NCBI RefSeq assembly: GCF_030734285.1
Contig: NZ_CP132294.1
Span: 3,906,001-3,970,000, forward strand
Source of the DNA: Natronococcus sp. AD-5
GTDB taxonomy: Archaea > Halobacteriota > Halobacteria > Halobacteriales > Natrialbaceae
Reading direction: 5' to 3'
DNA length: 64,000 nt
In this document: positions 1-64,000 of the stretch, piece by piece
Layout of the letters: each line of letters starts with the position of its first letter
Position numbering within the stretch: position 1 is the first letter of the stretch
Notes under the pieces: model-generated
Databases searched by the model: none
What the model saw: only the letters and a program-made list of their open reading frames with translations
What the model was told of the DNA's origin: nothing
Translations under genes and position numbers: made by a program

Positions 1-83
1 GCAGGGTTCCAGGTAAGATTCTCACATATCTACTCCTGAAGTTGCCAATTTCAAAATCGGTCACTTAATAGCAATAAATAAGA

Positions 84-1400
84 TTATCCCTCTCTTTCTT
101 GCCTTAAATATGGGTCTTCTTGAATATCTATTTCAGCTCCACCTAAACTGGTGTTAATAGCTTTGCTCAATAGCCGCTCTGAAAACCCAGCCAAGAAGGT
201 AAGGAGTAATACAGTACCTACAGTTATCGTCTCAACTGAAATGGTAAGGAGACCACTATCAAGGAACATGAATACTATAAGACCAGCTGCTATACCAAGT
301 ACCATACGAGCATATGCTAACTTTTCTAAAGCAAGTGTCTCGCTAGGGTAGCTTGCGTTGGGAGAAAGCCCACGAAGCGAGAAAAGACCACTAATTGATG
401 CTCCTAGAAGGGCGAAAAGAACAACTGCGATGTAAATTGAAGGCCCATGCGCTGATGATAGCGGCCCCAGAGCTTCCCATACATTATAACTAGGAGAAAT
501 TCCAACTTGATTCAAAAGTGTGTCATATAATCCTTCAAAAACTGGGATCATAGCTGGAAGAGTGATATAATATATAACCAATGATATCATGCTAATTATA
601 CTACCTCCTAGAAATGCATTAAATTGACCAGCAAGTTTGTTATATGTTTCAGATCTATGGATGAGTGTATCGTCCATAATTTCCCATGCTTGCATTACGT
701 CAGATAATTCTATATTATCTTTAATCTCATCACTTCCTTTTTTAGTCAGGAGATCACGAATATGATGATACTGCCAACTTGTAGTGTCTAGTTCGTTCTG
801 CGCTTGATTCACTAGCTTGCTTACTTCTGATTCTAAGAATGATTTTTTATAATCATCACCAGAATATTTATATTTCAGGAAACGAATCTCTCGCTTCGCG
901 GCCGATAGACCTCGTTGTATTACTGGAATACCCCGATGACCTTCCTGAAATCCCCAATTAGCGACTAGATAATGTGTATATATCGCCGACATATGTGGGT
1001 TTTTGTTCGCATAATCAATTTTAGCACGTGTCTCTAAATCAATTGGAGTAGGATCAAAATCATCACTCTCTAATTCACCGCGAACCATATCAAAATAATC
1101 ACCACTACCAATATATTCGCTATCTGACCGTTCATTATATATCTGGTTCATCAACTGTCGATACTGGTTATCTATATATTCATACTCCCAAGCAAGTTTT
1201 GGCGAGACTTTTAATCGGGTCCCGAACTCAGGAGGTGCAACTCCTGTATTTGCAGCCTGCGTAGACTCAGGAGTAATTTCGTCCAAACTATCTGCCGAAT
1301 ATTCAGCATCAATAGGCGGTGTTCTCTTACCTCTACCAAGGATTTGTTTGACAGTTGTTACCACTCTACTCATAATATTCACTACTCGACTATAGGCCAA
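84..1400 (-). CDS. Hypothetical membrane protein, AT-rich
   Basis: I do not recognise this 438-residue protein. The first 260 residues are soluble, charged and Asp/Glu/Tyr-rich. The last 175 hold four likely membrane segments, at about residues 263-290, 320-345, 367-385 and 390-410. There is no signal peptide, so the N-terminal domain is probably cytoplasmic. Codon use is far more AT-rich than in the core genes at 47-62 kb, which suggests recent transfer or relaxed selection. It is transcribed towards the window edge and has no operon partner here. Met10 is an alternative start. The open frame and coherent topology make it a real gene; its function is unknown. Confidence 0.7.
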   Translation of the reverse strand: MAYSRVVNIMSRVVTTVKQILGRGKRTPPIDAEYSADSLDEITPESTQAANTGVAPPEFGTRLKVSPKLAWEYEYIDNQYRQLMNQIYNERSDSEYIGSGDYFDMVRGELESDDFDPTPIDLETRAKIDYANKNPHMSAIYTHYLVANWGFQEGHRGIPVIQRGLSAAKREIRFLKYKYSGDDYKKSFLESEVSKLVNQAQNELDTTSWQYHHIRDLLTKKGSDEIKDNIELSDVMQAWEIMDDTLIHRSETYNKLAGQFNAFLGGSIISMISLVIYYITLPAMIPVFEGLYDTLLNQVGISPSYNVWEALGPLSSAHGPSIYIAVVLFALLGASISGLFSLRGLSPNASYPSETLALEKLAYARMVLGIAAGLIVFMFLDSGLLTISVETITVGTVLLLTFLAGFSERLLSKAINTSLGGAEIDIQEDPYLRQEREG

Positions 1401-1885
1401 ATAGTTATCTCACTAACAGATGATTTGTTATTCAACTTCACCATGATTCTAAAAATAATAGTTGACACAAAGAGAATGTCTGGAATAAAATACATGTTAG
1501 TGCCAGTTATTCTAATGACCGTATTCTGGCATAAATACATGAAAATCATATATTAGGAAAATATCTATAGGTAATACATTGATAAATCCAGTTCTACAAA
1601 TATACACACGAAACCCGAGATCTCGTGCGTACATTCAGAGAAATCCGATTTTGTAAAGAGAGGAGACGGCTCCTGTAGTATTCATACGTTCTGTAATTGA
1701 TATTGAGATAACATATGGCTATAGGCGAGATCGTTCCTGATTCATGTATACGTGGACAGAAATCTGGTCTGTTTAGGATGCTGTTCTTAGATCATTTGTA
1801 GCAGCAAACTTTAATCCATCCCTATCAAAGCTTTAGTGTGGATTCGCACAGCTCTGTCATCACTCAATATTGATCTGATATCAAG
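1401..1885. other. AT-rich intergenic stretch
   Basis: About 485 bases with no convincing gene. A 70-codon open frame on the plus strand (1344-1556) overlaps the start of the neighbouring gene and has no recognisable features. I see no RNA gene or clear repeat here. Confidence 0.5.
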
Positions 1886-2104
1886 TTACCTCTCAGAATC
1901 TCTCTCGTAGTTTTCGCAAACAGTTGTACGGAGTTCTTCGAGAAGTTCTGGATGGTGCTCTTCAAGAATGCTAATATCTCGATCCAATTCTTCATCAATT
2001 CGTCGACGAACACGTGATGTAGCTTGATAACGCCGGCTGTCGCCGTGTTCGCCTGCAATCTGCTCGCGCTCAGTTTCTGTGAGCAGGGCCCGTGTCTTTG
2101 CCAT
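1886..2104 (-). CDS. Small charged helical protein, possible DNA binder
   Basis: This 72-residue protein begins MAKTRALLTETEREQIAGEH and is dominated by charged, predicted helical sequence. Proteins of this look are common on haloarchaeal plasmids and integrated elements, but I know of no assigned function. It is divergent from the three-gene operon that starts at 2319. The 214-bp region between them carries three copies of a 17-bp repeat, so it may be an autoregulator of that shared promoter; this is inference from position. A frame-shifted 64-codon frame overlaps it and is rejected. Confidence 0.7.
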   Translation of the reverse strand: MAKTRALLTETEREQIAGEHGDSRRYQATSRVRRRIDEELDRDISILEEHHPELLEELRTTVCENYERDSER

Positions 2105-2160
2105 GTCTTGGTATTCGATTGTTGTAGTTGTAATATTTGCTCACCTCTTTTCCGTTCTAA

Positions 2161-2241
2161 TTAGCGCATATACTAATAGTTATCGAATGTGCTAACCTTA
2201 GCACAAATGCTAACTTTTATTCGGTTAGCACATATACTAAC
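2161..2241. promoter_or_regulatory. Three 17-bp repeats in a divergent promoter
   Basis: Three related 17-mers lie at 2161-2177 (TTAGCGCATATACTAAT), 2198-2214 (TTAGCACAAATGCTAAC) and 2225-2241 (TTAGCACATATACTAAC). The middle copy is also part of a palindrome, GTGCTAACCTTAGCAC (2189-2204). They sit between divergent genes starting at 2104 (minus) and 2319 (plus). The arrangement fits operators for an autoregulator, or iteron-like sites of a replicon. Confidence 0.65.
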
Positions 2242-2318
2242 CAACAGGGCATGGGATGCCTTGGAAAATCTCTGAGGCCGGTGCTGGCACACCGACCCCA
2301 TGCTGGCGCAACCAGCAT

Positions 2319-2621
2319 ATGAGTATACACACGCAAACTTACGAAACGGTTTCGGCTCGCGGTCGCACCGATCCTCGACCAGACTACATCCTCGTCGGCG
2401 TCGATACCGACGGCGCTCACCACGTCTACCGGACGATCGACGAGAGCGTCCACGTTATCGACAGCCACGAGCGCACTTACCGCTACGACCTCGAGGCCCT
2501 CGAGAAAACGATCAACGACTGGATCGCCTACATCACTACTCGCCGCGGCTTCGCGACCCAGCACCTCTACACAACGCTCGCGGACTCGCTAACCGACGCA
2601 ATCGGAGGGGTGGCCCAATGA
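2319..2621 (+). CDS. Small conserved haloarchaeal accessory protein
   Basis: A 100-residue protein starting MSIHTQTYETVSARGRTDPR. It is acidic, with no membrane segment or cysteines, and of unknown function. I recall similar short proteins on haloarchaeal plasmids and integrated elements, but cannot name a domain. The ATG at 2319 is preferred over the upstream 2256 start because the upstream extension is low-complexity and lies close to the operator repeats. Its stop overlaps the next start (ATGA), so it is translationally coupled to the gene at 2618. Confidence 0.75.
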   Translation: MSIHTQTYETVSARGRTDPRPDYILVGVDTDGAHHVYRTIDESVHVIDSHERTYRYDLEALEKTINDWIAYITTRRGFATQHLYTTLADSLTDAIGGVAQ

Positions 2622-2947
2622 CGGACACCACCGACCTCGAGCAACCCTCCAACCAAACAACCGACAAGCCAACTCTCTACGTCGGTGACCACGTCCGCGA
2701 CCGCGAAAACCCAGCCCAAACCCTGCTGATCGCCGAACGCACGACAACTCCCGCACACGACTACACCGTTGGCGACACCAGCACGACCGTCGCGGACATC
2801 CACCCGGAGTACGATCCGGACGACGATATCTTCCTAGTCGCCCACCCACAGCCATCGATCACTGAGCTCACCGACCTCCTCACGTACCCCGTCCCCCGCG
2901 CTCGTCTCGAGCTCGTCACACCCCTCCCGGGAGGTGCTGACCGATGA
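2618..2947 (+). CDS. Small accessory protein, second gene of cassette operon
   Basis: A 109-residue acidic protein starting MTDTTDLEQPSNQTTDKPTL. It looks like a small beta-rich domain (residues 25-80, with a YVGDHVRDREN...TLLIAE pattern). No known domain is recognised. It overlaps both neighbours by ATGA (2618-2621 and 2944-2947), so the three small genes are a tightly coupled operon that runs into the 835-aa gene. The start is fixed by this coupling; longer in-frame starts would lie inside the preceding gene. Confidence 0.75.
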   Translation: MTDTTDLEQPSNQTTDKPTLYVGDHVRDRENPAQTLLIAERTTTPAHDYTVGDTSTTVADIHPEYDPDDDIFLVAHPQPSITELTDLLTYPVPRARLELVTPLPGGADR

Positions 2948-3336
2948 GGCTCACAGCCACCCCTGACCAACTCCTCGAGGGGTTCCCAATCGGCCCGCAG
3001 GGTACCACCGAATGCCAGCACTGCGGGTACACGCTGTACGAAGGCGATCGCGCGACCGTCCTCGCCTCTCGTCCAGCCGAGACCAACCAGTGGGCGATCC
3101 ACCGTCCCTACTGTGTAACCTGCAGTCCCGATGCAATCCGTCACCCGACGCTGGGCTGTACGGAACTCTTAGCCCAGTGTCGACTCGGCACCCGCGCGGA
3201 CCTCGCCACCCAGCAGACACGGCTGGTCGTCCTCGAGCCCGAGCTTCTCGACTCGAGTGAACCCAGCGAGAGCCAGTCGGCTCCTGAGCCTACCGACGAC
3301 CACGCGAAACGGCCAGCGAGGCTTCTCGAGCACTAG
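2944..3336 (+). CDS. Small zinc-finger-like protein, third gene of cassette operon
   Basis: A 130-residue protein with two Cys pairs, CQHC near residues 26-29 and CVTC near residues 57-60, fitting a zinc-binding treble-clef or ribbon fold. The C-terminal third is Ser/Pro/Glu-rich and probably disordered. It is the last small gene of the coupled operon and is followed after 133 bp by the 835-aa double-HTH protein. A nucleic-acid-binding role is plausible from the zinc motif, but nothing shows a target. Confidence 0.75.
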   Translation: MRLTATPDQLLEGFPIGPQGTTECQHCGYTLYEGDRATVLASRPAETNQWAIHRPYCVTCSPDAIRHPTLGCTELLAQCRLGTRADLATQQTRLVVLEPELLDSSEPSESQSAPEPTDDHAKRPARLLEH

Positions 3337-3469
3337 CGAGCCCGTCGCAGGCACTCGCGACGCCCTATAGCCACCGCGCTCGCAGCCGTCGCGAACTGCG
3401 ACATCCCTACTCTCCACTCGATGCCCACAGCCCGTCGTCACTCGAGTCGGTGCCCGGAGGTGAGCTGCC

Positions 3470-5977
3470 GTGCCTAACGCCGGACTCACGCCAACCCAAC
3501 AGTCGCCGCTGTCCGCACTGGCCTCGCTCGAGGTTGCCAGCGCGCCCGTATCCGAACTCTGGGAGCAGTTGTTCGACCACCAGCCGGTCCGGGAAGCGTT
3601 TATCCGCGCCGTGCGCCGATTCGCCGACGGTCGCACTGTCCCGGAGTGTTACGAGGCACTCGAGGATCGCGACGTTCCCTACTGGCTGCGCTCTCGAATT
3701 ATTGATGTCGCCCGCGGCAACCGGCGCGAAGCGTGGCGCTTGGCCGCCGATCTCGTGCCGAATCTTGGGCAGGGTCATTCGAGTCTCGAGGATCTGTTCG
3801 CGACTGCTGACTTTTTCGCCGTTCACGTGCCTAACGAGCAGCCACCGACGCTCGCGATCACCATCGACCGTGCATTCGAGCAGGCCCCGCGGCGCAAACG
3901 GGAGACCGTCTGCCGACTGCTTGCCATCCTCGCGACTGGGTTCGACGTTCGGATTGTCGCGAGCGGTCGGACCCACCACTGGCTTGCTCGAGAGCACCGT
4001 GAGGACCTCCCTGTTAGCGCAGAGCGCAACACACCCCGGGTCGATGGATCACCTGCCGACGTCGCCGACCAAGCAATCGGGGAGCTCGACCCGGACGGCC
4101 GTGAAGTGGGCGAGGTCCTTCGCCCGCTGGTCGATGAACCGACCGAGACACGCTCGTACCACTCGCTGTATGCGGCCGCAACAGCCCACAAGTCGCGGAT
4201 TCGCCAGTGTATCAGTCGACTCACGGAGCTCGGTCTCGTCGCGACGTTCGGCTCGCGATCGGATCGAAACGTCGAACTCCTCGAGGCCGGTCGGGAGTAT
4301 CTATCCCGAATCAGTCGACAGATGACCCTCGAGTCGAGCGTTAGCCAACCCCCAAAATCCCACACACAGACACGTGGAACACGCGACACGGGAGTGGGTG
4401 GGGACGACGCCGGGCTGTACCGGACCACCGTGCAGAACCGGGCCGACCACGCAGCTGTGACAGCGTGCGCCGCTGACAGCGACGTGTGCTTGGTACAAGA
4501 ACCGCGAAGCCGCGACGAAACGCCCTCACACCGCCGGACGAAGCACGTATACTACAATGAAGACCGCGAGCAGGTGACGGTAAGCGTACACGCCGGCGGT
4601 GGATTACCCTATCTGGTGAGTATTGCGACTGCGTTAAGCCAACCGTGGTTTTTGGAGACCGCACTCCCGAATGATCGGCTCGAAGCGCTCGATGAGTCGC
4701 CGGCGATCCTTCGCGGCGCTCGAAACATCGGTGGACTCTCCGAGACTACGCTCAACGACCCCGAGAAGCTCCGCAAGACCCTCGCTGACTGGGGCGAGAA
4801 TCTCGAGGAGCTGACAACCGAACTCTCTCGAGCTACCGGCGAAGACAAGTCCACACTCGGCGCCGAGATCATGCGCTCGAGTCATGGTCTCGCGGGCTCT
4901 ATCATACATCTGCTCGACGCCACCGGGATCGACGTCGTCCGTGAGGTCCGAATTCCCAGTGGTCGCGAGAGTGCCGACCTCGAGGGGCTCGTCGAGTCGA
5001 TCACTCGGTCGGCACTCATTCAATCGAAGTACGGTGTGTTTGCTCCCTACCGTCACATCCTCGAAACCGACGCCGGCACGCCGTCGATCTCGCCGGAAGT
5101 TGACGCGGCAGACCCACATGGCGAACTCATCGGATCGTTCGTTCTCCGGGGCGCAGACATCCACCGAATTCGGCACCCGCTTGAGATGCGACTCTCGTCG
5201 CCAGGTGACATCCTCGAAGACGCGCCGGAGATCGCCATCCCGATCACTATCACCGACGTCGGACGACCGGAAATCACGACGGCGACGGCGCGAATACTCG
5301 AGTCAAAGAACCTTCGACCGACTCGTGAAGCTGTCTCCGTCCTCCACGCGCTCACCGGAAGCCCGTTCGACATCGCTCACGCCTTGAACCAACTCGGGAG
5401 CGAGGGCACTCCCCGAGAGATCCGGGCCGATGAACTCCGATATGCCCTTTCAGCGCTCGAGGCCGACCAGATTACCCCGGAGCTTCCGCCAACCGTCGGG
5501 AAAGTTGTATCTACGCTCCTTCGGACCGACGACCGACTGTCCCAACGCGGGCTCGCGGATCGGGCTGGCGTCTCGACACAGTCACTACGCAACAACCGGG
5601 ACGTCCTCAAGGCGCTCGGTCTCGTCTCAGTCGACGGCAATGGGTGGCGCCTCCAGCTGTCGTTCCGCACAACTGGGGAGCGTCGCGCCGGAATCGTTCC
5701 CGACGCTGCCGGTGGCACGTTCGTTGACGCGGTCAGCGAACTACTCGAGACGATGCTCCCTCCGGAACGGTACGGCAATCCCAAGGATCAGGTCGGCGGA
5801 ACCCTGTTCTGGCCACCCAATCCCTGGATATTACTCGACCACCCCGATGTCGCGCCGTGGGTCAAACTGGCCGCACGGCTAACCGGCACCGAGCGACCGG
5901 ACCGAGAGACGACAATCGCTGTGGGGCCACCAATCTGCCAACAGTCGATCACCGCGCCAACAGAGACAACAGGATGA
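3470..5977 (+). CDS. Large double-HTH protein, intact copy of a repeated family
   Basis: An 835-residue protein of unknown function and the only full-length member of a family present in pieces elsewhere in this window. The GTG start is supported by a strong GGAGGTGA Shine-Dalgarno at 3456-3463, six bases upstream. Residues 1-190 are helical; a winged-HTH-like segment follows at about 200-280 (ending LTELGLVATFGSRSDRN). A central domain at about 340-600 contains the family signature IMRSSHGLAGSIIHL. A second winged HTH lies at about 655-745 (LSQRGLADRAGVSTQSLRNN), and the protein ends with the family motif LFWPPNP.LLDH. It sits downstream of three coupled small genes and upstream of a nucleotidyltransferase/HEPN-like pair. 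A replicon-maintenance or regulatory role on a mobile element is my guess; no catalytic motif is evident. Confidence 0.85.
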   Translation: MPNAGLTPTQQSPLSALASLEVASAPVSELWEQLFDHQPVREAFIRAVRRFADGRTVPECYEALEDRDVPYWLRSRIIDVARGNRREAWRLAADLVPNLGQGHSSLEDLFATADFFAVHVPNEQPPTLAITIDRAFEQAPRRKRETVCRLLAILATGFDVRIVASGRTHHWLAREHREDLPVSAERNTPRVDGSPADVADQAIGELDPDGREVGEVLRPLVDEPTETRSYHSLYAAATAHKSRIRQCISRLTELGLVATFGSRSDRNVELLEAGREYLSRISRQMTLESSVSQPPKSHTQTRGTRDTGVGGDDAGLYRTTVQNRADHAAVTACAADSDVCLVQEPRSRDETPSHRRTKHVYYNEDREQVTVSVHAGGGLPYLVSIATALSQPWFLETALPNDRLEALDESPAILRGARNIGGLSETTLNDPEKLRKTLADWGENLEELTTELSRATGEDKSTLGAEIMRSSHGLAGSIIHLLDATGIDVVREVRIPSGRESADLEGLVESITRSALIQSKYGVFAPYRHILETDAGTPSISPEVDAADPHGELIGSFVLRGADIHRIRHPLEMRLSSPGDILEDAPEIAIPITITDVGRPEITTATARILESKNLRPTREAVSVLHALTGSPFDIAHALNQLGSEGTPREIRADELRYALSALEADQITPELPPTVGKVVSTLLRTDDRLSQRGLADRAGVSTQSLRNNRDVLKALGLVSVDGNGWRLQLSFRTTGERRAGIVPDAAGGTFVDAVSELLETMLPPERYGNPKDQVGGTLFWPPNPWILLDHPDVAPWVKLAARLTGTERPDRETTIAVGPPICQQSITAPTETTG

Positions 5978-6184
5978 GACCGTGGTCGCGAAGTGCTCGA
6001 CGACGTTGACAAGACAACGGGAAGCTACCAGCCGCCGATTCAATAGTTGTGCGCCCGAGTCTTGCGGCAGTTGACCGGCACTGATCCGTTTCAAATTTGA
6101 CCTCTTAACTCTCTATGGGGCTCTTATAACTAAACCGACAAATACAACGCCACCTATTTATATGTCGTTGCACGATATCAGACA

Positions 6185-6874
6185 GTGTCTGAAGAAACGC
6201 AACAAGGGATAAGGGTTTGTATCGACATTGACGTAGACAATCAAAAAAACCTCTTTCGTATTAGTGCTGCGGACGACATCCTCCGTCTCTTAGCTGATGC
6301 TCACGAAACGGAGTTCACAATAGCCGAACTCGTTGATGCCACAGGCGTAACCCGCTCAACGGTCTGGAGAGCCGTCGACCTACTTAACGAGATTGGTGCT
6401 GTTGAGATCCGCGAAACACCGCAGCGAAACTACGTCGCAATCGACCCAAACCGTCTCGAAAAAGACGATCCTGTACTCGCAATTGTGCAATCCGAGTTTC
6501 AGGACCCGGTACGCACGTTCGTTGAGCGAGTCCGCGAGGCTGTCACCAAATCCGAGGAGATCGACGACCTTCTCGGGATTATTGTGTTTGGGAGTGTTGC
6601 TCGCGGAGAAGCCGACAGACAGAGCGACATCGATCTATTCGTGGTCGTTGACGGCACTCGAACGACCGCTCGACGTCGTGTTGCAGATGTAGTTAGTGAC
6701 CTCAGTGAGCGACGATTCGATGGAGATAGATTTGATTTCGAACCATACGTTGAGTCAATAGAAAGTGCACAACGTGCTGGGCCGAAGCTTCGAGAGATCT
6801 TCCAAGACGGAATCACTGTCTACGGAAGTAAACGGCTGCAGTCACTCCGAAAAGAGGTCTTTACAGATGAGTAG
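6185..6874 (+). CDS. HTH-nucleotidyltransferase (MNT-type antitoxin)
   Basis: A 229-residue fusion of a winged HTH (residues 28-90, with VTRSTVWRAVDLL as recognition helix) and a minimal nucleotidyltransferase domain. The catalytic motif GSVARGEADRQSDIDL starts at Gly136, with metal-binding Asp148 and Asp150. In MNT/HEPN pairs the MNT protein is known to modify and silence the HEPN toxin; the added HTH probably gives operon autoregulation. The GTG start at 6185 lies about 30 bp after an ATTTATAT box (6150s), fitting a leaderless transcript. Its stop overlaps the next start by 8 bp, as expected for a toxin-antitoxin pair. Confidence 0.85.
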   Translation: MSEETQQGIRVCIDIDVDNQKNLFRISAADDILRLLADAHETEFTIAELVDATGVTRSTVWRAVDLLNEIGAVEIRETPQRNYVAIDPNRLEKDDPVLAIVQSEFQDPVRTFVERVREAVTKSEEIDDLLGIIVFGSVARGEADRQSDIDLFVVVDGTRTTARRRVADVVSDLSERRFDGDRFDFEPYVESIESAQRAGPKLREIFQDGITVYGSKRLQSLRKEVFTDE

Positions 6875-7364
6875 TACTCGGATTGAACAGCTGATTGCTG
6901 ATGCACAGGCAGCGTTCGACCAACGACCAGTTGAGATTGAGTCCGGCTTGGACATCAACGACGCAGCGGTACTCCAACTTCGAAAGGGGTGCCGACTACT
7001 CGCTGGTGCAGAGGCACTTCACGAAGAAGAGTACTACACGCTTGTCATCGAAGCATCGTTTGTTGCCATCGAGCGAACGGTTGAGTTCCGGCTCTTGGAA
7101 CGGGGAACACTGAATCCAGCCGATCTCCCTGGAACGCATCCCGGTGTATATCGGGAAGCAGCCTCAGTTGGAATTTTCTCCGAAGCAACTGCAGAAGATC
7201 TTGCTGACCTGTGGCGTGATCACCGGGCAAAAACGTACTATCAGGATGGACTTGCCACAGCACATCGCGCAAAGCAGATGTACGCGCTCGCGACTGAGGT
7301 TCATGCGTTTATCACTGGTCGCTCATCGCAGAGTCATGAGTGTCTCTGCAATCCGCAGGAGTGA
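6867..7364 (+). CDS. HEPN-like toxin partner of the MNT gene
   Basis: A 165-residue all-helical protein coupled to the nucleotidyltransferase gene. The first half resembles HEPN proteins (LRKGCRLLAGAEALHEEEYYTLVIEASFVAIERTVEF). A basic catalytic-type patch LWRDHRAKTYY lies at about residues 115-125. HEPN proteins are often RNases, and those paired with MNT proteins act as toxins. The classical RX4-6H motif is not clean, so a divergent HEPN subfamily is likely. The ATG start (6867) overlaps the upstream stop. It follows the large double-HTH gene and precedes the first GTTAACCAAC inverted repeat. Confidence 0.7.
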   Translation: MSSTRIEQLIADAQAAFDQRPVEIESGLDINDAAVLQLRKGCRLLAGAEALHEEEYYTLVIEASFVAIERTVEFRLLERGTLNPADLPGTHPGVYREAASVGIFSEATAEDLADLWRDHRAKTYYQDGLATAHRAKQMYALATEVHAFITGRSSQSHECLCNPQE

Positions 7365-7493
7365 AACTACTCCGTTCTGCTTGGCCAAACGGCCGCACTG
7401 AAGACGGAACCTCCTGTTTAGCAGTGGTTTTCGGACTCATGATTCAACAACTTACAAACAGTCACGTCTGTATCCGTTCTCTCTGTCTATCTT

Positions 7494-7536
7494 GTTAACC
7501 AACTTTGGGCCTTCTGAGTCTCGTTCGTTGGTTAAT
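7494..7536. repeat. Inverted repeat IR1, GTTAACCAAC type
   Basis: GTTAACCAAC (7494-7503) and GTTGGTTAAT (7527-7536) form a 10-bp inverted repeat with one mismatch and a 23-bp spacer. The same arms with 23 or 24-bp spacers recur at 12601-12653 and 45441-45495, each time just downstream of a double-HTH/toxin-antitoxin cassette. The wide fixed spacing suggests a two-site protein-binding element rather than a simple RNA terminator. Confidence 0.75.
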
Positions 7537-7623
7537 CTGGTGCCACGGTGATTCGGTCCACGACCGAAGAACGTCACCTCAGAGCACCCCGGATGTTAAT
7601 TCCGAAGCGGACGTATTCCAACT

Positions 7624-8559
7624 ATGGCAATACTCATCGGTACTCGTGACGGCGTTTTCCGTGCAACGACTGTCCCCGTCGACGAAGCCAAGCAGGTACT
7701 CGATAGCGGTGACTCGCCCCGAGTCCGCGCATTTTCGGAGGTCGACGGCGTATTCGCTGCTACGAAGGCAGGCCTGTACCGGTCGATGGACGACGGACAG
7801 ACATGGGAGAATCTTGGTGTCCCACAGGAGGAAGTCTACTCGGTTGTCGCCAGTTCTGATGGTGAGCGATTTTATGCGGGCACCCACCCAGCCCATCTCT
7901 ATGTGTCGACCGACAGCGGTGCGACGTGGGACGAACTCGAGGGATTCCAGAACCTCCCGTCGCGAGACGAATGGCATACACCGCGCCACCGCAACGAAGC
8001 CCACGTGCGGAGTCTCGGCGTACATCCGGAGACACCCGACCGTGTGATCGCCGGCGTCGAGGTCGGCGGCGTTCACATCAGCGAAGATCAGGGCGAGACG
8101 TGGACCGAACGTCACGACGGCGTCCACGACGACGTTCATCACGTCTTCATCGGAGGGCCGGACGAGTACATTGCCTCGTGCGGGGATGGGCTCTATCAAA
8201 CGCGCGATGCCGGGCAGTCGTGGATGCGGGTAGATACAAACCTCGAACATCGGTACTTCCGCGAAGCCTTTGCGTTCGATGGGCAGTTGTATGCGGCGGC
8301 AGCACGGGGACCACCAGGAACGTGGAGTGGTGAGGATGGCGCCGACGCGGTACTCTTGGAATCAGCGAATCACGGCGAGACGTTCGAGCAATCGTCGTAC
8401 CCTGGTGGGCCAGCAGAAGTAATTCTCGCGTGGACCGCTATCGACGGGCGTGTGCTGGCAGACACGAACAACGGTCGACTCATCAGCCGCAACGAGGACG
8501 GAACGTGGACCGATGCCGGAACGGTTCCAGCAGGAATCCGGTCGCTCGTGGTCTGCTGA
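7624..8559 (+). CDS. BNR/Asp-box repeat beta-propeller protein
   Basis: A 311-residue protein built of repeated blades with Asp-box motifs: SMDDGQTW, STDSGATW, SEDQGETW, TRDAGQSW and SANHGETF. This is the sialidase/Ycf48/VPS10-type propeller fold. No signal peptide is present and no sialidase catalytic residues stand out, so an enzymatic call is not supported; such proteins are often annotated glycosyl hydrolase or WD40/YVTN-like. It stands alone, with IR1 upstream and a hairpin (8656-8679) downstream. The ATG at 7624 directly precedes the first blade. Confidence 0.85.
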   Translation: MAILIGTRDGVFRATTVPVDEAKQVLDSGDSPRVRAFSEVDGVFAATKAGLYRSMDDGQTWENLGVPQEEVYSVVASSDGERFYAGTHPAHLYVSTDSGATWDELEGFQNLPSRDEWHTPRHRNEAHVRSLGVHPETPDRVIAGVEVGGVHISEDQGETWTERHDGVHDDVHHVFIGGPDEYIASCGDGLYQTRDAGQSWMRVDTNLEHRYFREAFAFDGQLYAAAARGPPGTWSGEDGADAVLLESANHGETFEQSSYPGGPAEVILAWTAIDGRVLADTNNGRLISRNEDGTWTDAGTVPAGIRSLVVC

Positions 8560-8655
8560 AAGGGTCACTAGAGGGAGCTTAGCGCCCTCGATTACAGCTA
8601 ATTCGACGACTATTTCCGCCCATACGAGCGAATGAAACACTCTCAGAATTCGCCT

Positions 8656-8679
8656 TCTAGGTCTCTATTAAGACCTAGA
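8656..8679. terminator. Nine-bp perfect hairpin after the propeller gene
   Basis: TCTAGGTCT (8656-8664) pairs perfectly with AGACCTAGA (8671-8679) around a 6-nt loop, about 97 bp past the propeller gene stop. There is no T-run, so it could be an operator for the gene at 8809 as well as a terminator. Confidence 0.45.
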
Positions 8680-8808
8680 GCAAATTATGACAAGTTCGTA
8701 AGTATAATCACTACAATTCCACACAATCAAACATCTCTACGGCAGTAACAGTAACAATCGTAAATACGATCCGGTAGACAAAAGTACCTAAGAAGCGAAG
8801 GGGAACGC

Positions 8809-9117
8809 ATGATCCAAGTACTTGCGAATTCCCTTTCGCACGTCCTGTACCACGGGTTCGACGGCACTGAGGGCCTTACCGGCTTTCCCAACACTGGGAC
8901 ATGGCTAATCTTCGGCGTTATCCTCGTACCGGTGTACATCATGGTCGCCGCGTGGTTCCTTGGGGAACCGCGTGATACGGAAACCGGTCTGCTCGGCGTC
9001 TCCTATCTCGCCGGCATCACGATCCAAATGTGGATCGGCATGCTCATTCTGACGGTCCTGCTTGGCATCGTGTTTTTCGGCGAAATACCTGAACCGATTG
9101 GACCTGTCGGGCCGTAG
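8809..9117 (+). CDS. Small two-helix membrane protein
   Basis: A 102-residue protein with two strong hydrophobic segments, about residues 31-50 (TWLIFGVILVPVYIMVAAWF) and 66-90 (LAGITIQMWIGMLILTVLLG), and a Pro/Gly-rich C-terminal tail. No family is recognised. It is a single gene, with the upstream hairpin and AT-rich promoter region separating it from the propeller gene and a decayed thioesterase on the opposite strand behind it. Confidence 0.65.
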   Translation: MIQVLANSLSHVLYHGFDGTEGLTGFPNTGTWLIFGVILVPVYIMVAAWFLGEPRDTETGLLGVSYLAGITIQMWIGMLILTVLLGIVFFGEIPEPIGPVGP

Positions 9118-9128
9118 ATCGCACCATG

Positions 9129-9556
9129 TTACACGACGCCGTCGATGGGCGCGTCCTCGAAGCCACGGACCGCCTCGCGCCATGCGTCTGGAATGGGGCG
9201 GGGCTCGTCATCATCGTTGAGGATGACTTGTGTAACGGACCCCTCTGCTGCGAGGCTGTCTCCGTCATCCCCTGTCGTTCGCACTTCGAATTCCATCGTG
9301 AGGCTGGTCTCGCCGAGGCGAGCGACGCGATATGGAACAGTCACTCTGTCTTCAAGCGTGATCGAACTCGAGTACTCGATATCCTGGTGGACGATAGCGC
9401 CGTTCAGTTCGGTGAACTCCTCGTCAAGTACGTCGCGGAAGTAGCGGACGCGTGCCTCCTCTACATAGATCAGGAATACGGTGTTGTGGACTTGATCGAA
9501 GCGTCGATATCACGAAACCGCACCGTCATCTCAGGTTCATAGGTGAATTGATTCAT
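9129..9556 (-). pseudogene. Acyl-CoA thioesterase (4HBT hotdog), two frameshifts
   Basis: Read on the minus strand, the segment starts at an ATG (9556) with NQFTYEPEMTVRFRDIDA. It continues after a one-base deletion near 9505 with FDQVHNTVFLIYVEEARVRY, and after a second one-base deletion near 9385 with SSSITLEDRVTVPYRVARLG. Together these make a typical 4-hydroxybenzoyl-CoA thioesterase-like domain of about 143 residues (the D..QVHNTV...EEAR pattern). Only the last 71 residues are open. It is a decayed gene unless the indels are sequencing errors. Confidence 0.8.
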
Positions 9557-9649
9557 CTGCCTCTTGGCAGAACGTGTGGTCCCACGGCTTTTTGCTGTAG
9601 CGATCTCGGTGGCTCCGGCAGGTGCGCCAGTGTAGCCATGCACGACATG

Positions 9650-9814
9650 TCAGTTCAATCCGTCTACTTTCATCCGGAGAAGTACGACTAATACGAGTCC
9701 GGAAATGCCGAAGAATGCAGTAAACGCGAGAACAGCACGGTAGAATCCGATCACGTCTGCAGTGAAGCCAATCCCTATGATGTGGGAGGCCGAGACCGAT
9801 ATAACTGATTGCAT
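9650..9814 (-). CDS. Possible 54-aa membrane microprotein
   Basis: A short open frame starting MQSVISVSASHIIGIGF with one clear hydrophobic helix (about residues 22-46, AVLAFTAFFGISGLVLVVLL) and a short basic end. No family is recognised. It could be chance or the tail of a lost gene; membrane-like composition is the only support. Confidence 0.3.
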   Translation of the reverse strand: MQSVISVSASHIIGIGFTADVIGFYRAVLAFTAFFGISGLVLVVLLRMKVDGLN

Positions 9815-9895
9815 AGAGTGTGCTTTACATGAGCGAACAATTACGATCACCGAGGTGCAAGCCGAACTACTCGAGAGAAAACAGGGGACGGCGGT

Positions 9896-10144
9896 GAGTA
9901 TGAATCGAAGAGCGAGGCGGTGAGGAATTTTATCACCGAGTATGAACGGCTCACCGAACGGGTCGACGAACTCCAGCGCGAACGTGATCGTCTCGAGCGA
10001 AAGCTCACCGCGACGAATAGCCGTATCGACGAGGTCACTGAGTTAGTCGAATACGTCGACGAGCAACGGGAGTTCGAGCGTTATCGCGAACGCCGGGAGC
10101 GTATGATCGATCAAGCTGGCGTTCTCACCCGAGCGAAGTGGTGA
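9896..10144 (+). pseudogene. Ribbon-helix-helix/coiled-coil protein, 5' end lost
   Basis: The open frame reads EYESKSEAVRNFITEYERLT followed by a coiled coil rich in Glu/Arg (to LTRAKW). EYESKSEAVRNFI is the typical second half of a CopG/Arc ribbon-helix-helix domain, but the N-terminal strand is in another frame upstream (ATG at 9830). A frameshift or truncation near 9890 is likely. The only in-frame start is the GTG at 9920, which would leave out part of the DNA-binding domain. Confidence 0.5.
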
Positions 10145-10247
10145 CTTACCGGTGTCCCTGTCGATGAGCTCGAGCCCGACACTGGCGAGCTCGAGGGGTG
10201 AATCTCCAGTATGCTTATCACGCTACGGTGTGTATGTGTATGTGTAC

Positions 10248-10469
10248 ATGGGGACGAAAACGATTAGCATCAAAGACGATGCTTACGACCGGCTGAGGCG
10301 GCACAAGCGAGGCGACGAGAGCTTTAGTGACGTCGTTATGCGATTGACGCGTCGTGAAAAAGACCCGATGGAAGCCGCCGGGAAGTTCCCCGGGCTCGGT
10401 GACGAGCGCGACGAGTTCCGCAAGCGGTTCGACCGCGACTTGAGGGAGCGCCGTGATCTTAGACAGTAG
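10248..10469 (+). CDS. vapB: VapB-type antitoxin
   Basis: A 73-residue protein beginning MGTKTISIKDDAYDRLRRHK, the classic archaeal VapB N-terminal DNA-binding segment (TISIKDDAYDRL.....GESFSDVV). Its charged C-terminal half should wrap and inhibit the toxin. It overlaps the VapC gene by 17 bp. Longer in-frame starts upstream add only low-complexity sequence (a VYVYVY run), so the ATG at 10248 is chosen. The pair lies upstream of a 5'-truncated copy of the double-HTH gene. Confidence 0.85.
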   Translation: MGTKTISIKDDAYDRLRRHKRGDESFSDVVMRLTRREKDPMEAAGKFPGLGDERDEFRKRFDRDLRERRDLRQ

Positions 10470-10878
10470 CGCCCTCATCGACTTTCTCGACCCAGAAACC
10501 GATCACCACGATGACGCCCGGTCGTATATCGAAGACCGGCCAACGCAACCCTGGTTCTCGCCGACGGTTGTGCTATTCGAGGTGTATCAATATCGAGCTC
10601 GCCAAGCCGGACGTGACGGCGTGGCTGACCTCGCCGAACAACTCGACTGGCTTGACCCGCTTGAGTTCACTGAAGCGGCTGCTCGAGAGGCGGCGGTGAT
10701 CGGCGCCGAACTCATGTCCGAAGGGAATCCGATCAACATGATGGACGTCCTGATCGCCGGCGTCGCTCGTGATGTTGATCTGCCGCTGCTTGCTCGAGAT
10801 GGCGACTTCGACAAGATCGCCGACCTCGATGTTAAATATTATACCAACACCAATCGCGAGCCCGACAGCTCTGACTGA
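10453..10878 (+). CDS. vapC: VapC PIN-domain ribonuclease toxin
   Basis: A 141-residue PIN domain. The acidic metal-binding residues are visible: Asp4 (MILDSSALIDFLD), Glu43 (VLFEVYQ), Asp98 (NMMDVLIA) and the Asp116/Asp118 pair (ARDGDFDKI). VapC proteins are RNases, often cleaving tRNA. The GTG start overlaps vapB by 17 bp, so translation is coupled. All expected residues are intact, so the toxin is probably functional. Confidence 0.9.
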   Translation: MILDSSALIDFLDPETDHHDDARSYIEDRPTQPWFSPTVVLFEVYQYRARQAGRDGVADLAEQLDWLDPLEFTEAAAREAAVIGAELMSEGNPINMMDVLIAGVARDVDLPLLARDGDFDKIADLDVKYYTNTNREPDSSD

Positions 10879-11295
10879 TTTTCTCGTAAGGCACCGGCGG
10901 GTTCGAGGAGTGGCTTAGTTTCGCTCTTATGCAAAGCTCCGGAAGCGGCAGACGGCGAAGCAATCGATGAGTGTGAAAGCGACACCTCACTTCTGTTCAA
11001 CGGTCAGCCACACGATGTGTGCGGTCTGTTCTAAGCGGAACCTTTGATTGTCGGACGATCACTCCCGCCAGGCCCAAGTGTGTCAAGCGGTAACGTTAAT
11101 ATGGGCTATGTACACTCTCGTTGTCCGTACAGACCGATCGGCGTTCGACCGTGTCCGTGACGCAATCCTCCATCGCGGTGATCGTGATGACGACGAGAAA
11201 CCGACTGGTCCTGGCGCGCCCACGCCGGGATGAATGGTCATCGGCTTCTCGTCTTACACGCACAGTCGGTTTTTTCTTGACCGGTCAGGGCCGGC
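10879..11295. other. Intergenic stretch between vapC and double-HTH copy 2
   Basis: About 417 bases without a convincing gene. A 41-codon frame at 11108-11233 (MYTLVVRTDRSAFDRVRDAI) is the best candidate, but it has no recognised relatives. The 5' part of copy 2 is missing here; homology to the other copies begins only at about 11310. Confidence 0.4.
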
Positions 11296-12537
11296 GTGCA
11301 TCCAGAATTCGAGGAGTCCGAAACACTTCGTGAGGCGTTTATCAAGTGGGGCGCTGACCTCGAGGACCTCATTGCGAAACTCTCCGCCGGCGAGTACGAG
11401 GATCGCAATCGTTTCCGCGGTTCGATCATGCGCTCAGCTCATGGCCTTGCCGGCTCGATCGTACACCTATTCGACGCTCTCGAGATCGACGTCACTCGCG
11501 AACTTCGAGTGCCAGCTGGGCTCGAGACCGACGCGCTGAATGAACTCGCGACCACAATCGGGATTGCAACAGCAATTCAGTCGAAATACGGTGCGTTCGC
11601 CTGCTATCGGCAGCTCTTCGAGACTCGAGAGGAGAAGCGACAGACGGCACTCTCACCGACCGTCGATGCAGACGATCCGCTGGGGACACTCATCGGTTCC
11701 GTAGTCGTTCGCGGTGAAGATGTCCACCGACTCCGCCCCAAGCTTGAGAAATCGCTCGAGACGCCAGCAACAGTCGCTGACGACGCTCCCGAGTTCGTGA
11801 TCCACGTCACCCTTTCAACTGTCGATCGGACGGCATACGCGGCCACTGCAACACGGATTCTGCAGTCCAAGAATTTGCGACCGACTCGAGAGGCTGTCTC
11901 GCTGCTTCACGCACTGGCTGGTTCGCCATACGCCGCTGCTCGAGCACTCCACCAACTCGCTGGTGAAAACGAACCTCGTGAACTCCGTCTGGACGAACTC
12001 CGCTACGCCCTGGGAACGCTCGAGCCCACCCAATTACTCTCTGATCTACCACCGACAGTTGGTCGAATCGTTCACACGCTCCTCACAGCCGAGAACCGCC
12101 TGTCACAGACTGAACTCGCCGATCGAGCAAACGTGTCGGCACGGACGATTCGAAACTACCGCGACCGGATCGAAGCACTCGATCTCATCCGTGTCGACGA
12201 GAACGGGTATCGTCTTGCGTTGTCGTTCCAAACCAGCGCCGAACGACGCGATCCAATTGTTCCGACCGTCCTCGAGGAGGATCAAACGCTACTCGACGCA
12301 GCCGATGCACTGCTTGAGACGATCCTCCCACCAGAGCGATACGGCAATCCAGACGATCCACTTGGCAGCGCCCTGTTCTGGCCACCGAATCCATTACGGT
12401 TACTTGATCATTCGTTAGTCGGATCCTGGTTACGACTGGCAGCTGCACTCACAGCGACAGACTCTGCCGGGAACAACCGGGCTATTCAGATAGGACCGTC
12501 ACTCGAGCAGCAGGCGCTTTCCTGTACCTCTTCGTAG
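11296..12537 (+). pseudogene. Double-HTH family, copy 2, N-terminally truncated
   Basis: A 413-codon open frame equivalent to about the last half of the 835-aa protein at 3470. Homology starts at TLREAFIKWGADLEDLIAKL and includes IMRSAHGLAGSIVHLFDALE, the C-terminal winged HTH (LSQTELADRANVSARTIRNY) and LFWPPNPLRLLDH. The apparent GTG start at 11296 has no ribosome-binding site, and the first 420 or so residues are absent. DNA identity to copy 3 is very high across the C-terminal HTH. The final 35 codons differ completely from copies 1 and 3. Inverted repeat IR2 follows 63 bp later. Confidence 0.85.
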
Positions 12538-12600
12538 GCGGTTAACCCTGCCTCATTCGCTCTCTTTGGTTGGTGAACAGCGGATATATCGTTTCTCCAC

Positions 12601-12653
12601 GTTCTGTTAACCAACTTCGGTATACATATCTTCTGAATGTTGGTTAACAGAAC
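12601..12653. repeat. Inverted repeat IR2, perfect 15-bp arms
   Basis: GTTCTGTTAACCAAC (12601-12615) and GTTGGTTAACAGAAC (12639-12653) are perfect inverted arms with a 23-bp spacer, 63 bp past double-HTH copy 2. A degenerate half-site, GTTGGTGAAC, lies at 12569-12578. The core arms match IR1 and IR3. Confidence 0.85.
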
Positions 12654-12680
12654 AGTACCTCTGATCAGATCTGAACTGGT

Positions 12681-12750
12681 GACTTCCTCCCCACCCTACT
12701 CGCTTGGCTCCGCCTCGCTCGCGGAGGACGGAGGCTTAGCGCCTCAATTC
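12681..12750. mobile_element. Possible end remnant of an IS200/IS605-type element
   Basis: Read on the minus strand, the segment ends in a GGGTGGGGAGGAAGTC-type string preceded by a GC-rich imperfect hairpin around GGAGGCTTAGCGCC. This resembles the right ends of haloarchaeal TnpB elements. No tnpB lies beside it. The call rests on resemblance only. Confidence 0.3.
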
Positions 12751-12811
12751 GGGAAATTCTCCTTGTGAGTTGGCTTATTGTTTCTCTCGAGTTCAACTGA
12801 GAGACCTCTCG

Positions 12812-12842
12812 TTCTTTAAGTGGTTCTGGTCACAAGGTAAAG
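12812..12842 (+). repeat. Isolated copy R7 of the TTTAAGT promoter-like repeat
   Basis: The strand reads TTCTTTAAGTGGTTCTGGTC followed by ACAAGGTAAAG. It matches, in reverse complement, the six repeats at 55983-57603, including conserved flanking bases on the far side. No gene starts immediately downstream on this strand; the rest of 12538-13270 holds no gene I can support apart from IR2 and a weak direct repeat (about 12929 and 13065). Confidence 0.65.
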
Positions 12843-13270
12843 ATATACCAGGGGGACGTTCTCCGTATTCTCCTACTCGGTAGCCTTGGCTACTCCTTCG
12901 GTGCTCTAAGCCAAGGTGGACAGTCCACCGGAACAGAGTTCCAATTAACAGACCCTACTGCTGTCGAGTTCAATGATACGCTGGCCGCTAGAACTGACAG
13001 TCCCCTCTGTTTCGTGTTGGCCGGCGCATACGGTGGCGTGTCGCTCGTGGATGGTCCAACTGAAACAAAACTCCAATTGACAATCCCTGGTTGCTGCTTG
13101 AGTGGTTCTTAGATGGCGCGTCGGTACTGACATCCCAGCAATGAATCAAGATGAGGTGAATTGACCTGTGTAGCACAGTTTCCGTGCGGGTCTCGAGTGG
13201 CTCTGTCGTCTTAGACTTCCAGGTAACGGACGCTTCGAGCGATTCCGTTTGCTCTACCGGGACGAGTGTA

Positions 13271-14257
13271 TCAGTTGATCTTCGAACCGTCGGTACCGAA
13301 CTCCTGCGTGCGGCCGAAGTCCCGCATCCGCGGATAGTCAGAGATCACGTGATCGACGCCGATCCGCCGGAGCCGTTCGCTCTCGTGCCACTGAGTGACG
13401 GTGTAGACGTACACCTCACGGCCGTCGCGGTGGGCGCGCTCGACGAGGTCACGATCGACCGACCCGACCGACGGTCCGACCGCCTCGGCGTCCAGTCGCC
13501 GTGCTGATTCGTATCCGCGTTCGTTGTCGTCGGCCCACAGGTACATGATCGGCTGGCCAGGATCGAACTCCTTGACCGCAGCCAAGGCGTCGTCATCGAA
13601 CGACGACCAGACGTAGTCGTGTTCGAACTCCTCGACGATGTCGAAGACGTGGCTGATGAACTGTCGGTAGCGAGCGGTCTCGCTCGTTTCAGTTACCGTT
13701 CCGGAGTCCGTAACCGCCGTCGCCCCCGGCGATTTGATATCGAGTTGGACGGGCATCCACTCGGGGATGGTTTCAAGAGCCTCCCGTAGCGTCGGGATCG
13801 TCTCACCGCTTTTCAGTACGTTCGCGTTCAGGACCGTCTCGTCGTCCTCGAGCCAAACGACGCCGGACTCGTCGGTGAGGTCGTCGAGTCGGTGGTCGTG
13901 GAAGACGACGACCGTCTCCTCGCGAGTCGGTAGCAGATCGATCTCTACGCGGTCGGGGAGCGTATAGGGCGACGCGCCGTCGCCGACGTGACAGGCACCC
14001 TCCATTGCTGCCAGTGTGTTCTCCGGGAAATAGCCCGCGAAACACCGGTGTGCAACGAGTGTCGGCTCCTCGCGGTCCGTTCCATCCGGGAACCGGCTCT
14101 CCGGAATCGTCGGTCGATCGTTCGGGTTACCGCTCTCGTGGCGAGCACTAACGCTACTGCCGAGCGCGGAAACTCCCAGTGAAGCCCCGGTCATCTTCGC
14201 GAATCGTCGTCGGTACATCTGGGCAACGTTCCGTGTCGGTCTTTTTTCATCTCCCAT
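13271..14257 (-). CDS. Glycerophosphodiester phosphodiesterase, Tat-exported
   Basis: A 328-residue GDPD-family TIM-barrel hydrolase that splits glycerophosphodiesters into glycerol 3-phosphate and an alcohol. Signature pieces are AHRCFAGYFPENTLAA (His-Arg ... Glu-Asn-Thr) at about residue 70, EIDLLPTREETVVVFHDH at about 110, and a C-terminal VYVYTVTQWHESERLRRIGV block. The N-terminus carries a twin-arginine signal (YRRRFAKMTGASLGVSALG), so it is secreted. The ATG at 14257 is chosen because it places the Tat motif about 15 residues in; the longer frame from 14314 adds an unrelated hydrophobic segment. It is a single gene. Confidence 0.9.
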   Translation of the reverse strand: MGDEKRPTRNVAQMYRRRFAKMTGASLGVSALGSSVSARHESGNPNDRPTIPESRFPDGTDREEPTLVAHRCFAGYFPENTLAAMEGACHVGDGASPYTLPDRVEIDLLPTREETVVVFHDHRLDDLTDESGVVWLEDDETVLNANVLKSGETIPTLREALETIPEWMPVQLDIKSPGATAVTDSGTVTETSETARYRQFISHVFDIVEEFEHDYVWSSFDDDALAAVKEFDPGQPIMYLWADDNERGYESARRLDAEAVGPSVGSVDRDLVERAHRDGREVYVYTVTQWHESERLRRIGVDHVISDYPRMRDFGRTQEFGTDGSKIN

Positions 14258-14543
14258 GTGCGAGACTCTACAGCCGTCAAAAAAGAGGCTCTGACAAATC
14301 CATCCAAACACCAATTCGGCCGTACGAAGTACGAAGTCCGCGAACCGGGTGCTCGAATAACAGGTCGCTGACCACCCTGGTCGGTCGGGTACCCCCGTCT
14401 CCCGGCCAGTCTCTGGTATCGTTCAGTGAAATAGCAGTACCGGTCCGGCGAGGAGACCGAAACCGATCGTCTCCCGAGCACTCTCAAAGACGCGGACGAC
14501 TGCTAATCGCAGCCTGGCGCCGCGCTCGAGCGCGACGGCCTCA

Positions 14544-14873
14544 GTGCTGGACCTGCCTCGCACTGGTGCGCCGCGGTTGATTGAAGCCGTCGCCGAAGAG
14601 TACGCAACACTCTCACCAAATCGGGCAATTGCCGCCTTGGTTCCAGCGTTCATCGTGGCCCAAATCGGAATCCAATACGGAGTTCCTGTCTCGTTCAACG
14701 AGATCATCATCAGCGCAATCATCGGGAGCGGGCTGGCAATGGAAGAAGGGATTACCAATATCGACCGCCGGAAAGTGTATTTCACGGTCGCTGCGTGGAT
14801 TGTATCGCTGGTCGGTGCTTTTCTCACCACCTATGTTCTCGTCTCCGTGGTCGGTGATGCCGGTGTTCCGTGA
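14544..14873 (+). pseudogene. PiT-type phosphate permease, C-terminal fragment
   Basis: About 105 codons match the last two or three membrane segments of PiT family inorganic phosphate transporters: RLIEAVAEEYATLSPNRAI, then PVSFNEIIISAIIGSGLA, the hallmark repeat loop. A normal PiT protein has 330-500 residues, so the first two thirds are missing. Upstream DNA (14390-14540) has no matching sequence. It is a truncated remnant. Confidence 0.75.
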
Positions 14874-15015
14874 AATCGATGGCCACCCCACAATCTGACC
14901 CTCTCCAAGAGTTTCTCTTATCTGTCGTCAAGAAATGACAAATAATGATTAGGAGGAAAGATACGCTCGATTTTTTCAGAATAGATTCAATTTTGGATCG
15001 GACAGCAGAGACTCA

Positions 15016-15435
15016 CTACTGAATAGTTGTGACAGGTGATGAGGTTCGTCGGGAGACCGTTTCGGAAACGCTACCAACGATGATGCGCGCGATCCCCGTT
15101 CGTTCGTGGCTTCCCATGATGATCTGATCAACATCCTCAGTATCGGCGTACTCAGTGATTATCTGGCCCGGAGGACCAACCTCATACACGGTCTGAATCG
15201 AGATACTGTATTCATCAGCGATCTCTTCTGCAACAGTCAACCTCTGCTTCGCCTCTTCAGAAAAGCTCCCGGTGTCCTCTTCAGGAGACAGTTGTTTGGG
15301 AGCATCAATAGCACCGATTTCGCAGATGACCGTTAGAACGGTGATTTCTGTATCGGGAAACGTTTCAAATGTGTATCTCAGCGCACGATGTGCCGGATCC
15401 GAGTCATCGAACGGAACGAGTATATGAGAACTCAT
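15016..15435 (-). CDS. Universal stress protein (UspA family)
   Basis: A 139-residue single-domain Usp. It begins MSSHILVPFDDSDPAHRALRY, and the C-terminal nucleotide-binding motif GSHERTGIARIIVGSVSETV matches the G-2x-G-9x-G(S/T) ATP-binding pattern. Usp proteins are small cytoplasmic stress-related ATP binders. It stands alone. An IS5-type end begins 34 bp upstream of its start (15469), so its promoter lies at or inside that junction. Confidence 0.9.
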   Translation of the reverse strand: MSSHILVPFDDSDPAHRALRYTFETFPDTEITVLTVICEIGAIDAPKQLSPEEDTGSFSEEAKQRLTVAEEIADEYSISIQTVYEVGPPGQIITEYADTEDVDQIIMGSHERTGIARIIVGSVSETVSRRTSSPVTTIQ

Positions 15436-15468
15436 ATCGAACCCTAAGGGGAGGATTATAATTATTGG

Positions 15469-15540
15469 GCTCTGTTGAAACCTTCTTCGTTAGAGATTTA
15501 TTTGCGTGAATATACCGTACACTACATGTGCATATCTTAC
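15469..15540. mobile_element. IS5-type terminal sequence (left-facing end)
   Basis: GGCTCTGTTGAAACC begins here and is followed by about 55 bases that align well with the reverse complement of the end at 20680-20745 (shared blocks TTAGAGA, TTATT, GTGAAT, CACTACA). It therefore belongs to the same end type, in opposite orientation. The next matching end to the right is at 18236. Confidence 0.65.
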
Positions 15541-15578
15541 GCGGTGGGCCAACTTACTGATCTACATTCTGAATTTCC

Positions 15579-16241
15579 TCATAGTCCCGTAATATACCCA
15601 ATTCCGTAGTACGCACCCGCTGTGAGCAGAATCGTCCACAGAGCAATAGCAGCAGTCATCCAAACTGCGACGGAGCGTTTCCTCGATCCAACAGTAAGGG
15701 CGATAGCCGCAGCCAGATGGACACCGGTCGCAACTGGCGAGACGAGCGCAAGACCAGGAAGTCCGTAGCGATTCCACAATACTAGTGCTCGTTTTCTCCG
15801 CTTCGAGGGGCCAGAGTTCGAGTCAGTCCAATTCTCCCACCACGTTTTCAGCCGGTCGTAGAGAACAATAATCCCGTAAATCGGAAGCACATTCCCAAGA
15901 AAGGCGAATAACGCTACTGCAAGAGGATTCAACCCAAGTCCAATTCCGATGGGAACCACGACGAGGATTTCGAGTACTGGTACTGCTGCCATTACGAAAA
16001 TTACGATGTATTGCACGGTCCCGTCGGTTTGACGAATGAGATCGCTTACATTCTCGGATTCGAGCGTAGGAAGAGCGAGCAAATCAGTGCTTGCAGCAAC
16101 AGCAAGAGTGATGAGCAAGCCGATTCCGATAGCGAGCCCCCATGGTAACGGGTGTGTTGTACCGAATCGACGCCAAAGTTCAATGAGCTGTTCTCGGATC
16201 ATAACGACCGGTACGCTATCAGCACATATGTCAATACTCAA
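15579..16241 (-). CDS. Small multidrug export family membrane protein
   Basis: A 220-residue polytopic protein with about five to six membrane segments. The block VPVLEILVVVPIGIGLGLNP followed by LFAFLGNVLPIYGIIVLYDR, and later LALVSPVATGVHLAAAIAL, matches the PF06695 (Sm_multidrug_ex) pattern. Substrate is unknown, and the family name rests on weak evidence. Met14 (16202) is an alternative start. It is divergent from the TrmB regulator at 16389, which may control it. Both genes lie between two IS5-type ends. Confidence 0.7.
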   Translation of the reverse strand: MSIDICADSVPVVMIREQLIELWRRFGTTHPLPWGLAIGIGLLITLAVAASTDLLALPTLESENVSDLIRQTDGTVQYIVIFVMAAVPVLEILVVVPIGIGLGLNPLAVALFAFLGNVLPIYGIIVLYDRLKTWWENWTDSNSGPSKRRKRALVLWNRYGLPGLALVSPVATGVHLAAAIALTVGSRKRSVAVWMTAAIALWTILLTAGAYYGIGYITGL

Positions 16242-16388
16242 ACACTCTGAAACTTTGTATATGTTTATATATTAGTTCCTTCTGACAATGTTGGTGATCG
16301 AGCCGGGAAGTATCTGCTCTTCCGTGTTACCGCGAGGCAGGGTTGAAACGGTACTATCATTTATTTATCTCGCTTCCCTCCATTCAGT

Positions 16389-17189
16389 ATGGTGTCGTTT
16401 CGGGATCTCGGCTTGTCGAGCTACGAGGAACGGGTCTATAGAGCACTACTCAGCGTGAGAACAGCTACTGCTGAGGAACTGTCTGAGGAAAGCGGTGTAC
16501 CGATGGGGAGGATCTATGATGTGGTAAATGGACTCGAATCACGCGATCTTGTCCACTGTAATCCAGAAACTCATCCGCGAGTCTACTCGCCAATCGACAC
16601 CGAGATGGCGATCGATCGTCTGCTCCGTAACCGGAAACGAGACCTTGAGGTCGAACGAACTCGCTACGAGAACGTCGCAGCGGAGCTTCGTGCACAGCTT
16701 GGCAGTCAGCCACCGACCGATGGACGGTTTTGGGAGACCAGGTCGCGTGACTCCGAAATTGAGTTCGTCCACGCTCAAATCAAGCGCTTTTCGGATGCCA
16801 CTGATGAGGTATTGATCGTCGGTGATTCGGTAGTAGTACACCAGTTTCTGACCGTTATCGAGCCCCTCGAACGCTGGTTAGAGTCAGTAGCGAACGGCTC
16901 AATTCGCGTTCACATTCTCCTGTCCGAGCATTTGTCCGACGAGGGAGACCAGTTACTGCAATTGTTACGCGCCACTGGCCAGTCGGTCGAAACGCGGCTC
17001 CATCCATCTGTCACGGCAAACTTCGATCTGATCGATCAGCGCGACCTGTACCTGTACGTGACTGATCCGTTTGCCCGCTCACGGCCTCTGGGAACGATCC
17101 ACGTAACCGAAGACGCCCTTATCGAAGAGTTGATAGACGAATTCACAGCGTATTGGCGGGAAGCTGAGACCCTCTCAGAAAGTATGTGA
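16389..17189 (+). CDS. TrmB-family transcription regulator
   Basis: A 266-residue protein with the TrmB architecture: an N-terminal winged HTH (residues 1-75, DLGLSSYEERVYRALLSVRT and SGVPMGRIYDVVNGLESRDL), a coiled coil (80-110) and a C-terminal effector domain. TrmB proteins are sugar- or metabolite-responsive regulators in archaea. It resembles the second TrmB in the window (58725-59540) in layout. The divergent membrane protein at 16241 is a candidate target. Confidence 0.9.
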   Translation: MVSFRDLGLSSYEERVYRALLSVRTATAEELSEESGVPMGRIYDVVNGLESRDLVHCNPETHPRVYSPIDTEMAIDRLLRNRKRDLEVERTRYENVAAELRAQLGSQPPTDGRFWETRSRDSEIEFVHAQIKRFSDATDEVLIVGDSVVVHQFLTVIEPLERWLESVANGSIRVHILLSEHLSDEGDQLLQLLRATGQSVETRLHPSVTANFDLIDQRDLYLYVTDPFARSRPLGTIHVTEDALIEELIDEFTAYWREAETLSESM

Positions 17190-17340
17190 CTCACCAGCTT
17201 CCTCATCCCGTACCTTTGCTGTGTTTACCCGTTATTTCGCTGTTTGTGAGCTAGGACAGACAAATAGTCTGCTGGTACTGCTCCTCTATTTATAGCAATA
17301 TTCTTCACAACTCTCAGCAAACTCGGCTTCTTCTTCGTTA

Positions 17341-18236
17341 ACTACACGCTCTGTACTGGTCGTTAGATTGCTTGGTCAAGATTGTGGACGATACACGCAA
17401 GAGCGAGTTCACGGAACTGCTTCCACCAGCGTCGTGAACGGACGAACGCACCGTACTTCCGCTTGAGCGTTGAGTTGACTGTCTCTGATTGACTCCGTTG
17501 GCCATAGATGTCGGCGTCTAAGCGTGCGTTCCATGTCTTGTGAAGCGGTGTGAACTCACGATGCTTGATTAGTAGACGCATCTCGTGTTGACGGGCAAGC
17601 CGTCTGATTTTCTGGTCGTCGTAGCCTTTGTCCCCGAGCAGGATGTCGATAGTCTCGGGGTTGCGTTTGATCAACGACGGAGCGATCTGGCTATCGTGTT
17701 TTCGTGTCGTCGTCACGTGTAAATCAAGGACTGCGTTCACTTTGGAATCGACTAGCAGTGTTACTTTGAGTTGCTGAATCGTGAGTTTGGCTCGTTTCGT
17801 GTAGTGTTTGGAGGCGTGACTGCGGTCGAAGCCCGAAGCATCGATCCCCGCAACGCCGTTGGTCGGGAGCAGTGAAACAGAGAGAGTGAGGAGTACTCGC
17901 CAGACAGCCATATCGAGTCTATCGAACGCTTTGCACAGTGTTGATGGGGCTGGCAGTTCAGTGAGATTGATCGCGTTCCGGATACGGGGCATCTCGATGA
18001 GTTCGTCGAGGAGTGTACGATAGGTCGTGTTCTTCCGAACCTTGAGACAGAGGAGAACGATGTGCTGATGGAGCGTGTAGCGTTGTTTCGAGAACTTCGA
18101 GGAGTATCGAGCTACGGCACGTTTCGCTAACTGAAATGCTTCCTCGACAAATCGGAGCAACCGAGACTTTGGGAGGGTCTGCATCTACTCAAACTACCGA
18201 CTGAACCTGTAACTCACTAAGGATTTCAACAGAGCC
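17341..18236 (-). mobile_element. IS5-type insertion sequence, one end not found
   Basis: It contains the intact transposase (17363-18184) and the transposase-proximal inverted repeat GGATTTCAACAGAGCC (18221-18236). The distal copy of GGCTCTGTTGAAA is missing next to the stop; the nearest is at 15469. The left limit given is only an estimate. No target duplication could be assigned. Confidence 0.65.
17363..18184 (-). CDS. IS5-family (ISH-type) transposase
   Basis: A 273-residue DDE transposase of the haloarchaeal IS5 group. The N-terminus MQTLPKSRLLRFVEEAFQLA and the block GIDASGFDRSHASKHYTKRA carry the first catalytic Asp; LLGDKGYDDQKIRRLA carries the second. The C-terminal YGQRSQSETVNSTLKRKYGA carries the Glu of the DDE triad. 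Full length with all motifs, it is probably active. The right end lies 52 bp past the start codon (GGATTTCAACAGAGCC, ending 18236). No matching left end is found within 150 bp of the stop. Confidence 0.9.
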   Translation of the reverse strand: MQTLPKSRLLRFVEEAFQLAKRAVARYSSKFSKQRYTLHQHIVLLCLKVRKNTTYRTLLDELIEMPRIRNAINLTELPAPSTLCKAFDRLDMAVWRVLLTLSVSLLPTNGVAGIDASGFDRSHASKHYTKRAKLTIQQLKVTLLVDSKVNAVLDLHVTTTRKHDSQIAPSLIKRNPETIDILLGDKGYDDQKIRRLARQHEMRLLIKHREFTPLHKTWNARLDADIYGQRSQSETVNSTLKRKYGAFVRSRRWWKQFRELALACIVHNLDQAI

Positions 18237-18260
18237 AACACATTATAATTGGTCTTTGAG

Positions 18261-19166
18261 ATGGATTTTGAACAGTACTTTCCTCTAATCAGACAATGGC
18301 TTGTGGATCACGGATTTCAACTTAGTAGCCGTGAATGGGCCTCACTCGCTTGGATAGCAATCATTGCTGCCGGCATTATCTATCTTGGAGCAACTAACTC
18401 AAGATTTCGACATAGACTAATTGATCTATTTAAAGCAACTTTCTTCTCGAAACTCGTTTATCTCTGGATCGCATATGCTCTCTGGATAGCGCTGTTCATC
18501 CTTCTCGCGGACTATTTCGGGTACTGGCAGCCAACACTGACCAAAGCGACGCTTGTGTGGTCAGCAACCGTTGAGATTAGCACTTTGGCTGGGTTCACTG
18601 AGGTGCAGAATTTAGGATACTTCAAGTCTGCAGCATTAAACCTATTTCAAGCAGCGATAATTTTTGAATACTTCTTAGGTTTCGCCACTTTCCCAATCTG
18701 GGTGGAATTTCCTCTCCAATTCATTATTTTCTTCTTTTTAGTGGCACCGATCATCGCATCCGACTACCAACAGCGGTGGAACCTGATCTTGCTCGGATTT
18801 TTCATTTTGCTTCTACTGGCTATGGTTATCAATTCTGTTCTGACGGTTTACACTGCAACCAATCTGGACTGGGAATTGATTCTCAGACAGATTTCCTTGC
18901 CCGTAATACTAACTCTCTGGGTGCTAGTGCTGGTCCTGCCATTGTCGATATATGCGGCGTATGAAGTGGTATTTGGGAAAATGGCTATTCTACGGAACAA
19001 AGAGAGCGGGTTGTGGAAGGCGAAATTAGGGCTCCTGCTGGCACTTAGACACCATCTCAAATACATTAGGGAGGCAAAGAAGGGCGGAGCAGAAGTTACA
19101 CGTGCTGCTCGTGCAGACACAGTTAGGGCCGCTTATAGAGAGACACGGAAGCTAGTTGACGAGTAG
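18261..19166 (+). CDS. Hypothetical multi-pass membrane protein
   Basis: A 301-residue protein with about seven hydrophobic segments between residues 20 and 235 and a basic, Lys/Arg-rich cytoplasmic C-terminus (about residue 250 to the end). No family is recognised. Composition is more AT-rich than in the core genes. The IS5-type end at 18236 lies just upstream, so its original promoter may have been displaced. The ATG at 18261 is preferred over an in-frame GTG at 18249. Confidence 0.7.
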   Translation: MDFEQYFPLIRQWLVDHGFQLSSREWASLAWIAIIAAGIIYLGATNSRFRHRLIDLFKATFFSKLVYLWIAYALWIALFILLADYFGYWQPTLTKATLVWSATVEISTLAGFTEVQNLGYFKSAALNLFQAAIIFEYFLGFATFPIWVEFPLQFIIFFFLVAPIIASDYQQRWNLILLGFFILLLLAMVINSVLTVYTATNLDWELILRQISLPVILTLWVLVLVLPLSIYAAYEVVFGKMAILRNKESGLWKAKLGLLLALRHHLKYIREAKKGGAEVTRAARADTVRAAYRETRKLVDE

Positions 19167-19212
19167 GATTTGTACCGTCGACTCAGCTCAGTTCAAGTTA
19201 GTCGCCGGAAAA

Positions 19213-19899
19213 TCACTTTCGGTCAGCACGTTCAAATTCGTCGATAATCGTCCCTTCGTCTGGCTTCAAGAGATACGGCTCGAGGCTCTGATAATCGTCC
19301 CAACCGCCGACTTCCATCACGACTCGTGGATTCATCCGTTCCCGAACGAGCATTGTATGAGCGAAGTATCGGCGAAGGTCGTGCGAAGAGATCTTAAGAT
19401 AATCGTCGTCGTCCATAGCATCTGCTGCTCGCTTTGCTACTCGTTTCACGATCCGTTGAACCGTCCGGGGTGAAACGTTCACTAAAGGAATGTCAGGCGC
19501 TATCTCATGCTCACGAACGTAGCGGCGGATCGATCGCTCGAGGATGATTGGCAAATAGGCATCACGCGCTTTGCCACCGTTTCCTGTGGTGTCTTTCCCC
19601 TGCCTCACGCGAAAGAAATGGTACTCCTCATCGTCGCGATCGTAGGATCGGATGTCTTTCGGCCGGACTTGTGGAATCTCGAAGGACCGGAGACCGCACT
19701 CGGCACCGAGTCGAATCACGAGACCGTCACGATATCCGGCGTGGTCGCGGAGCTGTGCATAGTCGGTATCTGTGAGCCATACTTTCGGCCGTGGTTGGTC
19801 GACTGATTCGTGTTCCGTTGTGGTGGCCCTGTTGAAACCCTTAGAACATGATAGATTTGGCACCCTCCGCGGTAAGTACAGGCGGAGTAGGTAACACAT
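19213..19899 (-). CDS. Tyrosine recombinase, start region replaced by a mobile element
   Basis: A site-specific integrase with catalytic Arg in CGLRSFEIPQVRPKDI, the HDLRRYFAHTMLVRER box (His-x-x-Arg), Gly-Gly-Trp and a terminal EPYL tyrosine. Such haloarchaeal recombinases lack a long N-terminal domain. Family-like sequence starts at about TTTEHESVDQPR (19822); immediately upstream lies the IS5-type end at 19825. The only ATG (19899) is inside that element and adds about 25 unrelated residues. The gene is either expressed from the element or inactivated at its 5' end. Confidence 0.75.
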   Translation of the reverse strand: MCYLLRLYLPRRVPNLSCSKGFNRATTTEHESVDQPRPKVWLTDTDYAQLRDHAGYRDGLVIRLGAECGLRSFEIPQVRPKDIRSYDRDDEEYHFFRVRQGKDTTGNGGKARDAYLPIILERSIRRYVREHEIAPDIPLVNVSPRTVQRIVKRVAKRAADAMDDDDYLKISSHDLRRYFAHTMLVRERMNPRVVMEVGGWDDYQSLEPYLLKPDEGTIIDEFERADRK

Positions 19900-20745
19900 C
19901 AGTGATCTGTCTCACTGATAGCTGTCAAGAGCAGCGTGTTGGGTGAAGAGAGTGTATTCCGACAACAGTCATTGTACCTCCAATGTAACTGTCTGTATGA
20001 AGAAGGCTGCTATCGACGACGTAGAGCCAGATAACTTGGGCACGAATAGTTCCCATCGAAAACTATCCGATGCCGTGGAAACTTCTGAGTTGACACTCAA
20101 TCACTACAGTCTCGCCCCCGGAGAGGGTTTCCCCGGCGGTCTGCATGCCCACATGGATCAAGAGGAAGTGTTCGCTATTCTTGAGGGGGAAGCCACTTTC
20201 GAGACGATGGACGGCGCGGTTACTGTTAGGAAAGGAGAAGTGATTCGCTTTTCCCCCGGTGAGTTTCAGTCTGGTGAAAATGAGTCCGACGAGGTACTGG
20301 TGGCTCTAGCCTTAGGCGCGCCTCGTGAGACTTCAGATATACGAATTCCTGCTAACTGCCCAGAGTGTGATCACGGCGATCTACGTGTGAACACTGATGA
20401 TGCTGGCATTTTCTTCGTTTGTCCTTCGTGTAACAGCAAGTATGTCCCGCGAGACTGTCCTCACTGTAATCACGCCAACTTGTCTATCACTCGGAAACAC
20501 GGGCGCACGGTAACTGTATGTCAAAAATGCGAATCAGTATTTGAGAACCCCCCCTCGAAGATTAGATATCTACGCGGTTAGCACCCCCGTCCTCAGGACC
20601 ATTATCTGTCCGACACATCCTGTCTTCAGTGCAGCTCAATAACCTCTCCTGTTATCCGACAAAAGTAGACGCGTTAGGTTCGCACGTGTAGTGATCAGTA
20701 GATTCACGTGAATAAGTCTCTAAAGAAGAGGATTTCAACAGAGCC
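19825..20745. mobile_element. IS5-ended element carrying a cupin gene and no transposase
   Basis: GGCCCTGTTGAAACCC (19825-19840) and GATTTCAACAGAGCC (20731-20745) are inverted ends of the IS5 type seen at 18236 and 15469. The 921-bp interval is close to normal IS size, but it encodes a cupin/zinc-ribbon protein (19997-20581) instead of a transposase. It sits at the 5' end of an integrase gene. No clear target duplication is seen, so two unrelated ends flanking a gene is an alternative. Confidence 0.6.
19997..20581 (+). CDS. Cupin protein with two zinc ribbons
   Basis: A 194-residue protein. Residues 20-110 are a cupin barrel (HYSLAPGEGFPGGLHAHMDQ, then EEVFAILEGEATFET and FSPGEFQSG) with metal-ligand-type His and Glu residues. 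Residues 120-194 hold CPEC/CPSC and CPHC/CQKC pairs, two zinc ribbons. It is related to the cupin at 41552, which has a shorter zinc tail. The ATG at 19997 aligns with that relative (KKAAIDDVE against EHVRIDDVE). It lies inside an IS5-ended segment, so it may be a passenger gene. Ligand and role are unknown. Confidence 0.8.
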   Translation: MKKAAIDDVEPDNLGTNSSHRKLSDAVETSELTLNHYSLAPGEGFPGGLHAHMDQEEVFAILEGEATFETMDGAVTVRKGEVIRFSPGEFQSGENESDEVLVALALGAPRETSDIRIPANCPECDHGDLRVNTDDAGIFFVCPSCNSKYVPRDCPHCNHANLSITRKHGRTVTVCQKCESVFENPPSKIRYLRG

Positions 20746-20757
20746 AATTATTGTTGT

Positions 20758-20902
20758 AACAGAACGTGCCACGAGACTCGAGGCTCACGATGAGATCGAG
20801 GGAGATTCCTGATACGTTCTGGAGTACTACCGCGTTGCTGATGGGTTTGCCTGTGATCCAGTGTCTATTGACGGTGGGATGGCGATCCAGAAACCCGAGT
20901 AA
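20758..20902 (+). pseudogene. Unidentified gene fragment with an in-frame stop
   Basis: The frame reads VTERATRLEAHDEIEGDS, a TGA, then YVLEYYRVADGFACDPVSID and GGMAIQKPE before a TAA. Codon use and composition look haloarchaeal, and the two halves are in the same frame, suggesting one point mutation. No start is visible. The remaining bases to 21013 are AT-rich and hold no gene. Confidence 0.4.
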
Positions 20903-21013
20903 TTTTTTCTGTAGCTGGTTATGGATATTCCTGCATTCTGAATTTTATTATATTTATAATTTATTGACGACTTTCATTATATTTATTGGTAACACCAGAA
21001 TATCTGTTTGAGA

Positions 21014-22624
21014 ATGGTAGACAATAACAAGCAACCGTCAAGTCAGTGGTCACGTACCCGTCGTAGCTATCTCAAAAGTGTCACCGGTGGCAGTGTTACA
21101 ATGCTCGGGTTTGGTAGTGCTAGCGCACATGCCTCGGAAGAGCAGATAGATTCCGCGGAAAAAGACAGTGAAATCATTTTCACCCCGACGACAGTTCTAG
21201 CGGAGCGAATCCGTACAGGTGAACTCTCACCGGTCAGGGTCGTCGACGCGTTCCTTGCACGGATCGAGGAGCGAAACGACGAATTGAACGCGTTCATTAC
21301 GTTGTTTCCAGAACAAGCTCGAGCAGATGCACGAGAGGCAGAACGTGCGATCGAACGTGGAGACGACCTTGGACCGTTACACGGCATCCCGTTCGCCATC
21401 AAGGACCGGCAGAAGCTCGAGGGGGTCCGCTTTACCGATGGATTCCTCGCATTCAAGGACCAGATTGCAGAGGAAACTGATTCCGAGGTGCAAGCATTTC
21501 TCGATGCGGGAGCGATTCCAGTCGGGAAGACGAACACACCTGAAGGGGGGTACATGGGTAAGACGGATAATCTGCTTATCGGTCCGACACCGACACCGTT
21601 TGATCTCGATTTGAATGCAGGCGGCTCTTCCGGCGGGAGTGCCGCCGCGGTCGCAGACGGTATGCTGCCGTTCGCAACGGGGACTGACGGGGCTGGGTCG
21701 ATTCGTATCCCCGCATCGTTTACTGGTACTTACGGACTATTCCCTCGAATCGAGGATCCTGGGGAATTCGGAACCGGCAATACGTACTTCCAGCCGAGTA
21801 TTTCGACTCGGACTGTTGCAGACACTGCTCTTACCCTGTCGGTGATGTATGGCGATGATGAAGAGGCAACGGATTACCAGGCTGCGCTCACAGACGATGT
21901 TGAAGGGGTTTCGATCGGCTACGATCCTGGGCTAAGCACCTATCCTGTCGATCAGCGCGTTCGAGATGTCGTTGATGATTCAGTCGACACGATCACTGCG
22001 GAGGGAGCAACTGTCGAAGTGACCGAGGTCGACCTCGGACAAAGCTATGAGGAGTTCATCGAAGCCGTCTGGATTGTGTGGACCACCTCGTATGCGGAGT
22101 TAGCGAAGACCTTTGCTGAGGAGGACGGCGTCGATGCACTCGGTGCGGATCGAGAACTCTTCCCGGAGACATTAGTGGATATTATCGAAACTGGATGTGA
22201 GTATCTTGATGAGAACGGAGACATTCGTGATGAACCGCTGGCGAAAACAATTGAGGCGCGTTCTCAAGCGTACGCTGGTCTCCAGGTGGCGCTAAGGGAG
22301 TACGATCTTATCGCTACCCCGACGTTGTCAGTTCCCCCGTTCCCAAACGATATTCTCGGTCCAACTGAAGTCGAGGGCGTCGACATTCATCCAATCGTCG
22401 GCTGGTTAATCACGACTGTGTGTAATATGACCGGCCATCCGGCGGCATCCATTCCGGCGGGGCTGACCGACAAAGGGACGCCGGTTGGTCTCCAACTCAT
22501 CGGCCCGTCTTATGATGATCGAACAATCGTTGCCGCAAGTGCCGCCTATGAACGAGTGAACCCGTGGCACGACGACTATCCCTGGCAACAGAGAGGCAAT
22601 AGCCTACATGTTTGTGATCGTTAA
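21014..22624 (+). CDS. Tat-exported amidase (amidase signature family)
   Basis: A 536-residue amidase-signature hydrolase. The Ser-cisSer-Lys triad is visible: Lys130 in PFAIKDRQ, the Gly/Ser motif GGSSGGSAAAVADG (Ser205/206) and Ser229 in GTDGAGSIRIPAS. An N-terminal twin-arginine signal (TRRSYLKSVTGGSVTMLGFG) predicts export. The substrate, an amide or aryl/peptide amide, cannot be told. ATG at 21014 is chosen over an upstream TTG. The AT-rich leader provides TATA-like sequence. No operon partner. Confidence 0.9.
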   Translation: MVDNNKQPSSQWSRTRRSYLKSVTGGSVTMLGFGSASAHASEEQIDSAEKDSEIIFTPTTVLAERIRTGELSPVRVVDAFLARIEERNDELNAFITLFPEQARADAREAERAIERGDDLGPLHGIPFAIKDRQKLEGVRFTDGFLAFKDQIAEETDSEVQAFLDAGAIPVGKTNTPEGGYMGKTDNLLIGPTPTPFDLDLNAGGSSGGSAAAVADGMLPFATGTDGAGSIRIPASFTGTYGLFPRIEDPGEFGTGNTYFQPSISTRTVADTALTLSVMYGDDEEATDYQAALTDDVEGVSIGYDPGLSTYPVDQRVRDVVDDSVDTITAEGATVEVTEVDLGQSYEEFIEAVWIVWTTSYAELAKTFAEEDGVDALGADRELFPETLVDIIETGCEYLDENGDIRDEPLAKTIEARSQAYAGLQVALREYDLIATPTLSVPPFPNDILGPTEVEGVDIHPIVGWLITTVCNMTGHPAASIPAGLTDKGTPVGLQLIGPSYDDRTIVAASAAYERVNPWHDDYPWQQRGNSLHVCDR

Positions 22625-22786
22625 CATCAAGCCTCAATCGCCTCTCGAAGCGGCAGGGTGAGGAGTAGTCGCGACCGTATCCGAGGACTGATCTCGTGAA
22701 CTTTAAAAATAGGTCTCTGGTGAATCATAGATCACTCCGCGACAGGATACTCGATCATAGTCTCAAGACTGCATCTTTGACTCTAA

Positions 22787-22912
22787 TCACTCTCGAGGAT
22801 TACTGAGGTTCTGCATTGGACCCGCACATCGTGGACAAGTCAGCGTATGCTCAGCTCTAACTCGATGGTTACATACTACACATTCGTACAGGTTCGTGGT
22901 GATATTGGTCAT
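22787..22912 (-). CDS. Rubrerythrin-like zinc-ribbon microprotein
   Basis: A 41-residue protein, MTNITTNLYECVVCNHRVRA then EHTLTCPRCAGPMQNLSNPRE. Two CxxC knuckles 16 residues apart form a zinc ribbon, and the YEC..C...CP.CGG.MQN pattern matches small haloarchaeal proteins annotated as rubrerythrin-like. They probably bind zinc or iron, with unknown function. It is monocistronic, with an AT-rich upstream region. Confidence 0.75.
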   Translation of the reverse strand: MTNITTNLYECVVCNHRVRAEHTLTCPRCAGPMQNLSNPRE

Positions 22913-23426
22913 TATTTGTTGTTCTTTGTAGTCTATTCTACGTGTTCTACGCAAATAAAAGAATTGTTAGCAGAACTGTTCGATTCGGTCCCACTGGACG
23001 GTTAAAACTTGTGGCGTGCTGATCAGGACTGACCTGAGAGCATCTAATGCCGAGGAGGCAACGGCCAAGTCGGTTCTCGGGCAAGTTTGATGAACAAGTA
23101 TACAACCAAGATCTATCGCACACCAGCCGCTCAGAAGGAATAAGAGCAGGTTTATCGACCTCTCGCAAAAAGGCGGATTAGGGGTGGGGATTGGGGACTC
23201 TCGTTCTCGCAATCAACGCTCGAATTCCGCCAGGGGGGATTGGGAGTGCGATGGATGATGGCAGCTCCACTATGGTTGCACGGAGCGGCCGTACCTGGTG
23301 TGGTCACGTGCCGGTAGCACGTGACGTCTACCTATCTGATCCGGTTTCATATTAACCGGCGAGCTCGATCCCAGTGTGTGGGAATGGCACTGCCAGTTCT
23401 GAGGGGTGAATAATAGACCGACCAGA
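22913..23426. other. Intergenic stretch with a strong hairpin
   Basis: About 510 bases with no gene I can support. The only clear structure is the palindrome described at 23303-23325. Short overlapping minus-strand frames near 22950-23210 look like chance. Confidence 0.5.
23303..23325. terminator. Perfect 9-bp hairpin
   Basis: GTCACGTGC (23303-23311), loop CGGTA, then GCACGTGAC (23317-23325). It may be a terminator or a protein-binding palindrome (each arm contains CACGTG). It lies about 100 bp past the 3' end of the recombinase fragment at 23427-23792, in the direction of that gene's transcription. Confidence 0.45.
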
Positions 23427-23792
23427 TCACTCGTTTTCAAAAACCTCAGCAGTCACCTCGGTCAACTCACTCGCTTCGATATGGGCGTACATCTGTGATG
23501 AGGTCCGCGGGTCGGCGTGCCGGAGCACTCGTTGTGCTGCCGCCGCGCCATGCTCGCGATAGATGGCTTCACCGACGCCACGCCGTGCACCGTGTGGTTT
23601 CAAGTACTCGCCGTCGACGTTGAGGTCGGCCTCGTCGCACAGCCGTTTCAGGACCGAGCGCCCGCCGTTCGTCGAGAGCAACGGCGAGACCACTCCGTGT
23701 TGTCGCTGTAACTCGAGGGGCCCGCCCTCGGATGGGTCGGCGTCGTCCGGAAACGTCCCGTACAGCGAGGGCGCGTGACTCGTCACGAACAA
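23427..23792 (-). pseudogene. Tyrosine recombinase, C-terminal fragment
   Basis: About 121 codons containing LKPHGARRGVGEAIYREHG (the His-x-x-Arg box) and RVLRHADPRTSSQMYAHIEA (catalytic Tyr). The first Arg box and the whole N-terminal half are missing, so it is a truncated integrase/XerC-like gene. It is not the same subtype as the recombinases at 19213 and 38693. Confidence 0.8.
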
Positions 23793-23966
23793 ACGTGAAC
23801 GGGAGCGACTGTAGAAGAAATTCGATCGCTCCTCGAGGTGATTGGAGAAGAGATAACCGACACTCCAATTTTGAGACTAAGATTGATAAAATTAAATAAT
23901 ATCAAATATTCTCGTGTTATGAAAGGATAGGTATTATGTGGTACCACGTGGATTAGGGAACTTAAC

Positions 23967-24914
23967 ATGGCTAACGATAACAACCATTATAGTTCCGTGT
24001 CGAGGAAAATCCACGACGGCATATCCCGTCGTCGTGTCCTCTCAACGGTGGCAGTCGTCGCCGTCGCGAGCGGGACTGCAAGTCTTGCCAGTGGACAGGA
24101 AGACAACGAGATCGAATTAGCGGGGTCCACGGGCGGTTGGGAAGGCGTCGCCCCAGCCGAGATCGAAGGTGAAGAAAATCCCACGCTCACTTTAGAGCCT
24201 GGTGAAGAGTATACAGTCACATGGGCAAATGAGGATGGTCAACCGCATAACTTCGTTATCGAGACCGAGGACGATGAGCATCTGGTAGAGACAGAGATTA
24301 TTAGCGAAGGCAATCAGACCGTCGAGTTCACGGCAACCGAAGATATGGCTGAGTACTACTGTGAGGTCCACCCCGATTCGATGCAGGGGGACATCCAGCT
24401 TGCCGACGATACTACCGAAGAACCAGCAGAGGACGAAAACGAGGACGAACCAGCAGAAGCCGAAGCGGAAGACGAGGAGTCTTCGATCGAGTTCCCACGA
24501 GAGTATCACGCGCATCTACTGGGGGACCCCCATGGCGTGGAGACAGAAGCGTCGGGAGAGGCGAGGTTCTCTGTCAACGAGGATGGAACAGAAGCTGACT
24601 ACGAAGTGACTGTGGAAAATATTTGCAACGTCACACAGGCGCATATCCACCTCGGCACAGAAGGCGAGGACGGTCCGGTCGTTGTCTGGCTCTATCCCGA
24701 AGAGGGAATGGAACCAGAACTCCTCGAAGGACAGTTCTCTGGCACGCTCGCAGAGGGAACGATTACCGCGGACGATTTCGTCGGCGAGTGGGAGGACACT
24801 GACTTCGCGGATGCCGTTGCAACCTTTGAGGAGGAAGGCGCCTATGTCAACGTTCACACGGAGGAACACCCCGACGGCGAGATTCGCGGCCAGACCCTCC
24901 CCCCACACGAATAA
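23967..24914 (+). CDS. Halocyanin-like cupredoxin fused to a CHRD domain
   Basis: A 315-residue exported protein. Twin-arginine signal: ISRRRVLSTVAVVAVASG (residues 19-36). The blue-copper domain spans residues 45-148, with ligands His94 (GQPHNF), Cys132, His135 and Met139 (YYCEVHPDSM). An acidic Glu-rich linker (150-175) follows, then a CHRD domain (185-315; YHAHLLG, AHIHLG, NVHTEEHPDGEIRGQ). Cupredoxins of this type are membrane-side electron carriers; CHRD domains are extracellular and of unclear function. All copper ligands are present, so the protein should be functional. Confidence 0.9.
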   Translation: MANDNNHYSSVSRKIHDGISRRRVLSTVAVVAVASGTASLASGQEDNEIELAGSTGGWEGVAPAEIEGEENPTLTLEPGEEYTVTWANEDGQPHNFVIETEDDEHLVETEIISEGNQTVEFTATEDMAEYYCEVHPDSMQGDIQLADDTTEEPAEDENEDEPAEAEAEDEESSIEFPREYHAHLLGDPHGVETEASGEARFSVNEDGTEADYEVTVENICNVTQAHIHLGTEGEDGPVVVWLYPEEGMEPELLEGQFSGTLAEGTITADDFVGEWEDTDFADAVATFEEEGAYVNVHTEEHPDGEIRGQTLPPHE

Positions 24915-25335
24915 CTAAGCGACAAACCTCACGTGGGTGCTATTTTCTCTGTTCGCGAGCGCGACCGGGTTGAGCAGTGGCCCGAAGCTCGAATCCGCAA
25001 ACACTGGCGAGAAATACAGTGTGCTCGACGTGCATGGGGGCTGACGAGTGAGTCTCGAACTCGCCGATGCCCTGGTCACGGGCGTGCCGTTGGACGCCGG
25101 ACAGACGGCCCGGTATGACGTCTGCGGTGCAACCCTCTGACCGATCGCCGATATCGAGGTCCTCGTGGTGCTCAAGGGCGGCGGCGTCGCGATCGCGGCC
25201 CGACGCTGCCGCCACCTTTCAACAGCGAGGGAGTCCCGCCGTTCACGGCGGGCGGGAATCGCGTACGCTCTGTTCCGCAACCGGTGTTCTATAGCCGGCC
25301 AACTCCCCCGAATACTTATAATATCTCTTCACCAC

Positions 25336-26574
25336 ATGTGGGATGTGGCATTAAAACGTACCGCCCGCGTCAAACTCGCCATTCCCGACGACCGTCGGGA
25401 CGATCTCAAACGGACGATGTTAACGTTCCGGGAGGTCGCCCAACGGTTCGCCGATCGGGGATGGGAGCGCGACGAGGACGGCTACGTTATTACATCCAGG
25501 ACGCGCCTGCAGTCACTCGTCTACAAACAAATCCGCAAAGACACGGAGTTACACTCGGATTTGTGTATCGGTGCAGTCAATCTCGCATCCGAAAGTCTTC
25601 GGAGCGCGGTCGAACGCATGAAGGCCGATAAACGAGCCGGCAAGCCAACGTTCACCGCCCCGACAATGACGTACAACACCAACGCAGTGTCGTACTTCAC
25701 AGACGGCAACGAATCGGGCTACTGCACGCTCGCAGCCTACGGCGGTCGTGTTCGTGCCGAGTTCGTTTACCCACCCGGCGAAGACTGTCCGCAAGCGCAG
25801 TATCTCGGTGGAGATGAGTGGGAACCGAAGGGCGCGACGCTGCACTACGAACGGGACGACGGCGAGTACTACCTTCACGTCACAGTAGAACGCGACGAGC
25901 CGGAAACGGAGTTGGGAGAAGCCGAGAACGGAACGGTTCTCGGTGTGGATTTAGGTGTGGAGAATATCGCCGTCACAAGCACGGGCACGTTCTTCTCCGG
26001 CGGACTGTTCAATCACCGCCGAGACGAGTACGAACGTATTCGTGGATCGTTGCAACAGACTGGTACGGAGTCGGCACACCGCACGATCGACCAGATGGGG
26101 AATCGAGAACAGCGTTGGAACAACGACGTACTGCATCGGATCTCGAAAGCGTTAGTCCAAGAAGCGATAGCGCACGACTGTTCAGTTATCGCTTTCGAGG
26201 ATCTCACCGACATTCGGGAGCGAATGCCTGGAGCGAAGAAGTTTCACGTCTGGGCGTTCCGACAGCTCTACGAGTACGCCGAGTACAAAGCTGCCGAGTT
26301 CGGTATTCGGACAGAGCAGGTTGATCCGTCGTATACGTCCCAACGCTGTTCAAAGTGCGGAACGACACTCCGCGAGAACCGAACGTCACAAGCGGGCTTT
26401 TGCTGTCAGAAATGTGGCTACGAAGTTCACGCGGACTACAACGCTGCGAAGAACATTGCAACGAAACTACTCCGGTCGGGGCAGAAGTCTCCGTCCGGAG
26501 GGGCGACCAATCAACTCGCCCTGAAGTCGGGAGCGCTGAACGGGAACGGCGATTTCACGCCTGCCTCTCCATAG
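25336..26574 (+). CDS. tnpB: TnpB, RNA-guided nuclease of an IS200/IS605 element
   Basis: A 412-residue TnpB with an intact RuvC-type active site: Asp205 (GVDLGVEN), Glu288 (FEDLTDIRERM) and Asp367 (HADYNAAKN). The zinc ribbon is CSKC (338-341) with the second pair at 357-360. Family knowledge: TnpB cuts DNA guided by a right-end RNA. The ATG at 25336 is the first in-frame start after a TATA-like ACTTATAATA; an earlier reading frame extends upstream but contains the left-end hairpin. Confidence 0.92.
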   Translation: MWDVALKRTARVKLAIPDDRRDDLKRTMLTFREVAQRFADRGWERDEDGYVITSRTRLQSLVYKQIRKDTELHSDLCIGAVNLASESLRSAVERMKADKRAGKPTFTAPTMTYNTNAVSYFTDGNESGYCTLAAYGGRVRAEFVYPPGEDCPQAQYLGGDEWEPKGATLHYERDDGEYYLHVTVERDEPETELGEAENGTVLGVDLGVENIAVTSTGTFFSGGLFNHRRDEYERIRGSLQQTGTESAHRTIDQMGNREQRWNNDVLHRISKALVQEAIAHDCSVIAFEDLTDIRERMPGAKKFHVWAFRQLYEYAEYKAAEFGIRTEQVDPSYTSQRCSKCGTTLRENRTSQAGFCCQKCGYEVHADYNAAKNIATKLLRSGQKSPSGGATNQLALKSGALNGNGDFTPASP

Positions 26575-26628
26575 GCTAGACCGGGAGTTCACCGACAAAC
26601 GCCGGCCTTCAGGCCGGGGAAGTTGATA
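26480..26628 (+). ncRNA. Predicted omegaRNA at the tnpB 3' end
   Basis: In this family the guide RNA (reRNA/omegaRNA) overlaps the tnpB 3' end and runs to the element end. Here the overlapping segment contains GC-rich self-complementary stretches and the terminal hairpin 26602-26617. The guide would start just past the right end. Boundaries are inferred from the family, not seen. Confidence 0.45.
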
Positions 26629-26722
26629 CACGCTTGCGCGACGCGTCGAACGTACGAGTAAGTCTCAGTTCAGTGGTCTCTCCTTCAATCGATTGGTCGT
26701 CGAGTGCGTCATCGACCATCGG

Positions 26723-27214
26723 TTACACCGAACTCCCTACCGCTAGGTGATCTGCGAGGCGGCCCAGGGTCTGCTTCGCGCCGTCGTCGGCGCCGAACTC
26801 CACGGCCTCGTCTAGTTCCTCCGCCGAGGAGAAGCACATCTCCATGGTGAGGTCGGTCTCGCTATCGCCTCGATCGTCGAACGTCACGACGACCCGGAAC
26901 TGCTCGGGGTCGTCGGGCGAGCCGTGCGTGTATGCCAGGCGTTCGGGTTCCTCGACCTCGTCGTATTCGATACGGTTCGGGTACTCGTCGCCGTCGAAGC
27001 CAGTCATCACGAACCGCCACACGCCGCCGGGGCGCACCTCCATCTCGTCCGTCGTGGTCGTGAATCCGTCCGGACCCCACCACTGGTCGACCTGCTTCGG
27101 ATCCGTCCAGGCCTCGAACACCCGCTCGCGTGGTGCGTCGAACGTCCGTCGGATCGTCAGTTGGTTTTCGCTGGTTTCGATTTCGACTTCTGCGTTCGTC
27201 ACGTCGTCTGTCAT
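26723..27214 (-). CDS. SRPBCC (AHSA1-like) domain protein
   Basis: A 163-residue START-like protein: TIRRTFDAPRERVFEAWTDP at residues 18-38, then WWGPDGFTTT and a C-terminal AEELDEAVEFGADDGAKQTL helix. AHSA1-like proteins bind hydrophobic ligands in a deep cavity. It overlaps the upstream DHFR-like gene by 4 bp and is the last of a four-gene operon led by an ArsR repressor. It is similar to the SRPBCC protein at 27810. Confidence 0.9.
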   Translation of the reverse strand: MTDDVTNAEVEIETSENQLTIRRTFDAPRERVFEAWTDPKQVDQWWGPDGFTTTTDEMEVRPGGVWRFVMTGFDGDEYPNRIEYDEVEEPERLAYTHGSPDDPEQFRVVVTFDDRGDSETDLTMEMCFSSAEELDEAVEFGADDGAKQTLGRLADHLAVGSSV

Positions 27215-27807
27215 TGGTTTCCCTCCTCTTTCTCCGCCGGCTCGTAGGTAAGATCGACGACACCCGAGTCCGTCGTCTTCATCTCGACGAGTTTCATACC
27301 GGTTGGCTCGCCCTCCCGGAAGAGCCGCTTGCCGGTGCCGAGGACCAGCGGGTGAACTATGAGTTGGTATTCGTCGACGAGGTCGTTGGCCATGAACGTC
27401 TGGACTAGCTCCCCGCTGCCAAAGACTACGAGGTCACCGCCAGGCTCCTGTTTCAATTCGGCGACCCCGCCGGCCACGTCTCCCTCAAGGAGCGTCGAGT
27501 TCTGCCAGTCGACCGCATCCAACGTCCGGGAGGCCACGTACTTGTCGATGCTGTTCATCCGCTCGGTGAAGGGCTCATCTTCGCTCGCGGCCGGCCAGTA
27601 CGACGCGAAGATCTCGTACGTCTTCCGGCCGAGCACGAGCGCGTCCGCGGCGGCAAGCCCGTCGGCGACGGCCGGGTCCACGTCGTCGAAGTACGGAACC
27701 TGCCAGCCGCCGTGCTCGAACCCGTCTTCGGTGTCCTCGTCGGGGGCGCCCGGGGCCTGCATCACGCCGTCGAGCGTCAGGAACTCGCTGACAACGAGTT
27801 TCCTCAT
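27211..27807 (-). CDS. RibD/DHFR-fold reductase family protein
   Basis: A 198-residue protein beginning MRKLVVSEFLTLDGVMQAPG, with LGRKTYEIFASYWP and GDLVVFGSGELVQTFMANDL. This is the YyaP/RibD C-terminal (dihydrofolate-reductase-like) family, NADPH-dependent reductases of usually unknown substrate. It lies three bases past the SRPBCC gene at 27810 and overlaps the one at 26723. A decayed second copy of its C-terminus lies at 29021-29174. Confidence 0.88.
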   Translation of the reverse strand: MRKLVVSEFLTLDGVMQAPGAPDEDTEDGFEHGGWQVPYFDDVDPAVADGLAAADALVLGRKTYEIFASYWPAASEDEPFTERMNSIDKYVASRTLDAVDWQNSTLLEGDVAGGVAELKQEPGGDLVVFGSGELVQTFMANDLVDEYQLIVHPLVLGTGKRLFREGEPTGMKLVEMKTTDSGVVDLTYEPAEKEEGNQ

Positions 27808-27809
27808 GG

Positions 27810-28298
27810 TTACGCCTCCTCGACAACATTCGCGAGGTTTTCGAGCGAGTCGATCCAGCCTTCGTTGGCGTCGCTCGGGGGAATGGCCTCGGGAATCCCC
27901 GCATGGCGGACGGTGACCTCGGTCCCGTCGGGGACTTCCTCAAAGGTGACCGTGGTGGTCATCTCGCCGGCCATTGCCGGGTCGTCGGTTTCGAACGAGT
28001 CGGTGTAGACGATTCGCTCGCCCGGCTCGAGTTCCTGGAAGATGCCGCCGAAGGAGTGACCCATATCGGCGAACTCCTCGGTCTCGCCCGTAAACGTGAT
28101 GCGATAGGTCCCGCCCACCTCTGGCTCGAGGTAGTGGACCTCCGCGCTGAAGCCAGTCGGAGGGAACCACTGGGCGAGCTCGTCCGGATCAAGGAAGGCG
28201 TCGTAGACCCGCTCAGGTGGGGCCTCGATCACGCGACTCACCGTGATACTCCGCTCGTCGGTCGTCGATTCTCCGTGTTCAATGTCGTTGTCAGTCAT
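27810..28298 (-). CDS. SRPBCC (AHSA1-like) domain protein
   Basis: A 162-residue START-fold protein: ITVSRVIEAPPERVYDAFLD, FPPTGFSAEVHYLEPEVGGT, and a C-terminal helix DSLENLANVVEEA. Its ATG overlaps the stop of the ArsR gene (ATGA at 28295), fixing this start; a longer frame from 28412 would run antisense-like through the ArsR gene. Two SRPBCC proteins, one DHFR-like reductase and one ArsR repressor in a row is a common bacterial and archaeal layout whose substrate is unknown. Confidence 0.9.
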   Translation of the reverse strand: MTDNDIEHGESTTDERSITVSRVIEAPPERVYDAFLDPDELAQWFPPTGFSAEVHYLEPEVGGTYRITFTGETEEFADMGHSFGGIFQELEPGERIVYTDSFETDDPAMAGEMTTTVTFEEVPDGTEVTVRHAGIPEAIPPSDANEGWIDSLENLANVVEEA

Positions 28299-28633
28299 GC
28301 TTCGTCTTCCTCCAGATGGTCGGCCAGCGCATCGAATCGGTCCTCCCAGAGGACGCGATATCGGGTCAGCCACCCGAACGCGTCGCTCAGCGGCGCAGCG
28401 TCGAGGTGACAACGCCGAATTCGACCGTCCTCCTCGACATCCAGCAAGCCCGCGTCCTCCAGCACGCGCAGGTGCTTCGAGACCGCTGCCAGCGACACGT
28501 CGTGGGGTTCGGCCAGCTCGCTGACGCTCTCGGGGCCGTCAGCGAGCTGTTCGAGGATTTCTCGACGGATTGGGTGGCCTAGTGCCTTGAAGACTGCGTC
28601 GAGATCCAGGTCGTTCGGCTGTTGTTCAACCAT
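28295..28633 (-). CDS. ArsR-family transcription repressor
   Basis: A 112-residue winged-HTH protein: DAVFKALGHPIRREILEQLA, then VSLAAVSKHLRVLEDAGLLD as recognition helix and wing. There is no CxC metal-binding motif in the alpha-3 position, so metal sensing is not supported; the group paired with SRPBCC genes is the SdpR/YczG-like type. First gene of the operon. An imperfect inverted repeat lies just upstream (28661-28679). Confidence 0.92.
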   Translation of the reverse strand: MVEQQPNDLDLDAVFKALGHPIRREILEQLADGPESVSELAEPHDVSLAAVSKHLRVLEDAGLLDVEEDGRIRRCHLDAAPLSDAFGWLTRYRVLWEDRFDALADHLEEDEA

Positions 28634-28660
28634 CCGGTTAAGCGTACACCGATCGAAATA

Positions 28661-28679
28661 TTAAACCTATGGGTTAAAC
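28661..28679. promoter_or_regulatory. Likely ArsR operator over the operon promoter
   Basis: TTAAACC-TATG-GGTTAAA is an imperfect inverted repeat centred about 37 bp upstream of the arsR-type start codon. The TATTTAAT-like AT-rich box lies between it and the gene, so binding here would block the promoter. Confidence 0.5.
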
Positions 28680-28788
28680 AAAAAGTGACCGCCGATCCTA
28701 ACGATAAGCGGCGTTTGTCGACCAGCACAACCGCACAGAGTATTCAGCAGTATTTCGCGCCGAATTGGAGGAACAACAATAGCGTTAC

Positions 28789-29020
28789 GACACTGTCTAG
28801 TTAAGCGCTTCTGGTAAAGACTGGCATTTCAGCGGCTGCCGCGACGCGCTTACTAACTGCTGAGATACTCCCTCATCGTGAGAAGTGTGCTGAAGGAGTC
28901 GAATTTTCGCTGCTCGTCAATCGAGTTCCACTTGTATCAGGGACTCTATCGTGGCTTCGCCGGTTTCGTCACGCCTTCACTGTTACCCTGTCTTGCGTTT
29001 TTCCTTATCTAGACAGTGCC
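28789..29020. mobile_element. MITE-like element, 232 bp
   Basis: GACACTGTCTAGTTAAG (28789-28805) and CTTATCTAGACAGTGCC (29004-29020) are near-perfect 17-bp terminal inverted repeats. The interior has no open frame. ACTGTCTAG-type ends are, to my knowledge, typical of a haloarchaeal IS group, so this is probably a non-autonomous derivative. Its right end abuts the stop codon of a decayed reductase gene. Confidence 0.65.
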
Positions 29021-29174
29021 CTATTCGTCGATTTCCCGCTCAGTCTCTGCTGGTCGATAGGTGAGGACGACGACGCCCGGGTCGGTCGATTCCATCTCGA
29101 CGATTTTCAGACCAGTTGACTGGCTCTCGTCTATAAAGAGCTGCGTTTCACTTCCGTGAACCACTGGATGGACC
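29021..29174 (-). pseudogene. C-terminal remnant of a second RibD/DHFR-like gene
   Basis: The minus strand reads VHPVVHGSETQLFIDESQST then GLKIVEMESTDPGVVVLTYR, parallel to VHPLVLGTGKRLFREGEPTG and MKLVEMKTTDSGVVDLTYEP of the intact gene at 27211. The rest of the gene is missing, and a MITE-like element abuts its 3' end. Confidence 0.75.
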
Positions 29175-29179
29175 ATCGC

Positions 29180-29356
29180 TCATCCGTCTTCCTCCCCCTC
29201 GCTCTCCGTCCCCTGCACCTCTACCAGTTCCACCAGCCGCTTCCACGTCTCGCGCGTCGAGAATGCTTGGATGTTTCCAACACTTTCGGCTGCGTCATCG
29301 TCGTCATAAAGAATGCCGAACACGATGAGCCCACCGTCGTTGTTCGCAAAGGCCAT
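29180..29356 (-). pseudogene. Possible AlbA_2-like domain fragment
   Basis: A 58-codon frame beginning MAFANNDGGLIVFGILYDDD. The preceding in-frame bases add EAIRKKA before a TAG. AFAN.DGG...GI is the core of AlbA_2 (schlafen-type) domains, normally inside 300-500-residue proteins. It is probably a fragment; a genuine microprotein is less likely. The stretch 29357-29615 holds no further gene I can name. Confidence 0.4.
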
Positions 29357-29615
29357 GGCCTTCTTGCGAATGGCCTCATCCCTGTCGCCGCCGTTCTACC
29401 TTGATTCGCGGAACCGACCTTTGGGCCTGGATTCATCGGTTTGAGCCCTCAATGGCGCGTTCGATGTTTCTGACTGGGTGGTCGGCGATTCGAACCAAGC
29501 GCTGCGGCGTGGGGGCCCTCGTCCCGGGCGACAACTTCCTTACTCGACCTCCGGAATTCCACCTCTGCACCTCGGGTGCATCCGTCTCGAATTCGTCGGT
29601 CTCATTCTACCGACC

Positions 29616-29912
29616 CTACTGTACGCTAAAGCGGCGGCCCGGATTCGCTGATCTGATGTTTCTGCACCTCGACTCGTTCCGGATCGAACTGGGTTCCGGC
29701 GGATTTGCCACTTTCCGCCATTCAGCTAAATGGTCTTCCGACTCCCAGGCCTCGTATATATTATAGCGGTCTTCCTCCAGTGGATCAGCCGCGATAACGA
29801 GATCGAGACACCCAGGTTGTTCTCGCACCCGTGCTACCATTTCTTGATGCTGTGCGACGTACTCATCGCGTATTTCCTCGTCCACGTACGATCTTCCTGA
29901 GATTATGATCAT
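29616..29912 (-). CDS. ABM-domain (quinol monooxygenase-like) protein, frameshifted tail
   Basis: A 98-codon frame beginning MIIISGRSYVDEEIRDEYVA, with DLVIAADPLEEDRYNIYEAW and EDHLAEWRKVANPPEP. This is the antibiotic-biosynthesis-monooxygenase fold (YgiN-like). After NPPEP the reading frame gives an odd basic tail, while the +1 frame reads VEVQKHQISESGPPL and then stops, the expected family ending. One base is therefore probably lost or gained near 29690-29700. The core domain may still fold. Confidence 0.75.
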   Translation of the reverse strand: MIIISGRSYVDEEIRDEYVAQHQEMVARVREQPGCLDLVIAADPLEEDRYNIYEAWESEDHLAEWRKVANPPEPSSIRNESRCRNIRSANPGRRFSVQ

Positions 29913-30001
29913 TATTTTTCTCCTCTTTGTTGTAACCTCTCCCCGTCTCCAATCACCCCTCTTTCCGATTGATCTTGTGTTTTGCCCTTGGATGGGGGTT
30001 G

Positions 30002-30397
30002 CTATTCGACAACCGCCACGTCGAACTTCCCGCGCCAGCGGTATCGTCGGCCGCCCCAGACGAACGTTCGGCGGGCGAACGCGTACAGCAGGAGGGTTCG
30101 CCAGACCGTCATCTTGAGGTTCTGTTTCCGTGCGTAGACGGTCGTGAAGTCCGGCAACTCGCTCGGTGCAAGATTCAGTTTCTCGACGATGACGTGCATC
30201 TCGTGAAGGACATCGAGGAGCCGTCGATAGGGAAGGTCAAGGTATTCGCGGAGCCCGTGGATCACAACGATGACCCAGTCAGCGTAGCCGCCATCACCCT
30301 TCTTGACTGCTGGTGATGGATCGCCAGAGACAGAGCGTTTCGACAGTGTTACGAGCCGATTTGTGAAGCGCGAGAGACGAGAGGGCACACTACTCAA
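30002..30397 (-). pseudogene. IS5-type transposase, N-terminal fragment
   Basis: About 131 codons resembling the N-terminal part of haloarchaeal IS5-group transposases (DWVIVVIHGLREYLDLPYRR and LAPSELPDFTTVYARKQNLK). The DDE catalytic domain is missing. It differs from the intact transposase at 17363. No terminal repeats could be placed around it. Confidence 0.7.
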
Positions 30398-30555
30398 ATC
30401 TGACGTAGAGTTCGGTTAGTTCACCGGAGTGAGTCGTTCTCTACAGCATCTAAACAAGGCACAGAGGTTGTGTTCAGCCCTCAGCCCAGCTGCTCTGCAT
30501 GACAGCGCCTGAATCGTCGGCTTAGACTCGTTCAAATCGAAGGATTCGGATACGC

Positions 30556-31140
30556 CTACATCGCGCTCCAGAGAGCGAGCAGTCCGAATCCGACGATAAC
30601 TACACCCGCCAGTTGGTTCACTCGGCGCATGACTGAGCGAGTGAGTCGTGTACGGAAGAGACTCACACCAACACTCAGGGTGAGCCACCAGAGGGTCGAG
30701 CCAAGAAAGACGCCTCCGACCAGCACGGCGGCATCAGCGTATTCTCCCGATACTCCGACTCCGAGTCCGGTGAAGATGCCAATGAAGGCGAGGATTGTCA
30801 CAGGGTTAGTGATTGTCAACAGGAACGTCGAGCCATAGTCTCTGGCAAGTCCTTGTACGTCCGAGGTGGCTACTGCCGTCTCTGCTGGCTCGGCACGGAT
30901 CGACCGGAGCCCGAGATACAATAGCAGAAGCCCACCACAGACACGAATCGCTGTCTGGTAGTCAAGCAGAAGCGATGATAGCACTGTGATACCGAACCCT
31001 GCAATCGTCCCATACACGGCGTCCGCAGACGCTGCTCCGAGTCCACTAACGAAGCCCGAAAGCTGGCTTTTAGAAGCCGTTCGCTGGATACACAGGACTC
31101 CGATTGGGCCGACCGGGGCCGCAATAGAGAGTCCGAGCAC
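30556..31140 (-). CDS. LysE/RhtB-family transporter
   Basis: A 194-residue six-helix exporter. The N-terminal LSIAAPVGPIGVLCIQRT is the LysE family signature (PGP.....T), and TITNPVTILAFIGIFTGLGV is the conserved second half. Family members export amino acids or related solutes. The GTG start at 31140 may be short by about 14 residues, since in-frame sequence continues upstream (TIGILIQGI) but without a start codon. No operon partner; it is convergent with nothing obvious. Confidence 0.85.
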   Translation of the reverse strand: MLGLSIAAPVGPIGVLCIQRTASKSQLSGFVSGLGAASADAVYGTIAGFGITVLSSLLLDYQTAIRVCGGLLLLYLGLRSIRAEPAETAVATSDVQGLARDYGSTFLLTITNPVTILAFIGIFTGLGVGVSGEYADAAVLVGGVFLGSTLWWLTLSVGVSLFRTRLTRSVMRRVNQLAGVVIVGFGLLALWSAM

Positions 31141-31366
31141 GATACCCTGAATTAGGATGCCGATTGTCGATGTCGTTAATACACATCACCTCGCGACCGT
31201 CTACAGGCAGAGCGGGGATAAGTAACTTTAGGAAACGAGGTGTCCTCACTGATCCCGGCGACATGATTCAATCTCGTCAATGACCGATTCGCGACGTCTA
31301 GCGAGCATGGCTCCCGAAACCTATCATCGCAATAGAGGTTCCAGTTTCTCAGATGGGGAAGAGTGG

Positions 31367-32221
31367 TCATGCGAGTCGATATAAGACGGGCATAGCTCCG
31401 ACTTGATTCGATTTGAGATTGGCCTGTACATACTTTCGGAGACGTTTGTTTGTCAGTTCCTGCCAGAGGAATCGGGCTACCCCCATATCCCATCGCGCGT
31501 TGTTGATGGCGACGTAATCCGCGTTCTCGTCCTCGAGCGGAACGAGCAACGTCGAGTTGTCTAGTCCCGTTTCAGCCACATATCCGCCGGCTAAGTAGTC
31601 AAACAGCTCCCGCATCACGGCCGCATCCTCGGCAACGAAGTGGTTGAAAATAAAGAGACCTGATCTCGTCTTGTCGACGTCCCCGATGCGTTTGGCGTTG
31701 CGAGCGGCCATGATATGTACGTCCGTCGCTGTGCGCCGTATGACCTCCACGAGAGTCTGATACGTCGGCGTGCCCTGTACGTCCCGCGTGGCCGTCGGTG
31801 AGGTCGTCTCAATGAGCATAGTGACGTCGAAACGTGCGAGGTGAAGTGAGTCGGCCCGCTCACTGATATACGGGAGACGATGTAACGGCGGAAGGGCGAC
31901 TGCCTCGAAGATCGTAACCGTCTTGACTGCATTGAGGAGTTCGAGTTGACGTCCGAGCTCTTTGAGCCGGCCGATGACTTCAGCCTTTCTCCGTCCGGTA
32001 GGCATAAACGGCGTGAGCGGGAGCGTGTACGGGCGTACGGCCGCAGCGATGTGAATGTAGCCGAGTGTCGTCGGCTCGGTGAGCGTCGCCTTCGAGTAGC
32101 CCGAACCAGTGTCGACGACCTGCAGGCCGGAAGAGAATTTCGATGGATCGTCTCTCAGTTCGGTATCAGTATCCTGCGAGCGGGGCGTATTTTCTCGGTT
32201 CTCAGCAGTAGATGGCTCCAT
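31367..32221 (-). CDS. Conserved unknown protein in the GAACATGTTC regulon
   Basis: A 284-residue soluble protein of unknown function, starting MEPSTAENRENTPRSQDTDT. The mid-section ARFDVTMLIETTSPTATRDV and HIMAARNAKRIGDVDKTRSG suggests an alpha/beta dimeric-barrel-like fold, but I cannot assign a family. Its first residues MEPST recur in the neighbouring membrane protein at 32800, and both promoters carry the same GAACATGTTC palindrome 40 bp before the start codon, pointing to duplicated 5' ends and shared control. Confidence 0.75.
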   Translation of the reverse strand: MEPSTAENRENTPRSQDTDTELRDDPSKFSSGLQVVDTGSGYSKATLTEPTTLGYIHIAAAVRPYTLPLTPFMPTGRRKAEVIGRLKELGRQLELLNAVKTVTIFEAVALPPLHRLPYISERADSLHLARFDVTMLIETTSPTATRDVQGTPTYQTLVEVIRRTATDVHIMAARNAKRIGDVDKTRSGLFIFNHFVAEDAAVMRELFDYLAGGYVAETGLDNSTLLVPLEDENADYVAINNARWDMGVARFLWQELTNKRLRKYVQANLKSNQVGAMPVLYRLA

Positions 32222-32260
32222 GGTGTATAGAACGCAGGGAAGAACATTGGCTGTTCACTC

Positions 32261-32270
32261 GAACATGTTC
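32261..32270 (-). promoter_or_regulatory. GAACATGTTC site upstream of the 31367-32221 gene
   Basis: Perfect palindrome GAACATGTTC, 40 bp from the start codon at 32221, extended on the gene side by a GTTCAC half-site (in gene orientation CATGTTCGAGTGAAC). It belongs to the set of seven described in the findings. Confidence 0.75.
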
Positions 32271-32362
32271 TCCGAAGCATAGCACGTATTCGATACTGAG
32301 TCTCTAAACCACCTCCTCACGGTTCTGAGGCGGGTGAGGTGCGTGTTCCTGCGAAGCATTGC

Positions 32363-32800
32363 TCAGATCGGTTCGGATCCGCGGGCGTGCCACGCGACCA
32401 CGATCCCTCCTACCAGTACGATTATGATAGCTACGTGGTACACGATGTCGGGGATAGTGCGAGGGCCGATACCGACGATAATCGTCCAGAGGCCGATGAG
32501 CGACCCTACCAGCGCAAACGCCTGCACGATTGCGCTGACAGAGAACATCGATTTCGGGCGGACCCAGGTCATCGCTAAGCCAACGAGCAAGACAGTGCCA
32601 ATTACGCTTTCGGCGATCATCGCCTCCTGATGCTCGTACCCCTGGATGAGAATGCCCGCATGGATCATGGCAGCAAGGAAGAACGAGACTGCCTCGACAC
32701 CCAGTAATGCGCGCACCGTTGGCGTCATAGGGAGCTTCCCTGAATCAGCACGCTGCGAGTGGATCGTGTTCTTCGATGTTTCGGTAGTAGACGGCTCCAT
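32363..32800 (-). CDS. Four-helix membrane protein in the GAACATGTTC regulon
   Basis: A 145-residue protein with a polar N-terminus (MEPSTTETSKNTIHSQRADS) and four hydrophobic segments at about residues 31-52, 58-77, 83-105 and 113-135. Family unknown. The ATG at 32800 is chosen because the palindrome lies exactly 40 bp upstream, as for its neighbour, and both share MEPST. The longer frame from 32905 would read through the regulatory site. Confidence 0.75.
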   Translation of the reverse strand: MEPSTTETSKNTIHSQRADSGKLPMTPTVRALLGVEAVSFFLAAMIHAGILIQGYEHQEAMIAESVIGTVLLVGLAMTWVRPKSMFSVSAIVQAFALVGSLIGLWTIIVGIGPRTIPDIVYHVAIIIVLVGGIVVAWHARGSEPI

Positions 32801-32839
32801 AACCGATAGAACGAGCACTAGAGTAATGAGTATCTGCTC

Positions 32840-32849
32840 GAACATGTTC
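32840..32849 (-). promoter_or_regulatory. GAACATGTTC site upstream of the 32363-32800 gene
   Basis: Perfect GAACATGTTC, again 40 bp from the start codon at 32800. The flanking GTTCAC half-site is less well kept here. Confidence 0.75.
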
Positions 32850-32934
32850 TCGGTATTGGTCAACGATCGCTGAGGGTAGTTCTCCATGTCTTCCACGTGA
32901 ATCATGGAACAAATGTCCCGAGGCAGTCGAGCGT

Positions 32935-33771
32935 TTACTGAACAGCCGAATTGGACGCTCGGTTTAGGAAGTACACAGCCGCTGCACCGAACAGCAGATC
33001 AAGGGCGACGAGACCAACGAGCGACTGCCCAATGACTTCCCACCTCCAGCCGGTGAGCATGATCGCTCGCACGGCATCCACTCCGTAAGTGATTGGGTTC
33101 ACCGAACTCACCACCTGAAGCCACCCTGGCAGAGCGTCAACCGGAACGAATGCTGTACTCGCGAACAGCAGCGGGAACTGCACGAGGTTCGTAGCAATCC
33201 CCGTAACCCGCGTACTGCCTGCCACGACGCCGAGCACGTTCGAAAACGCCATGAACCACACCGAAAAAACGAGCGCCACGCCAACGACTCCGACGACACC
33301 GAGCAGACCAGCCGCCACCGGAGCGCCGAGTGCGAACCCGAGTCCAACAACGATTAGGGTCGGAACCACGACCAACAGCAGGTCCGAAAGGGTCTTTCCT
33401 GCGAATACCGCGGCGCGACTCATCGGGGAGACAAGCGTCTTTTCGAACATGCCAGTCTCGATATCCAGGACGAATCCAGTGCCTGAGCCGGCTGCCGTAA
33501 TGAGCGCGACTTGGATGACAATCGCGGGGACGAGATACGCAACGTAATCGCCATTGGGAACGGCTTGCGCAGCCAGTTCACCGAACACTTGGCTGAACAG
33601 CACGAGAAAGACGACTGGCTGGACGACCGCGAAAACAAGCACGAACGGCTCGCGAACCTTCTTAACGTTCCAGCGCAGGAAATTCGTCCAGACATCACTC
33701 AGAAAGCCATTGCTGATCGCTTTCTCTGGGTTCTGTTCAGCACTGTTCTCTGATTGTACGGTCGTGGTCAT
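32935..33771 (-). CDS. ABC-2 type permease (DrrB-like exporter subunit)
   Basis: A 278-residue membrane subunit with six helices. It carries the ABC-2 pattern: FVLVFAVVQPVVFLVLFSQV near residue 45 and PLLFASTAFVPVDALPGWLQ, then VNPITYGVDAVRAIMLTG near residue 230. With the ATPase encoded just upstream it forms a DrrAB-type exporter, a class that pumps drugs or lipids. Start and the ATPase stop overlap by one base (33771). Confidence 0.92.
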   Translation of the reverse strand: MTTTVQSENSAEQNPEKAISNGFLSDVWTNFLRWNVKKVREPFVLVFAVVQPVVFLVLFSQVFGELAAQAVPNGDYVAYLVPAIVIQVALITAAGSGTGFVLDIETGMFEKTLVSPMSRAAVFAGKTLSDLLLVVVPTLIVVGLGFALGAPVAAGLLGVVGVVGVALVFSVWFMAFSNVLGVVAGSTRVTGIATNLVQFPLLFASTAFVPVDALPGWLQVVSSVNPITYGVDAVRAIMLTGWRWEVIGQSLVGLVALDLLFGAAAVYFLNRASNSAVQ

Positions 33772-34814
33772 TATTCAACTTCTCTTTGTTGCGTATCCGG
33801 AATAAACTCAGTATCCGCATTATCACGCTCTGGCTCGCCCGTGAGGGCAAAGAAGACGTCTTCGAGGGTCGGAGATCGAATTCTGAACCCGATGATCTCA
33901 ATATCCGCTTCGGCGAGCGATACAAGGAGGCTGGAGCCAATTCGGCGTGCTTGTGGCGATGTTACACTCAATCCCTTGTCGGTTAACTGAATGGTCTCAA
34001 TTCCGCCTATGGGTACTTTCTCAGAACCCTCAATGATCGACCGAGCGTGTTCGACGTTTGTGTTGGCCGGGTCACCGAACTCGATCTCTAAAACGTCACC
34101 TCCGACCTGTGCTTTGAGGTCGGCTGGCGAGCCGGTTGCAACAATTTCGCCATCACGGATGACCGCTAAGTCGGAACAGAGAGCATCGGCCTCTTCCAGA
34201 TACTGAGTCGTAAGGAAAATGGTCGTCCCTTGTCGGTTGATCTCACGGAAGTAGTCCCACAGACGATGACGGGCTGTCGGATCAAGGCCAGTCGTCGGTT
34301 CGTCAAGGAAAACGATAGGTGGGTGGTGAACTAGCGCCATCGCAGCATCGAGACGCTTCTTTTGGCCGCCTGAAAGCTTGTGTGCGCGTCTATCAGCCTT
34401 CTCCGTGAGATCGATGAGCTCAAGCAATTCGTCGATGCGGCCGGCACGATCGCCTCTCGAGACGCTATATGCGCGACAGGCGAAGCGTAGATTTTCTCGA
34501 ATGGTTAGCGAAGGGTCAATACTCGTTTCCTGGGACATGTATCCGATCGACTCACGAACCGCTCTCGACTCCGTGCGAGCGTTGTAGCCATTGACCGTGA
34601 TCCGTCCACTCGTTGGCTGAAGGAGCGTCGTGAGCATTTTGATAGTCGTCGTCTTTCCCGCACCATTCGGTCCGAGAAATCCGAAGACCATACCTGCTGA
34701 GATGTCGAGTGTGACGCCGGTCACTGCTTCAGTGCCATCCGAATACGTCAGTCCAATATCCGTCGCTCTGATAGCTGTTGGTTGAGCTTCAGTTGAGTGT
34801 TGTTGGCGTTGCAT
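33771..34814 (-). CDS. ABC transporter ATPase (DrrA-like)
   Basis: A 347-residue ATPase: Walker A GPNGAGKTTTIKM (about residue 51), signature LSGGQKKRLDAAMAL, Walker B PIVFLDEPTTGLDPTARHRL, and the DrrA-type C-terminal extension of about 90 residues. First gene of a two-gene exporter operon. A variant palindrome (GAACATCTTC) with the GTTCAC half-site lies 49 bp upstream of the start, 9 bp further than at the other regulon promoters, so a short 5' leader is possible. Confidence 0.93.
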   Translation of the reverse strand: MQRQQHSTEAQPTAIRATDIGLTYSDGTEAVTGVTLDISAGMVFGFLGPNGAGKTTTIKMLTTLLQPTSGRITVNGYNARTESRAVRESIGYMSQETSIDPSLTIRENLRFACRAYSVSRGDRAGRIDELLELIDLTEKADRRAHKLSGGQKKRLDAAMALVHHPPIVFLDEPTTGLDPTARHRLWDYFREINRQGTTIFLTTQYLEEADALCSDLAVIRDGEIVATGSPADLKAQVGGDVLEIEFGDPANTNVEHARSIIEGSEKVPIGGIETIQLTDKGLSVTSPQARRIGSSLLVSLAEADIEIIGFRIRSPTLEDVFFALTGEPERDNADTEFIPDTQQREVE

Positions 34815-34862
34815 CGTTGCGACAATGACTAGTAGGAGACCACGATTCGTGGTCGTTCACTC

Positions 34863-34872
34863 GAACATCTTC
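34863..34872 (-). promoter_or_regulatory. Variant site GAACATCTTC upstream of the ABC operon
   Basis: In gene orientation it reads GATGTTCGAGTGAAC. One palindrome arm is degenerate, but the second inverted pair GTTC-N4-GAAC is perfect. It lies 49 bp from the start codon at 34814. Confidence 0.65.
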
Positions 34873-34922
34873 ATCAGAACACTAGCACAGGCACGGAACG
34901 ATCGATAATATGGAAGCGGCGG

Positions 34923-35570
34923 CTACTCGACCGATTTGGCGAAGAACTCCTTGACGATCGTTTCCTCAGCGCGATGAAGCACGACGCTCACGGTCGACTT
35001 GCTAATACCCAGATCGTCAGCGAGGCCCGTGAGCGAACATTCCCGGGGGCTATCGTAGTATCCGCACTCGATGGCTTCGCTCATAAACTGTCGCTGGCGG
35101 TCAGTCAGGAGGTCGGTTGGATCGACAGACTGGGTGACTCTGACGACCTCAAATGTGAACCCCGTTTCCTCTAACTCTGCTTTGAACTGCGACAATCGTT
35201 CTTGCGAGGTGGTAAGATCACAAACTATCCAGCCGTCCTCGATCGTATAGGGGAACTGTGGTATATTGCCCGAAGCGAAAAGCGCCCGATATGGCGGTGG
35301 AATGAACGGAAGCTGAAACTGGAGTAAGACTGTATGCTTGTCGGTGTGAAGCACTTCATACGAGGAAACCCTTGTTTCTGGAGCGTTCTCAAACAAATCG
35401 AGGATGATCGTCGGATCTGCCATCGTCGCTTCCAACACAACGAGTAATCCGTCCTCAGACGGATGAGCACTCAACATCCGAAATTCATCATCCGGATACT
35501 CGGTCGATAGCCTGAATGGGCCGCCGAGTTGTTCTCGAGAGGACATGAACTTCACCTGAGCTCTGGGCAT
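34923..35570 (-). CDS. HTH_10 (bacterio-opsin-activator-like) regulator
   Basis: A 215-residue Bat-type regulator. Residues 1-150 are the beta-rich sensor-like domain. The C-terminal HTH_10 domain begins at PTDLLTDRQRQFMSEAIECG and continues YYDSPRECSLTGLADDLGIS then KSTVSVVLHRAEETIV. HTH_10 proteins in haloarchaea act near the promoter to activate or repress. Its own promoter carries a GAACATGTTT site 40 bp upstream, and neighbours carry the same motif, so it is the best candidate for the protein that binds it. Confidence 0.9.
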   Translation of the reverse strand: MPRAQVKFMSSREQLGGPFRLSTEYPDDEFRMLSAHPSEDGLLVVLEATMADPTIILDLFENAPETRVSSYEVLHTDKHTVLLQFQLPFIPPPYRALFASGNIPQFPYTIEDGWIVCDLTTSQERLSQFKAELEETGFTFEVVRVTQSVDPTDLLTDRQRQFMSEAIECGYYDSPRECSLTGLADDLGISKSTVSVVLHRAEETIVKEFFAKSVE

Positions 35571-35609
35571 ATGCTATCTCATGAGTATCACGCTTATCGG
35601 TTTAGGGGC

Positions 35610-35619
35610 GAACATGTTT
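35610..35619 (-). promoter_or_regulatory. Site GAACATGTTT upstream of the HTH_10 gene
   Basis: One mismatch from the palindrome, 40 bp from the start codon at 35570. It suggests autoregulation. Confidence 0.7.
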
Positions 35620-35678
35620 GAGCTCCTGCGGGTTGCGGTCGACGACGGGCGCGGGCATATCACTCGCTATTCGTCCGT

Positions 35679-35688
35679 GAACATGTTG
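35679..35688 (+). promoter_or_regulatory. Site GAACATGTTG upstream of the HiPIP gene
   Basis: One mismatch from the palindrome, followed by GAGTGAAC, the second half-site. The end of the 10-mer is 40 bp from the ATG at 35728. This site and the one at 35610 form a divergent pair. Confidence 0.7.
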
Positions 35689-35727
35689 GAGTGAACGGCT
35701 ATCACCGGTCATCACCTTTCCCGTACC

Positions 35728-36120
35728 ATGGAGCGATTCGATACAAACCCGACCGAGAACACGTCCAACCGATCGACGGGGCACGGTAGTCGTAAACCTT
35801 CGAAAAATCAAAACTCACCGCGAGAGGACGAGACGAAAAAGACTCGAGAGCCCGAAGCGATTCACGCAAGGGTCCCTCGCCGTCGGTTCGTTCAATTAGT
35901 TGGAACCGGGAGTATTCTCTCTATTGCGGGCTGTTCGGATATTAGCGGCAAGGCGGCGAAAGATCAAGTAAACTACCAGGACCATCCCAAAGGAGACCAG
36001 CAGTGTTCGAACTGTCAGTATTACACTTCCCCCCGAGACGGTGAGAATGCGGGCACGTGTAGCCGTGTAGAAGGCGCTATCGCACCTGACGACTGGTGCA
36101 ACATCTACTACAGCGGGTAA
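35728..36120 (+). CDS. Tat-exported HiPIP lipoprotein
   Basis: A 130-residue high-potential iron-sulfur protein. The four cluster cysteines are Cys93, Cys96, Cys111 and Cys124 (QQCSNCQYY, GTCSRVEGAIAPDDWCNIYY). The N-terminus has a long polar stretch, a twin-arginine motif RRRFVQLVGTGSILSIAGC and a lipobox Cys69, so it should be a membrane-anchored outer-face electron carrier. It is divergent from the HTH_10 regulator and shares its motif. All cluster ligands are present. Confidence 0.9.
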   Translation: MERFDTNPTENTSNRSTGHGSRKPSKNQNSPREDETKKTREPEAIHARVPRRRFVQLVGTGSILSIAGCSDISGKAAKDQVNYQDHPKGDQQCSNCQYYTSPRDGENAGTCSRVEGAIAPDDWCNIYYSG

Positions 36121-36234
36121 GACCGAACGAGGTCGAATGGGCTCAGAGACCGTTAAGAGGGGAAAAGGCCGTGTAGCGGATTATCGCCAGGAACTGTCCG
36201 CTGGAAACGCGTATTTTTGGTGTCAACGCGGCGT

Positions 36235-36759
36235 TCACGTGCGCTGAACCACTGTGAGAAGGTCGACTTCACACTGAGATTCATGTGAATCGCTCGTTCT
36301 GCCGATAATTTCCACGGGAACGGTAGTAACGCAATCCACCTTAGCGAATGTACGACCGACAAATGATCGGTTGAGGTCGGTCGGTTCACTTACGCTCATG
36401 ACGATACGGCCGGTCGCGTTCGTCTCAATGTAGTCGAGGAGCGCCTCATGTGGCACGCCGTGAAGCACGTCAATCGCGGGTGTGTACTCCTGATCGTGAA
36501 CCGTCATCCAATACAGTGCTACACTTATACGTGATTGTCTCTGTCGTTCACGGTCGTTCTGAGCGATTTCGGTGCGATTGCGGATGATCACGCCCGAATC
36601 GAGGCAGTCAAGAACTTCGATCCAATGAATTGTCGTTCCGGGAAAGTCACTGAAGATGATCTCCCATTCCACCTTCCGATTTGCCCGATCGGTTCCATCC
36701 GTAAGCACGAGCACGTTTTGAGGGGGACGCTTGGTCCGGTGGGTGCAGGTCGGAGCCAT
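36235..36759 (-). CDS. Usp-like stress protein
   Basis: A 174-residue protein whose N-terminus NVLVLTDGTDRANRKVEWEI and C-terminus HGVPHEALLDYIETNATGRI fit a UspA-type alpha/beta fold. The ATP-binding G-2x-G-9x-G(S/T) loop is not conserved (SEPTDLNRSFVGRTFAKV), so nucleotide binding is doubtful. A variant GAACATCTCC site with a GTTCGC-type second half lies 41 bp upstream, making it a probable member of the local regulon. Confidence 0.7.
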   Translation of the reverse strand: MAPTCTHRTKRPPQNVLVLTDGTDRANRKVEWEIIFSDFPGTTIHWIEVLDCLDSGVIIRNRTEIAQNDRERQRQSRISVALYWMTVHDQEYTPAIDVLHGVPHEALLDYIETNATGRIVMSVSEPTDLNRSFVGRTFAKVDCVTTVPVEIIGRTSDSHESQCEVDLLTVVQRT

Positions 36760-36799
36760 TTACCATTCGTTCGCTCGGTCTTTCCACTAACGTTCGCGC

Positions 36800-36809
36800 G
36801 AACATCTCC
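36800..36809 (-). promoter_or_regulatory. Variant site GAACATCTCC upstream of the Usp-like gene
   Basis: In gene orientation it reads GATGTTCGCGCGAAC: the inverted pair GTTC-N4-GAAC is intact, while the ATG-side arm is degenerate. It is 41 bp from the start at 36759. Confidence 0.6.
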
Positions 36810-37015
36810 ACTGAACGTCCGCAGCATACCCGCATATCATGGTTTCTAACGCCTCGTAGAAATCCTCGGGAACAGTTTCGTGGGTTGGTAATCAAAATGC
36901 GTCGTTCATGATATCGAAGTGTGGTTTTAGAAGAAGCGTAGACACGACGTAAATTGGGACTGTCATCACTCCACATACTCTTAAGACGGAGCCGTTTAGA
37001 TGAGGAAGACGGTAC

Positions 37016-37096
37016 ATGGCTAGTGAATCTCGACCACAGTTGGACATCGTCGTAATCGTCGGTGGACAGGCTGGCTGTCCTCATCGTCGGTGTTAG
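37016..37096 (+). pseudogene. N-terminal stub of an FAD/NAD(P)-dependent oxidoreductase
   Basis: The frame reads MASESRPQLDIVVIVGGQAG and then stops after six more codons. DIVVIGGGQAG is the dinucleotide-binding start of flavin reductases; here one Gly is Val and the rest of the gene is absent. The surrounding 36760-37503 stretch holds nothing else but regulatory sites. Confidence 0.45.
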
Positions 37097-37453
37097 GAAT
37101 TCGGGAGGCGAACTAGCTAGCATTGCTCGTAGTACTTGGCTGTCAGGCCGTAGAACAAGTCACATCCCATTTAGTATCTTCAATTCCCTCCCCTTCCGGT
37201 GGTTGGCCGATAGCGTATTCACTGTTGACACGTTGTTAGGGCGAAAAGTAAAAGGAATAGTGAAATCATCGGAGATTCTTCGATCTCCGAACACTCGAAT
37301 TCAAGTTCTAATTCGATAGCTGGACCGAACAGAAAGGTGGAATTCAGAGAGAGGGTATTCTCTCCACTTACCATTGGGAGCCGCGCTAACGTTGATCGCT
37401 GCCGTTCACGTTCTACGGTTTCCCGTGAACATCGTCAGTTACGTGCCACGTCT

Positions 37454-37463
37454 AAACATGTTC
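37454..37463 (+). promoter_or_regulatory. Site AAACATGTTC upstream of the leader ORF
   Basis: One mismatch from the palindrome. Its end is 41 bp from the ATG at 37504, the same geometry as the other regulon sites, which argues that transcription and translation start near 37504 rather than at 37590 or 37374. Confidence 0.6.
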
Positions 37464-37503
37464 GCAAAAACACTGGTGCAGTACCTGAGCCTTTGTACGG
37501 TTG

Positions 37504-37593
37504 ATGATAGCAGCATCGAACCCGAACCCGAGGATCGATCGGTCAGCCGAGAGAGCATTCACCAGCAGTATAGAGGGGAGAGGAGAGCCATGA
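37504..37593 (+). CDS. Possible 29-codon leader peptide
   Basis: ATG at 37504 opens MIAASNPNPRIDRSAERAFT plus nine residues, ending in TGA that overlaps the ATG of the next gene (ATGA at 37590). No hydrophobic segment. Its start lies 41 bp after the regulatory palindrome. The overlap suggests translational coupling with the membrane protein; it may have no function as a peptide. Confidence 0.4.
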   Translation: MIAASNPNPRIDRSAERAFTSSIEGRGEP

Positions 37594-38063
37594 CAGAGCA
37601 GTCCCCACAAACAGCAACTCAGATCGAAGGTTTAGACGTACAATGGTTGACGCTTCAGCGAGCTGTCGCTGTTGGAATGGTCGTCTTCGTCCTAATTCCG
37701 ATGGTCGTGGTCCTCCAACAAGTCATTCCTCCATTAGCCGTCGCTGGCGTGTTATTCGCCGGCGCATTTATACTTACGTGGCTACGCCCGCGTGCTGGCG
37801 CGCTCGGAGTCGGCGGGCTCTCCGGACTATGGTTGCTATGGCAGTCGGTCAATCTCCAACAGGTCTTACTCGTCCTCACACGACCATCCGAAGCGGTGTT
37901 CTTTCTCGCGACGCTGAGCACCCTCGTCTTACCGATCGCCGGTCTCGTCGGCCTCGTCGGGCTGATGACGGATCTGTCCGATACGTTCGCGATCCGGACG
38001 CTGCAAGCTACAGGGATCACACTGCTCGGCGGAATAGCACTCGCATTGCTAGCTGTTCTGTAA
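37590..38063 (+). CDS. Four- to five-helix membrane protein
   Basis: A 157-residue hydrophobic protein starting MTEQSPQTATQIEGLDVQWL. Membrane segments lie at about residues 27-47, 50-66, 70-85, 96-120 and 130-155. Family unknown. The ATG at 37590 has a GGAGAG ribosome-binding site and overlaps the leader ORF stop. A longer frame from 37374 exists, but the palindrome at 37454 would then be inside the gene, so the short form is preferred. Confidence 0.7.
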   Translation: MTEQSPQTATQIEGLDVQWLTLQRAVAVGMVVFVLIPMVVVLQQVIPPLAVAGVLFAGAFILTWLRPRAGALGVGGLSGLWLLWQSVNLQQVLLVLTRPSEAVFFLATLSTLVLPIAGLVGLVGLMTDLSDTFAIRTLQATGITLLGGIALALLAVL

Positions 38064-38325
38064 TTACCCCCTCGCTCGGTCTTTCTGTAGTCGATCTTCA
38101 ATAGGGAGCGACGGCCGATCTCGAGGTCCAGAGAAGATGTTCGAATGAACACTGGTGGGGGATAGGTGCTAAAGAGATGTTGATGACAGCAACATCAAAG
38201 CTATCGGAACGTGTCGTTCTGGCGAAGGAAGACGATGGACAAGATGGGTGAATCCGAAATTTCTTGAGACTCGCCGTGCTCCCGAGTACCACCGGCACTG
38301 ACCGATATATGAGGCTGATGGGACA

Positions 38326-38655
38326 CTATAGTCCGTTCCCGACTCTCGGGTCGTCTGAGCAGTCAATGAACTCGATCACATCGCGACTTACCGTCGCTGA
38401 TCGTTCGACAGTGACGACGTCGTGGACCAAACCGCCCTCACCCGTAGACATCAGCCGGTCCTTCTTTCGCAGTCCGTCCTCAGTTAGATCCTGGTAGTGT
38501 TCAGCGTATATCTGAGCGGTCCCGTCAGACCACCGTCGGATGTTGATCGCCCACTCGTCACCCCACAGGTCGGTAGCTGCGTCCTCGAGCTCTTTCACGA
38601 ACGAACGGTCACTGTCGAGTAGTACAGGTGGGTATTCCAGCTCGGAATCACACAT
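38326..38655 (-). CDS. Small acidic protein of unknown function
   Basis: A 109-residue acidic protein, MCDSELEYPPVLLDSDRSFV, with WAINIRRWSDGTAQIYAEHY in the middle. No domain recognised. It lies 37 bp downstream of the recombinase fragment at 38693-39385, on the same strand, so they could have been one unit. The 38064-38325 gap holds nothing I can name. Confidence 0.6.
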   Translation of the reverse strand: MCDSELEYPPVLLDSDRSFVKELEDAATDLWGDEWAINIRRWSDGTAQIYAEHYQDLTEDGLRKKDRLMSTGEGGLVHDVVTVERSATVSRDVIEFIDCSDDPRVGNGL

Positions 38656-38692
38656 CGTTCTCCTCTATAGGGTTTTGTCTCTCATTGCCTAC

Positions 38693-39385
38693 TCAGTCAG
38701 CGTCCATCCGCTCGAGGAGCGCCGACTTCACCTCGGGGTCATCCAGCTGCTCATCCAGCGTATCGAGCTTGTCCTGCTGGTCGTCGCCCGACTCAGTTTC
38801 AGCGTAATCCAGCTTCACGTCATCCTCTATATCGCGCACGTCTGCAGCTGCCTCTGCGCGCATGGCCTGACCACACCGGGAGCAGAAATGTGCCTCACGC
38901 TTCTCATGATACCCGCACCGGGGGCATTCAACCGGACCGATGTGTTCGGTCTCACTTTCCTCGACCTCGAGTCCGTGCATCCTGGCCAGTTCGCGGTCGG
39001 CGTCTTCCGCAAAAACCTTGATATAACGGCTGGCGGCGTCTGAGCCGGTCACCCACCCGTAACGGTTTTCGACATACGCCTGACTCAACCCCTTGCTTGC
39101 GTGGTAGCTCGCGCTCGATTTGCGGAAATTCGTCAGCGTCACCGGTTTGTCTACCTCGGCGCGTTCGGCCGGCTTCTTGAACATCTTGGTAAGCATCCGA
39201 TAGCTAATTTCCTCGGGCGTGTTGAGTTTCGACCAAAGCGGTGCGTCCCGGTCGTCAGGTGCCGGGTGCTCATCGAGCCAATCCCGTACGTAAGGCACAC
39301 TCGGGATCAATAGCACGGTCCGACGTCCCTGCTTGCCGTCTGCGGTCACCTGCAAACCGTGGTCGTGATCCGTGATGCTCCCCAC
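38693..39385 (-). pseudogene. Tyrosine recombinase with zinc ribbon, N-terminally truncated
   Basis: About 230 codons. Only the C-terminal catalytic part is left: VTLTNFRKSSASYHASKGLS in the position of the His-x-x-Arg box, and DAASRYIKVFAE with the catalytic Tyr. A zinc ribbon (CPRCGYHEKREAHFCSRCG) and an acidic tail follow. This is the haloarchaeal plasmid/ICE integrase type with a C-terminal zinc finger. Homology stops at 39385, where an unrelated VOC fragment on the other strand begins, so the 5' half was lost by recombination. Confidence 0.75.
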
Positions 39386-39556
39386 GGCGTCGTCGAGGAG
39401 TTCGAAGCGGCCGACATGCCCGTGATCCAGAGCGGTAACTACGCCGGCACCGAGTTCTGGTACTTCGACACCGCCGAGGAACTGAACGGCGCGATCTTCG
39501 AGACGGCGGCGAACGTCGGCGAGATCCCAGACCCGGACGAGACGTATCCGGAATAG
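39386..39556 (+). pseudogene. VOC (glyoxalase-like) protein, C-terminal fragment
   Basis: The frame GVVEEFEAADMPVIQSGNYA followed by GTEFWYFDTAEELNGAIFET is the last 55 residues of a vicinal-oxygen-chelate domain. Its Glu/Asp-rich end (PDPDETYPE) is complete. The N-terminal half is missing at the junction with the recombinase fragment. Confidence 0.65.
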
Positions 39557-39588
39557 CGTCGGCGACGGCAGCCGCCTCAGATGCGCTC

Positions 39589-39935
39589 CTAGGAGAGGTC
39601 CAACTCGAGGTCCTCACGCAGCAGTTGCGAGACGTGACAGCCCCGTTTGCCGATCGTGACGGTGCGATCGATCGTCTCGTCGTTGGCGTCGGTTTCGAGG
39701 CGGACCGTCGGTTCAATGTGCTCGACGGAACCGTGTTCGAGTTCGCCCGCCACCGTAACGTCGATCTTCCCGACGGAGACGTCGCGCTTGTTCGCCTGGT
39801 AGCGGACGCTCAGGGAGAGACACGATGCGAGCGAGCCTAGAAAGCGTCGACCGGCGTCGGTCCGGTCTCGGTGCCGCCCGCCTCCTCGGATTCGTCGTAG
39901 TGCTACTCGAACGAACTCGCTTCGACGTGGCCACT
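39589..39935 (-). pseudogene. OsmC-family peroxiredoxin-like gene, broken
   Basis: The minus strand reads DESEEAGGTETGPTPVDAF, then after a one-base deletion (near 39838) LGSLASCLSLSVRYQANKRD and VSVGKIDVTVAGELEHG, ending KRGCHVSQLLREDLELDLS. Both catalytic Cys positions (SLASC and RGCHV) remain. A TAG interrupts the frame further upstream (VEASSFE-stop-HYDE). OsmC proteins detoxify organic hydroperoxides; this copy is non-functional as read. Confidence 0.75.
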
Positions 39936-39936
39936 C

Positions 39937-40233
39937 AAGGAGATCCCTGAGCGGATCAATGAGGATGCAGTCGACGACGACCTAGGCGCATTCGTTCCGA
40001 CCAAGCACAAGTCATCTGCAGCTGACACTGACGTTCACACGGGCGCCAAGGTCGCTACGGACGGCGGCACTATCACCGAGATCGTCAACGACGCCGAGAT
40101 TCTCGACGACGAGAGCGCGGTTCCGTGGGAAAGGCTGTTCGCTGAGTTCGACATGTACGGCAGCTCGACGGGCGAGTACTACATTCGTAAAGTCGTGCTG
40201 AATACAAGGCGCGTACAGGGTATCATAGAGTGA
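39937..40233 (+). pseudogene. Unidentified 3' gene fragment without a start
   Basis: A 98-codon open frame (KEIPERINEDAVDDDLGAFV ... GEYYIRKVVLNTRRVQGIIE) with haloarchaeal composition and no plausible start codon. Family not recognised. It is joined directly to the upstream OsmC remnant, so it is a 5'-truncated gene. Confidence 0.4.
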
Positions 40234-40328
40234 ATGGCGCACGTACTCTCACTGGTCGAAGACTCGTAAGTTGAAATCAGATGCAACACCACGCTTTTTG
40301 AGTATGGGTAACAATCTCAAACAGCTCA

Positions 40329-40451
40329 ATGTCCCAATCCAATCCGATTCAGTGTCCAGTCTGTAGCTGGACTGGTTACCATTCAGATCTTCAGAGATCC
40401 GGCAACGGAACAGTCTGCCCAGTATGCGGCCAAACAATCGTCATTGAATAG
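40329..40451 (+). CDS. Double-CxxC zinc-finger microprotein
   Basis: A 40-residue protein, MSQSNPIQCPVCSWTGYHSD then LQRSGNGTVCPVCGQTIVIE. Two CPxC knuckles 21 residues apart form a zinc ribbon. Haloarchaea encode many such microproteins, mostly of unknown role. It lies 19 bp upstream of the decayed TATA-binding protein gene and may once have shared a transcript. Confidence 0.6.
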   Translation: MSQSNPIQCPVCSWTGYHSDLQRSGNGTVCPVCGQTIVIE

Positions 40452-40470
40452 CTATCGTGGAAATCATTCT

Positions 40471-40935
40471 ATGACATCCTCATACGACCCAGACCAGTTC
40501 CCGAGGGTAGTCTCGCGAACGGAGGATCCGAAGGCCGCATCGTTGATATTCCGATTAGGGAAGATCGTGTGTACCGGTGCCTCATCGGTCGACGACTTGA
40601 CGACAGCACTCGAATTGACGTTCGAAAAGTTGCGTGTCCTCGGACTCGATGTTCCTGAGGAGCCAGACATAACGGTCCGGAATATCGTGACGAGCGGCAA
40701 TCTGGGGACTCGCCTTAATCTCAACGCAATCGCAATCGGATTCGGGTTAGAAGCCGTCGAGTACGAACCCGAACAATTTCCCGGATTGGTCTATCGCCCC
40801 GATAAACTGGATGTCGTCGTCTTGTTGTTCGGGAGCGGAAAACTCGTTATCACCGGGGGAAGTCAGCCGAGTGACGCTGAAGACGCCATTACCGTGGTTT
40901 AGGAACGGTTAGATGATCTCGGATTGCTCGAGTAG
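40471..40935 (+). pseudogene. TATA-binding protein, truncated with an in-frame stop
   Basis: The product is a clear TBP: YDPDQFPRVVSRTEDPKAAS, then SLIFRLGKIVCTGASSVDDL, and the second repeat NIVTSGNLGTRLNLNAIAIG with FGLEAVEYEPEQFPGLVYRP. The first 35-40 residues (the N-terminal strand of repeat 1) are missing. The frame meets TAG at 40900 after EDAITVV; beyond it the same frame continues ERLDDLGLLE and a normal stop. A normal haloarchaeal TBP has about 186 residues. It is an accessory TBP that has decayed, though a 144-residue fragment could still be made. Confidence 0.85.
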
Positions 40936-41003
40936 GACCCTCAAGCCTCGCGGATGGACCCCTCGCTCGCCGAGTGGTTCCGGCGGCACGAATGCCTCAT
41001 GAC

Positions 41004-41420
41004 TTACTCATGCACGGTGGGCTCAACGTGTTCGATAACCTCTCCGAACGCGAGCGTCTCCTGCACATTCTTGATTTCGATCGTGACCCGATCGCCGATT
41101 TCGGTCTCAGGGACGATGACCACGTGCCCCCGTTCAACACGAGCAATACCGTCTCCTCGCTTGCCAATGTCTTCGATGTCAACGGATCGACGATCGCCCG
41201 TTGCAATCGGTGGCTCACGGCCACGTCGTTCTGGTTCCTCTCTCGACGTCTCCTGTGACGACGACGTAGAGCCAGATGCAAGCTGTGCGACGCAATAGAC
41301 CTCGCTCAGGTGGAGATCACCATCCGTGAGCTCCCAATTCGTAATTTCGATTCGATATGAGTCGTCATCGGCCTCGACCTCACTACGTCGTTCGAGTCAC
41401 GGTCGTGGCGATGGGATCAT
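41004..41420 (-). CDS. TRAM-domain protein, possible in-frame stop near the start
   Basis: The minus strand encodes a TRAM domain: SVDIEDIGKRGDGIARVERG, HVVIVPETEIGDRVTIEIKN, ending AFGEVIEHVEPTVHE. This RNA-binding domain occurs alone in small archaeal proteins. The N-terminal part SYRIEITNWELTDGDLHLSE is also family-like. The only ATG in frame (41420) is followed after seven codons by TGA (41397-41399). Either the gene is inactivated, or translation starts at a non-ATG codon further in. Confidence 0.65.
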
Positions 41421-41551
41421 ATTCGATAGTTGCCTCGCGGACGGCTGCCCCGATACGACGACACCGGCGAGTAGTTCAATGAACCATCGTACCCGTAGCC
41501 GCAGACGTTCCACCCCGAGAATTTTACGTCACGCCCTCGCATCTCGTGACG

Positions 41552-42031
41552 ATGGAACACGTCCGAATCGACGATGTCGAGGTCCCGGCGACGAACAGCC
41601 CCGCAGACGTCGTCCGTCCGATCTCCCGGGCACTGGGGACGACCGATCTCGCGATGAACTACTTCGAACTCGCACCCGGCGAGAGCTTCGGCTACGCGTA
41701 CCACCGCCACAACGATCAGGAGGAGGTGTTCTACCTCCAGACGGGTACAGCGACGTTCGAGACGGAGTCCGGAGAAATCGAAGTCGACTCCGGTGAGGCA
41801 ATCAGGTTCGCACCCGGGGAATTCCAACTCGGACGCAATCAGTCGGACGAGCGCGTGGCGGCACTCGCCCTTGGCGCACCGCGCGACACCGAGGACATCG
41901 AGTATCTCCTCGACTGCTCGGAGTGCGGTGAGCGTACCGTCCACACGTCCGCGGTCGCTGAAGAGGGGGATGAGATCGTTATCCACTGTTCGGAGTGTGG
42001 GACAGAGACACGTCAACCGCTCACCACATGA
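41552..42031 (+). CDS. Cupin protein with a C-terminal zinc ribbon
   Basis: A 159-residue cupin: NYFELAPGESFGYAYHRHND, QEEVFYLQTGTATFETESGE, RFAPGEFQLGRNQSDE, then a CSEC...CSEC zinc ribbon (residues about 122-152). It is a relative of the cupin at 19997. ATG at 41552 gives MEHVRIDDVE; a GTG two codons earlier is possible. Its stop overlaps the ATG of the decayed DUF3995-like gene (ATGA at 42028), so it once formed an operon with it. Confidence 0.8.
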   Translation: MEHVRIDDVEVPATNSPADVVRPISRALGTTDLAMNYFELAPGESFGYAYHRHNDQEEVFYLQTGTATFETESGEIEVDSGEAIRFAPGEFQLGRNQSDERVAALALGAPRDTEDIEYLLDCSECGERTVHTSAVAEEGDEIVIHCSECGTETRQPLTT

Positions 42032-42333
42032 AACGCGGACACTCGCTGACGTGGGCGGGCTGTGCGGCGTGCCTCTGAGCGCTCGTTTTCGCCGCGATGA
42101 GCGTCTACTGGGCGCTCGGAGGGGCGATGGGCCTGGACACGCTGTCGCCAACGATTCAGGCACTCGCACGTGAGCGCGATCCTGAGTTCGTAGCGAGTAT
42201 GTGGATTACCGGTGTCCTGAAGATCGGTGGCGGCATGCTCGCCCTGTTGCTGGTTCGCCCGTTGGGGGAGTGGGTCCCCCGTCGGCTAGTGCTCGTCATG
42301 GCGTGGGGTGGGACCTACTGGGGACCAAGTTGA
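42028..42333 (+). pseudogene. DUF3995-like membrane protein, stop codon and 3' truncation
   Basis: The frame reads MKRGHSLTWAGCAACL, TGA, then ALVFAAMSVYWALGGAMGLD and a second helix VLKIGGGMLALLLVRPLGEW. This is the pattern of DUF3995 proteins (four helices, about 140 residues). A nonsense codon interrupts helix 1, and the gene is cut at about 42315, where double-HTH copy 3 begins. Confidence 0.65.
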
Positions 42334-44287
42334 GCAAGCGCTCGAGGTACTGGATCCGGACGGCCGCAAGGTCGAACTCCTCCGGCAGCTCGCCGACGAA
42401 CCCGCCCTGACGCTCTCGAGGCACGCGCTGCGGGCGATGCACGACGTCGATCGGAGTCGGATCTCGCAACTGCTGGTCTCCGAGAAGAACTCGCTCACCG
42501 AGCTCGGTCTGGTTGCGGAGTTCGGGCCGGCTGATGATCGAACCGTCGAGTTACTCGAGGCCGGCCGACAGGGTCTCGGGACGCTGGACGCCCAACACGG
42601 TCACCAGCAGGAACTTTCGGAGGCCGTGAGCGACACCGGAACGTCCTCCACACAGTGCCGTGTAACCCCGCGCACACGAGGGGAGGGGTGTGACCGCGGC
42701 GGTGAGGACAGCAACCCCTACCGGACGGCCTATCTCGACCGGCCAAGCCATGCCGGCGCCGTTGGCTGTGGCCAAGCCGGCGATGTCACCCTCGTTGAAG
42801 CGCCGTTCGAGGACCAAACAGACGGTCCTGATCACACTCGGTACGTCAGCTTCGACGCTGATCGCGAAGAGGCCGTAGTCGCGGTTCGGGCGAGTGGGCC
42901 CCTGCAGTACGTGGTAAGTCTTGCGACAGCGTTAGCCTCCCCGCGGTTGGTCAACCGAGTCCTCACTGCCAGCCGTCTCAAGTCTCTCGAGGATCCGCCG
43001 GCAATCCTGCGGGATGCTCGCTGTATCGGGGCGCTTTCCGACGAGGCTCTCGAGGATCCGCAGACACTTCGTGAGGCATTCATCGAGTGGAGGACCGACC
43101 TCGAGGATCTCACTAGGAAACTCGCAGCCGGCGAGTACGAGGATCGCGACCGCTTCCGAGGGTCAATTATGCGGTCTGCCCACGGGCTTGCTGGGTCGAT
43201 CATACACCTGTTCAGTGCTCTCGGGGTCGACATTACTCGCGAACTCCAAGTGCCATCTGGACTCGAGACTACTGCACTCGAGGAACTCGCGACTTCGATC
43301 AGTATTTCAGCCGCAATTCAGGGGAAATACGGTGTCTTTGCCTCGTATCGACAACTGTTTGAGTCTCGCGAGGAAAAGCGTCGCACCGCACTCACACCGA
43401 CTGTGGATGCAGATGATCCGCTCGGATCGCTCATCGGCTCACTCGTTGTCCGGGGTGACGATGTCCATCGACTCCGCCCCAAGCTCAGGCAATCGCTCGA
43501 GACGCCAGCAACAGTCGCTGACGACACTCCCGAGTTCGCGATCCATGTCTCCCTTTCAACTGTCGACCGGACGGCCTACGCAACAACCGCGACGCGAATT
43601 CTGCAGTCAAAGAATTTGCGATGGACTCGAGAGACCGTCTCTTTGCTTCACGCATTGACCGGCTCGCCGTACGCCGCTGCTCGAGCACTGCAGCAACTCG
43701 CTACAGAAGACGAGTGCCGAGAGCTCCGACCGGGTGAGCTCCGCTACGCCTTAGGAACGCTCGAGCCTGAGCAGCTGCTCACCGACCACCCACCATCAGT
43801 TGGCCGAATCGTTCAGACGCTTCTCACAGCCGAGAACCGCCTGTCACAGACCGAACTCGCCGAGCGAGCAGACGTGTCGGCACGGACGATTCGAAACTAC
43901 CGCGATCGGCTCGAAGCGCTCGATCTCATCCGTGTCGACGAGAACGGGTATCGTCTTGCGTTGTCGTTCCAGACAGCTACTGAACGGCGCGATCCCGTTG
44001 TTCCGACCGTCCTCGAGGAGAACCAAACGCTCCTTGATGCAACCAACGCACTCCTTGAGGCGGTCCTCCCACCAGAGCGATACGGCGATCCAGACGATCC
44101 ACTCGGTAGCGTACTGTTCTGGCCACCGGACCCGTCGCGACTACTTGACCACCCCGACGTCGCGCCGTGGGTCAAACTGGCCGCATGGCTGACCGGCACC
44201 GAGCGACCGGACCGCAAGACATCGATCGCTGTGGGACCACCAATCTGCCAACAGTCGATCACCGGGCCAACAAAGACAACAGGATGA
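42308..44287 (+). pseudogene. Double-HTH family, copy 3, N-terminally truncated chimera
   Basis: A 659-codon open frame. Homology to the 835-aa protein starts at EQALEVLDPDGRK, so about 200 N-terminal residues are missing and replaced by the end of the DUF3995-like gene; the GTG at 42308 is an accidental start. It contains the first HTH (SRISQLLVSEKNSLTELGLV), the central signature IMRSAHGLAGSIIHLFSALG and the C-terminal HTH. Up to LFWPPDP.RLLDH the DNA follows copy 2; the last 135 bp (44151-44287) are almost identical to the end of copy 1 (5841-5977). It is therefore a mosaic. An HTH/PIN pair follows after 53 bp. Confidence 0.85.
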
Positions 44288-44340
44288 CGGCTCGCGACTG
44301 TCGGAAGTGTTATTACGAATTATGCATAACTCATAATACA

Positions 44341-44874
44341 ATGGCTCAATCTACGACGCCCACTGGGACGCCCCCCATCGAGCAACTTCGGACGCTCGTG
44401 GACCTACTCGAAAATCCGACGCTTGCCCGCATCTACATCTATGTGCTGCAGACTGACGGAGCCACCGTCGAAAACCTAATTACTAATCTGGATATCCCAC
44501 AAGGAACCGCCTACGATTATACTGGGAAACTCGAGGAGGGTGGGTTGATAACAAAAACGCGTGAAGAGCGGCCGTATGAATTCGCAGCTGAACCACTTTC
44601 GATCACGCTCACGACGGATGGTGAAGCGCGCACGATCACTGCTGAACTCGTTGACGCAGTCGGCCGTCGTGAAGTAGTTGAGGATATCGATGTCTATCTC
44701 GACCGACATGGGATCGATGGCCTTGCAACCGCGCTCGAGTATGCTCACGAGTATGTCGACGGCACGGTCAATCATCGCATCATGGCTCGTGAACTCGACC
44801 TCTCTCCACTCGAAGCAGAGATCATTTTGCAGGCACTCGAGCCGGTCGTTCTCCGGCACCGCAACGACGAATGA
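44341..44874 (+). CDS. HTH protein, putative antitoxin of a PIN pair
   Basis: A 177-residue protein: LVDLLENPTLARIYIYVLQT, NLDIPQGTAYDYTGKLEEGG (winged HTH, residues 15-85), then a helical C-terminus TALEYAHEYVDGTVNHRIMA. Small HTH proteins coupled to PIN proteins are widespread in haloarchaea. ATG at 44341 is chosen over the upstream frame, which would run through the copy 3 3' end. Its stop overlaps the PIN start (ATGA). A TTATGCATAA-like TATA box lies just upstream. Confidence 0.8.
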   Translation: MAQSTTPTGTPPIEQLRTLVDLLENPTLARIYIYVLQTDGATVENLITNLDIPQGTAYDYTGKLEEGGLITKTREERPYEFAAEPLSITLTTDGEARTITAELVDAVGRREVVEDIDVYLDRHGIDGLATALEYAHEYVDGTVNHRIMARELDLSPLEAEIILQALEPVVLRHRNDE

Positions 44875-45401
44875 ATGCGAAATACGTCGCAGATACGGGC
44901 GTATTCGTTCGGTGCGGTGGGCCAAATACTGAAAAATATCAGCAACTTCGTCGTGCTATCCGACAAGCAGGTGTCTCACTGCTGATCCCCCGACGAGTCT
45001 ATCTCGAATTAGGCGGAGAGCCCGATGATGAGCCCTATCCCTCGAGTACAATTCCCTGGCAAGAGGGGATCGATGAAGGCTGGATTATCGTAGCTGACGA
45101 ACTCGAGTACGCGAATCCTCTCGTCTCAGGGATTATGGACGCTACTAGACGGTATATCGCAAACGACACAGATCGATCGGAAGACCACATCGAAAAAGCG
45201 GGCACTGCTCTTGTCGGTCTTGCAGCACAGCTTCTCGAGAACGGCGAAGCTGAGCACATTATCCTCTTGACAACGGACAAGCCCGCGGGACGAGCAGCAG
45301 AAACATTGCTTCCGGAGTACGGGTTTTCTGATCAAATCCAGTATCGATATGTGAGCGAAGAGTACCTGGAACAGATAACTGCGGCCGAACTTTCGACTTA
45401 G
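44871..45401 (+). CDS. PIN-like nuclease, putative toxin
   Basis: A 176-residue protein with PIN-type acidic residues: MNAKYVADTGVFVRCGGPNT (first Asp), RRVYLELGGEPDDE (Glu), HIEKAGTALVGLAAQLLENG, and ILLTTDKPAGRAAETLL (Asp in the fourth strand). Longer than classical VapC. Coupled to the HTH gene by a 4-bp overlap, it fits a toxin-antitoxin pair. IR3 lies 40 bp past its stop. Confidence 0.8.
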   Translation: MNAKYVADTGVFVRCGGPNTEKYQQLRRAIRQAGVSLLIPRRVYLELGGEPDDEPYPSSTIPWQEGIDEGWIIVADELEYANPLVSGIMDATRRYIANDTDRSEDHIEKAGTALVGLAAQLLENGEAEHIILLTTDKPAGRAAETLLPEYGFSDQIQYRYVSEEYLEQITAAELST

Positions 45402-45440
45402 TTAGTCGACTGGTGGATAGGGATATTTGCAGTCTCTTCG

Positions 45441-45495
45441 TGCTCATTAACCAACATCGCCCCTGTCGACATCCAGTCTGTTGGTTAACAGAGCA
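45441..45495. repeat. Inverted repeat IR3, GTTAACCAAC type
   Basis: TGCTCATTAACCAAC (45441-45455) and GTTGGTTAACAGAGCA (45480-45495) are near-perfect inverted arms with a 24-bp spacer, 40 bp past the PIN gene. The core matches IR1 and IR2; the outer arm bases (TGCTC/GAGCA) are conserved within this copy but differ from IR2, so they co-vary between arms. Confidence 0.85.
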
Positions 45496-45643
45496 GCACG
45501 ATCAGCTCGGAGCTAGCAAAACAATTCAAGACGGAAGATCTAGACGCCCTCGTTGCGGAACCGAATCATGCCGACGTCGATTGGCATGCTATTCCTCCGA
45601 GACGCCATCCACACAACTGCAGAATACAACAAAGAGGGCGGCG

Positions 45644-45910
45644 TTACTCGATATCGAGGCTGTACAGGCGCTTGCGGGCGTCCGAGAACGAGAACTGGGA
45701 GTCAACGACGTTCTCCTCGTCGAGGCGATTCAGGGCATAGCGAACTGTCCGGGACGGCAGAAGCGTCTCGTCGGCAATCTGTTGTTGGGTCATCGCATCG
45801 TTATACTCTAGGACCTTTGCGACGAGTTTGGCGCTCGGTGGCAGATCGCGGATGTCGTCCCATGACCCCTTTTGAGTAATTTCCTGATGCAGTGATCCTG
45901 ACGTACCCAT
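45644..45910 (-). CDS. Small MarR-like HTH regulator
   Basis: An 88-residue winged-HTH protein, MGTSGSLHQEITQKGSWDDI, with DLPPSAKLVAKVLEYNDAMT, QQQIADETLLPSRTVRYALN and a short wing (VVDSQFSFSDARKRLYSL). It matches a conserved haloarchaeal regulator type whose targets are unknown. The ATG at 45910 is preferred to 45940, whose extra ten residues lie outside the family start. Convergent with the HTH/PIN pair across IR3. Confidence 0.85.
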   Translation of the reverse strand: MGTSGSLHQEITQKGSWDDIRDLPPSAKLVAKVLEYNDAMTQQQIADETLLPSRTVRYALNRLDEENVVDSQFSFSDARKRLYSLDIE

Positions 45911-46041
45911 TATATGCCCTCTATTCCAAATACAGACCAATAATATTTTTCATCTCCCCATATTCTTACCAGTTATATTGGACACGAGTTCATCTATCTG
46001 AAGCCTCGTAAAGCAAGCAGTGCTCCGTGTGAATGCTTGGG

Positions 46042-46106
46042 GTAGAACTCCGGCCGATGAAATCCGCTCTGTCCTGGGAACGCTCGAGTCCGAGCAGTTA
46101 CTCTCA
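46042..46106 (+). pseudogene. Double-HTH family, copy 4, about 20-codon remnant
   Basis: GAACTCCGG then, after a one-base shift, codons for ADEIRSVLGTLESEQLLS. These align with RADELRYALSALEADQIT of copy 1 and PGELRYALGTLEPEQLLT of copy 3. The DNA match to copy 3 around CTGGGAACGCTCGAG is strong. Nothing else of the gene remains; the rest of 45911-46433 has no gene I can support. Confidence 0.65.
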
Positions 46107-46433
46107 AGGGACCGCTGTCAAAGGCTACCGATTATGCGGACGCAGGGGGTCTCCCCCTGATGTCCCCGTAGGGGATAGACTCTTTCGCACCATGATCATT
46201 ACGCGCACTTACGGACCGTCCTTGAGATATTGCCGCTGGATTCGATCGAACTGATCTACGCGATGGTCAACGAGACCGTGATGATCGGCGAGATGTGGGA
46301 TGATTCCGATACGCGGTAAGTCTTATCTGGTATTTTGCCCGTCCAGTAATCATCTTTTTGAGGAGTCAGTAGAGAGGGAATCGTCTCTATCGTGTGTATT
46401 CTATACACACGATCTTTTATTTGCAGATAGTGT

Positions 46434-47021
46434 TCAAAGAGGTGACCCACTTAGAAGATGACGTGGGACTAGCGGACCAAGGTGAGTAAGTATAGTCCAT
46501 AGCTGTTCCACCGCAGTTTGGTGTTCTGCTACGTCTAAATCGTCTAAGGAGCAGGTTGACTGAAAAGTTTGGCCTGAATCTGGCTGAGTAGAATTCAAGA
46601 AGTGATCATCCACGTCAATTCGAAACGTGAAGTATTGTTCTACCAGTTCCGCTGTGGACAAGTGATTGAACCCTCGAAGCGTTGCAGACGTAATCGGAGC
46701 CACCAACAGTCGAGTTCTGAGCAAGTGGAGAGTTTGTTCTGTAGGAGTAATAATCGTGATATCAGAACGACGGTGTGGACGTAATTCATCTAAGAGCGCG
46801 TTGAGCAATTCGGATTCTCGCAGAGGAGAGCCGATCTCCATCGATTCGAAGTGCGTAATGGTTTGAGTATTGGCCAAACCGACCTGCCATCCTGAAATGT
46901 ATGGTTCCTCGTTTTCGATTTCGGCTTTTAATACCAACAGGAGCCACGATTCTACAGAATTTTCTCTTTGTTTCCGCCCATCAGGGCCGCAGCTATTGCC
47001 CCTCACCGCCCAGCTGCGCAA
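46434..47021 (-). CDS. Conserved haloarchaeal protein of unknown function
   Basis: A 195-codon frame. The family-like part starts at ESWLLLVLKAEIENEEPYIS and includes ITHFESMEIGSPLRESELLN and TATLRGFNHLSTAELVEQYF, a layout I recall from haloarchaeal proteins of unknown role. The first 22 residues look spurious. One frame over, an ATG at 46982 gives MGGNKEKIL and a stop just where the real sequence begins, hinting at a one-base indel at the 5' end. The stretch 47022-47396 holds no gene. Confidence 0.6.
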   Translation of the reverse strand: MRSWAVRGNSCGPDGRKQRENSVESWLLLVLKAEIENEEPYISGWQVGLANTQTITHFESMEIGSPLRESELLNALLDELRPHRRSDITIITPTEQTLHLLRTRLLVAPITSATLRGFNHLSTAELVEQYFTFRIDVDDHFLNSTQPDSGQTFQSTCSLDDLDVAEHQTAVEQLWTILTHLGPLVPRHLLSGSPL

Positions 47022-47396
47022 TATTGATGTGCACGCGCTACTTCGCGGTTAGTTCCTCACAAATGAGACGGAATAAACGAAGTCCTCGTGAAAGACACAG
47101 CCTCTATATTCAGCAGGCGACTTTTGGCAGATTCTGTATGACTCGATGGACGCTCCGGTAACTACTTCACCTATACGTAACATAGCTACCGAGAATTTAT
47201 CAATACTATCTGGTTTCAATGGAGGCGGCGATATGAATTTGGGGCCGACGAGTCTTGCGCGCGAGCTGATAGTGTTGTCTTCTACGAGACGGATTCCATA
47301 GAATCACTTTCACTATTCAATCTAAAAAAGCTTGGATCCCTCCTCAGAGAACTCTCAACAGAAGATCCTGAGTGGAATTGTCAACAAAATGATAAG

Positions 47397-47468
47397 AGCC
47401 TAGGCCGGGATTTGAACCCGGGCTCTCGTCCTTACCAAGGACGCGCTTTACCGCTAAGCTACCCAGGC
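47397..47468 (-). tRNA. tRNA-Thr (anticodon GGT)
   Basis: The minus strand folds into a cloverleaf: acceptor stem GCCTGGG/CCTAGGC (one G-U), D-arm, anticodon stem CGTCC/GGACG with loop TTGGTAA (anticodon GGT), T-arm CCGGG/CCCGG with GTTCAAAT. The CCA end is not encoded. Its 3' end points left, into the accessory region, as expected for a tRNA used as an integration site. Confidence 0.95.
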
Positions 47469-47622
47469 GCGTACTTCTTCGTTGACTCGAGTCCTCTTTA
47501 TGGGTTTCGATTCGCCACCGGGCGTGGGTTACCGTGGCGTATTCGATCGGCCGTCACCGTTCGTCGGACCAGCCGGATCGGCTGGCTGACTCGATTCGCT
47601 GACTTACAGCCGATAATACCAG

Positions 47623-48345
47623 TCAGCTATCCGTCGCGGACGTCGCCCGGTCGGTCGTAGACTCCTCGAGCGAGCACTCGGTGGGCGCCGAATCGGCGCC
47701 GACCAGATAGTGCTCGGCCGGCGGGAACGACGTTCCGGCGGTCGCGGCGAGCTCTTCGGCGGTCTCGAGGAGGGACGGGGACGGCGTTTCGTCGACGGCG
47801 GCGGCGCCGGCGAGGACGGCGAGTTCGAGGACGTCGTGCTCGAGGTTCGCGTCGTAGCTCGCCGGGTCGACGACGTCACCTTCCTTGTCGCGGTCGTCGA
47901 GACGGTGAGTCTGGTCGTGACCGAACGCCTGGACCGTCCGGACCGCCTTCCCGGCGGCGTCGGTGCGAGCGAGCAGGTAGAAGCCGCGGGCGACGAGGAT
48001 GTCCGCGGCCAGGATCTCGAGGTCGCCGCCGTCGCCGCGGTCGGCGTCGGTCCACGGCTCGGCGTGCGCCAGCGATCGCGTCAGACGGAGTCCTTCGTAG
48101 ATGAGCTGGACGCCGGCCGCGTGCGTGACGATCCCGTCGGTTTCGGCGGAGCCGTGTTCGTCTGTCTCGTCGGATACGGCGGTCGCATCCGGTGCGACCG
48201 CTGCGGCGCTCTCGAGCGCGAATGCACCAGGAAGCATCGATGCGCCATCGAGCGTCGATTCGATGAAGTCGTGCAACCGCGGTGGTTCGACGTCCGCGAC
48301 AGCCTCGATGGCCGCCCGCCGACATCTGTCGGCCTGTTCCATCAT
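47623..48345 (-). CDS. Conserved haloarchaeal protein, helical
   Basis: A 240-residue protein starting MMEQADRCRRAAIEAVADVE. It is helical throughout; THAAGVQLIYEGLRLTRSLA and DLEILAADILVARGFYLLAR recall polyprenyl-synthase-like helices, but the DDxxD motifs are absent. It matches a haloarchaeal family of unknown function (I recall the label DUF7114, not checked). The longer open frame to 49713 is antisense to other genes; this start is supported by the gap to the next gene. Confidence 0.75.
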   Translation of the reverse strand: MMEQADRCRRAAIEAVADVEPPRLHDFIESTLDGASMLPGAFALESAAAVAPDATAVSDETDEHGSAETDGIVTHAAGVQLIYEGLRLTRSLAHAEPWTDADRGDGGDLEILAADILVARGFYLLARTDAAGKAVRTVQAFGHDQTHRLDDRDKEGDVVDPASYDANLEHDVLELAVLAGAAAVDETPSPSLLETAEELAATAGTSFPPAEHYLVGADSAPTECSLEESTTDRATSATDS

Positions 48346-48402
48346 GGGGGCGTTACGAGGGAGGAGGCAAAGACCTTTGGAAACGCCCGGTAGAGTCGTC
48401 GC

Positions 48403-49101
48403 ATGATCGACATCGACGGCGGCGGATCGGTCCGGATCGTGACGATCGAACGGCCTGCGCGGCGAAACGCGCTGACGGTCGACGCGCTCGAGTCCCTCGA
48501 GGCGGCGGTCGCCGAGTCCGAGGCGCCGGTGATCGCCCTTCGCGGGGCGGGTCCGGCGTTCTGTGCGGGTGCCGACCTCGAGACCGTCGCCGACCTCGAC
48601 CGGGACGGCGCCGAGGAGTTCGCCCGACTGGGACAACGCGTCGCGCGCACGATCGAAGAGAGTTCGGCCGTCGTCGTCGCCGAGATCGACGGCCCGGCGC
48701 GGGGCGGCGGGCTCGAACTCGCGCTCGCCTGCGACGTCCGCGTCGGCACGCCCGACTCGACCTACGGCGAGCCCGGGGTCACCTTCGGGCTGTTCGGCGC
48801 CTGGGGCGGCACCGTTCGACTTCCCCGGATCGTCGGCGAGGGCGACGCGCTCGAATTCGCGTGCTCGGGGCGGGTCGTCGACGCCGAAGAGGCGCTGCGG
48901 ATGGGACTGATCTCGCGACTCGAGGACGACCCGCGGACGGTGACGGAGGAGATCGCCCCGAACGCGGCCGACGCGTTGCCCGTCCTGAAACGCCGACTTC
49001 GGGACGACCGCGACCGAGAGACCCAGGAGCGACTCGAGGCCGACGCCTTCGGCGACCTGATCGTCTCGCACGCCGCGGATCTCGACGCGGTTCTCGACTA
49101 G
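48403..49101 (+). CDS. Enoyl-CoA hydratase/isomerase family protein
   Basis: A 232-residue crotonase-fold protein. The oxyanion-hole motifs are GAGPAFCAGADLETV (residues about 46-60) and IDGPARGGGLELALACDVRV (95-115). Crotonases hydrate or isomerise acyl-CoA thioesters in fatty-acid or amino-acid breakdown. The catalytic Glu pair of true hydratases is only partly recognisable (GEPGVTFGLFG), so the exact reaction is open. Divergent from the gene at 48345; promoter in the 57-bp gap. Confidence 0.9.
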   Translation: MIDIDGGGSVRIVTIERPARRNALTVDALESLEAAVAESEAPVIALRGAGPAFCAGADLETVADLDRDGAEEFARLGQRVARTIEESSAVVVAEIDGPARGGGLELALACDVRVGTPDSTYGEPGVTFGLFGAWGGTVRLPRIVGEGDALEFACSGRVVDAEEALRMGLISRLEDDPRTVTEEIAPNAADALPVLKRRLRDDRDRETQERLEADAFGDLIVSHAADLDAVLD

Positions 49102-49162
49102 TACGCCACGGATTGGCACACCGCCGAACGATTTTTCGACCGACGCGAGAGAGGGGAGAGCG

Positions 49163-49752
49163 ATGTCCGGTCCAGTGTTCCTGCCCGGCGACGACGTGAC
49201 GCTCCGGACGATCGAGGAGGAGGACCTCGAGTTCCTGCAGACGCAGATCAACGATCCGCGGATCTGGCGGCCGACCGGCCGATCGACGCCCCTCAACGGC
49301 GAAGGGAGCGCGAGTTCTTCGAGAACGTCGTCTGTGACGACGATGAGATCCACCTTCTGATCGCCGTGGACTCGACGCCGATCGGCACGATCGGCCTCCA
49401 CTCGATCGACTGGGAGGCGCGGCGAGCGGAGATCGGCTACTGGATCGCGCCCGAACGCCACGAGAGGGGCTACGGCACCGAAGCAGCGGAGCTGCTCGTC
49501 GGATACGGCTTCGACCAGCTCGGCCTGCACAGGATCGCCGCACGCGTGTTCGAGTTCAACGACGCCTCGCGGCGACTGCTCGGGTCCGTCGGCTTCACCG
49601 AGGAGGGCGTCCACCGGGACGCCGAGTTCATCGACGTTCGGAAATCGCTTACGATTTCCACAGCCCATCAGAACGCGGCGCGTTCTGAGGACGGCGAGTT
49701 CCAGGACACGCACTGGTACGGGCTCCTCGAGGACGAGTGGCGGGCCGAGTAA
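49163..49752 (+). pseudogene. GNAT N-acetyltransferase, frameshifted
   Basis: The start frame gives MSGPVFLPGDDVTLRTIEEE up to RPTGRSTPLN, then drifts. The next frame gives REREFFENVVCDDDEIHLLI, continuing AVDSTPIGTIGLHSIDWEAR and IAPERHERGYGTEAAELL, the acetyl-CoA loop. One base is missing near 49295. Further on, the family ending is interrupted by an 18-codon in-frame insert made of two hairpins (49641-49686). RimJ/RimL-like family. Inactive as read unless this is a sequencing error. Confidence 0.8.
49641..49686. repeat. Twin-hairpin insert inside the GNAT gene
   Basis: GAAATCG-CTTA-CGATTTC (49641-49658) and AGAACGC-GGC-GCGTTCT (49670-49686) are two perfect stem-loops 11 bp apart. They add an in-frame insert between FIDV and GEFQDTHWYG. 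I recall similar twin palindromes dispersed in haloarchaeal genomes, so this is probably a short mobile or repetitive unit. Confidence 0.6.
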
Positions 49753-49771
49753 CGGGTGAAACCGGAGCGCG

Positions 49772-50566
49772 TCAGTCGAGCGGCTCAGGAGCCGGCGGCG
49801 CCCGGCGCTTGTGCGCGCTGCGCTCGTACATCCCGCGAACCTTCTCGACCGTTTCCGGCTCGAGGTCGAGCTCTCGAGCCGTCGCGTCGGCCGACAGCGG
49901 GCCGTCGACGTGGCTGACGAGGATCGAGTCGAGCGTCTCGTAGCTGATCCCCATCTCCTCCTCGTCGGTCTGGTCGGCCCACAGCTCCGCGGTCGGAGTC
50001 TTGGTCACGAGGTCCTCCGGAACGCCCACGTGACGGGCGAGCTGGCGCACCTGCGCCTTGTAGAGGTTGCCGATCGGGTGACAGTCGACCGCTCCGTCGC
50101 CGTACTTGGTGAAGTAGCCGACGGCGGCCTCGCTTCGGTTGCCGGTCCCGAGCACGAGACGCCCCTCGTGGTTCGCCACCAGGTAGTTCAGCACGGCCCG
50201 GACGCGCGCTCGAGCGTTGCCGACCGCCTCGTGGTCGCCCTCCGCCTCGGGGTAGGTGCCGAGCAGCGAGTCGACGATCGGCTCGATCTCGATCACGTCG
50301 TGGGTGATCTCGAGGTCCTGGGCGACGCGCTCGGCGTCGCTCATGTTCTCGTCGCCGCTGACGCGTGCGGGCAGGACGAGTCCGTGGACGTTCTCGGCGC
50401 CCAGCGCGTCGACGGCGAGGTGGGCGACGAGGGTACTGTCGATCCCGCCGGAGAGGCCGAGCACGGCGCCGTCGACGCCCGCCGCGTCGACCTGCTTTCG
50501 AATAAAATTCGTGCTGTGGTCGCGTCGTTCGTCCAGTTCCGCTTCCGAAAACCGAGGGTCGATCAT
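49772..50566 (-). CDS. nadE: NAD(+) synthetase, ammonia-dependent
   Basis: A 264-residue NadE of the single-domain type. It makes NAD from nicotinate adenine dinucleotide, ammonia and ATP. The PP-loop SGGIDS is at residues 39-44, and LVLGTGNRSEAAVGYFTKYG followed by KTPTAELWADQTDEEEMG is conserved in the family. No glutaminase domain. ATG at 50566. Monocistronic. Confidence 0.95.
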   Translation of the reverse strand: MIDPRFSEAELDERRDHSTNFIRKQVDAAGVDGAVLGLSGGIDSTLVAHLAVDALGAENVHGLVLPARVSGDENMSDAERVAQDLEITHDVIEIEPIVDSLLGTYPEAEGDHEAVGNARARVRAVLNYLVANHEGRLVLGTGNRSEAAVGYFTKYGDGAVDCHPIGNLYKAQVRQLARHVGVPEDLVTKTPTAELWADQTDEEEMGISYETLDSILVSHVDGPLSADATARELDLEPETVEKVRGMYERSAHKRRAPPAPEPLD

Positions 50567-50762
50567 CGACCGGGTATATGAGCGGGCCGGCCTAATAGGC
50601 TCCCCTCGCCGGCGAAAATTGGACGCTCGGTCGGTTTCGGAGCTGCGCTCGAGGCGGAGCGCTACGTTGAAGTGCCACCGGCAGCTATCTTGGACGTGTA
50701 CGTCGGTGGTGAGCGATCCCGGAGGATTTGCGAGCCTCGACGCGAGTGAACGCGGTGAACGA

Positions 50763-50833
50763 GCGTCGGTGGTCTAGTGGTAGGACATGAGCTTCCCAAG
50801 CTCATAGCCCGGGTTCAATTCCCGGTCGACGCA
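50763..50833 (+). tRNA. tRNA-Gly (anticodon CCC)
   Basis: Acceptor GCGTCGG/TCGACGC, D-arm with TAGTGGTA, anticodon stem TGAGC/GCTCA around loop TTCCCAA (CCC), T-arm CCGGG/CCCGG with GTTCAATT, discriminator A. No intron and no encoded CCA. Confidence 0.95.
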
Positions 50834-50863
50834 TCCCTTCTCGAGCGGTCGACTCCAACCGCG

Positions 50864-51034
50864 TCAGTCGTCGGCGAGTTCCCGACTGACCGTCGCGAAC
50901 AGCGCGGCGTCACACGAGTAGCAGGCGAACACGTCGGGTTCGATCGTCCGACTGGTCGCTCCCCGGTGGACGGTCACCGAGTCGGATTCGACGGAGAGCT
51001 CCAGCGGTTCGTCGCAGTGAGGGCAGGTTGCCAC
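50864..51034 (-). CDS. Zinc-ribbon microprotein
   Basis: A 56-residue protein from a GTG start, ATCPHCDEPLELSVESDSVT and VHRGATSRTIEPDVFACYSC. Two CxxC pairs make a zinc ribbon with a short C-terminal helix. The GTG at 51034 is chosen because the zinc knuckle begins three residues in; the long frame to 51928 is antisense to the membrane-protein gene. Function unknown. Confidence 0.65.
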   Translation of the reverse strand: MATCPHCDEPLELSVESDSVTVHRGATSRTIEPDVFACYSCDAALFATVSRELADD

Positions 51035-51141
51035 ACTCGGCCGTACGATCAGGGGTCCGTATACCGACGGCCCGCACACGCCTTTCTCGAGGCTGCAAAC
51101 CGATTTCGGCTCTCGAGTGCGGTCGAAAGCCCGTAAAACCG

Positions 51142-52824
51142 CTACAGGTGGCCGAACAGCGTCCCGACGAGCACCAGCACCCACATGGCGACGCCGACGA
51201 GCAGCAGATCGTTGAACCGGGACTCTCGAGTCGCCCGCTTCGCCGCGCCGCCGGCGATCAGGCCGAGCGCGACGACGACGAGCATCCGCTGGACGACGAC
51301 GTCGATGGGGAGCGTATCGACGCCGAGCAAGCCGTAGTCGAGCCAGATTGAGATCGCGAGCGAGGCTCCGGCGACGACGGCAGCATCGAGGCGGCGCGTC
51401 AGTCCCCGCGCGATGAGATAGGTCGCAGTCGGGATGCCGACGCCGATCACCGGGTAGAGCAGCGCGGCGATCTGGTGGGGCGTGAGGAACGCGGCCCGGT
51501 TCTCGAGGAAGATGCCGCCGATCCGGACGCCGAGGTAGAGCGCGATGACGGTGAACACGAGCAGGAGGTGCCCCGCCTCGAGGCGGTCGTAGGCGGCGGC
51601 GATCCGGCGACGGTCGACGTCGGTCAGGTGGCCGTCGATGGCGGCGGGAATTCGCTGGACGACGCGATCGGCCGCGGATCGTTCGGCCTCGCTCGGGCCG
51701 CCGGCAGCGCGCCTGCGGATGCGAATACCGACCAGCGTCGGGACGACGAGCAGACCGGCGATTTCGATGCGGGTCGTCCAGCCGTCGGTGTCCGAGGGGC
51801 CGCCGTTGGCGAGATAGATGCGGCTGACGTCGTCCTGGGTGTCGACTCGGGGGTGGGCCATGAAGTCCGACTCGACTTTCTTCTGGGCGGCTTTCGCCCC
51901 GTCGACGCGATGTCGGAGGGTGAACCAATCGAAGTGTTCCGTGTGGGTCTGCATAGCGACCCAGTCGTCGTCATCGTTGGGGCTCTCGTAGAGTCGGATG
52001 TGGTATCGATGGCCGTAGTAGTTCCCGTCTTGGAGCTGGCGCGTCTCGGTCGTCCAGTAGCCGCTCTCGTCGCCGCCGGGATCGATGTAGGCGTACCGAG
52101 TTCCGCCGTCGGCCGACCCCCAGTCGAAATCGGGAATCCGGGGCTGCGATTCGTTCGACCGGTTTTCGTCCGACCGGTTTTCGTCTTCGTTGGTGGTGTT
52201 CCGGGACGGTTCGTCAGCTGGGGATTCGTTCCCCGCCGATGGTGTTCCGTTCTCCGGTGACGACTCGTTCTCCGACGACATTTCGTTCGCTGCCGGTAAC
52301 GCCTCTTCCGCCGCCAGTGAGGCTTCGTTCGCCCTCAGGGGTGTTTCGTCCTCTGACGACGCTTCGTTCTCCGCCGACGATGTTCCGTTCTCCGGTGACG
52401 ATTCGTTCTCCGACGACGTTTCGTTCGCCGTCGGCGGCGTTTCGTTCTCCGGTTCCGTCTCGTTGTCTGAAGCATTTCCGCCGCCGAGTGCGTAGGTGTC
52501 CGACTGCGCTTCCTCCTCCGACTCGTTAACCTCCGACCAGTCACCGCCGCTGGATTCGGTCAGTATTCGTTCGACATCGTCGACGTCACCGCGAACGATC
52601 ACGTTGACCGGACTTCGTTTCTGGAATCCCCGTCTCGGACTGAGGTACTTCCAGAAGCCGCTTTCGGAGTCCTCGAGCTCGACGACTTCCGGCGCCGGCT
52701 CGGTCCCGGTATCCGCCGGGGGGGACTCCTGTTCGGACGTCAACGATAGGAACATCGAGGGACCGCCGACGAATACGAACGCGAGTACGAGTAGAGCGGC
52801 CGCGATTACGATCGAGCGGCGCAT
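51142..52824 (-). CDS. Membrane protein with LssY-like domain and sequon-rich linker
   Basis: A 560-residue protein. Signal/anchor helix at residues 5-27. A first soluble part includes FWKYLSPRRGFQKRSPVNVI. An Asn/Glu/Ser-rich linker (about 115-225) follows, made of imperfect repeats around NETSSENESSPENGT and carrying many N-x-S/T sequons. The next domain, YIDPGGDESGYW to HRVDGAKAAQKKVES, recalls LssY C-terminal domains. Five or six helices fill residues 340-560. The sequons point to heavy N-glycosylation outside the cell. Precise role unknown. Confidence 0.75.
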   Translation of the reverse strand: MRRSIVIAAALLVLAFVFVGGPSMFLSLTSEQESPPADTGTEPAPEVVELEDSESGFWKYLSPRRGFQKRSPVNVIVRGDVDDVERILTESSGGDWSEVNESEEEAQSDTYALGGGNASDNETEPENETPPTANETSSENESSPENGTSSAENEASSEDETPLRANEASLAAEEALPAANEMSSENESSPENGTPSAGNESPADEPSRNTTNEDENRSDENRSNESQPRIPDFDWGSADGGTRYAYIDPGGDESGYWTTETRQLQDGNYYGHRYHIRLYESPNDDDDWVAMQTHTEHFDWFTLRHRVDGAKAAQKKVESDFMAHPRVDTQDDVSRIYLANGGPSDTDGWTTRIEIAGLLVVPTLVGIRIRRRAAGGPSEAERSAADRVVQRIPAAIDGHLTDVDRRRIAAAYDRLEAGHLLLVFTVIALYLGVRIGGIFLENRAAFLTPHQIAALLYPVIGVGIPTATYLIARGLTRRLDAAVVAGASLAISIWLDYGLLGVDTLPIDVVVQRMLVVVALGLIAGGAAKRATRESRFNDLLLVGVAMWVLVLVGTLFGHL

Positions 52825-53022
52825 CTACCGGATAGTATCCAGGTGAATATACATCAAATTTGTGTGACTTTCCCAACACGATTTCGAACCAGAACGAGGT
52901 GCGGCGTGACGTTCTCGTAGAATCGTCCAGAGCGCGGTACCGACCGAGCGCCGCGTCGGACTCGCTCGAGCCTCGATACCGTACCGCTACCCGGTCACCA
53001 CCCTCGCCGTCCGCCGGGCGAT

Positions 53023-53262
53023 CTAGGACTTCCAGTTTAGTTCGATGGTGATCGTCTCGCGGTTCCCCCGGAGGGCCGGAGAACGTTCGACCACCTCGAC
53101 CGACGTCCGGACCCCCTCGGATGGGGTGAGCGAGACGGTCTTGTTGCCGACCCTGACGTCGATCTCCTCGTCGCCGCTTCTGAACTCTGCCGCGAGCTCC
53201 TCGAGGTAGGCCGCGAGTTCCTCTCGCGGGAGCGTCTCGTCGGCCGTCGTCCGTTGTGCCAT
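53023..53262 (-). CDS. Amphi-Trp domain protein
   Basis: A 79-residue protein: LPREELAAYLEELAAEFRSG and a C-terminal GNRETITIELNWKS. This amphipathic domain ending in a conserved Trp occurs alone or in pairs in haloarchaea. Function unknown. ATG at 53262; the longer frame to 53313 adds only non-conserved residues. Confidence 0.8.
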   Translation of the reverse strand: MAQRTTADETLPREELAAYLEELAAEFRSGDEEIDVRVGNKTVSLTPSEGVRTSVEVVERSPALRGNRETITIELNWKS

Positions 53263-53503
53263 GGCGTCACTTCCCCCGCCGCGTCGCAAAAGTATGGGTT
53301 CCGATCGGCGCACTAAGCCGGTTTTACTCCCCGGCCGAACGGAGTCAACGTTACGGTGCGACGGACGGTCCCGTTTCCGAACTGTTCACCGATCGCCTCC
53401 GCGTCGAGGATCGAACGGAGTCACGACGCACCGTCGTTCGCGGTGCGTCTCGACGTCCGCTCGAAGCGTGGCTTTTTGCCCGCGGACCGGGTATCCGCCA
53501 CCG

Positions 53504-54340
53504 ATGGACGTCGCCGTCGGAATCGTCGCGCAACGCGACAACGAGCGGGCACAGGACCTCGCCGCGACGCTGGTCGACACACTCGAGCGGGAGGACGACG
53601 CCGTCGCGGCCGTCGTCGACGAGGAGACCAGCACGGCGATCGACAGGAATCACGCGCCGGTCGCGGCGATGGCCGACCGCGACCTCGTCGTGAGCATCGG
53701 CGGCGACGGCACGCTCCTGTTCGTCGCTCGCGAGGTCGGCGGCGCCCCGATCCTCGGCGTCAACCTCGGCGAAGTCGGCTTTCTCAACGCCGTCGCGCCG
53801 GACGACGCCGTCGACGTCGTCACGGACCTCGTCGCGACGCTCCGGGAAACGGGCGACGCCGACGGCCGCGAACTCGCGCGACTCGGGGCGAGCGGCGACG
53901 GGTGGACGCTCGAGCCGGCGCTCAACGAGATCGTCGTCCACGGCTCGCGACGGGGCCGCGGCGGCGGCGTGACCGTCGAGATCCGCGTCGACGGCGAGTA
54001 CTACGCGGAGAGCCGCGCCGACGGCGTCCTCGTCGCGACGCCAACCGGATCGACCGCGTACAACCTGAGCGAGGGCGGGCCGCTCGTCCACCCCGCGGCG
54101 GACGCGCTGGTCGTGACGCAGATGGCCGCGATGGACTCGATGCCGCCGCTGGTCGCGGATCCAGACGCCGAGATCACGCTCACGGTCTCCGAAGCCGAAA
54201 CCGCCTACGCGATCAGCGACGGTCGCAACCGGCAGGAGATCGACCCGCCGGCGACCGTCGACGTCTCGGTCGCGGACGACCCCGTCACCCTCGTCGGCCC
54301 GCAGGCGAACTTCTTCGACGGACTCGAGAAACTCGAGTGA
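53504..54340 (+). CDS. NAD kinase
   Basis: A 278-residue NAD(+) kinase (makes NADP from NAD and ATP or polyphosphate). GGDGT with the catalytic Asp68 is at residues 66-70, LNEIVVHGS is the NE motif, and TPTGSTAYNLSEGGPLVHP is the conserved glycine-rich block. ATG at 53504 directly begins MDVAVGIVAQRDNERAQDLA; upstream frame extensions are unconserved. Convergent with the FrnE-like gene, ends abutting. Confidence 0.93.
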   Translation: MDVAVGIVAQRDNERAQDLAATLVDTLEREDDAVAAVVDEETSTAIDRNHAPVAAMADRDLVVSIGGDGTLLFVAREVGGAPILGVNLGEVGFLNAVAPDDAVDVVTDLVATLRETGDADGRELARLGASGDGWTLEPALNEIVVHGSRRGRGGGVTVEIRVDGEYYAESRADGVLVATPTGSTAYNLSEGGPLVHPAADALVVTQMAAMDSMPPLVADPDAEITLTVSEAETAYAISDGRNRQEIDPPATVDVSVADDPVTLVGPQANFFDGLEKLE

Positions 54341-54979
54341 TCAGTCGGCCGTCCCCTCGATCAGGCGCTCGAGCTGTGCCGGCGGCACCGCGCCGCGAGC
54401 CGCGTACCCGTCGTGGACGAACGTCGGTACGCCGGTGATCCCCCGTTGCTGGGCGTCGGTGAACCGCTCTTCGAGCTCCGTTCGGAGCTCTTCATCGTCG
54501 AGTGCGTTCCGGATCGTTCCCTCGGGTAGGTCGACGTCGTCCGCGAGTGCGACCAGGGTATCCGCGTCGCCGATGTCGCGTCCGTCCTGCCAGAGCGCCT
54601 CGTAAATCGCGGCGTCGAAGGCCGCCCATCGTTCGGGATGCGCTCGAGATACGTGCCAGGACGCGATCTGCGCGGGCAGCGAGTCGACCTCGGTCGCGAT
54701 TTCCTGGTACATCTCGACGTCGTACTTCTCCTGAAGCCGGCGAACGTTCTCTCTCGCCTGCGCGTAGTAGTCGTCGTCTTTCCCGTCGTCGGCGGAGTGG
54801 TCGATCGAGCCGTCGTCGTTTCGTTTCCCGCTCCGGAGATCGAACGGGTGCCACTCCACCTCGAGCGGCTCTTCGCGATTCTCGCGGTATCGCTCGAGCG
54901 ACCGTTTTCCCAGGTAACAGAACGGGCAGACGTAGTCGGCGTACAGCGTAAGTCGGTCGGTCGGCTCGGTATCGGACAT
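54341..54979 (-). CDS. FrnE-like DsbA family oxidoreductase
   Basis: A 212-residue thioredoxin-fold protein with an inserted helical domain. Redox motif Cys18-Pro-Phe-Cys21 (YADYVCPFCYLGK). C-terminal GITGVPTFVHDGYAARGAVP contains the cis-Pro. FrnE/2-hydroxychromene isomerase-like proteins act in the cytoplasm as disulfide oxidoreductases. No signal peptide. Confidence 0.92.
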   Translation of the reverse strand: MSDTEPTDRLTLYADYVCPFCYLGKRSLERYRENREEPLEVEWHPFDLRSGKRNDDGSIDHSADDGKDDDYYAQARENVRRLQEKYDVEMYQEIATEVDSLPAQIASWHVSRAHPERWAAFDAAIYEALWQDGRDIGDADTLVALADDVDLPEGTIRNALDDEELRTELEERFTDAQQRGITGVPTFVHDGYAARGAVPPAQLERLIEGTAD

Positions 54980-55072
54980 GATCGCGATAGGTGATCGCGA
55001 CGGAAAAGACGACGGTCACCGGCAGTCGGCTCGGGATTCGGGCCGGGGCTCGAGTACCCCTCTTCGCCGTTT

Positions 55073-55843
55073 TCACTCGTCGGCGCCGTCGATGTCGGAT
55101 TCGCCGCCCGCGTCGGCCGACTCCTCGTCGGTGCGCGCCTCGAGGCTCGGCAGGTTCGGATCCCGGTACGGATTCCGGCCGTAAGCCGGGAGTTCGTCCT
55201 CGAGTTGCGATTTCAGGACTCGTCGGAGGCGGTTCAGGCTCGTCGTGTCGAGGCCGTGCTGGGCCGCGAGCCGCTTGAACGTCTCCTCGTCGGTGATGTC
55301 GTGGGCGCGGTACTGGCCGAACAGCTCGTCCATCCGATCGGGTGACAGCGCCGAGACGTCAACGTCGTCGAGCCCGAAGTACGCTCGGCGGTCGACGTCG
55401 ACCACGTGGCGGATGACGACCAGCGCGACCTTCGGAATCGCGCGCTGGCTGCCGAACTCGGTGAGGTCGATCTCGTCCATCACGCCGAGCGCGAGGTCCC
55501 GCTGCCACGGCGTCAGGTCGAGGGCGTTACACAGCGCCTGGGTCGTCCGCAGGCGATCGAGCCGGTGGGCGCGCTCGCTGTATCCCGGCGTCGCGCCGTG
55601 CTGTTCGTCGTGGAGTCGTCGGATGCTCTCCGAGAGCTCCTCCTCGGGCGACTCCGCGCGGCCGATGACGGTCGCGCTCGGCGTGACGACGCCCCACTGG
55701 CGGACGGTCGAATCGCGCTGCACGTCCGCCCGGGAGAGCGACCCGGAGCCGGGCCGCGTCTCGAGGCGACGGTCGCCGTCCCGGCCGTCGGGAACGGGGT
55801 CCCGCTGGAGGGCTGGCCCGGAGTCAACACCGTCGTCGTACAT
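55073..55843 (-). CDS. RNA polymerase subunit epsilon-type haloarchaeal protein
   Basis: A 256-residue protein: RDSTVRQWGVVTPSATVIGR, ALCNALDLTPWQRDLALGVM, EFGSQRAIPKVALVVIRHVV and YGRNPYRDPNLPSLEA, the conserved blocks of proteins annotated in Halobacteria as DNA-directed RNA polymerase subunit epsilon. It has cyclin/TFB-like helical sequence; its role in transcription is by annotation only, as far as I know. Promoter-like repeats R1 and R2 lie upstream (55983 and 56124). Confidence 0.75.
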   Translation of the reverse strand: MYDDGVDSGPALQRDPVPDGRDGDRRLETRPGSGSLSRADVQRDSTVRQWGVVTPSATVIGRAESPEEELSESIRRLHDEQHGATPGYSERAHRLDRLRTTQALCNALDLTPWQRDLALGVMDEIDLTEFGSQRAIPKVALVVIRHVVDVDRRAYFGLDDVDVSALSPDRMDELFGQYRAHDITDEETFKRLAAQHGLDTTSLNRLRRVLKSQLEDELPAYGRNPYRDPNLPSLEARTDEESADAGGESDIDGADE

Positions 55844-55982
55844 CGTGTGTCGCTCAGACCGGGAGACGGAAAAAGACTTGCTCGTTTCACCGGTCTCGAG
55901 ACTGGTAAGGCGTCTAACACGTCTCTCGGGAATGCAGTCGCTTCGGCGTCGTTGATCCGCGAAAAGCCCTTCGTAGCTTCAC

Positions 55983-56151
55983 CTTGTGACCAGAACCACT
56001 TAAAGAACGTCCGCAGTTCCGACTGCAGCAGCCGCCCGCAGCAGCCGCCCGCTGGACTCGAGCGGTCGCTCCGCTGGAGACGATCGATATCCGTAGAACG
56101 GACGACTTCCCGCCATAGCTCTACCTTGTGACCAGAGACACTTAAAGCGAG
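55983..56151 (-). repeat. Promoter-like repeats R1 and R2
   Basis: R1 (from 55983) and R2 (from 56124) read CTTGTGACCAGAA(C)CACTTAAAG and its variant, on the plus strand. In minus orientation each has a TTTAAGT box followed by GG(T)TCTGGTCACAAGGT. They lie in the 55844-56177 gap upstream of the epsilon-type gene. A 13-bp tandem duplication (GCAGCAGCCGCCC, 56025-56050) is also present. Confidence 0.7.
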
Positions 56152-56177
56152 GACGGAGAGTGCAGTTGCGACCTGCG

Positions 56178-57098
56178 TCATCGTACCGCCGCGATCATCT
56201 CGTCGATGAACTCGTCCAACCGCTCCCGGTCGGGCCCGCCTCGAGCGTGAATCTCGGGATCGATCCGCTTCGGCGGGTGTGCGAACGCGCGGCCGACGGC
56301 GTCCCCGATTCGGACGTTTCCGTCGCCCGCTCGCTTCCGCTCGAGGAGTTCTCGAGCGCGGTCGATCCGATCCGCGTCGAACACCGACGGGGCCTGTTCG
56401 TCGAGGAACGCCTCGAACTCGAGCGCCGGCAGGTCGTGATCGCCGAATTCGCCGGTTTCTTTCAGATAGCGCGCGGCCATCGCGGCGCGGACGACGGTCA
56501 GGTTTCGCTTGACCGTCGGTTTCGTCTGCGTCTCGGCGAACCGCTCGTCGTCCGCGGGAACGGTCGTCCGTCCCTCGTCGCCCTCGACGACGTACTCGTC
56601 GTCGCGCACCCCGAGGATCGGGAAAATCGCGTCGTCGGTTCGAACCAGGTGCTCCGAGAGGTACTTGCGGTAGTTGCTCGCGGCGATCCCCCGCCAGGCG
56701 TGGTAGAGGTCGATCGGATTGTACGTTCGCTCGACGTACGCGGCCAGCTCGTCGGGGTCGTAGGTAACGCGGTACCGGATCGGACTCCGGAGGAGATCGA
56801 TCGCGCCGTCGTTCGAGTCGGCGAGCAAGCCCGCGAACTTGCGGACGTCCCAGCCCTGGTACTCGAACGCGTCGCGCTCCGCGAGGATGACGTCGTCGAC
56901 GCCCTCGAGGTGGGCGTACCGTCGCAGATCCGTCGGCGCGTAGACGAAGCCGACGTCGTAGTCGCTGTCGGGGCTCGCCGCGCCCCAGGCGTGACTCCCG
57001 CGGGCGGCCGCCAGCACGATCGACACCTCGTGAGTGTGTTCGATCGCTTCCAGCTGATCGTCGACCGTCTCGTGTACGTGCGCGGGGACCGATCCCAT
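56178..57098 (-). CDS. Nucleotidyltransferase-superfamily protein (COG3541-like)
   Basis: A 306-residue protein with the polymerase-beta-type motif GSHAWGAASPDSDYDVGFVY (residues 34-53), in which GS and D-x-D are the catalytic elements. The later part (NPIDLYHAWRGIAASNYRKY) fits the YcgL/COG3541 family, of unknown substrate. Four promoter-like repeats lie upstream of its start. It lies 334 bp from the epsilon-type gene on the same strand. Confidence 0.85.
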   Translation of the reverse strand: MGSVPAHVHETVDDQLEAIEHTHEVSIVLAAARGSHAWGAASPDSDYDVGFVYAPTDLRRYAHLEGVDDVILAERDAFEYQGWDVRKFAGLLADSNDGAIDLLRSPIRYRVTYDPDELAAYVERTYNPIDLYHAWRGIAASNYRKYLSEHLVRTDDAIFPILGVRDDEYVVEGDEGRTTVPADDERFAETQTKPTVKRNLTVVRAAMAARYLKETGEFGDHDLPALEFEAFLDEQAPSVFDADRIDRARELLERKRAGDGNVRIGDAVGRAFAHPPKRIDPEIHARGGPDRERLDEFIDEMIAAVR

Positions 57099-57179
57099 GG
57101 CTACCGCTGTCCACTACGTTTTGGAAGCAGACAAGTGCTCCGAGAGTTCGCCGTCGTCCGAAGACGTACCATACGCACC

Positions 57180-57603
57180 GCTGAAGTCGGATCGAGATCG
57201 ATAGAACGGACGACCTCCCGTCGTAGCTTCATCTTGTGACCAAAACCACTTAAAGAGGAGACGGCGTGCTCGAGTAGCAGCGGCTTCTCGAGCGAAGGAG
57301 TTACGGTCGCGCGGCGCTCGGCAAGTACGAACCCGTGAAAACGACGACTTCCCGTCGTATCACCACTTTGTGACCAGAAATACTTAAAGAACGACCGGTT
57401 TCGCACCGAGTGCTGACGCTATCGAGCGTTACGAACGAGAGAACCACGACGCCCTTCCATAGCTACTCCTTGTAACTAGAAGCACTTAAAGAACGGATCG
57501 GATTCGCGACTCGAGGAGAGCGAGCACTGAGGAGGATTACAAGCGAGAGAACGACGGCGTCCCGTCATAGCTCCACCTTGTCACCAGAAGCACTTAAAGC
57601 ACC
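57180..57603 (-). repeat. Tandem promoter-like repeats R3 to R6
   Basis: Four copies start at 57233, 57366, 57469 and 57577, about 103-133 bp apart. Each has a conserved upstream part (ACGAC.TCCCGTCATAGCT) joined to CTTGTGACCAGAA and ACTTAAAGAACG. Read on the minus strand each presents a TTTAAGT box directed towards the nucleotidyltransferase gene. Apparent short open frames through them are not conserved. The 57099-57725 gap contains nothing else I can name. Confidence 0.75.
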
Positions 57604-57734
57604 AGCGCAACGGATTGCCACCCTCCGCCCCGCCGCCCCGCTACGAGCGTCCCTCTAGGGTTCGAAAAACCGTAACGGAGATCCGAAGTGCTGGTTTCGA
57701 AAGGTCTAATCGCCCGGTGCCCTGAATGCAGGCA

Positions 57735-58673
57735 ATGAGTAAGCAGCTTCCGGACGTGCAGGCGACGTCGCCTGACGTCACCGTCGGATTGAGTCAGGTT
57801 GGCGTGACCGGCGTCGAAAAACTCGTCAAGATCGCCCGCGAAGACAAGCGACCGATCGTCCTCACGGCCGAGTTCGAGGTCTTCGTCGACCTCCCCGCGT
57901 GGCGCAAGGGCGCGGACATGAGCCGCAACATGGAGGTCATCGACGAGATCTTAGAGGATGCGACTCGAGACGAGGCCTACCGCGTCGAAGACGTCTGCGG
58001 CGACGCGGCCGAACGGCTCCTCGAGAAACACGAGTACACCTCGCGCGCGGAGGTCTCGATGGAGGCGGAGTTCATGCGCCGCGAGCAGACGCCGGCCAGC
58101 GACCGAGAGACCCAGCACACCGTCGACATCATCGCGGCCGCGTCGGCGACCGAGGAGGGCACCCGCGAGGAGATCGGCGCCAAGGTCGTCGGGATGACGG
58201 TCTGTCCCTGCTCGCAGGGGATGTCCGCCGCGCGCGCGAAGCAGACGCTCGAGAACTTAGGCGTCGAGGAGGAGACGATCACGGCGTTCCTCGACGAAGT
58301 GCCCCAGCCGGGTCACTCCCAGCGCGGGCACGCGACGCTGACCGTCGAGTCCGACGGCGACCCGGACGTCGATCTCAACGACGTCATCGACATCGCCCGC
58401 GACTCGATGAGCGCCCGGATCTACAACCTCGCGAAGCGACCCGACGAGGATCACATGACATACGAGGCCCACGCGGACGCGAAGTTCGTCGAGGACTGCG
58501 TGCGCTCGATGGCCGAGGGCGTCCTCGACGAGTTCGACCACCTGCCGGACGACGCCGTGATCACGATGAAGCAGTCGAACGACGAGTCGATCCACCAGCA
58601 CAACGCCCACGCCGAACGCGTCGTCGAGATGGATCAGCTGCGCGCCGAAGTCAACGACTCCGGCAGCAACTGA
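57735..58673 (+). CDS. mptA: GTP cyclohydrolase IV (MptA/FolE2 type)
   Basis: A 312-residue protein starting [20 protein letters not shown]. It converts GTP to a dihydroneopterin cyclic phosphate, the first step of archaeal pterin synthesis. Family motifs include [45 protein letters not shown] and [12 protein letters not shown], the His/Cys-bearing active-site segments. The ATG at 57735 is chosen over 57726 because the extra MQA is unconserved. Monocistronic. Confidence 0.95.
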
Positions 58674-58724
58674 ACCCCGCCGCGCGCCCGATCGTAGCCT
58701 GTGCGATCGGGATACAATCCGCTT

Positions 58725-59540
58725 TTAGCTACTGGCGTCGAGCACGAGCGGCTCCGCCTCCTCCCACCGCGGGGCGAACTCCGAGTGGACCTTCGCGGCG
58801 AACTCCGGATCCTTGAGGTCGATCATCCCGAACGCGTCGCCCGACGAGAGCGGGTTCGGAACCTGGATGCAGACTTCGACGCTGTCGATGAGGTTGAACG
58901 AACCCGTCACGTCGTCGTTCGTTCGGACGTCGTAGTCCTCGCGCGTCTGGAGGACGTTTCGATAGCGCTCCCCGACCTTCGGGGAGAGCGAGTCGACCAT
59001 CTCTCGAGTCATCAGGACGTCGACCGAGACGCCGCGGTCGAGCGCGTCCTCGATCTGCGCGTGCATCTCCTCGCTGACGGCGTGCATGTCCCGCTCGGGA
59101 ACGGGATCGGCGAGGACCATCACGATGCGCTCGTCCGCGGCTGCGAGCCGCTCCAGCAGCAGGTCGACGGTCTCTTCCGGACCGACGGCGGCCGTCCAGA
59201 ACTGCTCCTCGACGGGGTCGGCCGCGTCGAGTTCGCTGGCGAGGTCGTCGACGATCGACTCGTACTGCTCGGCTTTCTCCTCGAGTTCGCGCTTCTTGTC
59301 GTTGAGCAGGCGATCCAGCGCGGTCGAGGGCTCGACGGCGACGTACTTCTTCGGTCGGCTCGCGGTCTGGCTGCGGACGAGGTTGTACTGTTCGATGCTG
59401 TTGAGCACGTCGTAGATCCGTCCCATCGGCACGTCGCTCGCACGTGACAACTCCTTTGCGGTTGTGGGACCGGTGTTCAGCAGTGCCCGGTACGCTCGAG
59501 CCTCGTACTCGGAGAGCCCGAGATCCCTGAGACTGGCCAT
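58725..59540 (-). CDS. TrmB-family transcription regulator
   Basis: A 271-residue TrmB protein: DLGLSEYEARAYRALLNTGP, ASDVPMGRIYDVLNSIEQYN (winged HTH, residues 3-75), a coiled coil at 85-115, then an effector domain. Full length. Target not shown by the sequence; the convergent mptA gene is not an obvious one. Confidence 0.93.
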   Translation of the reverse strand: MASLRDLGLSEYEARAYRALLNTGPTTAKELSRASDVPMGRIYDVLNSIEQYNLVRSQTASRPKKYVAVEPSTALDRLLNDKKRELEEKAEQYESIVDDLASELDAADPVEEQFWTAAVGPEETVDLLLERLAAADERIVMVLADPVPERDMHAVSEEMHAQIEDALDRGVSVDVLMTREMVDSLSPKVGERYRNVLQTREDYDVRTNDDVTGSFNLIDSVEVCIQVPNPLSSGDAFGMIDLKDPEFAAKVHSEFAPRWEEAEPLVLDASS

Positions 59541-59620
59541 ACGGAAAGAGGCTCACCCGAGAACAAAAACGCTGTGGTAGTTTGCCGAATTTTCGACCTG
59601 CGGCGTCTGAGCCCCGTATC

Positions 59621-61270
59621 TCACTCGAGAACCGCCTGCACTCGCTCGCTCAACTTCTCGGGAGTTTCGGCCGGTTCCGAAACGCGATCGCCGCGTTCGA
59701 CGCGCGCGATGCCGGCCTCGAGGGTGCCGTCGTCGGGAACGACGACCTTCTCGTGATCCGCGAGCCGCAACGCCGCGCGGTGGAGGTCCGAACCGGGGTC
59801 GTCGCCGACGCGGATCGCCAGCGGCCCCTCGAGCAGCCGGGAGGCGACCGTAGCGTAGCGGGCGATCTGGACGCCGAACCGGTCGCTGGCGCCGGCGAAG
59901 TCCTCGAGGGTCTCCCTGGCGACCCCTCGGTACCGGTCCTCGCCGGTGAGCACCGCGAGCTCGAGCAGCCCGTCGGCGAGTGCGACGTTCGCGTCCAGCG
60001 GTCGCAGCGGTCGGTCGCACAGCCCGACGCCGTCGCCCGCGCTGTCGACGAACGAGTCTCCGTCGCGGAGTCGATCGATCGCCGCGTCGGCGACCGCCGT
60101 CGCGTCCGCGAGGACGTCCGTCCCGAGCGCGCTCGCGGCCGTCGTCAGGGCGGCGAGCGCGCGGGCCTGGTTCGCGAGCAGGCACGCCGGTTCGCCGGTC
60201 GCGTCCTCGCCTGGGCCGGCCTCGAGCGCGTGCACGACGACGCCGTCGACCAACAGTTCCTCGCGGAGCGTCCCGAGCGCGCGCTCGGCGTACCGTCGCG
60301 CCCGCTCGTCGTCGGTGTAGGCGTAGTAGGTGAGCAGCCCCTCGATCGCCAGCGCGTTCGGGCCGGCGAAGACCCCCTCGTCGACCGGCGGTTCGTCGGC
60401 GGCCTCGCGCTCGGAGGGCTCGAGGCTGTAGCTCTCGGCGTCGCCGGGCGCCTGGCTGTTCGCGAACGCGTCGGCGTCGGCGTTCCACAGCGTCGTCGTC
60501 AGGAACTCGACGGTGCGCTCGGCGGGTTCGCGGTACTCGTCTTTCCCCGTGTGAAGGTAGGCGTTCGCGAACGCGCGCACGAGCGCGCCGTTGGAGTCGA
60601 GCAGCTTCTCGTGCTGGAGGCCCGACCAGTCGCGCTCGGTCGCGAACCGATAGAAGCCACCCTCGTACTCGTCTAACAGGTTCGCCCCGACGGCGTCGAA
60701 CGATCGCAGCGCCATCTCGCGGTCGCGCTTGAGCGCGAACTCGAGCGCGTCGGGCAGCGGGAACTTCGGTCCGTCGCCCCAGCCGCCGGTGACCTCGTCG
60801 TAGGTCTCGGTGAGCTGGCCGAGCATCGCCGCCTCGACGTCGCTCGAGAGGTCGCCGGCCGGCGGCTCGTCCTCCCGGAGTGCCCGGGGGACGCGAGCGG
60901 CGCCGCCGCCGTTCGTCTGCCACATCGTTCGGACGCTGTCGAGCACCTGGCGCATCCCGTCCGGGCCGAGGTAGCCGGCGCCGGTCAGGACGTTCCCGTC
61001 CGGAGCGAGAAAGACCGTCGTCGGGAAGCCGCCCATGTTGTATCGATCGCGCACGCGCGGATGACGGTCGACGTCGACCCGGACCGGGACGAAGCCGTCG
61101 TTGACGTGCGCCGCGATCCGCGGCTCCGCGTAGGTCTCCGCATCCATCTCGTGACAGTGATCGCACCACGTCGCGGTGAGCGAACACAGGACCGGGACGT
61201 CGGCCGCTTCGGCCTCGTCGAAGGCGTCCTGGCCCCACTCGCGCCACTCGACGCGCGTTGAATCGTCCAT
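59621..61270 (-). CDS. DUF255/YyaL-like thioredoxin-domain protein
   Basis: A 549-residue protein. Residues 1-125 are a thioredoxin-fold domain with TATWCDHCHEMDAETYAEPR, a CDHC redox motif. The rest is an (alpha/alpha)6-barrel-like, Ala-rich region (EGGFYRFATERDWSGLQHEK). Homologues (YyaL, SPATA20) are longer, around 700 residues; haloarchaeal versions are shorter. Substrate unknown. Cytoplasmic. Confidence 0.88.
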   Translation of the reverse strand: MDDSTRVEWREWGQDAFDEAEAADVPVLCSLTATWCDHCHEMDAETYAEPRIAAHVNDGFVPVRVDVDRHPRVRDRYNMGGFPTTVFLAPDGNVLTGAGYLGPDGMRQVLDSVRTMWQTNGGGAARVPRALREDEPPAGDLSSDVEAAMLGQLTETYDEVTGGWGDGPKFPLPDALEFALKRDREMALRSFDAVGANLLDEYEGGFYRFATERDWSGLQHEKLLDSNGALVRAFANAYLHTGKDEYREPAERTVEFLTTTLWNADADAFANSQAPGDAESYSLEPSEREAADEPPVDEGVFAGPNALAIEGLLTYYAYTDDERARRYAERALGTLREELLVDGVVVHALEAGPGEDATGEPACLLANQARALAALTTAASALGTDVLADATAVADAAIDRLRDGDSFVDSAGDGVGLCDRPLRPLDANVALADGLLELAVLTGEDRYRGVARETLEDFAGASDRFGVQIARYATVASRLLEGPLAIRVGDDPGSDLHRAALRLADHEKVVVPDDGTLEAGIARVERGDRVSEPAETPEKLSERVQAVLE

Positions 61271-61408
61271 ACCGGATCGTCGGTCGTCCGTGGCGTAAGG
61301 GCTTCGTTCGGTCTCGAGGCGCCTCGCGGATCGGCCGGCTTCACTCCGAAGCTACGCGTCGCGCAACGAGTGTAAAGGGTTTTCACCCGTGGACGGCTAT
61401 ATTGCGGT

Positions 61409-62002
61409 ATGCTCCGGTGGATCCTTGCGCTATTGCTGATTCCGTTTCTCGATGCGGTGCTCCTCGGGTTCGTCGCGACCGCCTACACCGGCTGGACGCT
61501 GATGGTCCTGCTGGTCGTGCTGACGGGACTCGTCGGCATGCTGCTCGTGCGAGCCGAGGGCCGGCGGACGATCCGAAAGATGCAGCGGTCGCTCGCCGAG
61601 GGGAAACCGCCGACCGACGAGTTGCTCGACGGCGGGTTCCTGATCGCCTCCGGAGCGTTTCTGCTCACGCCGGGTCTGGTCACGGATCTGCTCGGCTTCC
61701 TGCTGGTCGTTCCGCTAACCCGGATTCCGATCCGGGCCGCGCTCAAACGCTACGTGATCGTCCCGTACGCGGACAAGAAGACCGGCGGTTTCGCCAGCGG
61801 CAACGTCTGGACGTTCGGCTTCCCCGACGAGGAAACCGCCCAGGAGACCGGACAGGCACGCTGGTCCGACGGCGGGACGTACGACCTCGGCGACGACGAC
61901 TACTCCGTCGACTCGAACGACGAAGACTCGTACACGATCGAGTTCGGCGACGAGGAGGAAGACTCGAGCGAGGACGACGCCGACGACCCCTTTGCTCGGT
62001 AG
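61409..62002 (+). CDS. FxsA-family membrane protein
   Basis: A 197-residue protein with N-terminal helices at 2-24 and 26-48, GRRTIRKMQRSLAEGKPPTD in a cytoplasmic loop, LIASGAFLLTPGLVTDLLGF (the FxsA signature), and an acidic disordered tail from about 165. In E. coli FxsA suppresses phage F exclusion; in archaea the role is unknown. ATG at 61409. Confidence 0.9.
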   Translation: MLRWILALLLIPFLDAVLLGFVATAYTGWTLMVLLVVLTGLVGMLLVRAEGRRTIRKMQRSLAEGKPPTDELLDGGFLIASGAFLLTPGLVTDLLGFLLVVPLTRIPIRAALKRYVIVPYADKKTGGFASGNVWTFGFPDEETAQETGQARWSDGGTYDLGDDDYSVDSNDEDSYTIEFGDEEEDSSEDDADDPFAR

Positions 62003-62070
62003 CGATTCGCACGGGTCGGAAAGAAAGAAACGCTTAAACATACAACCGCACAACTGACTGATGCGGACGC

Positions 62071-62144
62071 GGGCCAATAGCTCAATCAGGTTGAGCGCCA
62101 CTCTGATAAGGTGGAGGCTCTCGGTTCAAATCCGAGTTGGCCCA
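62071..62144 (+). tRNA. tRNA-Ile (anticodon GAT)
   Basis: Acceptor GGGCCAA/TTGGCCC, D-arm with AATCAGGTT, anticodon stem CCACT/GGTGG around loop CTGATAA (GAT), T-arm CTCGG/CCGAG with GTTCAAAT, discriminator A. Its 3' end faces the AT-rich accessory DNA that begins at about 62145. Confidence 0.95.
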
Positions 62145-62257
62145 CTCAGCTTCTGCACGCTTCTTAGACACCCGGAAACGCTAGGTTTAGCGTTCAAAAG
62201 TTCCGTTCACGGCGATCGAGGAAATCGGTGCCCCCTCGGTTTCGCCGTTTAGTTGAT

Positions 62258-62857
62258 TCAGGTTTGAACGCGGGTCGCCTCAGTAGAATTAAAACCATCC
62301 AATTTAGCCCAACCGTCCACTATTGATTTGCACTTTTTACATACCATCACTTTCTCCTCGCCGAGATCTAAAGATAGCTTAAAAGCTGAAAAGGCAACCG
62401 CCGATTTATATGATACTTCTGTCAGGAAGTCTGGAGGGTGGTCACAGATGGTAACCAATTCGTCAGGGATTATTATTTCCTGTCCAGCACGCAATTTCTT
62501 TAGTTTGAGCGCTCGATCATCAGGTTCTATTTCCTTGTGATCTTCGTACTGATCATAAGGTGTATAGAAACAAGGATATTCAGGATCCTCTAAAGGAAGC
62601 TCTGAGGCTCTAGTAACCCACTGATATGCAGTGACAGTATAAGGTGCAGATCGGTACTCAAACCGCTTCCTAGCATTTGGATGTGATTCGATACTATCAT
62701 TCAATCTAGCTTCAGCTTGCTCAAATTCTCCATCTGTACCCTCGACAGAATGTATGGTTCCTGGAATGGCTCGAATATATTCAGGGTCTGGCACGACGAG
62801 TAGGATTTTGTCACCCTCGTCAGGTACACTTGGTTCCCCACCGCTGAATAACATCAT
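62258..62857 (-). CDS. Hypothetical protein with a zinc knuckle
   Basis: A 199-residue protein, MMLFSGGEPSVPDEGDKILL, with two short motifs: ITICDHPP-type Cys/His residues and VMVCKKCKSIVDGWAKLDGF. The CKKC pair may bind zinc with the earlier Cys. No family recognised. AT-rich relative to the core genes; it lies just past tRNA-Ile, transcribed towards it. Confidence 0.6.
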   Translation of the reverse strand: MMLFSGGEPSVPDEGDKILLVVPDPEYIRAIPGTIHSVEGTDGEFEQAEARLNDSIESHPNARKRFEYRSAPYTVTAYQWVTRASELPLEDPEYPCFYTPYDQYEDHKEIEPDDRALKLKKLRAGQEIIIPDELVTICDHPPDFLTEVSYKSAVAFSAFKLSLDLGEEKVMVCKKCKSIVDGWAKLDGFNSTEATRVQT

Positions 62858-63051
62858 TTTGTAGACGTTTGTTTTCTCGTATAAGAATCAACTTGGTTGA
62901 CTCGCTTCAGCGCCAAGTGATTCACCGGTTCCGATGATCGGGCTGTGTATTCCGTCTTTTGTACCAACGGTCGAATAGCGTACTTCGAAGTACGATACTC
63001 TGGAGTATGATTATGGGAAGTATTATATTTGGCACTACTGTATCGGAGACT

Positions 63052-64000
63052 ATGCCAGAGTTCGTGAACCGAACGGAGGAGCTCTCGCGTCTTTACAAAC
63101 TCTACGAGTCGGATGATGCGGAGTTGGCGGTGATTTTCGGACGACGACGACTCGGGAAAACCGAACTCGTCAAGCAGTCCCTCAAAGGATACGACGATGC
63201 GGTGCTCTATCAGGCGAAGCAAAAAACGAGTGCGCTACAGCTCCAGCAGTTCGTCGAGGTCGCTTCGGACGCGTACCCGGGAATCACGCGAATCCGCGAA
63301 GAATGGGAGTCTATCCTCGAATATCTCGCAGATCAGGACGCGATCGTCGTCCTCGACGAATTTCCGTATTTAGTTGAACAAGACGAAAGCCTCCCCTCCG
63401 TTCTGCAGGCGATGTTCGATCACGAACTCGACGACTCCAGTGCCACGTTCGTCCTCGTCGGTTCGTCGATCAGTATGATGGAAGAAGCCGCGCTGTTGGG
63501 AAACAGCCCCCTGTACGGCCGCTCGTCGTTGAAACTGGATATCCGGCAGCTCCGGTTCGATGCGGCGATGGGATTCTTTCCGGAGGGCTACACGGCTGAC
63601 GAGCAGGTATTAACGTGGGGAGTCTTCGGTGGCGTTCCGTACTATCTCGAAGAGGTGGATCCAGAGGCCGATCTCGGCGAGAATGTCCAGCGAACGATCC
63701 TCTCACGGCACGGAACGCTGCACGACGAACCCGACTACGTGCTCCGAATGGAACTCACGGAACCGACGCGGTACTTTTCGATTCTAGAAGCGATCGCGGG
63801 CGGAAGCACGAGTCGAAACGAGATCGCCGGAGCGACGGGTATCGATTACAATCAACTATCGAAATACGTGAATCGGCTCTCTCGGTTGCGACTGGTCGAT
63901 CAACACGTTCCGGTTACCGAACGAAAGGAGCGGACCAAGCGAAGTCGCTACCGCATCCGTGACCAGTTCTTCCGGTTCTGGTTCCACTTCGTCTACGGAA
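63052..64000 (+). CDS. Archaeal ATPase (DUF234-type AAA), 3' end beyond window
   Basis: The first 316 codons of a P-loop ATPase. MPEFVNRTEELSRLYKLYES opens the archaeal ATPase family; Walker A is FGRRRLGKTELV, Walker B is AIVVLDEFPYLVE, and VLVGSSISMMEEAALLGNSP is the sensor segment. A winged HTH (STSRNEIAGATGIDYNQLSK) is followed by RSRYRIRDQFFRFWFHFVYG, the start of the DUF234 region. The gene runs off the window. Role unknown; such ATPases are common in mobile regions. Confidence 0.9.
   Translation, partial: MPEFVNRTEELSRLYKLYESDDAELAVIFGRRRLGKTELVKQSLKGYDDAVLYQAKQKTSALQLQQFVEVASDAYPGITRIREEWESILEYLADQDAIVVLDEFPYLVEQDESLPSVLQAMFDHELDDSSATFVLVGSSISMMEEAALLGNSPLYGRSSLKLDIRQLRFDAAMGFFPEGYTADEQVLTWGVFGGVPYYLEEVDPEADLGENVQRTILSRHGTLHDEPDYVLRMELTEPTRYFSILEAIAGGSTSRNEIAGATGIDYNQLSKYVNRLSRLRLVDQHVPVTERKERTKRSRYRIRDQFFRFWFHFVYG

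What the first reader, a model, noticed from the sequence alone, without database searches (positions are those of the whole stretch)
55983..57603. Six promoter-like repeats upstream of RNA polymerase epsilon and a nucleotidyltransferase
Units of about 60 bp, joined by unrelated filler, recur at 55983, 56124, 57233, 57366, 57469 and 57577, and once inverted at 12812. In minus orientation each has a TTTAAGT box like the haloarchaeal rRNA promoter element, then TCTGGTCACAAGG. Serial promoters are typical of rRNA operons, not of such genes; alternatively they are a mobile repeat or short RNA genes.
Basis: partly seen in the sequence, partly recalled or inferred. Interest (0 to 1): 0.58.

Follow-up and report, generated by a model that had tools for sequence, protein, structure and literature searches.

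The report
Promoter class tied to polymerase epsilon
The repeats look like tandem copies of a long, specialised switch-on sequence that appears in salt-loving archaea together with, and usually beside, the gene for an enigmatic extra RNA polymerase subunit, which suggests that this subunit may choose its own set of genes.

Summary
In detail: six units in the array plus one inverted at 12814, with no chance or reversed-pattern matches. The element (TATA box TTTAAGT, central box YTCTSGYNRYAANG, initiator AG[A/C]TAYGA at fixed spacing) occurs across Halobacteriales. Among 392 genomes, element and RNA polymerase epsilon (rpoeps) agree in 390: 179 have both, 211 neither, including two genera of mixed presence. 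It lies upstream of rpoeps, same strand, in 70 of 80 named loci, and upstream of 10 of 10 epsilon paralogues fetched from four multi-copy genomes. Other copies precede rlaP, hisG, serS, menA and an acetyltransferase gene, or stand alone. Conservation fades within about 60 nt of the TATA box; no RNA structure, Rfam match or terminal repeat was found, so it is read as a promoter, not an RNA gene or transposon. Best explanation: an extended promoter class whose central box is read by epsilon-containing RNA polymerase, with rpoeps autoregulated through tandem copies. Promoter function and recognition by epsilon are inferred; no start site or binding was measured. Epsilon's core is predicted to fold like one TFIIB/cyclin repeat, without sequence similarity. 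Halovirus HF2 repeats are the nearest proven precedent. The rRNA-promoter comparison is not supported.

The parts
55961..56013 (-). unit 1: promoter element nearest rpoeps; predicted TSS about 55977, 134 nt leader to the ATG at 55843
   Evidence: TSS inferred by analogy with HF2
56103..56155 (-). unit 2: second tandem element upstream of rpoeps
57211..57263 (-). unit 3: element nearest rlaP; predicted TSS about 57227, 129 nt leader to the ATG at 57098
   Evidence: TSS inferred
57345..57397 (-). unit 4: tandem element upstream of rlaP
57447..57499 (-). unit 5: tandem element upstream of rlaP (lowest scoring of the six)
57555..57607 (-). unit 6: tandem element upstream of rlaP, distal
12806..12858 (+). 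dispersed, stand-alone copy; the next long ORF (13271-14314, minus) converges on it
55073..55843 (-). rpoeps, RNA polymerase epsilon subunit (256 aa)
56178..57098 (-). rlaP-like nucleotidyltransferase (306 aa)
   Evidence: PF10127, E 5.7e-35

Best explanation
The units are tandem copies of an extended archaeal promoter: a TATA box (TTTAAGT), a central box (YTCTSGYNRYAANG, about -17 to -4) and an initiator (AG[A/C]TAYGA), all at fixed spacing. RNA polymerase carrying the epsilon subunit recognises the central box, much as a bacterial sigma-specific promoter is recognised by its holoenzyme. rpoeps is therefore under its own control through serial copies, and rlaP, hisG and other genes form a small regulon. 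Shown by computation: the element, its fixed spacing, its positions and its near-perfect co-occurrence with rpoeps. Inferred: transcription start, recognition by epsilon, sign of regulation, and the role of stand-alone copies.
For: (1) Phyletic match: model R1 finds the element in 160 of 392 order genomes; rpoeps is in 180 (counting hits of E 1.9e-60 or better; 15 genomes with only weaker hits of 1e-11 to 7e-23 were set aside and none of them has the element). R1 alone: 159 both, 1 element only, 21 rpoeps only, 211 neither. A variant pattern found exactly in 56 genomes (control 0 in all 392) fills 20 of the 21, giving 179/1/1/211. Genera g11 (2 both, 3 neither) and g42 (2 both, 5 neither) are mixed and agree. 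The element-only genome has a contig ending in what reads by eye as a transposase ORF just past the element. (2) Position: 70 of 80 named rpoeps loci have at least 17 of 23 core matches within 750 nt upstream, same strand; reversed-sequence control at most 16; 1 of 400 shuffles reached 17. (3) 10 of 10 epsilon paralogues fetched from four multi-copy genomes carry it upstream. (4) In three genomes of genus g69 (L250, L254, L255) no copy lies near rpoeps, yet copies exist elsewhere in all three, so the match is not only co-localisation. (5) Fixed spacing; conservation peaks at the TATA and central boxes. (6) Other positions before genes: hisG, acetyltransferase, PAP2-like, serS, menA, DsbA-like. 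(7) PMC8305020 (passages): RNA polymerase with epsilon transcribes native templates efficiently, without it not; its relevance is called enigmatic. (8) Predicted epsilon core (residues about 87-218) resembles TFIIB/Brf2/TFB and cyclins, Z 10-11.5.
Against: No TSS, binding or expression data. The pattern was designed from rpoeps-proximal copies in some of the same genomes, so that count is partly circular; R1, built from one genus, is not. Genomes are related, so no p-value is claimed. Of 80 named loci 10 lack an upstream same-strand copy: L201 and L204 have under 330 nt upstream; L216 and L217 have copies on the opposite strand 3' of rpoeps; L223 has one 3' on the same strand; L192 has copies 1.6-2.7 kb upstream; L195, L198, L200 and L225 have none. 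G309 has an epsilon hit without the element. Epsilon shows no sequence similarity to the genome's TFBs (hhalign probability 0.2), Foldseek E is at least 0.16, and cyclins score as well as TFIIB. A different factor (for instance one TFB paralogue) could read the element. Many copies are stand-alone, which a promoter model leaves unexplained.
Confidence: 0.62

Rival explanations
1. The element is a promoter-operator read by another DNA-binding factor (a TFB paralogue or repressor/activator) whose regulon includes rpoeps; epsilon is a regulated gene, not the reader.
For: The genome has many TFB-type ORFs (20 repeat matches over the cut-off); regulons with many targets are usual; conservation around a start site would also suit an operator.
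Against: rpoeps matches the element in phyletic pattern almost perfectly and every paralogue looked at carries the element. But no other gene except rlaP was compared, so this rival is not excluded.
Confidence: 0.25
2. Each unit is a short non-coding RNA gene with its own promoter, perhaps bound by epsilon or RlaP as a decoy RNA.
For: Stand-alone copies end against convergent genes in several cases; units in arrays are mostly 100-140 nt apart.
Against: RNAalifold predicts no pair in 58 aligned copies; no Rfam match; pairwise identity of six orthologous stand-alone copies drops to 0.35-0.59 beyond 60 nt from the TATA box, against 0.84-0.91 over the first 40 nt.
Confidence: 0.08
3. A mobile or passively duplicated repeat (MITE/REP-like) that happened to seed promoters.
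For: Multiple copies, tandem and dispersed, also on plasmids.
Against: No terminal inverted repeats in the units, few copies per genome (1-17), one orientation within the window's array, conserved position next to the same genes in different families, not detected genome-wide where rpoeps is absent, G262 apart.
Confidence: 0.04

Closest known systems
Halovirus HF2 class I intergenic repeats (PMC8707807, passages read)
   Same: 56-58 bp repeated units with CTTTAAGT as TATA box, proven promoters with a start 26 nt on. IR4 shares TTTAAGTCATT and TTAGAGTGAGGAG with the epsilon element of genus g7.
   Different: IR4 lacks the central box and has 2 nt shorter spacing. The HF2 repeats are viral and active in Hfx. 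volcanii without viral factors. No match of the unit in 50,697 phage records and none of the pattern in viral contigs.
Bacterial alternative-sigma promoters and their autoregulated sigma genes (recalled)
   Same: A promoter class matched in distribution to a polymerase subunit and lying before that subunit's own gene.
   Different: Here the promoter keeps an archaeal TATA box; epsilon is not a sigma factor; recognition is untested.
Archaeal multiple-TFB promoter selection (discussed in PMC2121645, passages read)
   Same: Alternative basal factors proposed to select promoter classes; epsilon's core may be a single TFIIB-like repeat.
   Different: No Pfam TFIIB match and no hhalign similarity; no second repeat in the model.
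Standard haloarchaeal core promoter (TATA TTWT, BRE CGAAA, -10 WW; PMC4983044, passages read)
   Same: TATA box; the spacing to a start is presumed.
   Different: Long conserved tract between TATA box and presumed start; CGnTCGTTC in place of CGAAA upstream of the box in this genus.

Membership tests
archaeal promoter | TATA-like box about 26 nt before a start site | tested here: inconclusive
   The box is invariant in position; the start was not measured.
archaeal promoter | location upstream of genes on the same strand | tested here: met
   rpoeps 70 of 80 loci; also hisG, acetyltransferase, serS, menA; stand-alone copies are exceptions.
HF2 class I intergenic repeats | CTTTAAGT box plus gamma motif CGTCTNNTAGAG | tested here: not met
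   Box met; the gamma motif is absent from the window units; the g7 variant shares only TTAGAGTGAGGAG.
haloarchaeal rRNA promoters | serial promoters in front of rRNA genes | tested here: not met
   No rRNA in the window or in 49 kb round four other copies.
small RNA gene family | conserved structure or conserved transcript | tested here: not met
MITE/REP-like repeat | terminal inverted repeats | tested here: not met
   one search lists no inverted repeat at unit ends
TFB/TFIIB (for epsilon) | sequence match to TFIIB repeats (PF00382) | tested here: not met
   43 members scanned, no TFIIB among the matches; hhalign probability 0.2
TFB/TFIIB (for epsilon) | cyclin-type fold | tested here: inconclusive
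   Z 10-11.5 to TFIIB, Brf2 and cyclins for residues about 87-218; below the tool's caution level of 13 for helical folds; mean pLDDT 68-69
RNA polymerase epsilon subunit | co-purification with RNA polymerase | not testable with these tools
   reported for Hbt. salinarum OE_1279R; homology of the window gene to OE_1279R itself was not tested directly, but Halobacterium loci L202, L203 and L207 are in the family

The most novel reading that the evidence does not exclude
RNA polymerase epsilon is an archaeal promoter-specificity subunit built on a single TFIIB-like repeat. It defines its own promoter class and regulon and sets its own level through tandem sense copies in some lineages and convergent antisense copies in others: a sigma-like holoenzyme switch in Archaea.
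Probability: 0.42. Interest if true: 0.92.

Novelty: new variant of a known kind. Interest (0 to 1): 0.77.

Why it matters
The role of epsilon has been open since RNA polymerase containing it was found to transcribe native DNA (Madon and Zillig 1983, known here only through PMC8305020 and a reference list; PMC8305020 calls its relevance enigmatic). A promoter sequence that comes and goes with the epsilon gene turns that into a direct test. If right, some Archaea select promoters with an accessory polymerase subunit, not only with TFB/TBP variants. Searches for prior description listed one paper holding 'rpoeps' and none that, from listings and the passages read, describes such an element; subscription papers are not held.

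Tried and rejected
Coding repeat: the minus-strand frame FFKWFWSQG reads through some units, but others carry stops (by eye). Micro-ORF from the ATG after the element: indels between copies are not all in threes (by eye).

RNA gene: folds of single copies disagree, no consensus structure, no Rfam match.

RlaP as the key partner: RlaP is in 96 of 125 family genomes and the element in 111 of 125, with discordance both ways (genera g9 and g24 have the element without a listed RlaP; most of g2 the reverse by R1), so rlaP looks like a target, not the cause.

Epsilon as a plain TFB by sequence: not supported. Two structure predictions of the same protein with 9 and 43 sequences gave similar helix patterns; the deeper alignment did not raise confidence.

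Viral carriage: none found. Plasmid copies exist, 8 records, all under no annotated feature; five were looked at.

My variant pattern ends in GG after one free base and so misses the Natrialbaceae form (AAGGT); its 56 genomes are therefore not a count of the element as a whole. A notebook entry of mine says '16 of 20 R1-negative genomes'; two of those 20 (G014, G201) are R1-positive, so the right figure is 16 of 20, or 14 of the 18 R1-negative.

Full report
1. Observation. The six units and the inverted one are real: seven matches with at most 3 mismatches, none in 100 shuffles. All six array units read on the minus strand, toward rpoeps (55073-55843) and the RlaP-type gene (56178-57098; PF10127, E 5.7e-35). 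mptA (57726-58673) lies divergently and is not downstream of any unit. The genome holds 11 matches with a reversed-pattern control of 0; the nine searched genomes of the genus (the window's own included) each have matches, control 0.

2. What is conserved. 58 copies from the genus (8 rpoeps-proximal copies with a different downstream sequence and 2 low-scoring ones left out) align without gaps from before TTTAAG to about the GACGGG that follows the presumed start, apart from one column with an insertion in three copies. RNAalifold predicts no pairs. For orthologous copies (three sets of 6, 4 and 9), counted from the C of CTTTAAG, mean pairwise identity is 0.84-0.91 over the first 40 nt, 0.64-0.71 over 40-59 and 0.15-0.49 over 60-79; it rises again strongly only in the hisG set, toward the coding sequence. 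So the conserved thing is a DNA tract spanning TATA box to somewhat past the presumed start, not a longer transcript.

3. How far it reaches. A sequence-only model (R1) finds it in 111 of 125 genomes of the family and in 160 of 392 of the order. From ten genomes of five other families (sequences) 16 stretches were fetched and genes called by script. In seven of them (L142-L147, L150) it lies directly upstream of the same gene, rpoeps. It also lies before seryl-tRNA synthetase (L145, L146), a menA homologue (L156) and a DsbA-like gene (L144). These gene names are by eye; Pfam was run only on five window proteins.

4. Link to epsilon. The rpoeps family was collected from named genomes (80 loci). 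70 of 80 have the element within 750 nt upstream on the same strand; the median distance from the TATA box to the matched protein start is 189 nt over the 77 positive loci of the 100 examined in that call (80 named and 20 unnamed). The exceptions are listed under evidence against. Across 392 genomes the presence of rpoeps (180) and of the element by R1 agree in 370 (159 both, 211 neither). I then looked at 20 rpoeps-positive genomes, 18 of them R1-negative. A variant, TTTAAGTNNYTCTSGYNRYAANGG with up to 3 mismatches, lies near rpoeps on either strand in 16 of the 20, 14 of the 18 (that script covered these 20 and 10 named loci, 40 hits in all, reversed control 0). Genome-wide, the exact variant occurs in 56 of 392 genomes, control 0 in all, 55 of them with rpoeps; the remaining one is G262, whose contig ends shortly past the element. 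The combined table is 179 both, 1 element only, 1 epsilon only, 211 neither. The variant was designed after seeing rpoeps-proximal copies in some of these genomes, so the R1 table is the cleaner one. In genomes with several epsilon genes, all 10 upstream regions that I fetched (of the hits listed for G180, G194, G208 and G218) carry the element at 19-22 of 23 positions.

5. Arrangement. Sense tandem copies upstream are usual: of the 77 positive loci 39 have two or more within 750 nt. In several lineages copies lie just 3' of rpoeps on the opposite strand (L142, L143; L239, L243, L246, L247, L249, L251, L252, L216, L217), where they would produce antisense RNA to rpoeps. If the element is an epsilon-dependent promoter, these would be positive and negative feedback respectively; that is inference.

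6. Other copies. Around 40 fetched stretches the script listed 86 units (part of that output was cut from view). Recurrent downstream genes are hisG in the window's genus, an acetyltransferase ahead of thiamine genes, and a PAP2-like gene (names by eye); others face convergent genes and stand alone. Plasmid copies are intergenic. The window copy at 12814 is stand-alone too.

7. Epsilon. PMC8305020 (two passages; reference entries) states that epsilon is found in Hbt. salinarum and a subset of haloarchaea, that polymerase containing it transcribes native templates efficiently while polymerase lacking it does not, and that its relevance is enigmatic. The two primary papers it cites were not read. 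The predicted structure is helical; residues about 87-218 align with TFIIB, Brf2, Pyrococcus TFB (1d3u_B, Z 10.0 and 10.3) and cyclins. There is no support from sequence, and the tool warns that Z under about 13 may be a common arrangement for helical folds.

8. Mechanism. HF2 class I repeats (PMC8707807, passages) show that 56-58 bp units with CTTTAAGT are promoters starting 26 nt on. The HF2 IR4 sequence shares TATA box and start region with one epsilon-element variant (L253) but lacks the central box. I therefore place the general function (TATA box, initiator) in the shared parts and the epsilon-specific function in the central box. This predicts that the central box is dispensable for TBP/TFB and needed for epsilon.

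9. Verdict. Promoter class: likely (about 0.85). Read by epsilon: more likely than not (0.62 for the whole statement). A rival reader that shares epsilon's distribution was not screened for and remains the main alternative.

Noticed in passing
L239, L243, L246, L247, L249, L251, L252, L216, L217; L142 4030-4297, L143 4939-5221: Copies of the element just 3' of rpoeps on the opposite strand, recurrent in several lineages; possible antisense control of epsilon.
   Followed up: partly
G194, G180, G208, G218 (family f6, genus g34): Two to four epsilon genes per genome; each of the 10 upstream regions fetched carries the element.
   Followed up: yes
15 genomes, for example G144, G257, G342; also L258, L259: Distant relatives of epsilon (E 1e-11 to 7e-23); the 15 genomes whose only hit is of this kind lack the element. 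A second, unexplained branch of the family.
   Followed up: no
G000: Many TFB-type ORFs in the window's genome: 20 TFIIB-repeat matches over the Pfam cut-off.
   Followed up: no
genus g69: G221 C1:496833 and 498245, G344 C1:529558 and 530971: Element variant mostly ending CGCAATGG in pairs about 1.4 kb apart; in G221 far from rpoeps. The gene between was not identified.
   Followed up: no
window 47397, 50763, 62071: Three tRNA genes (Thr, Gly, Ile).
   Followed up: no
L320 (G262 contig 9 end): The contig breaks inside what reads by eye as an IS-type transposase ORF starting about 150 nt past the last element, so the missing epsilon gene may be interrupted or unassembled.
   Followed up: partly
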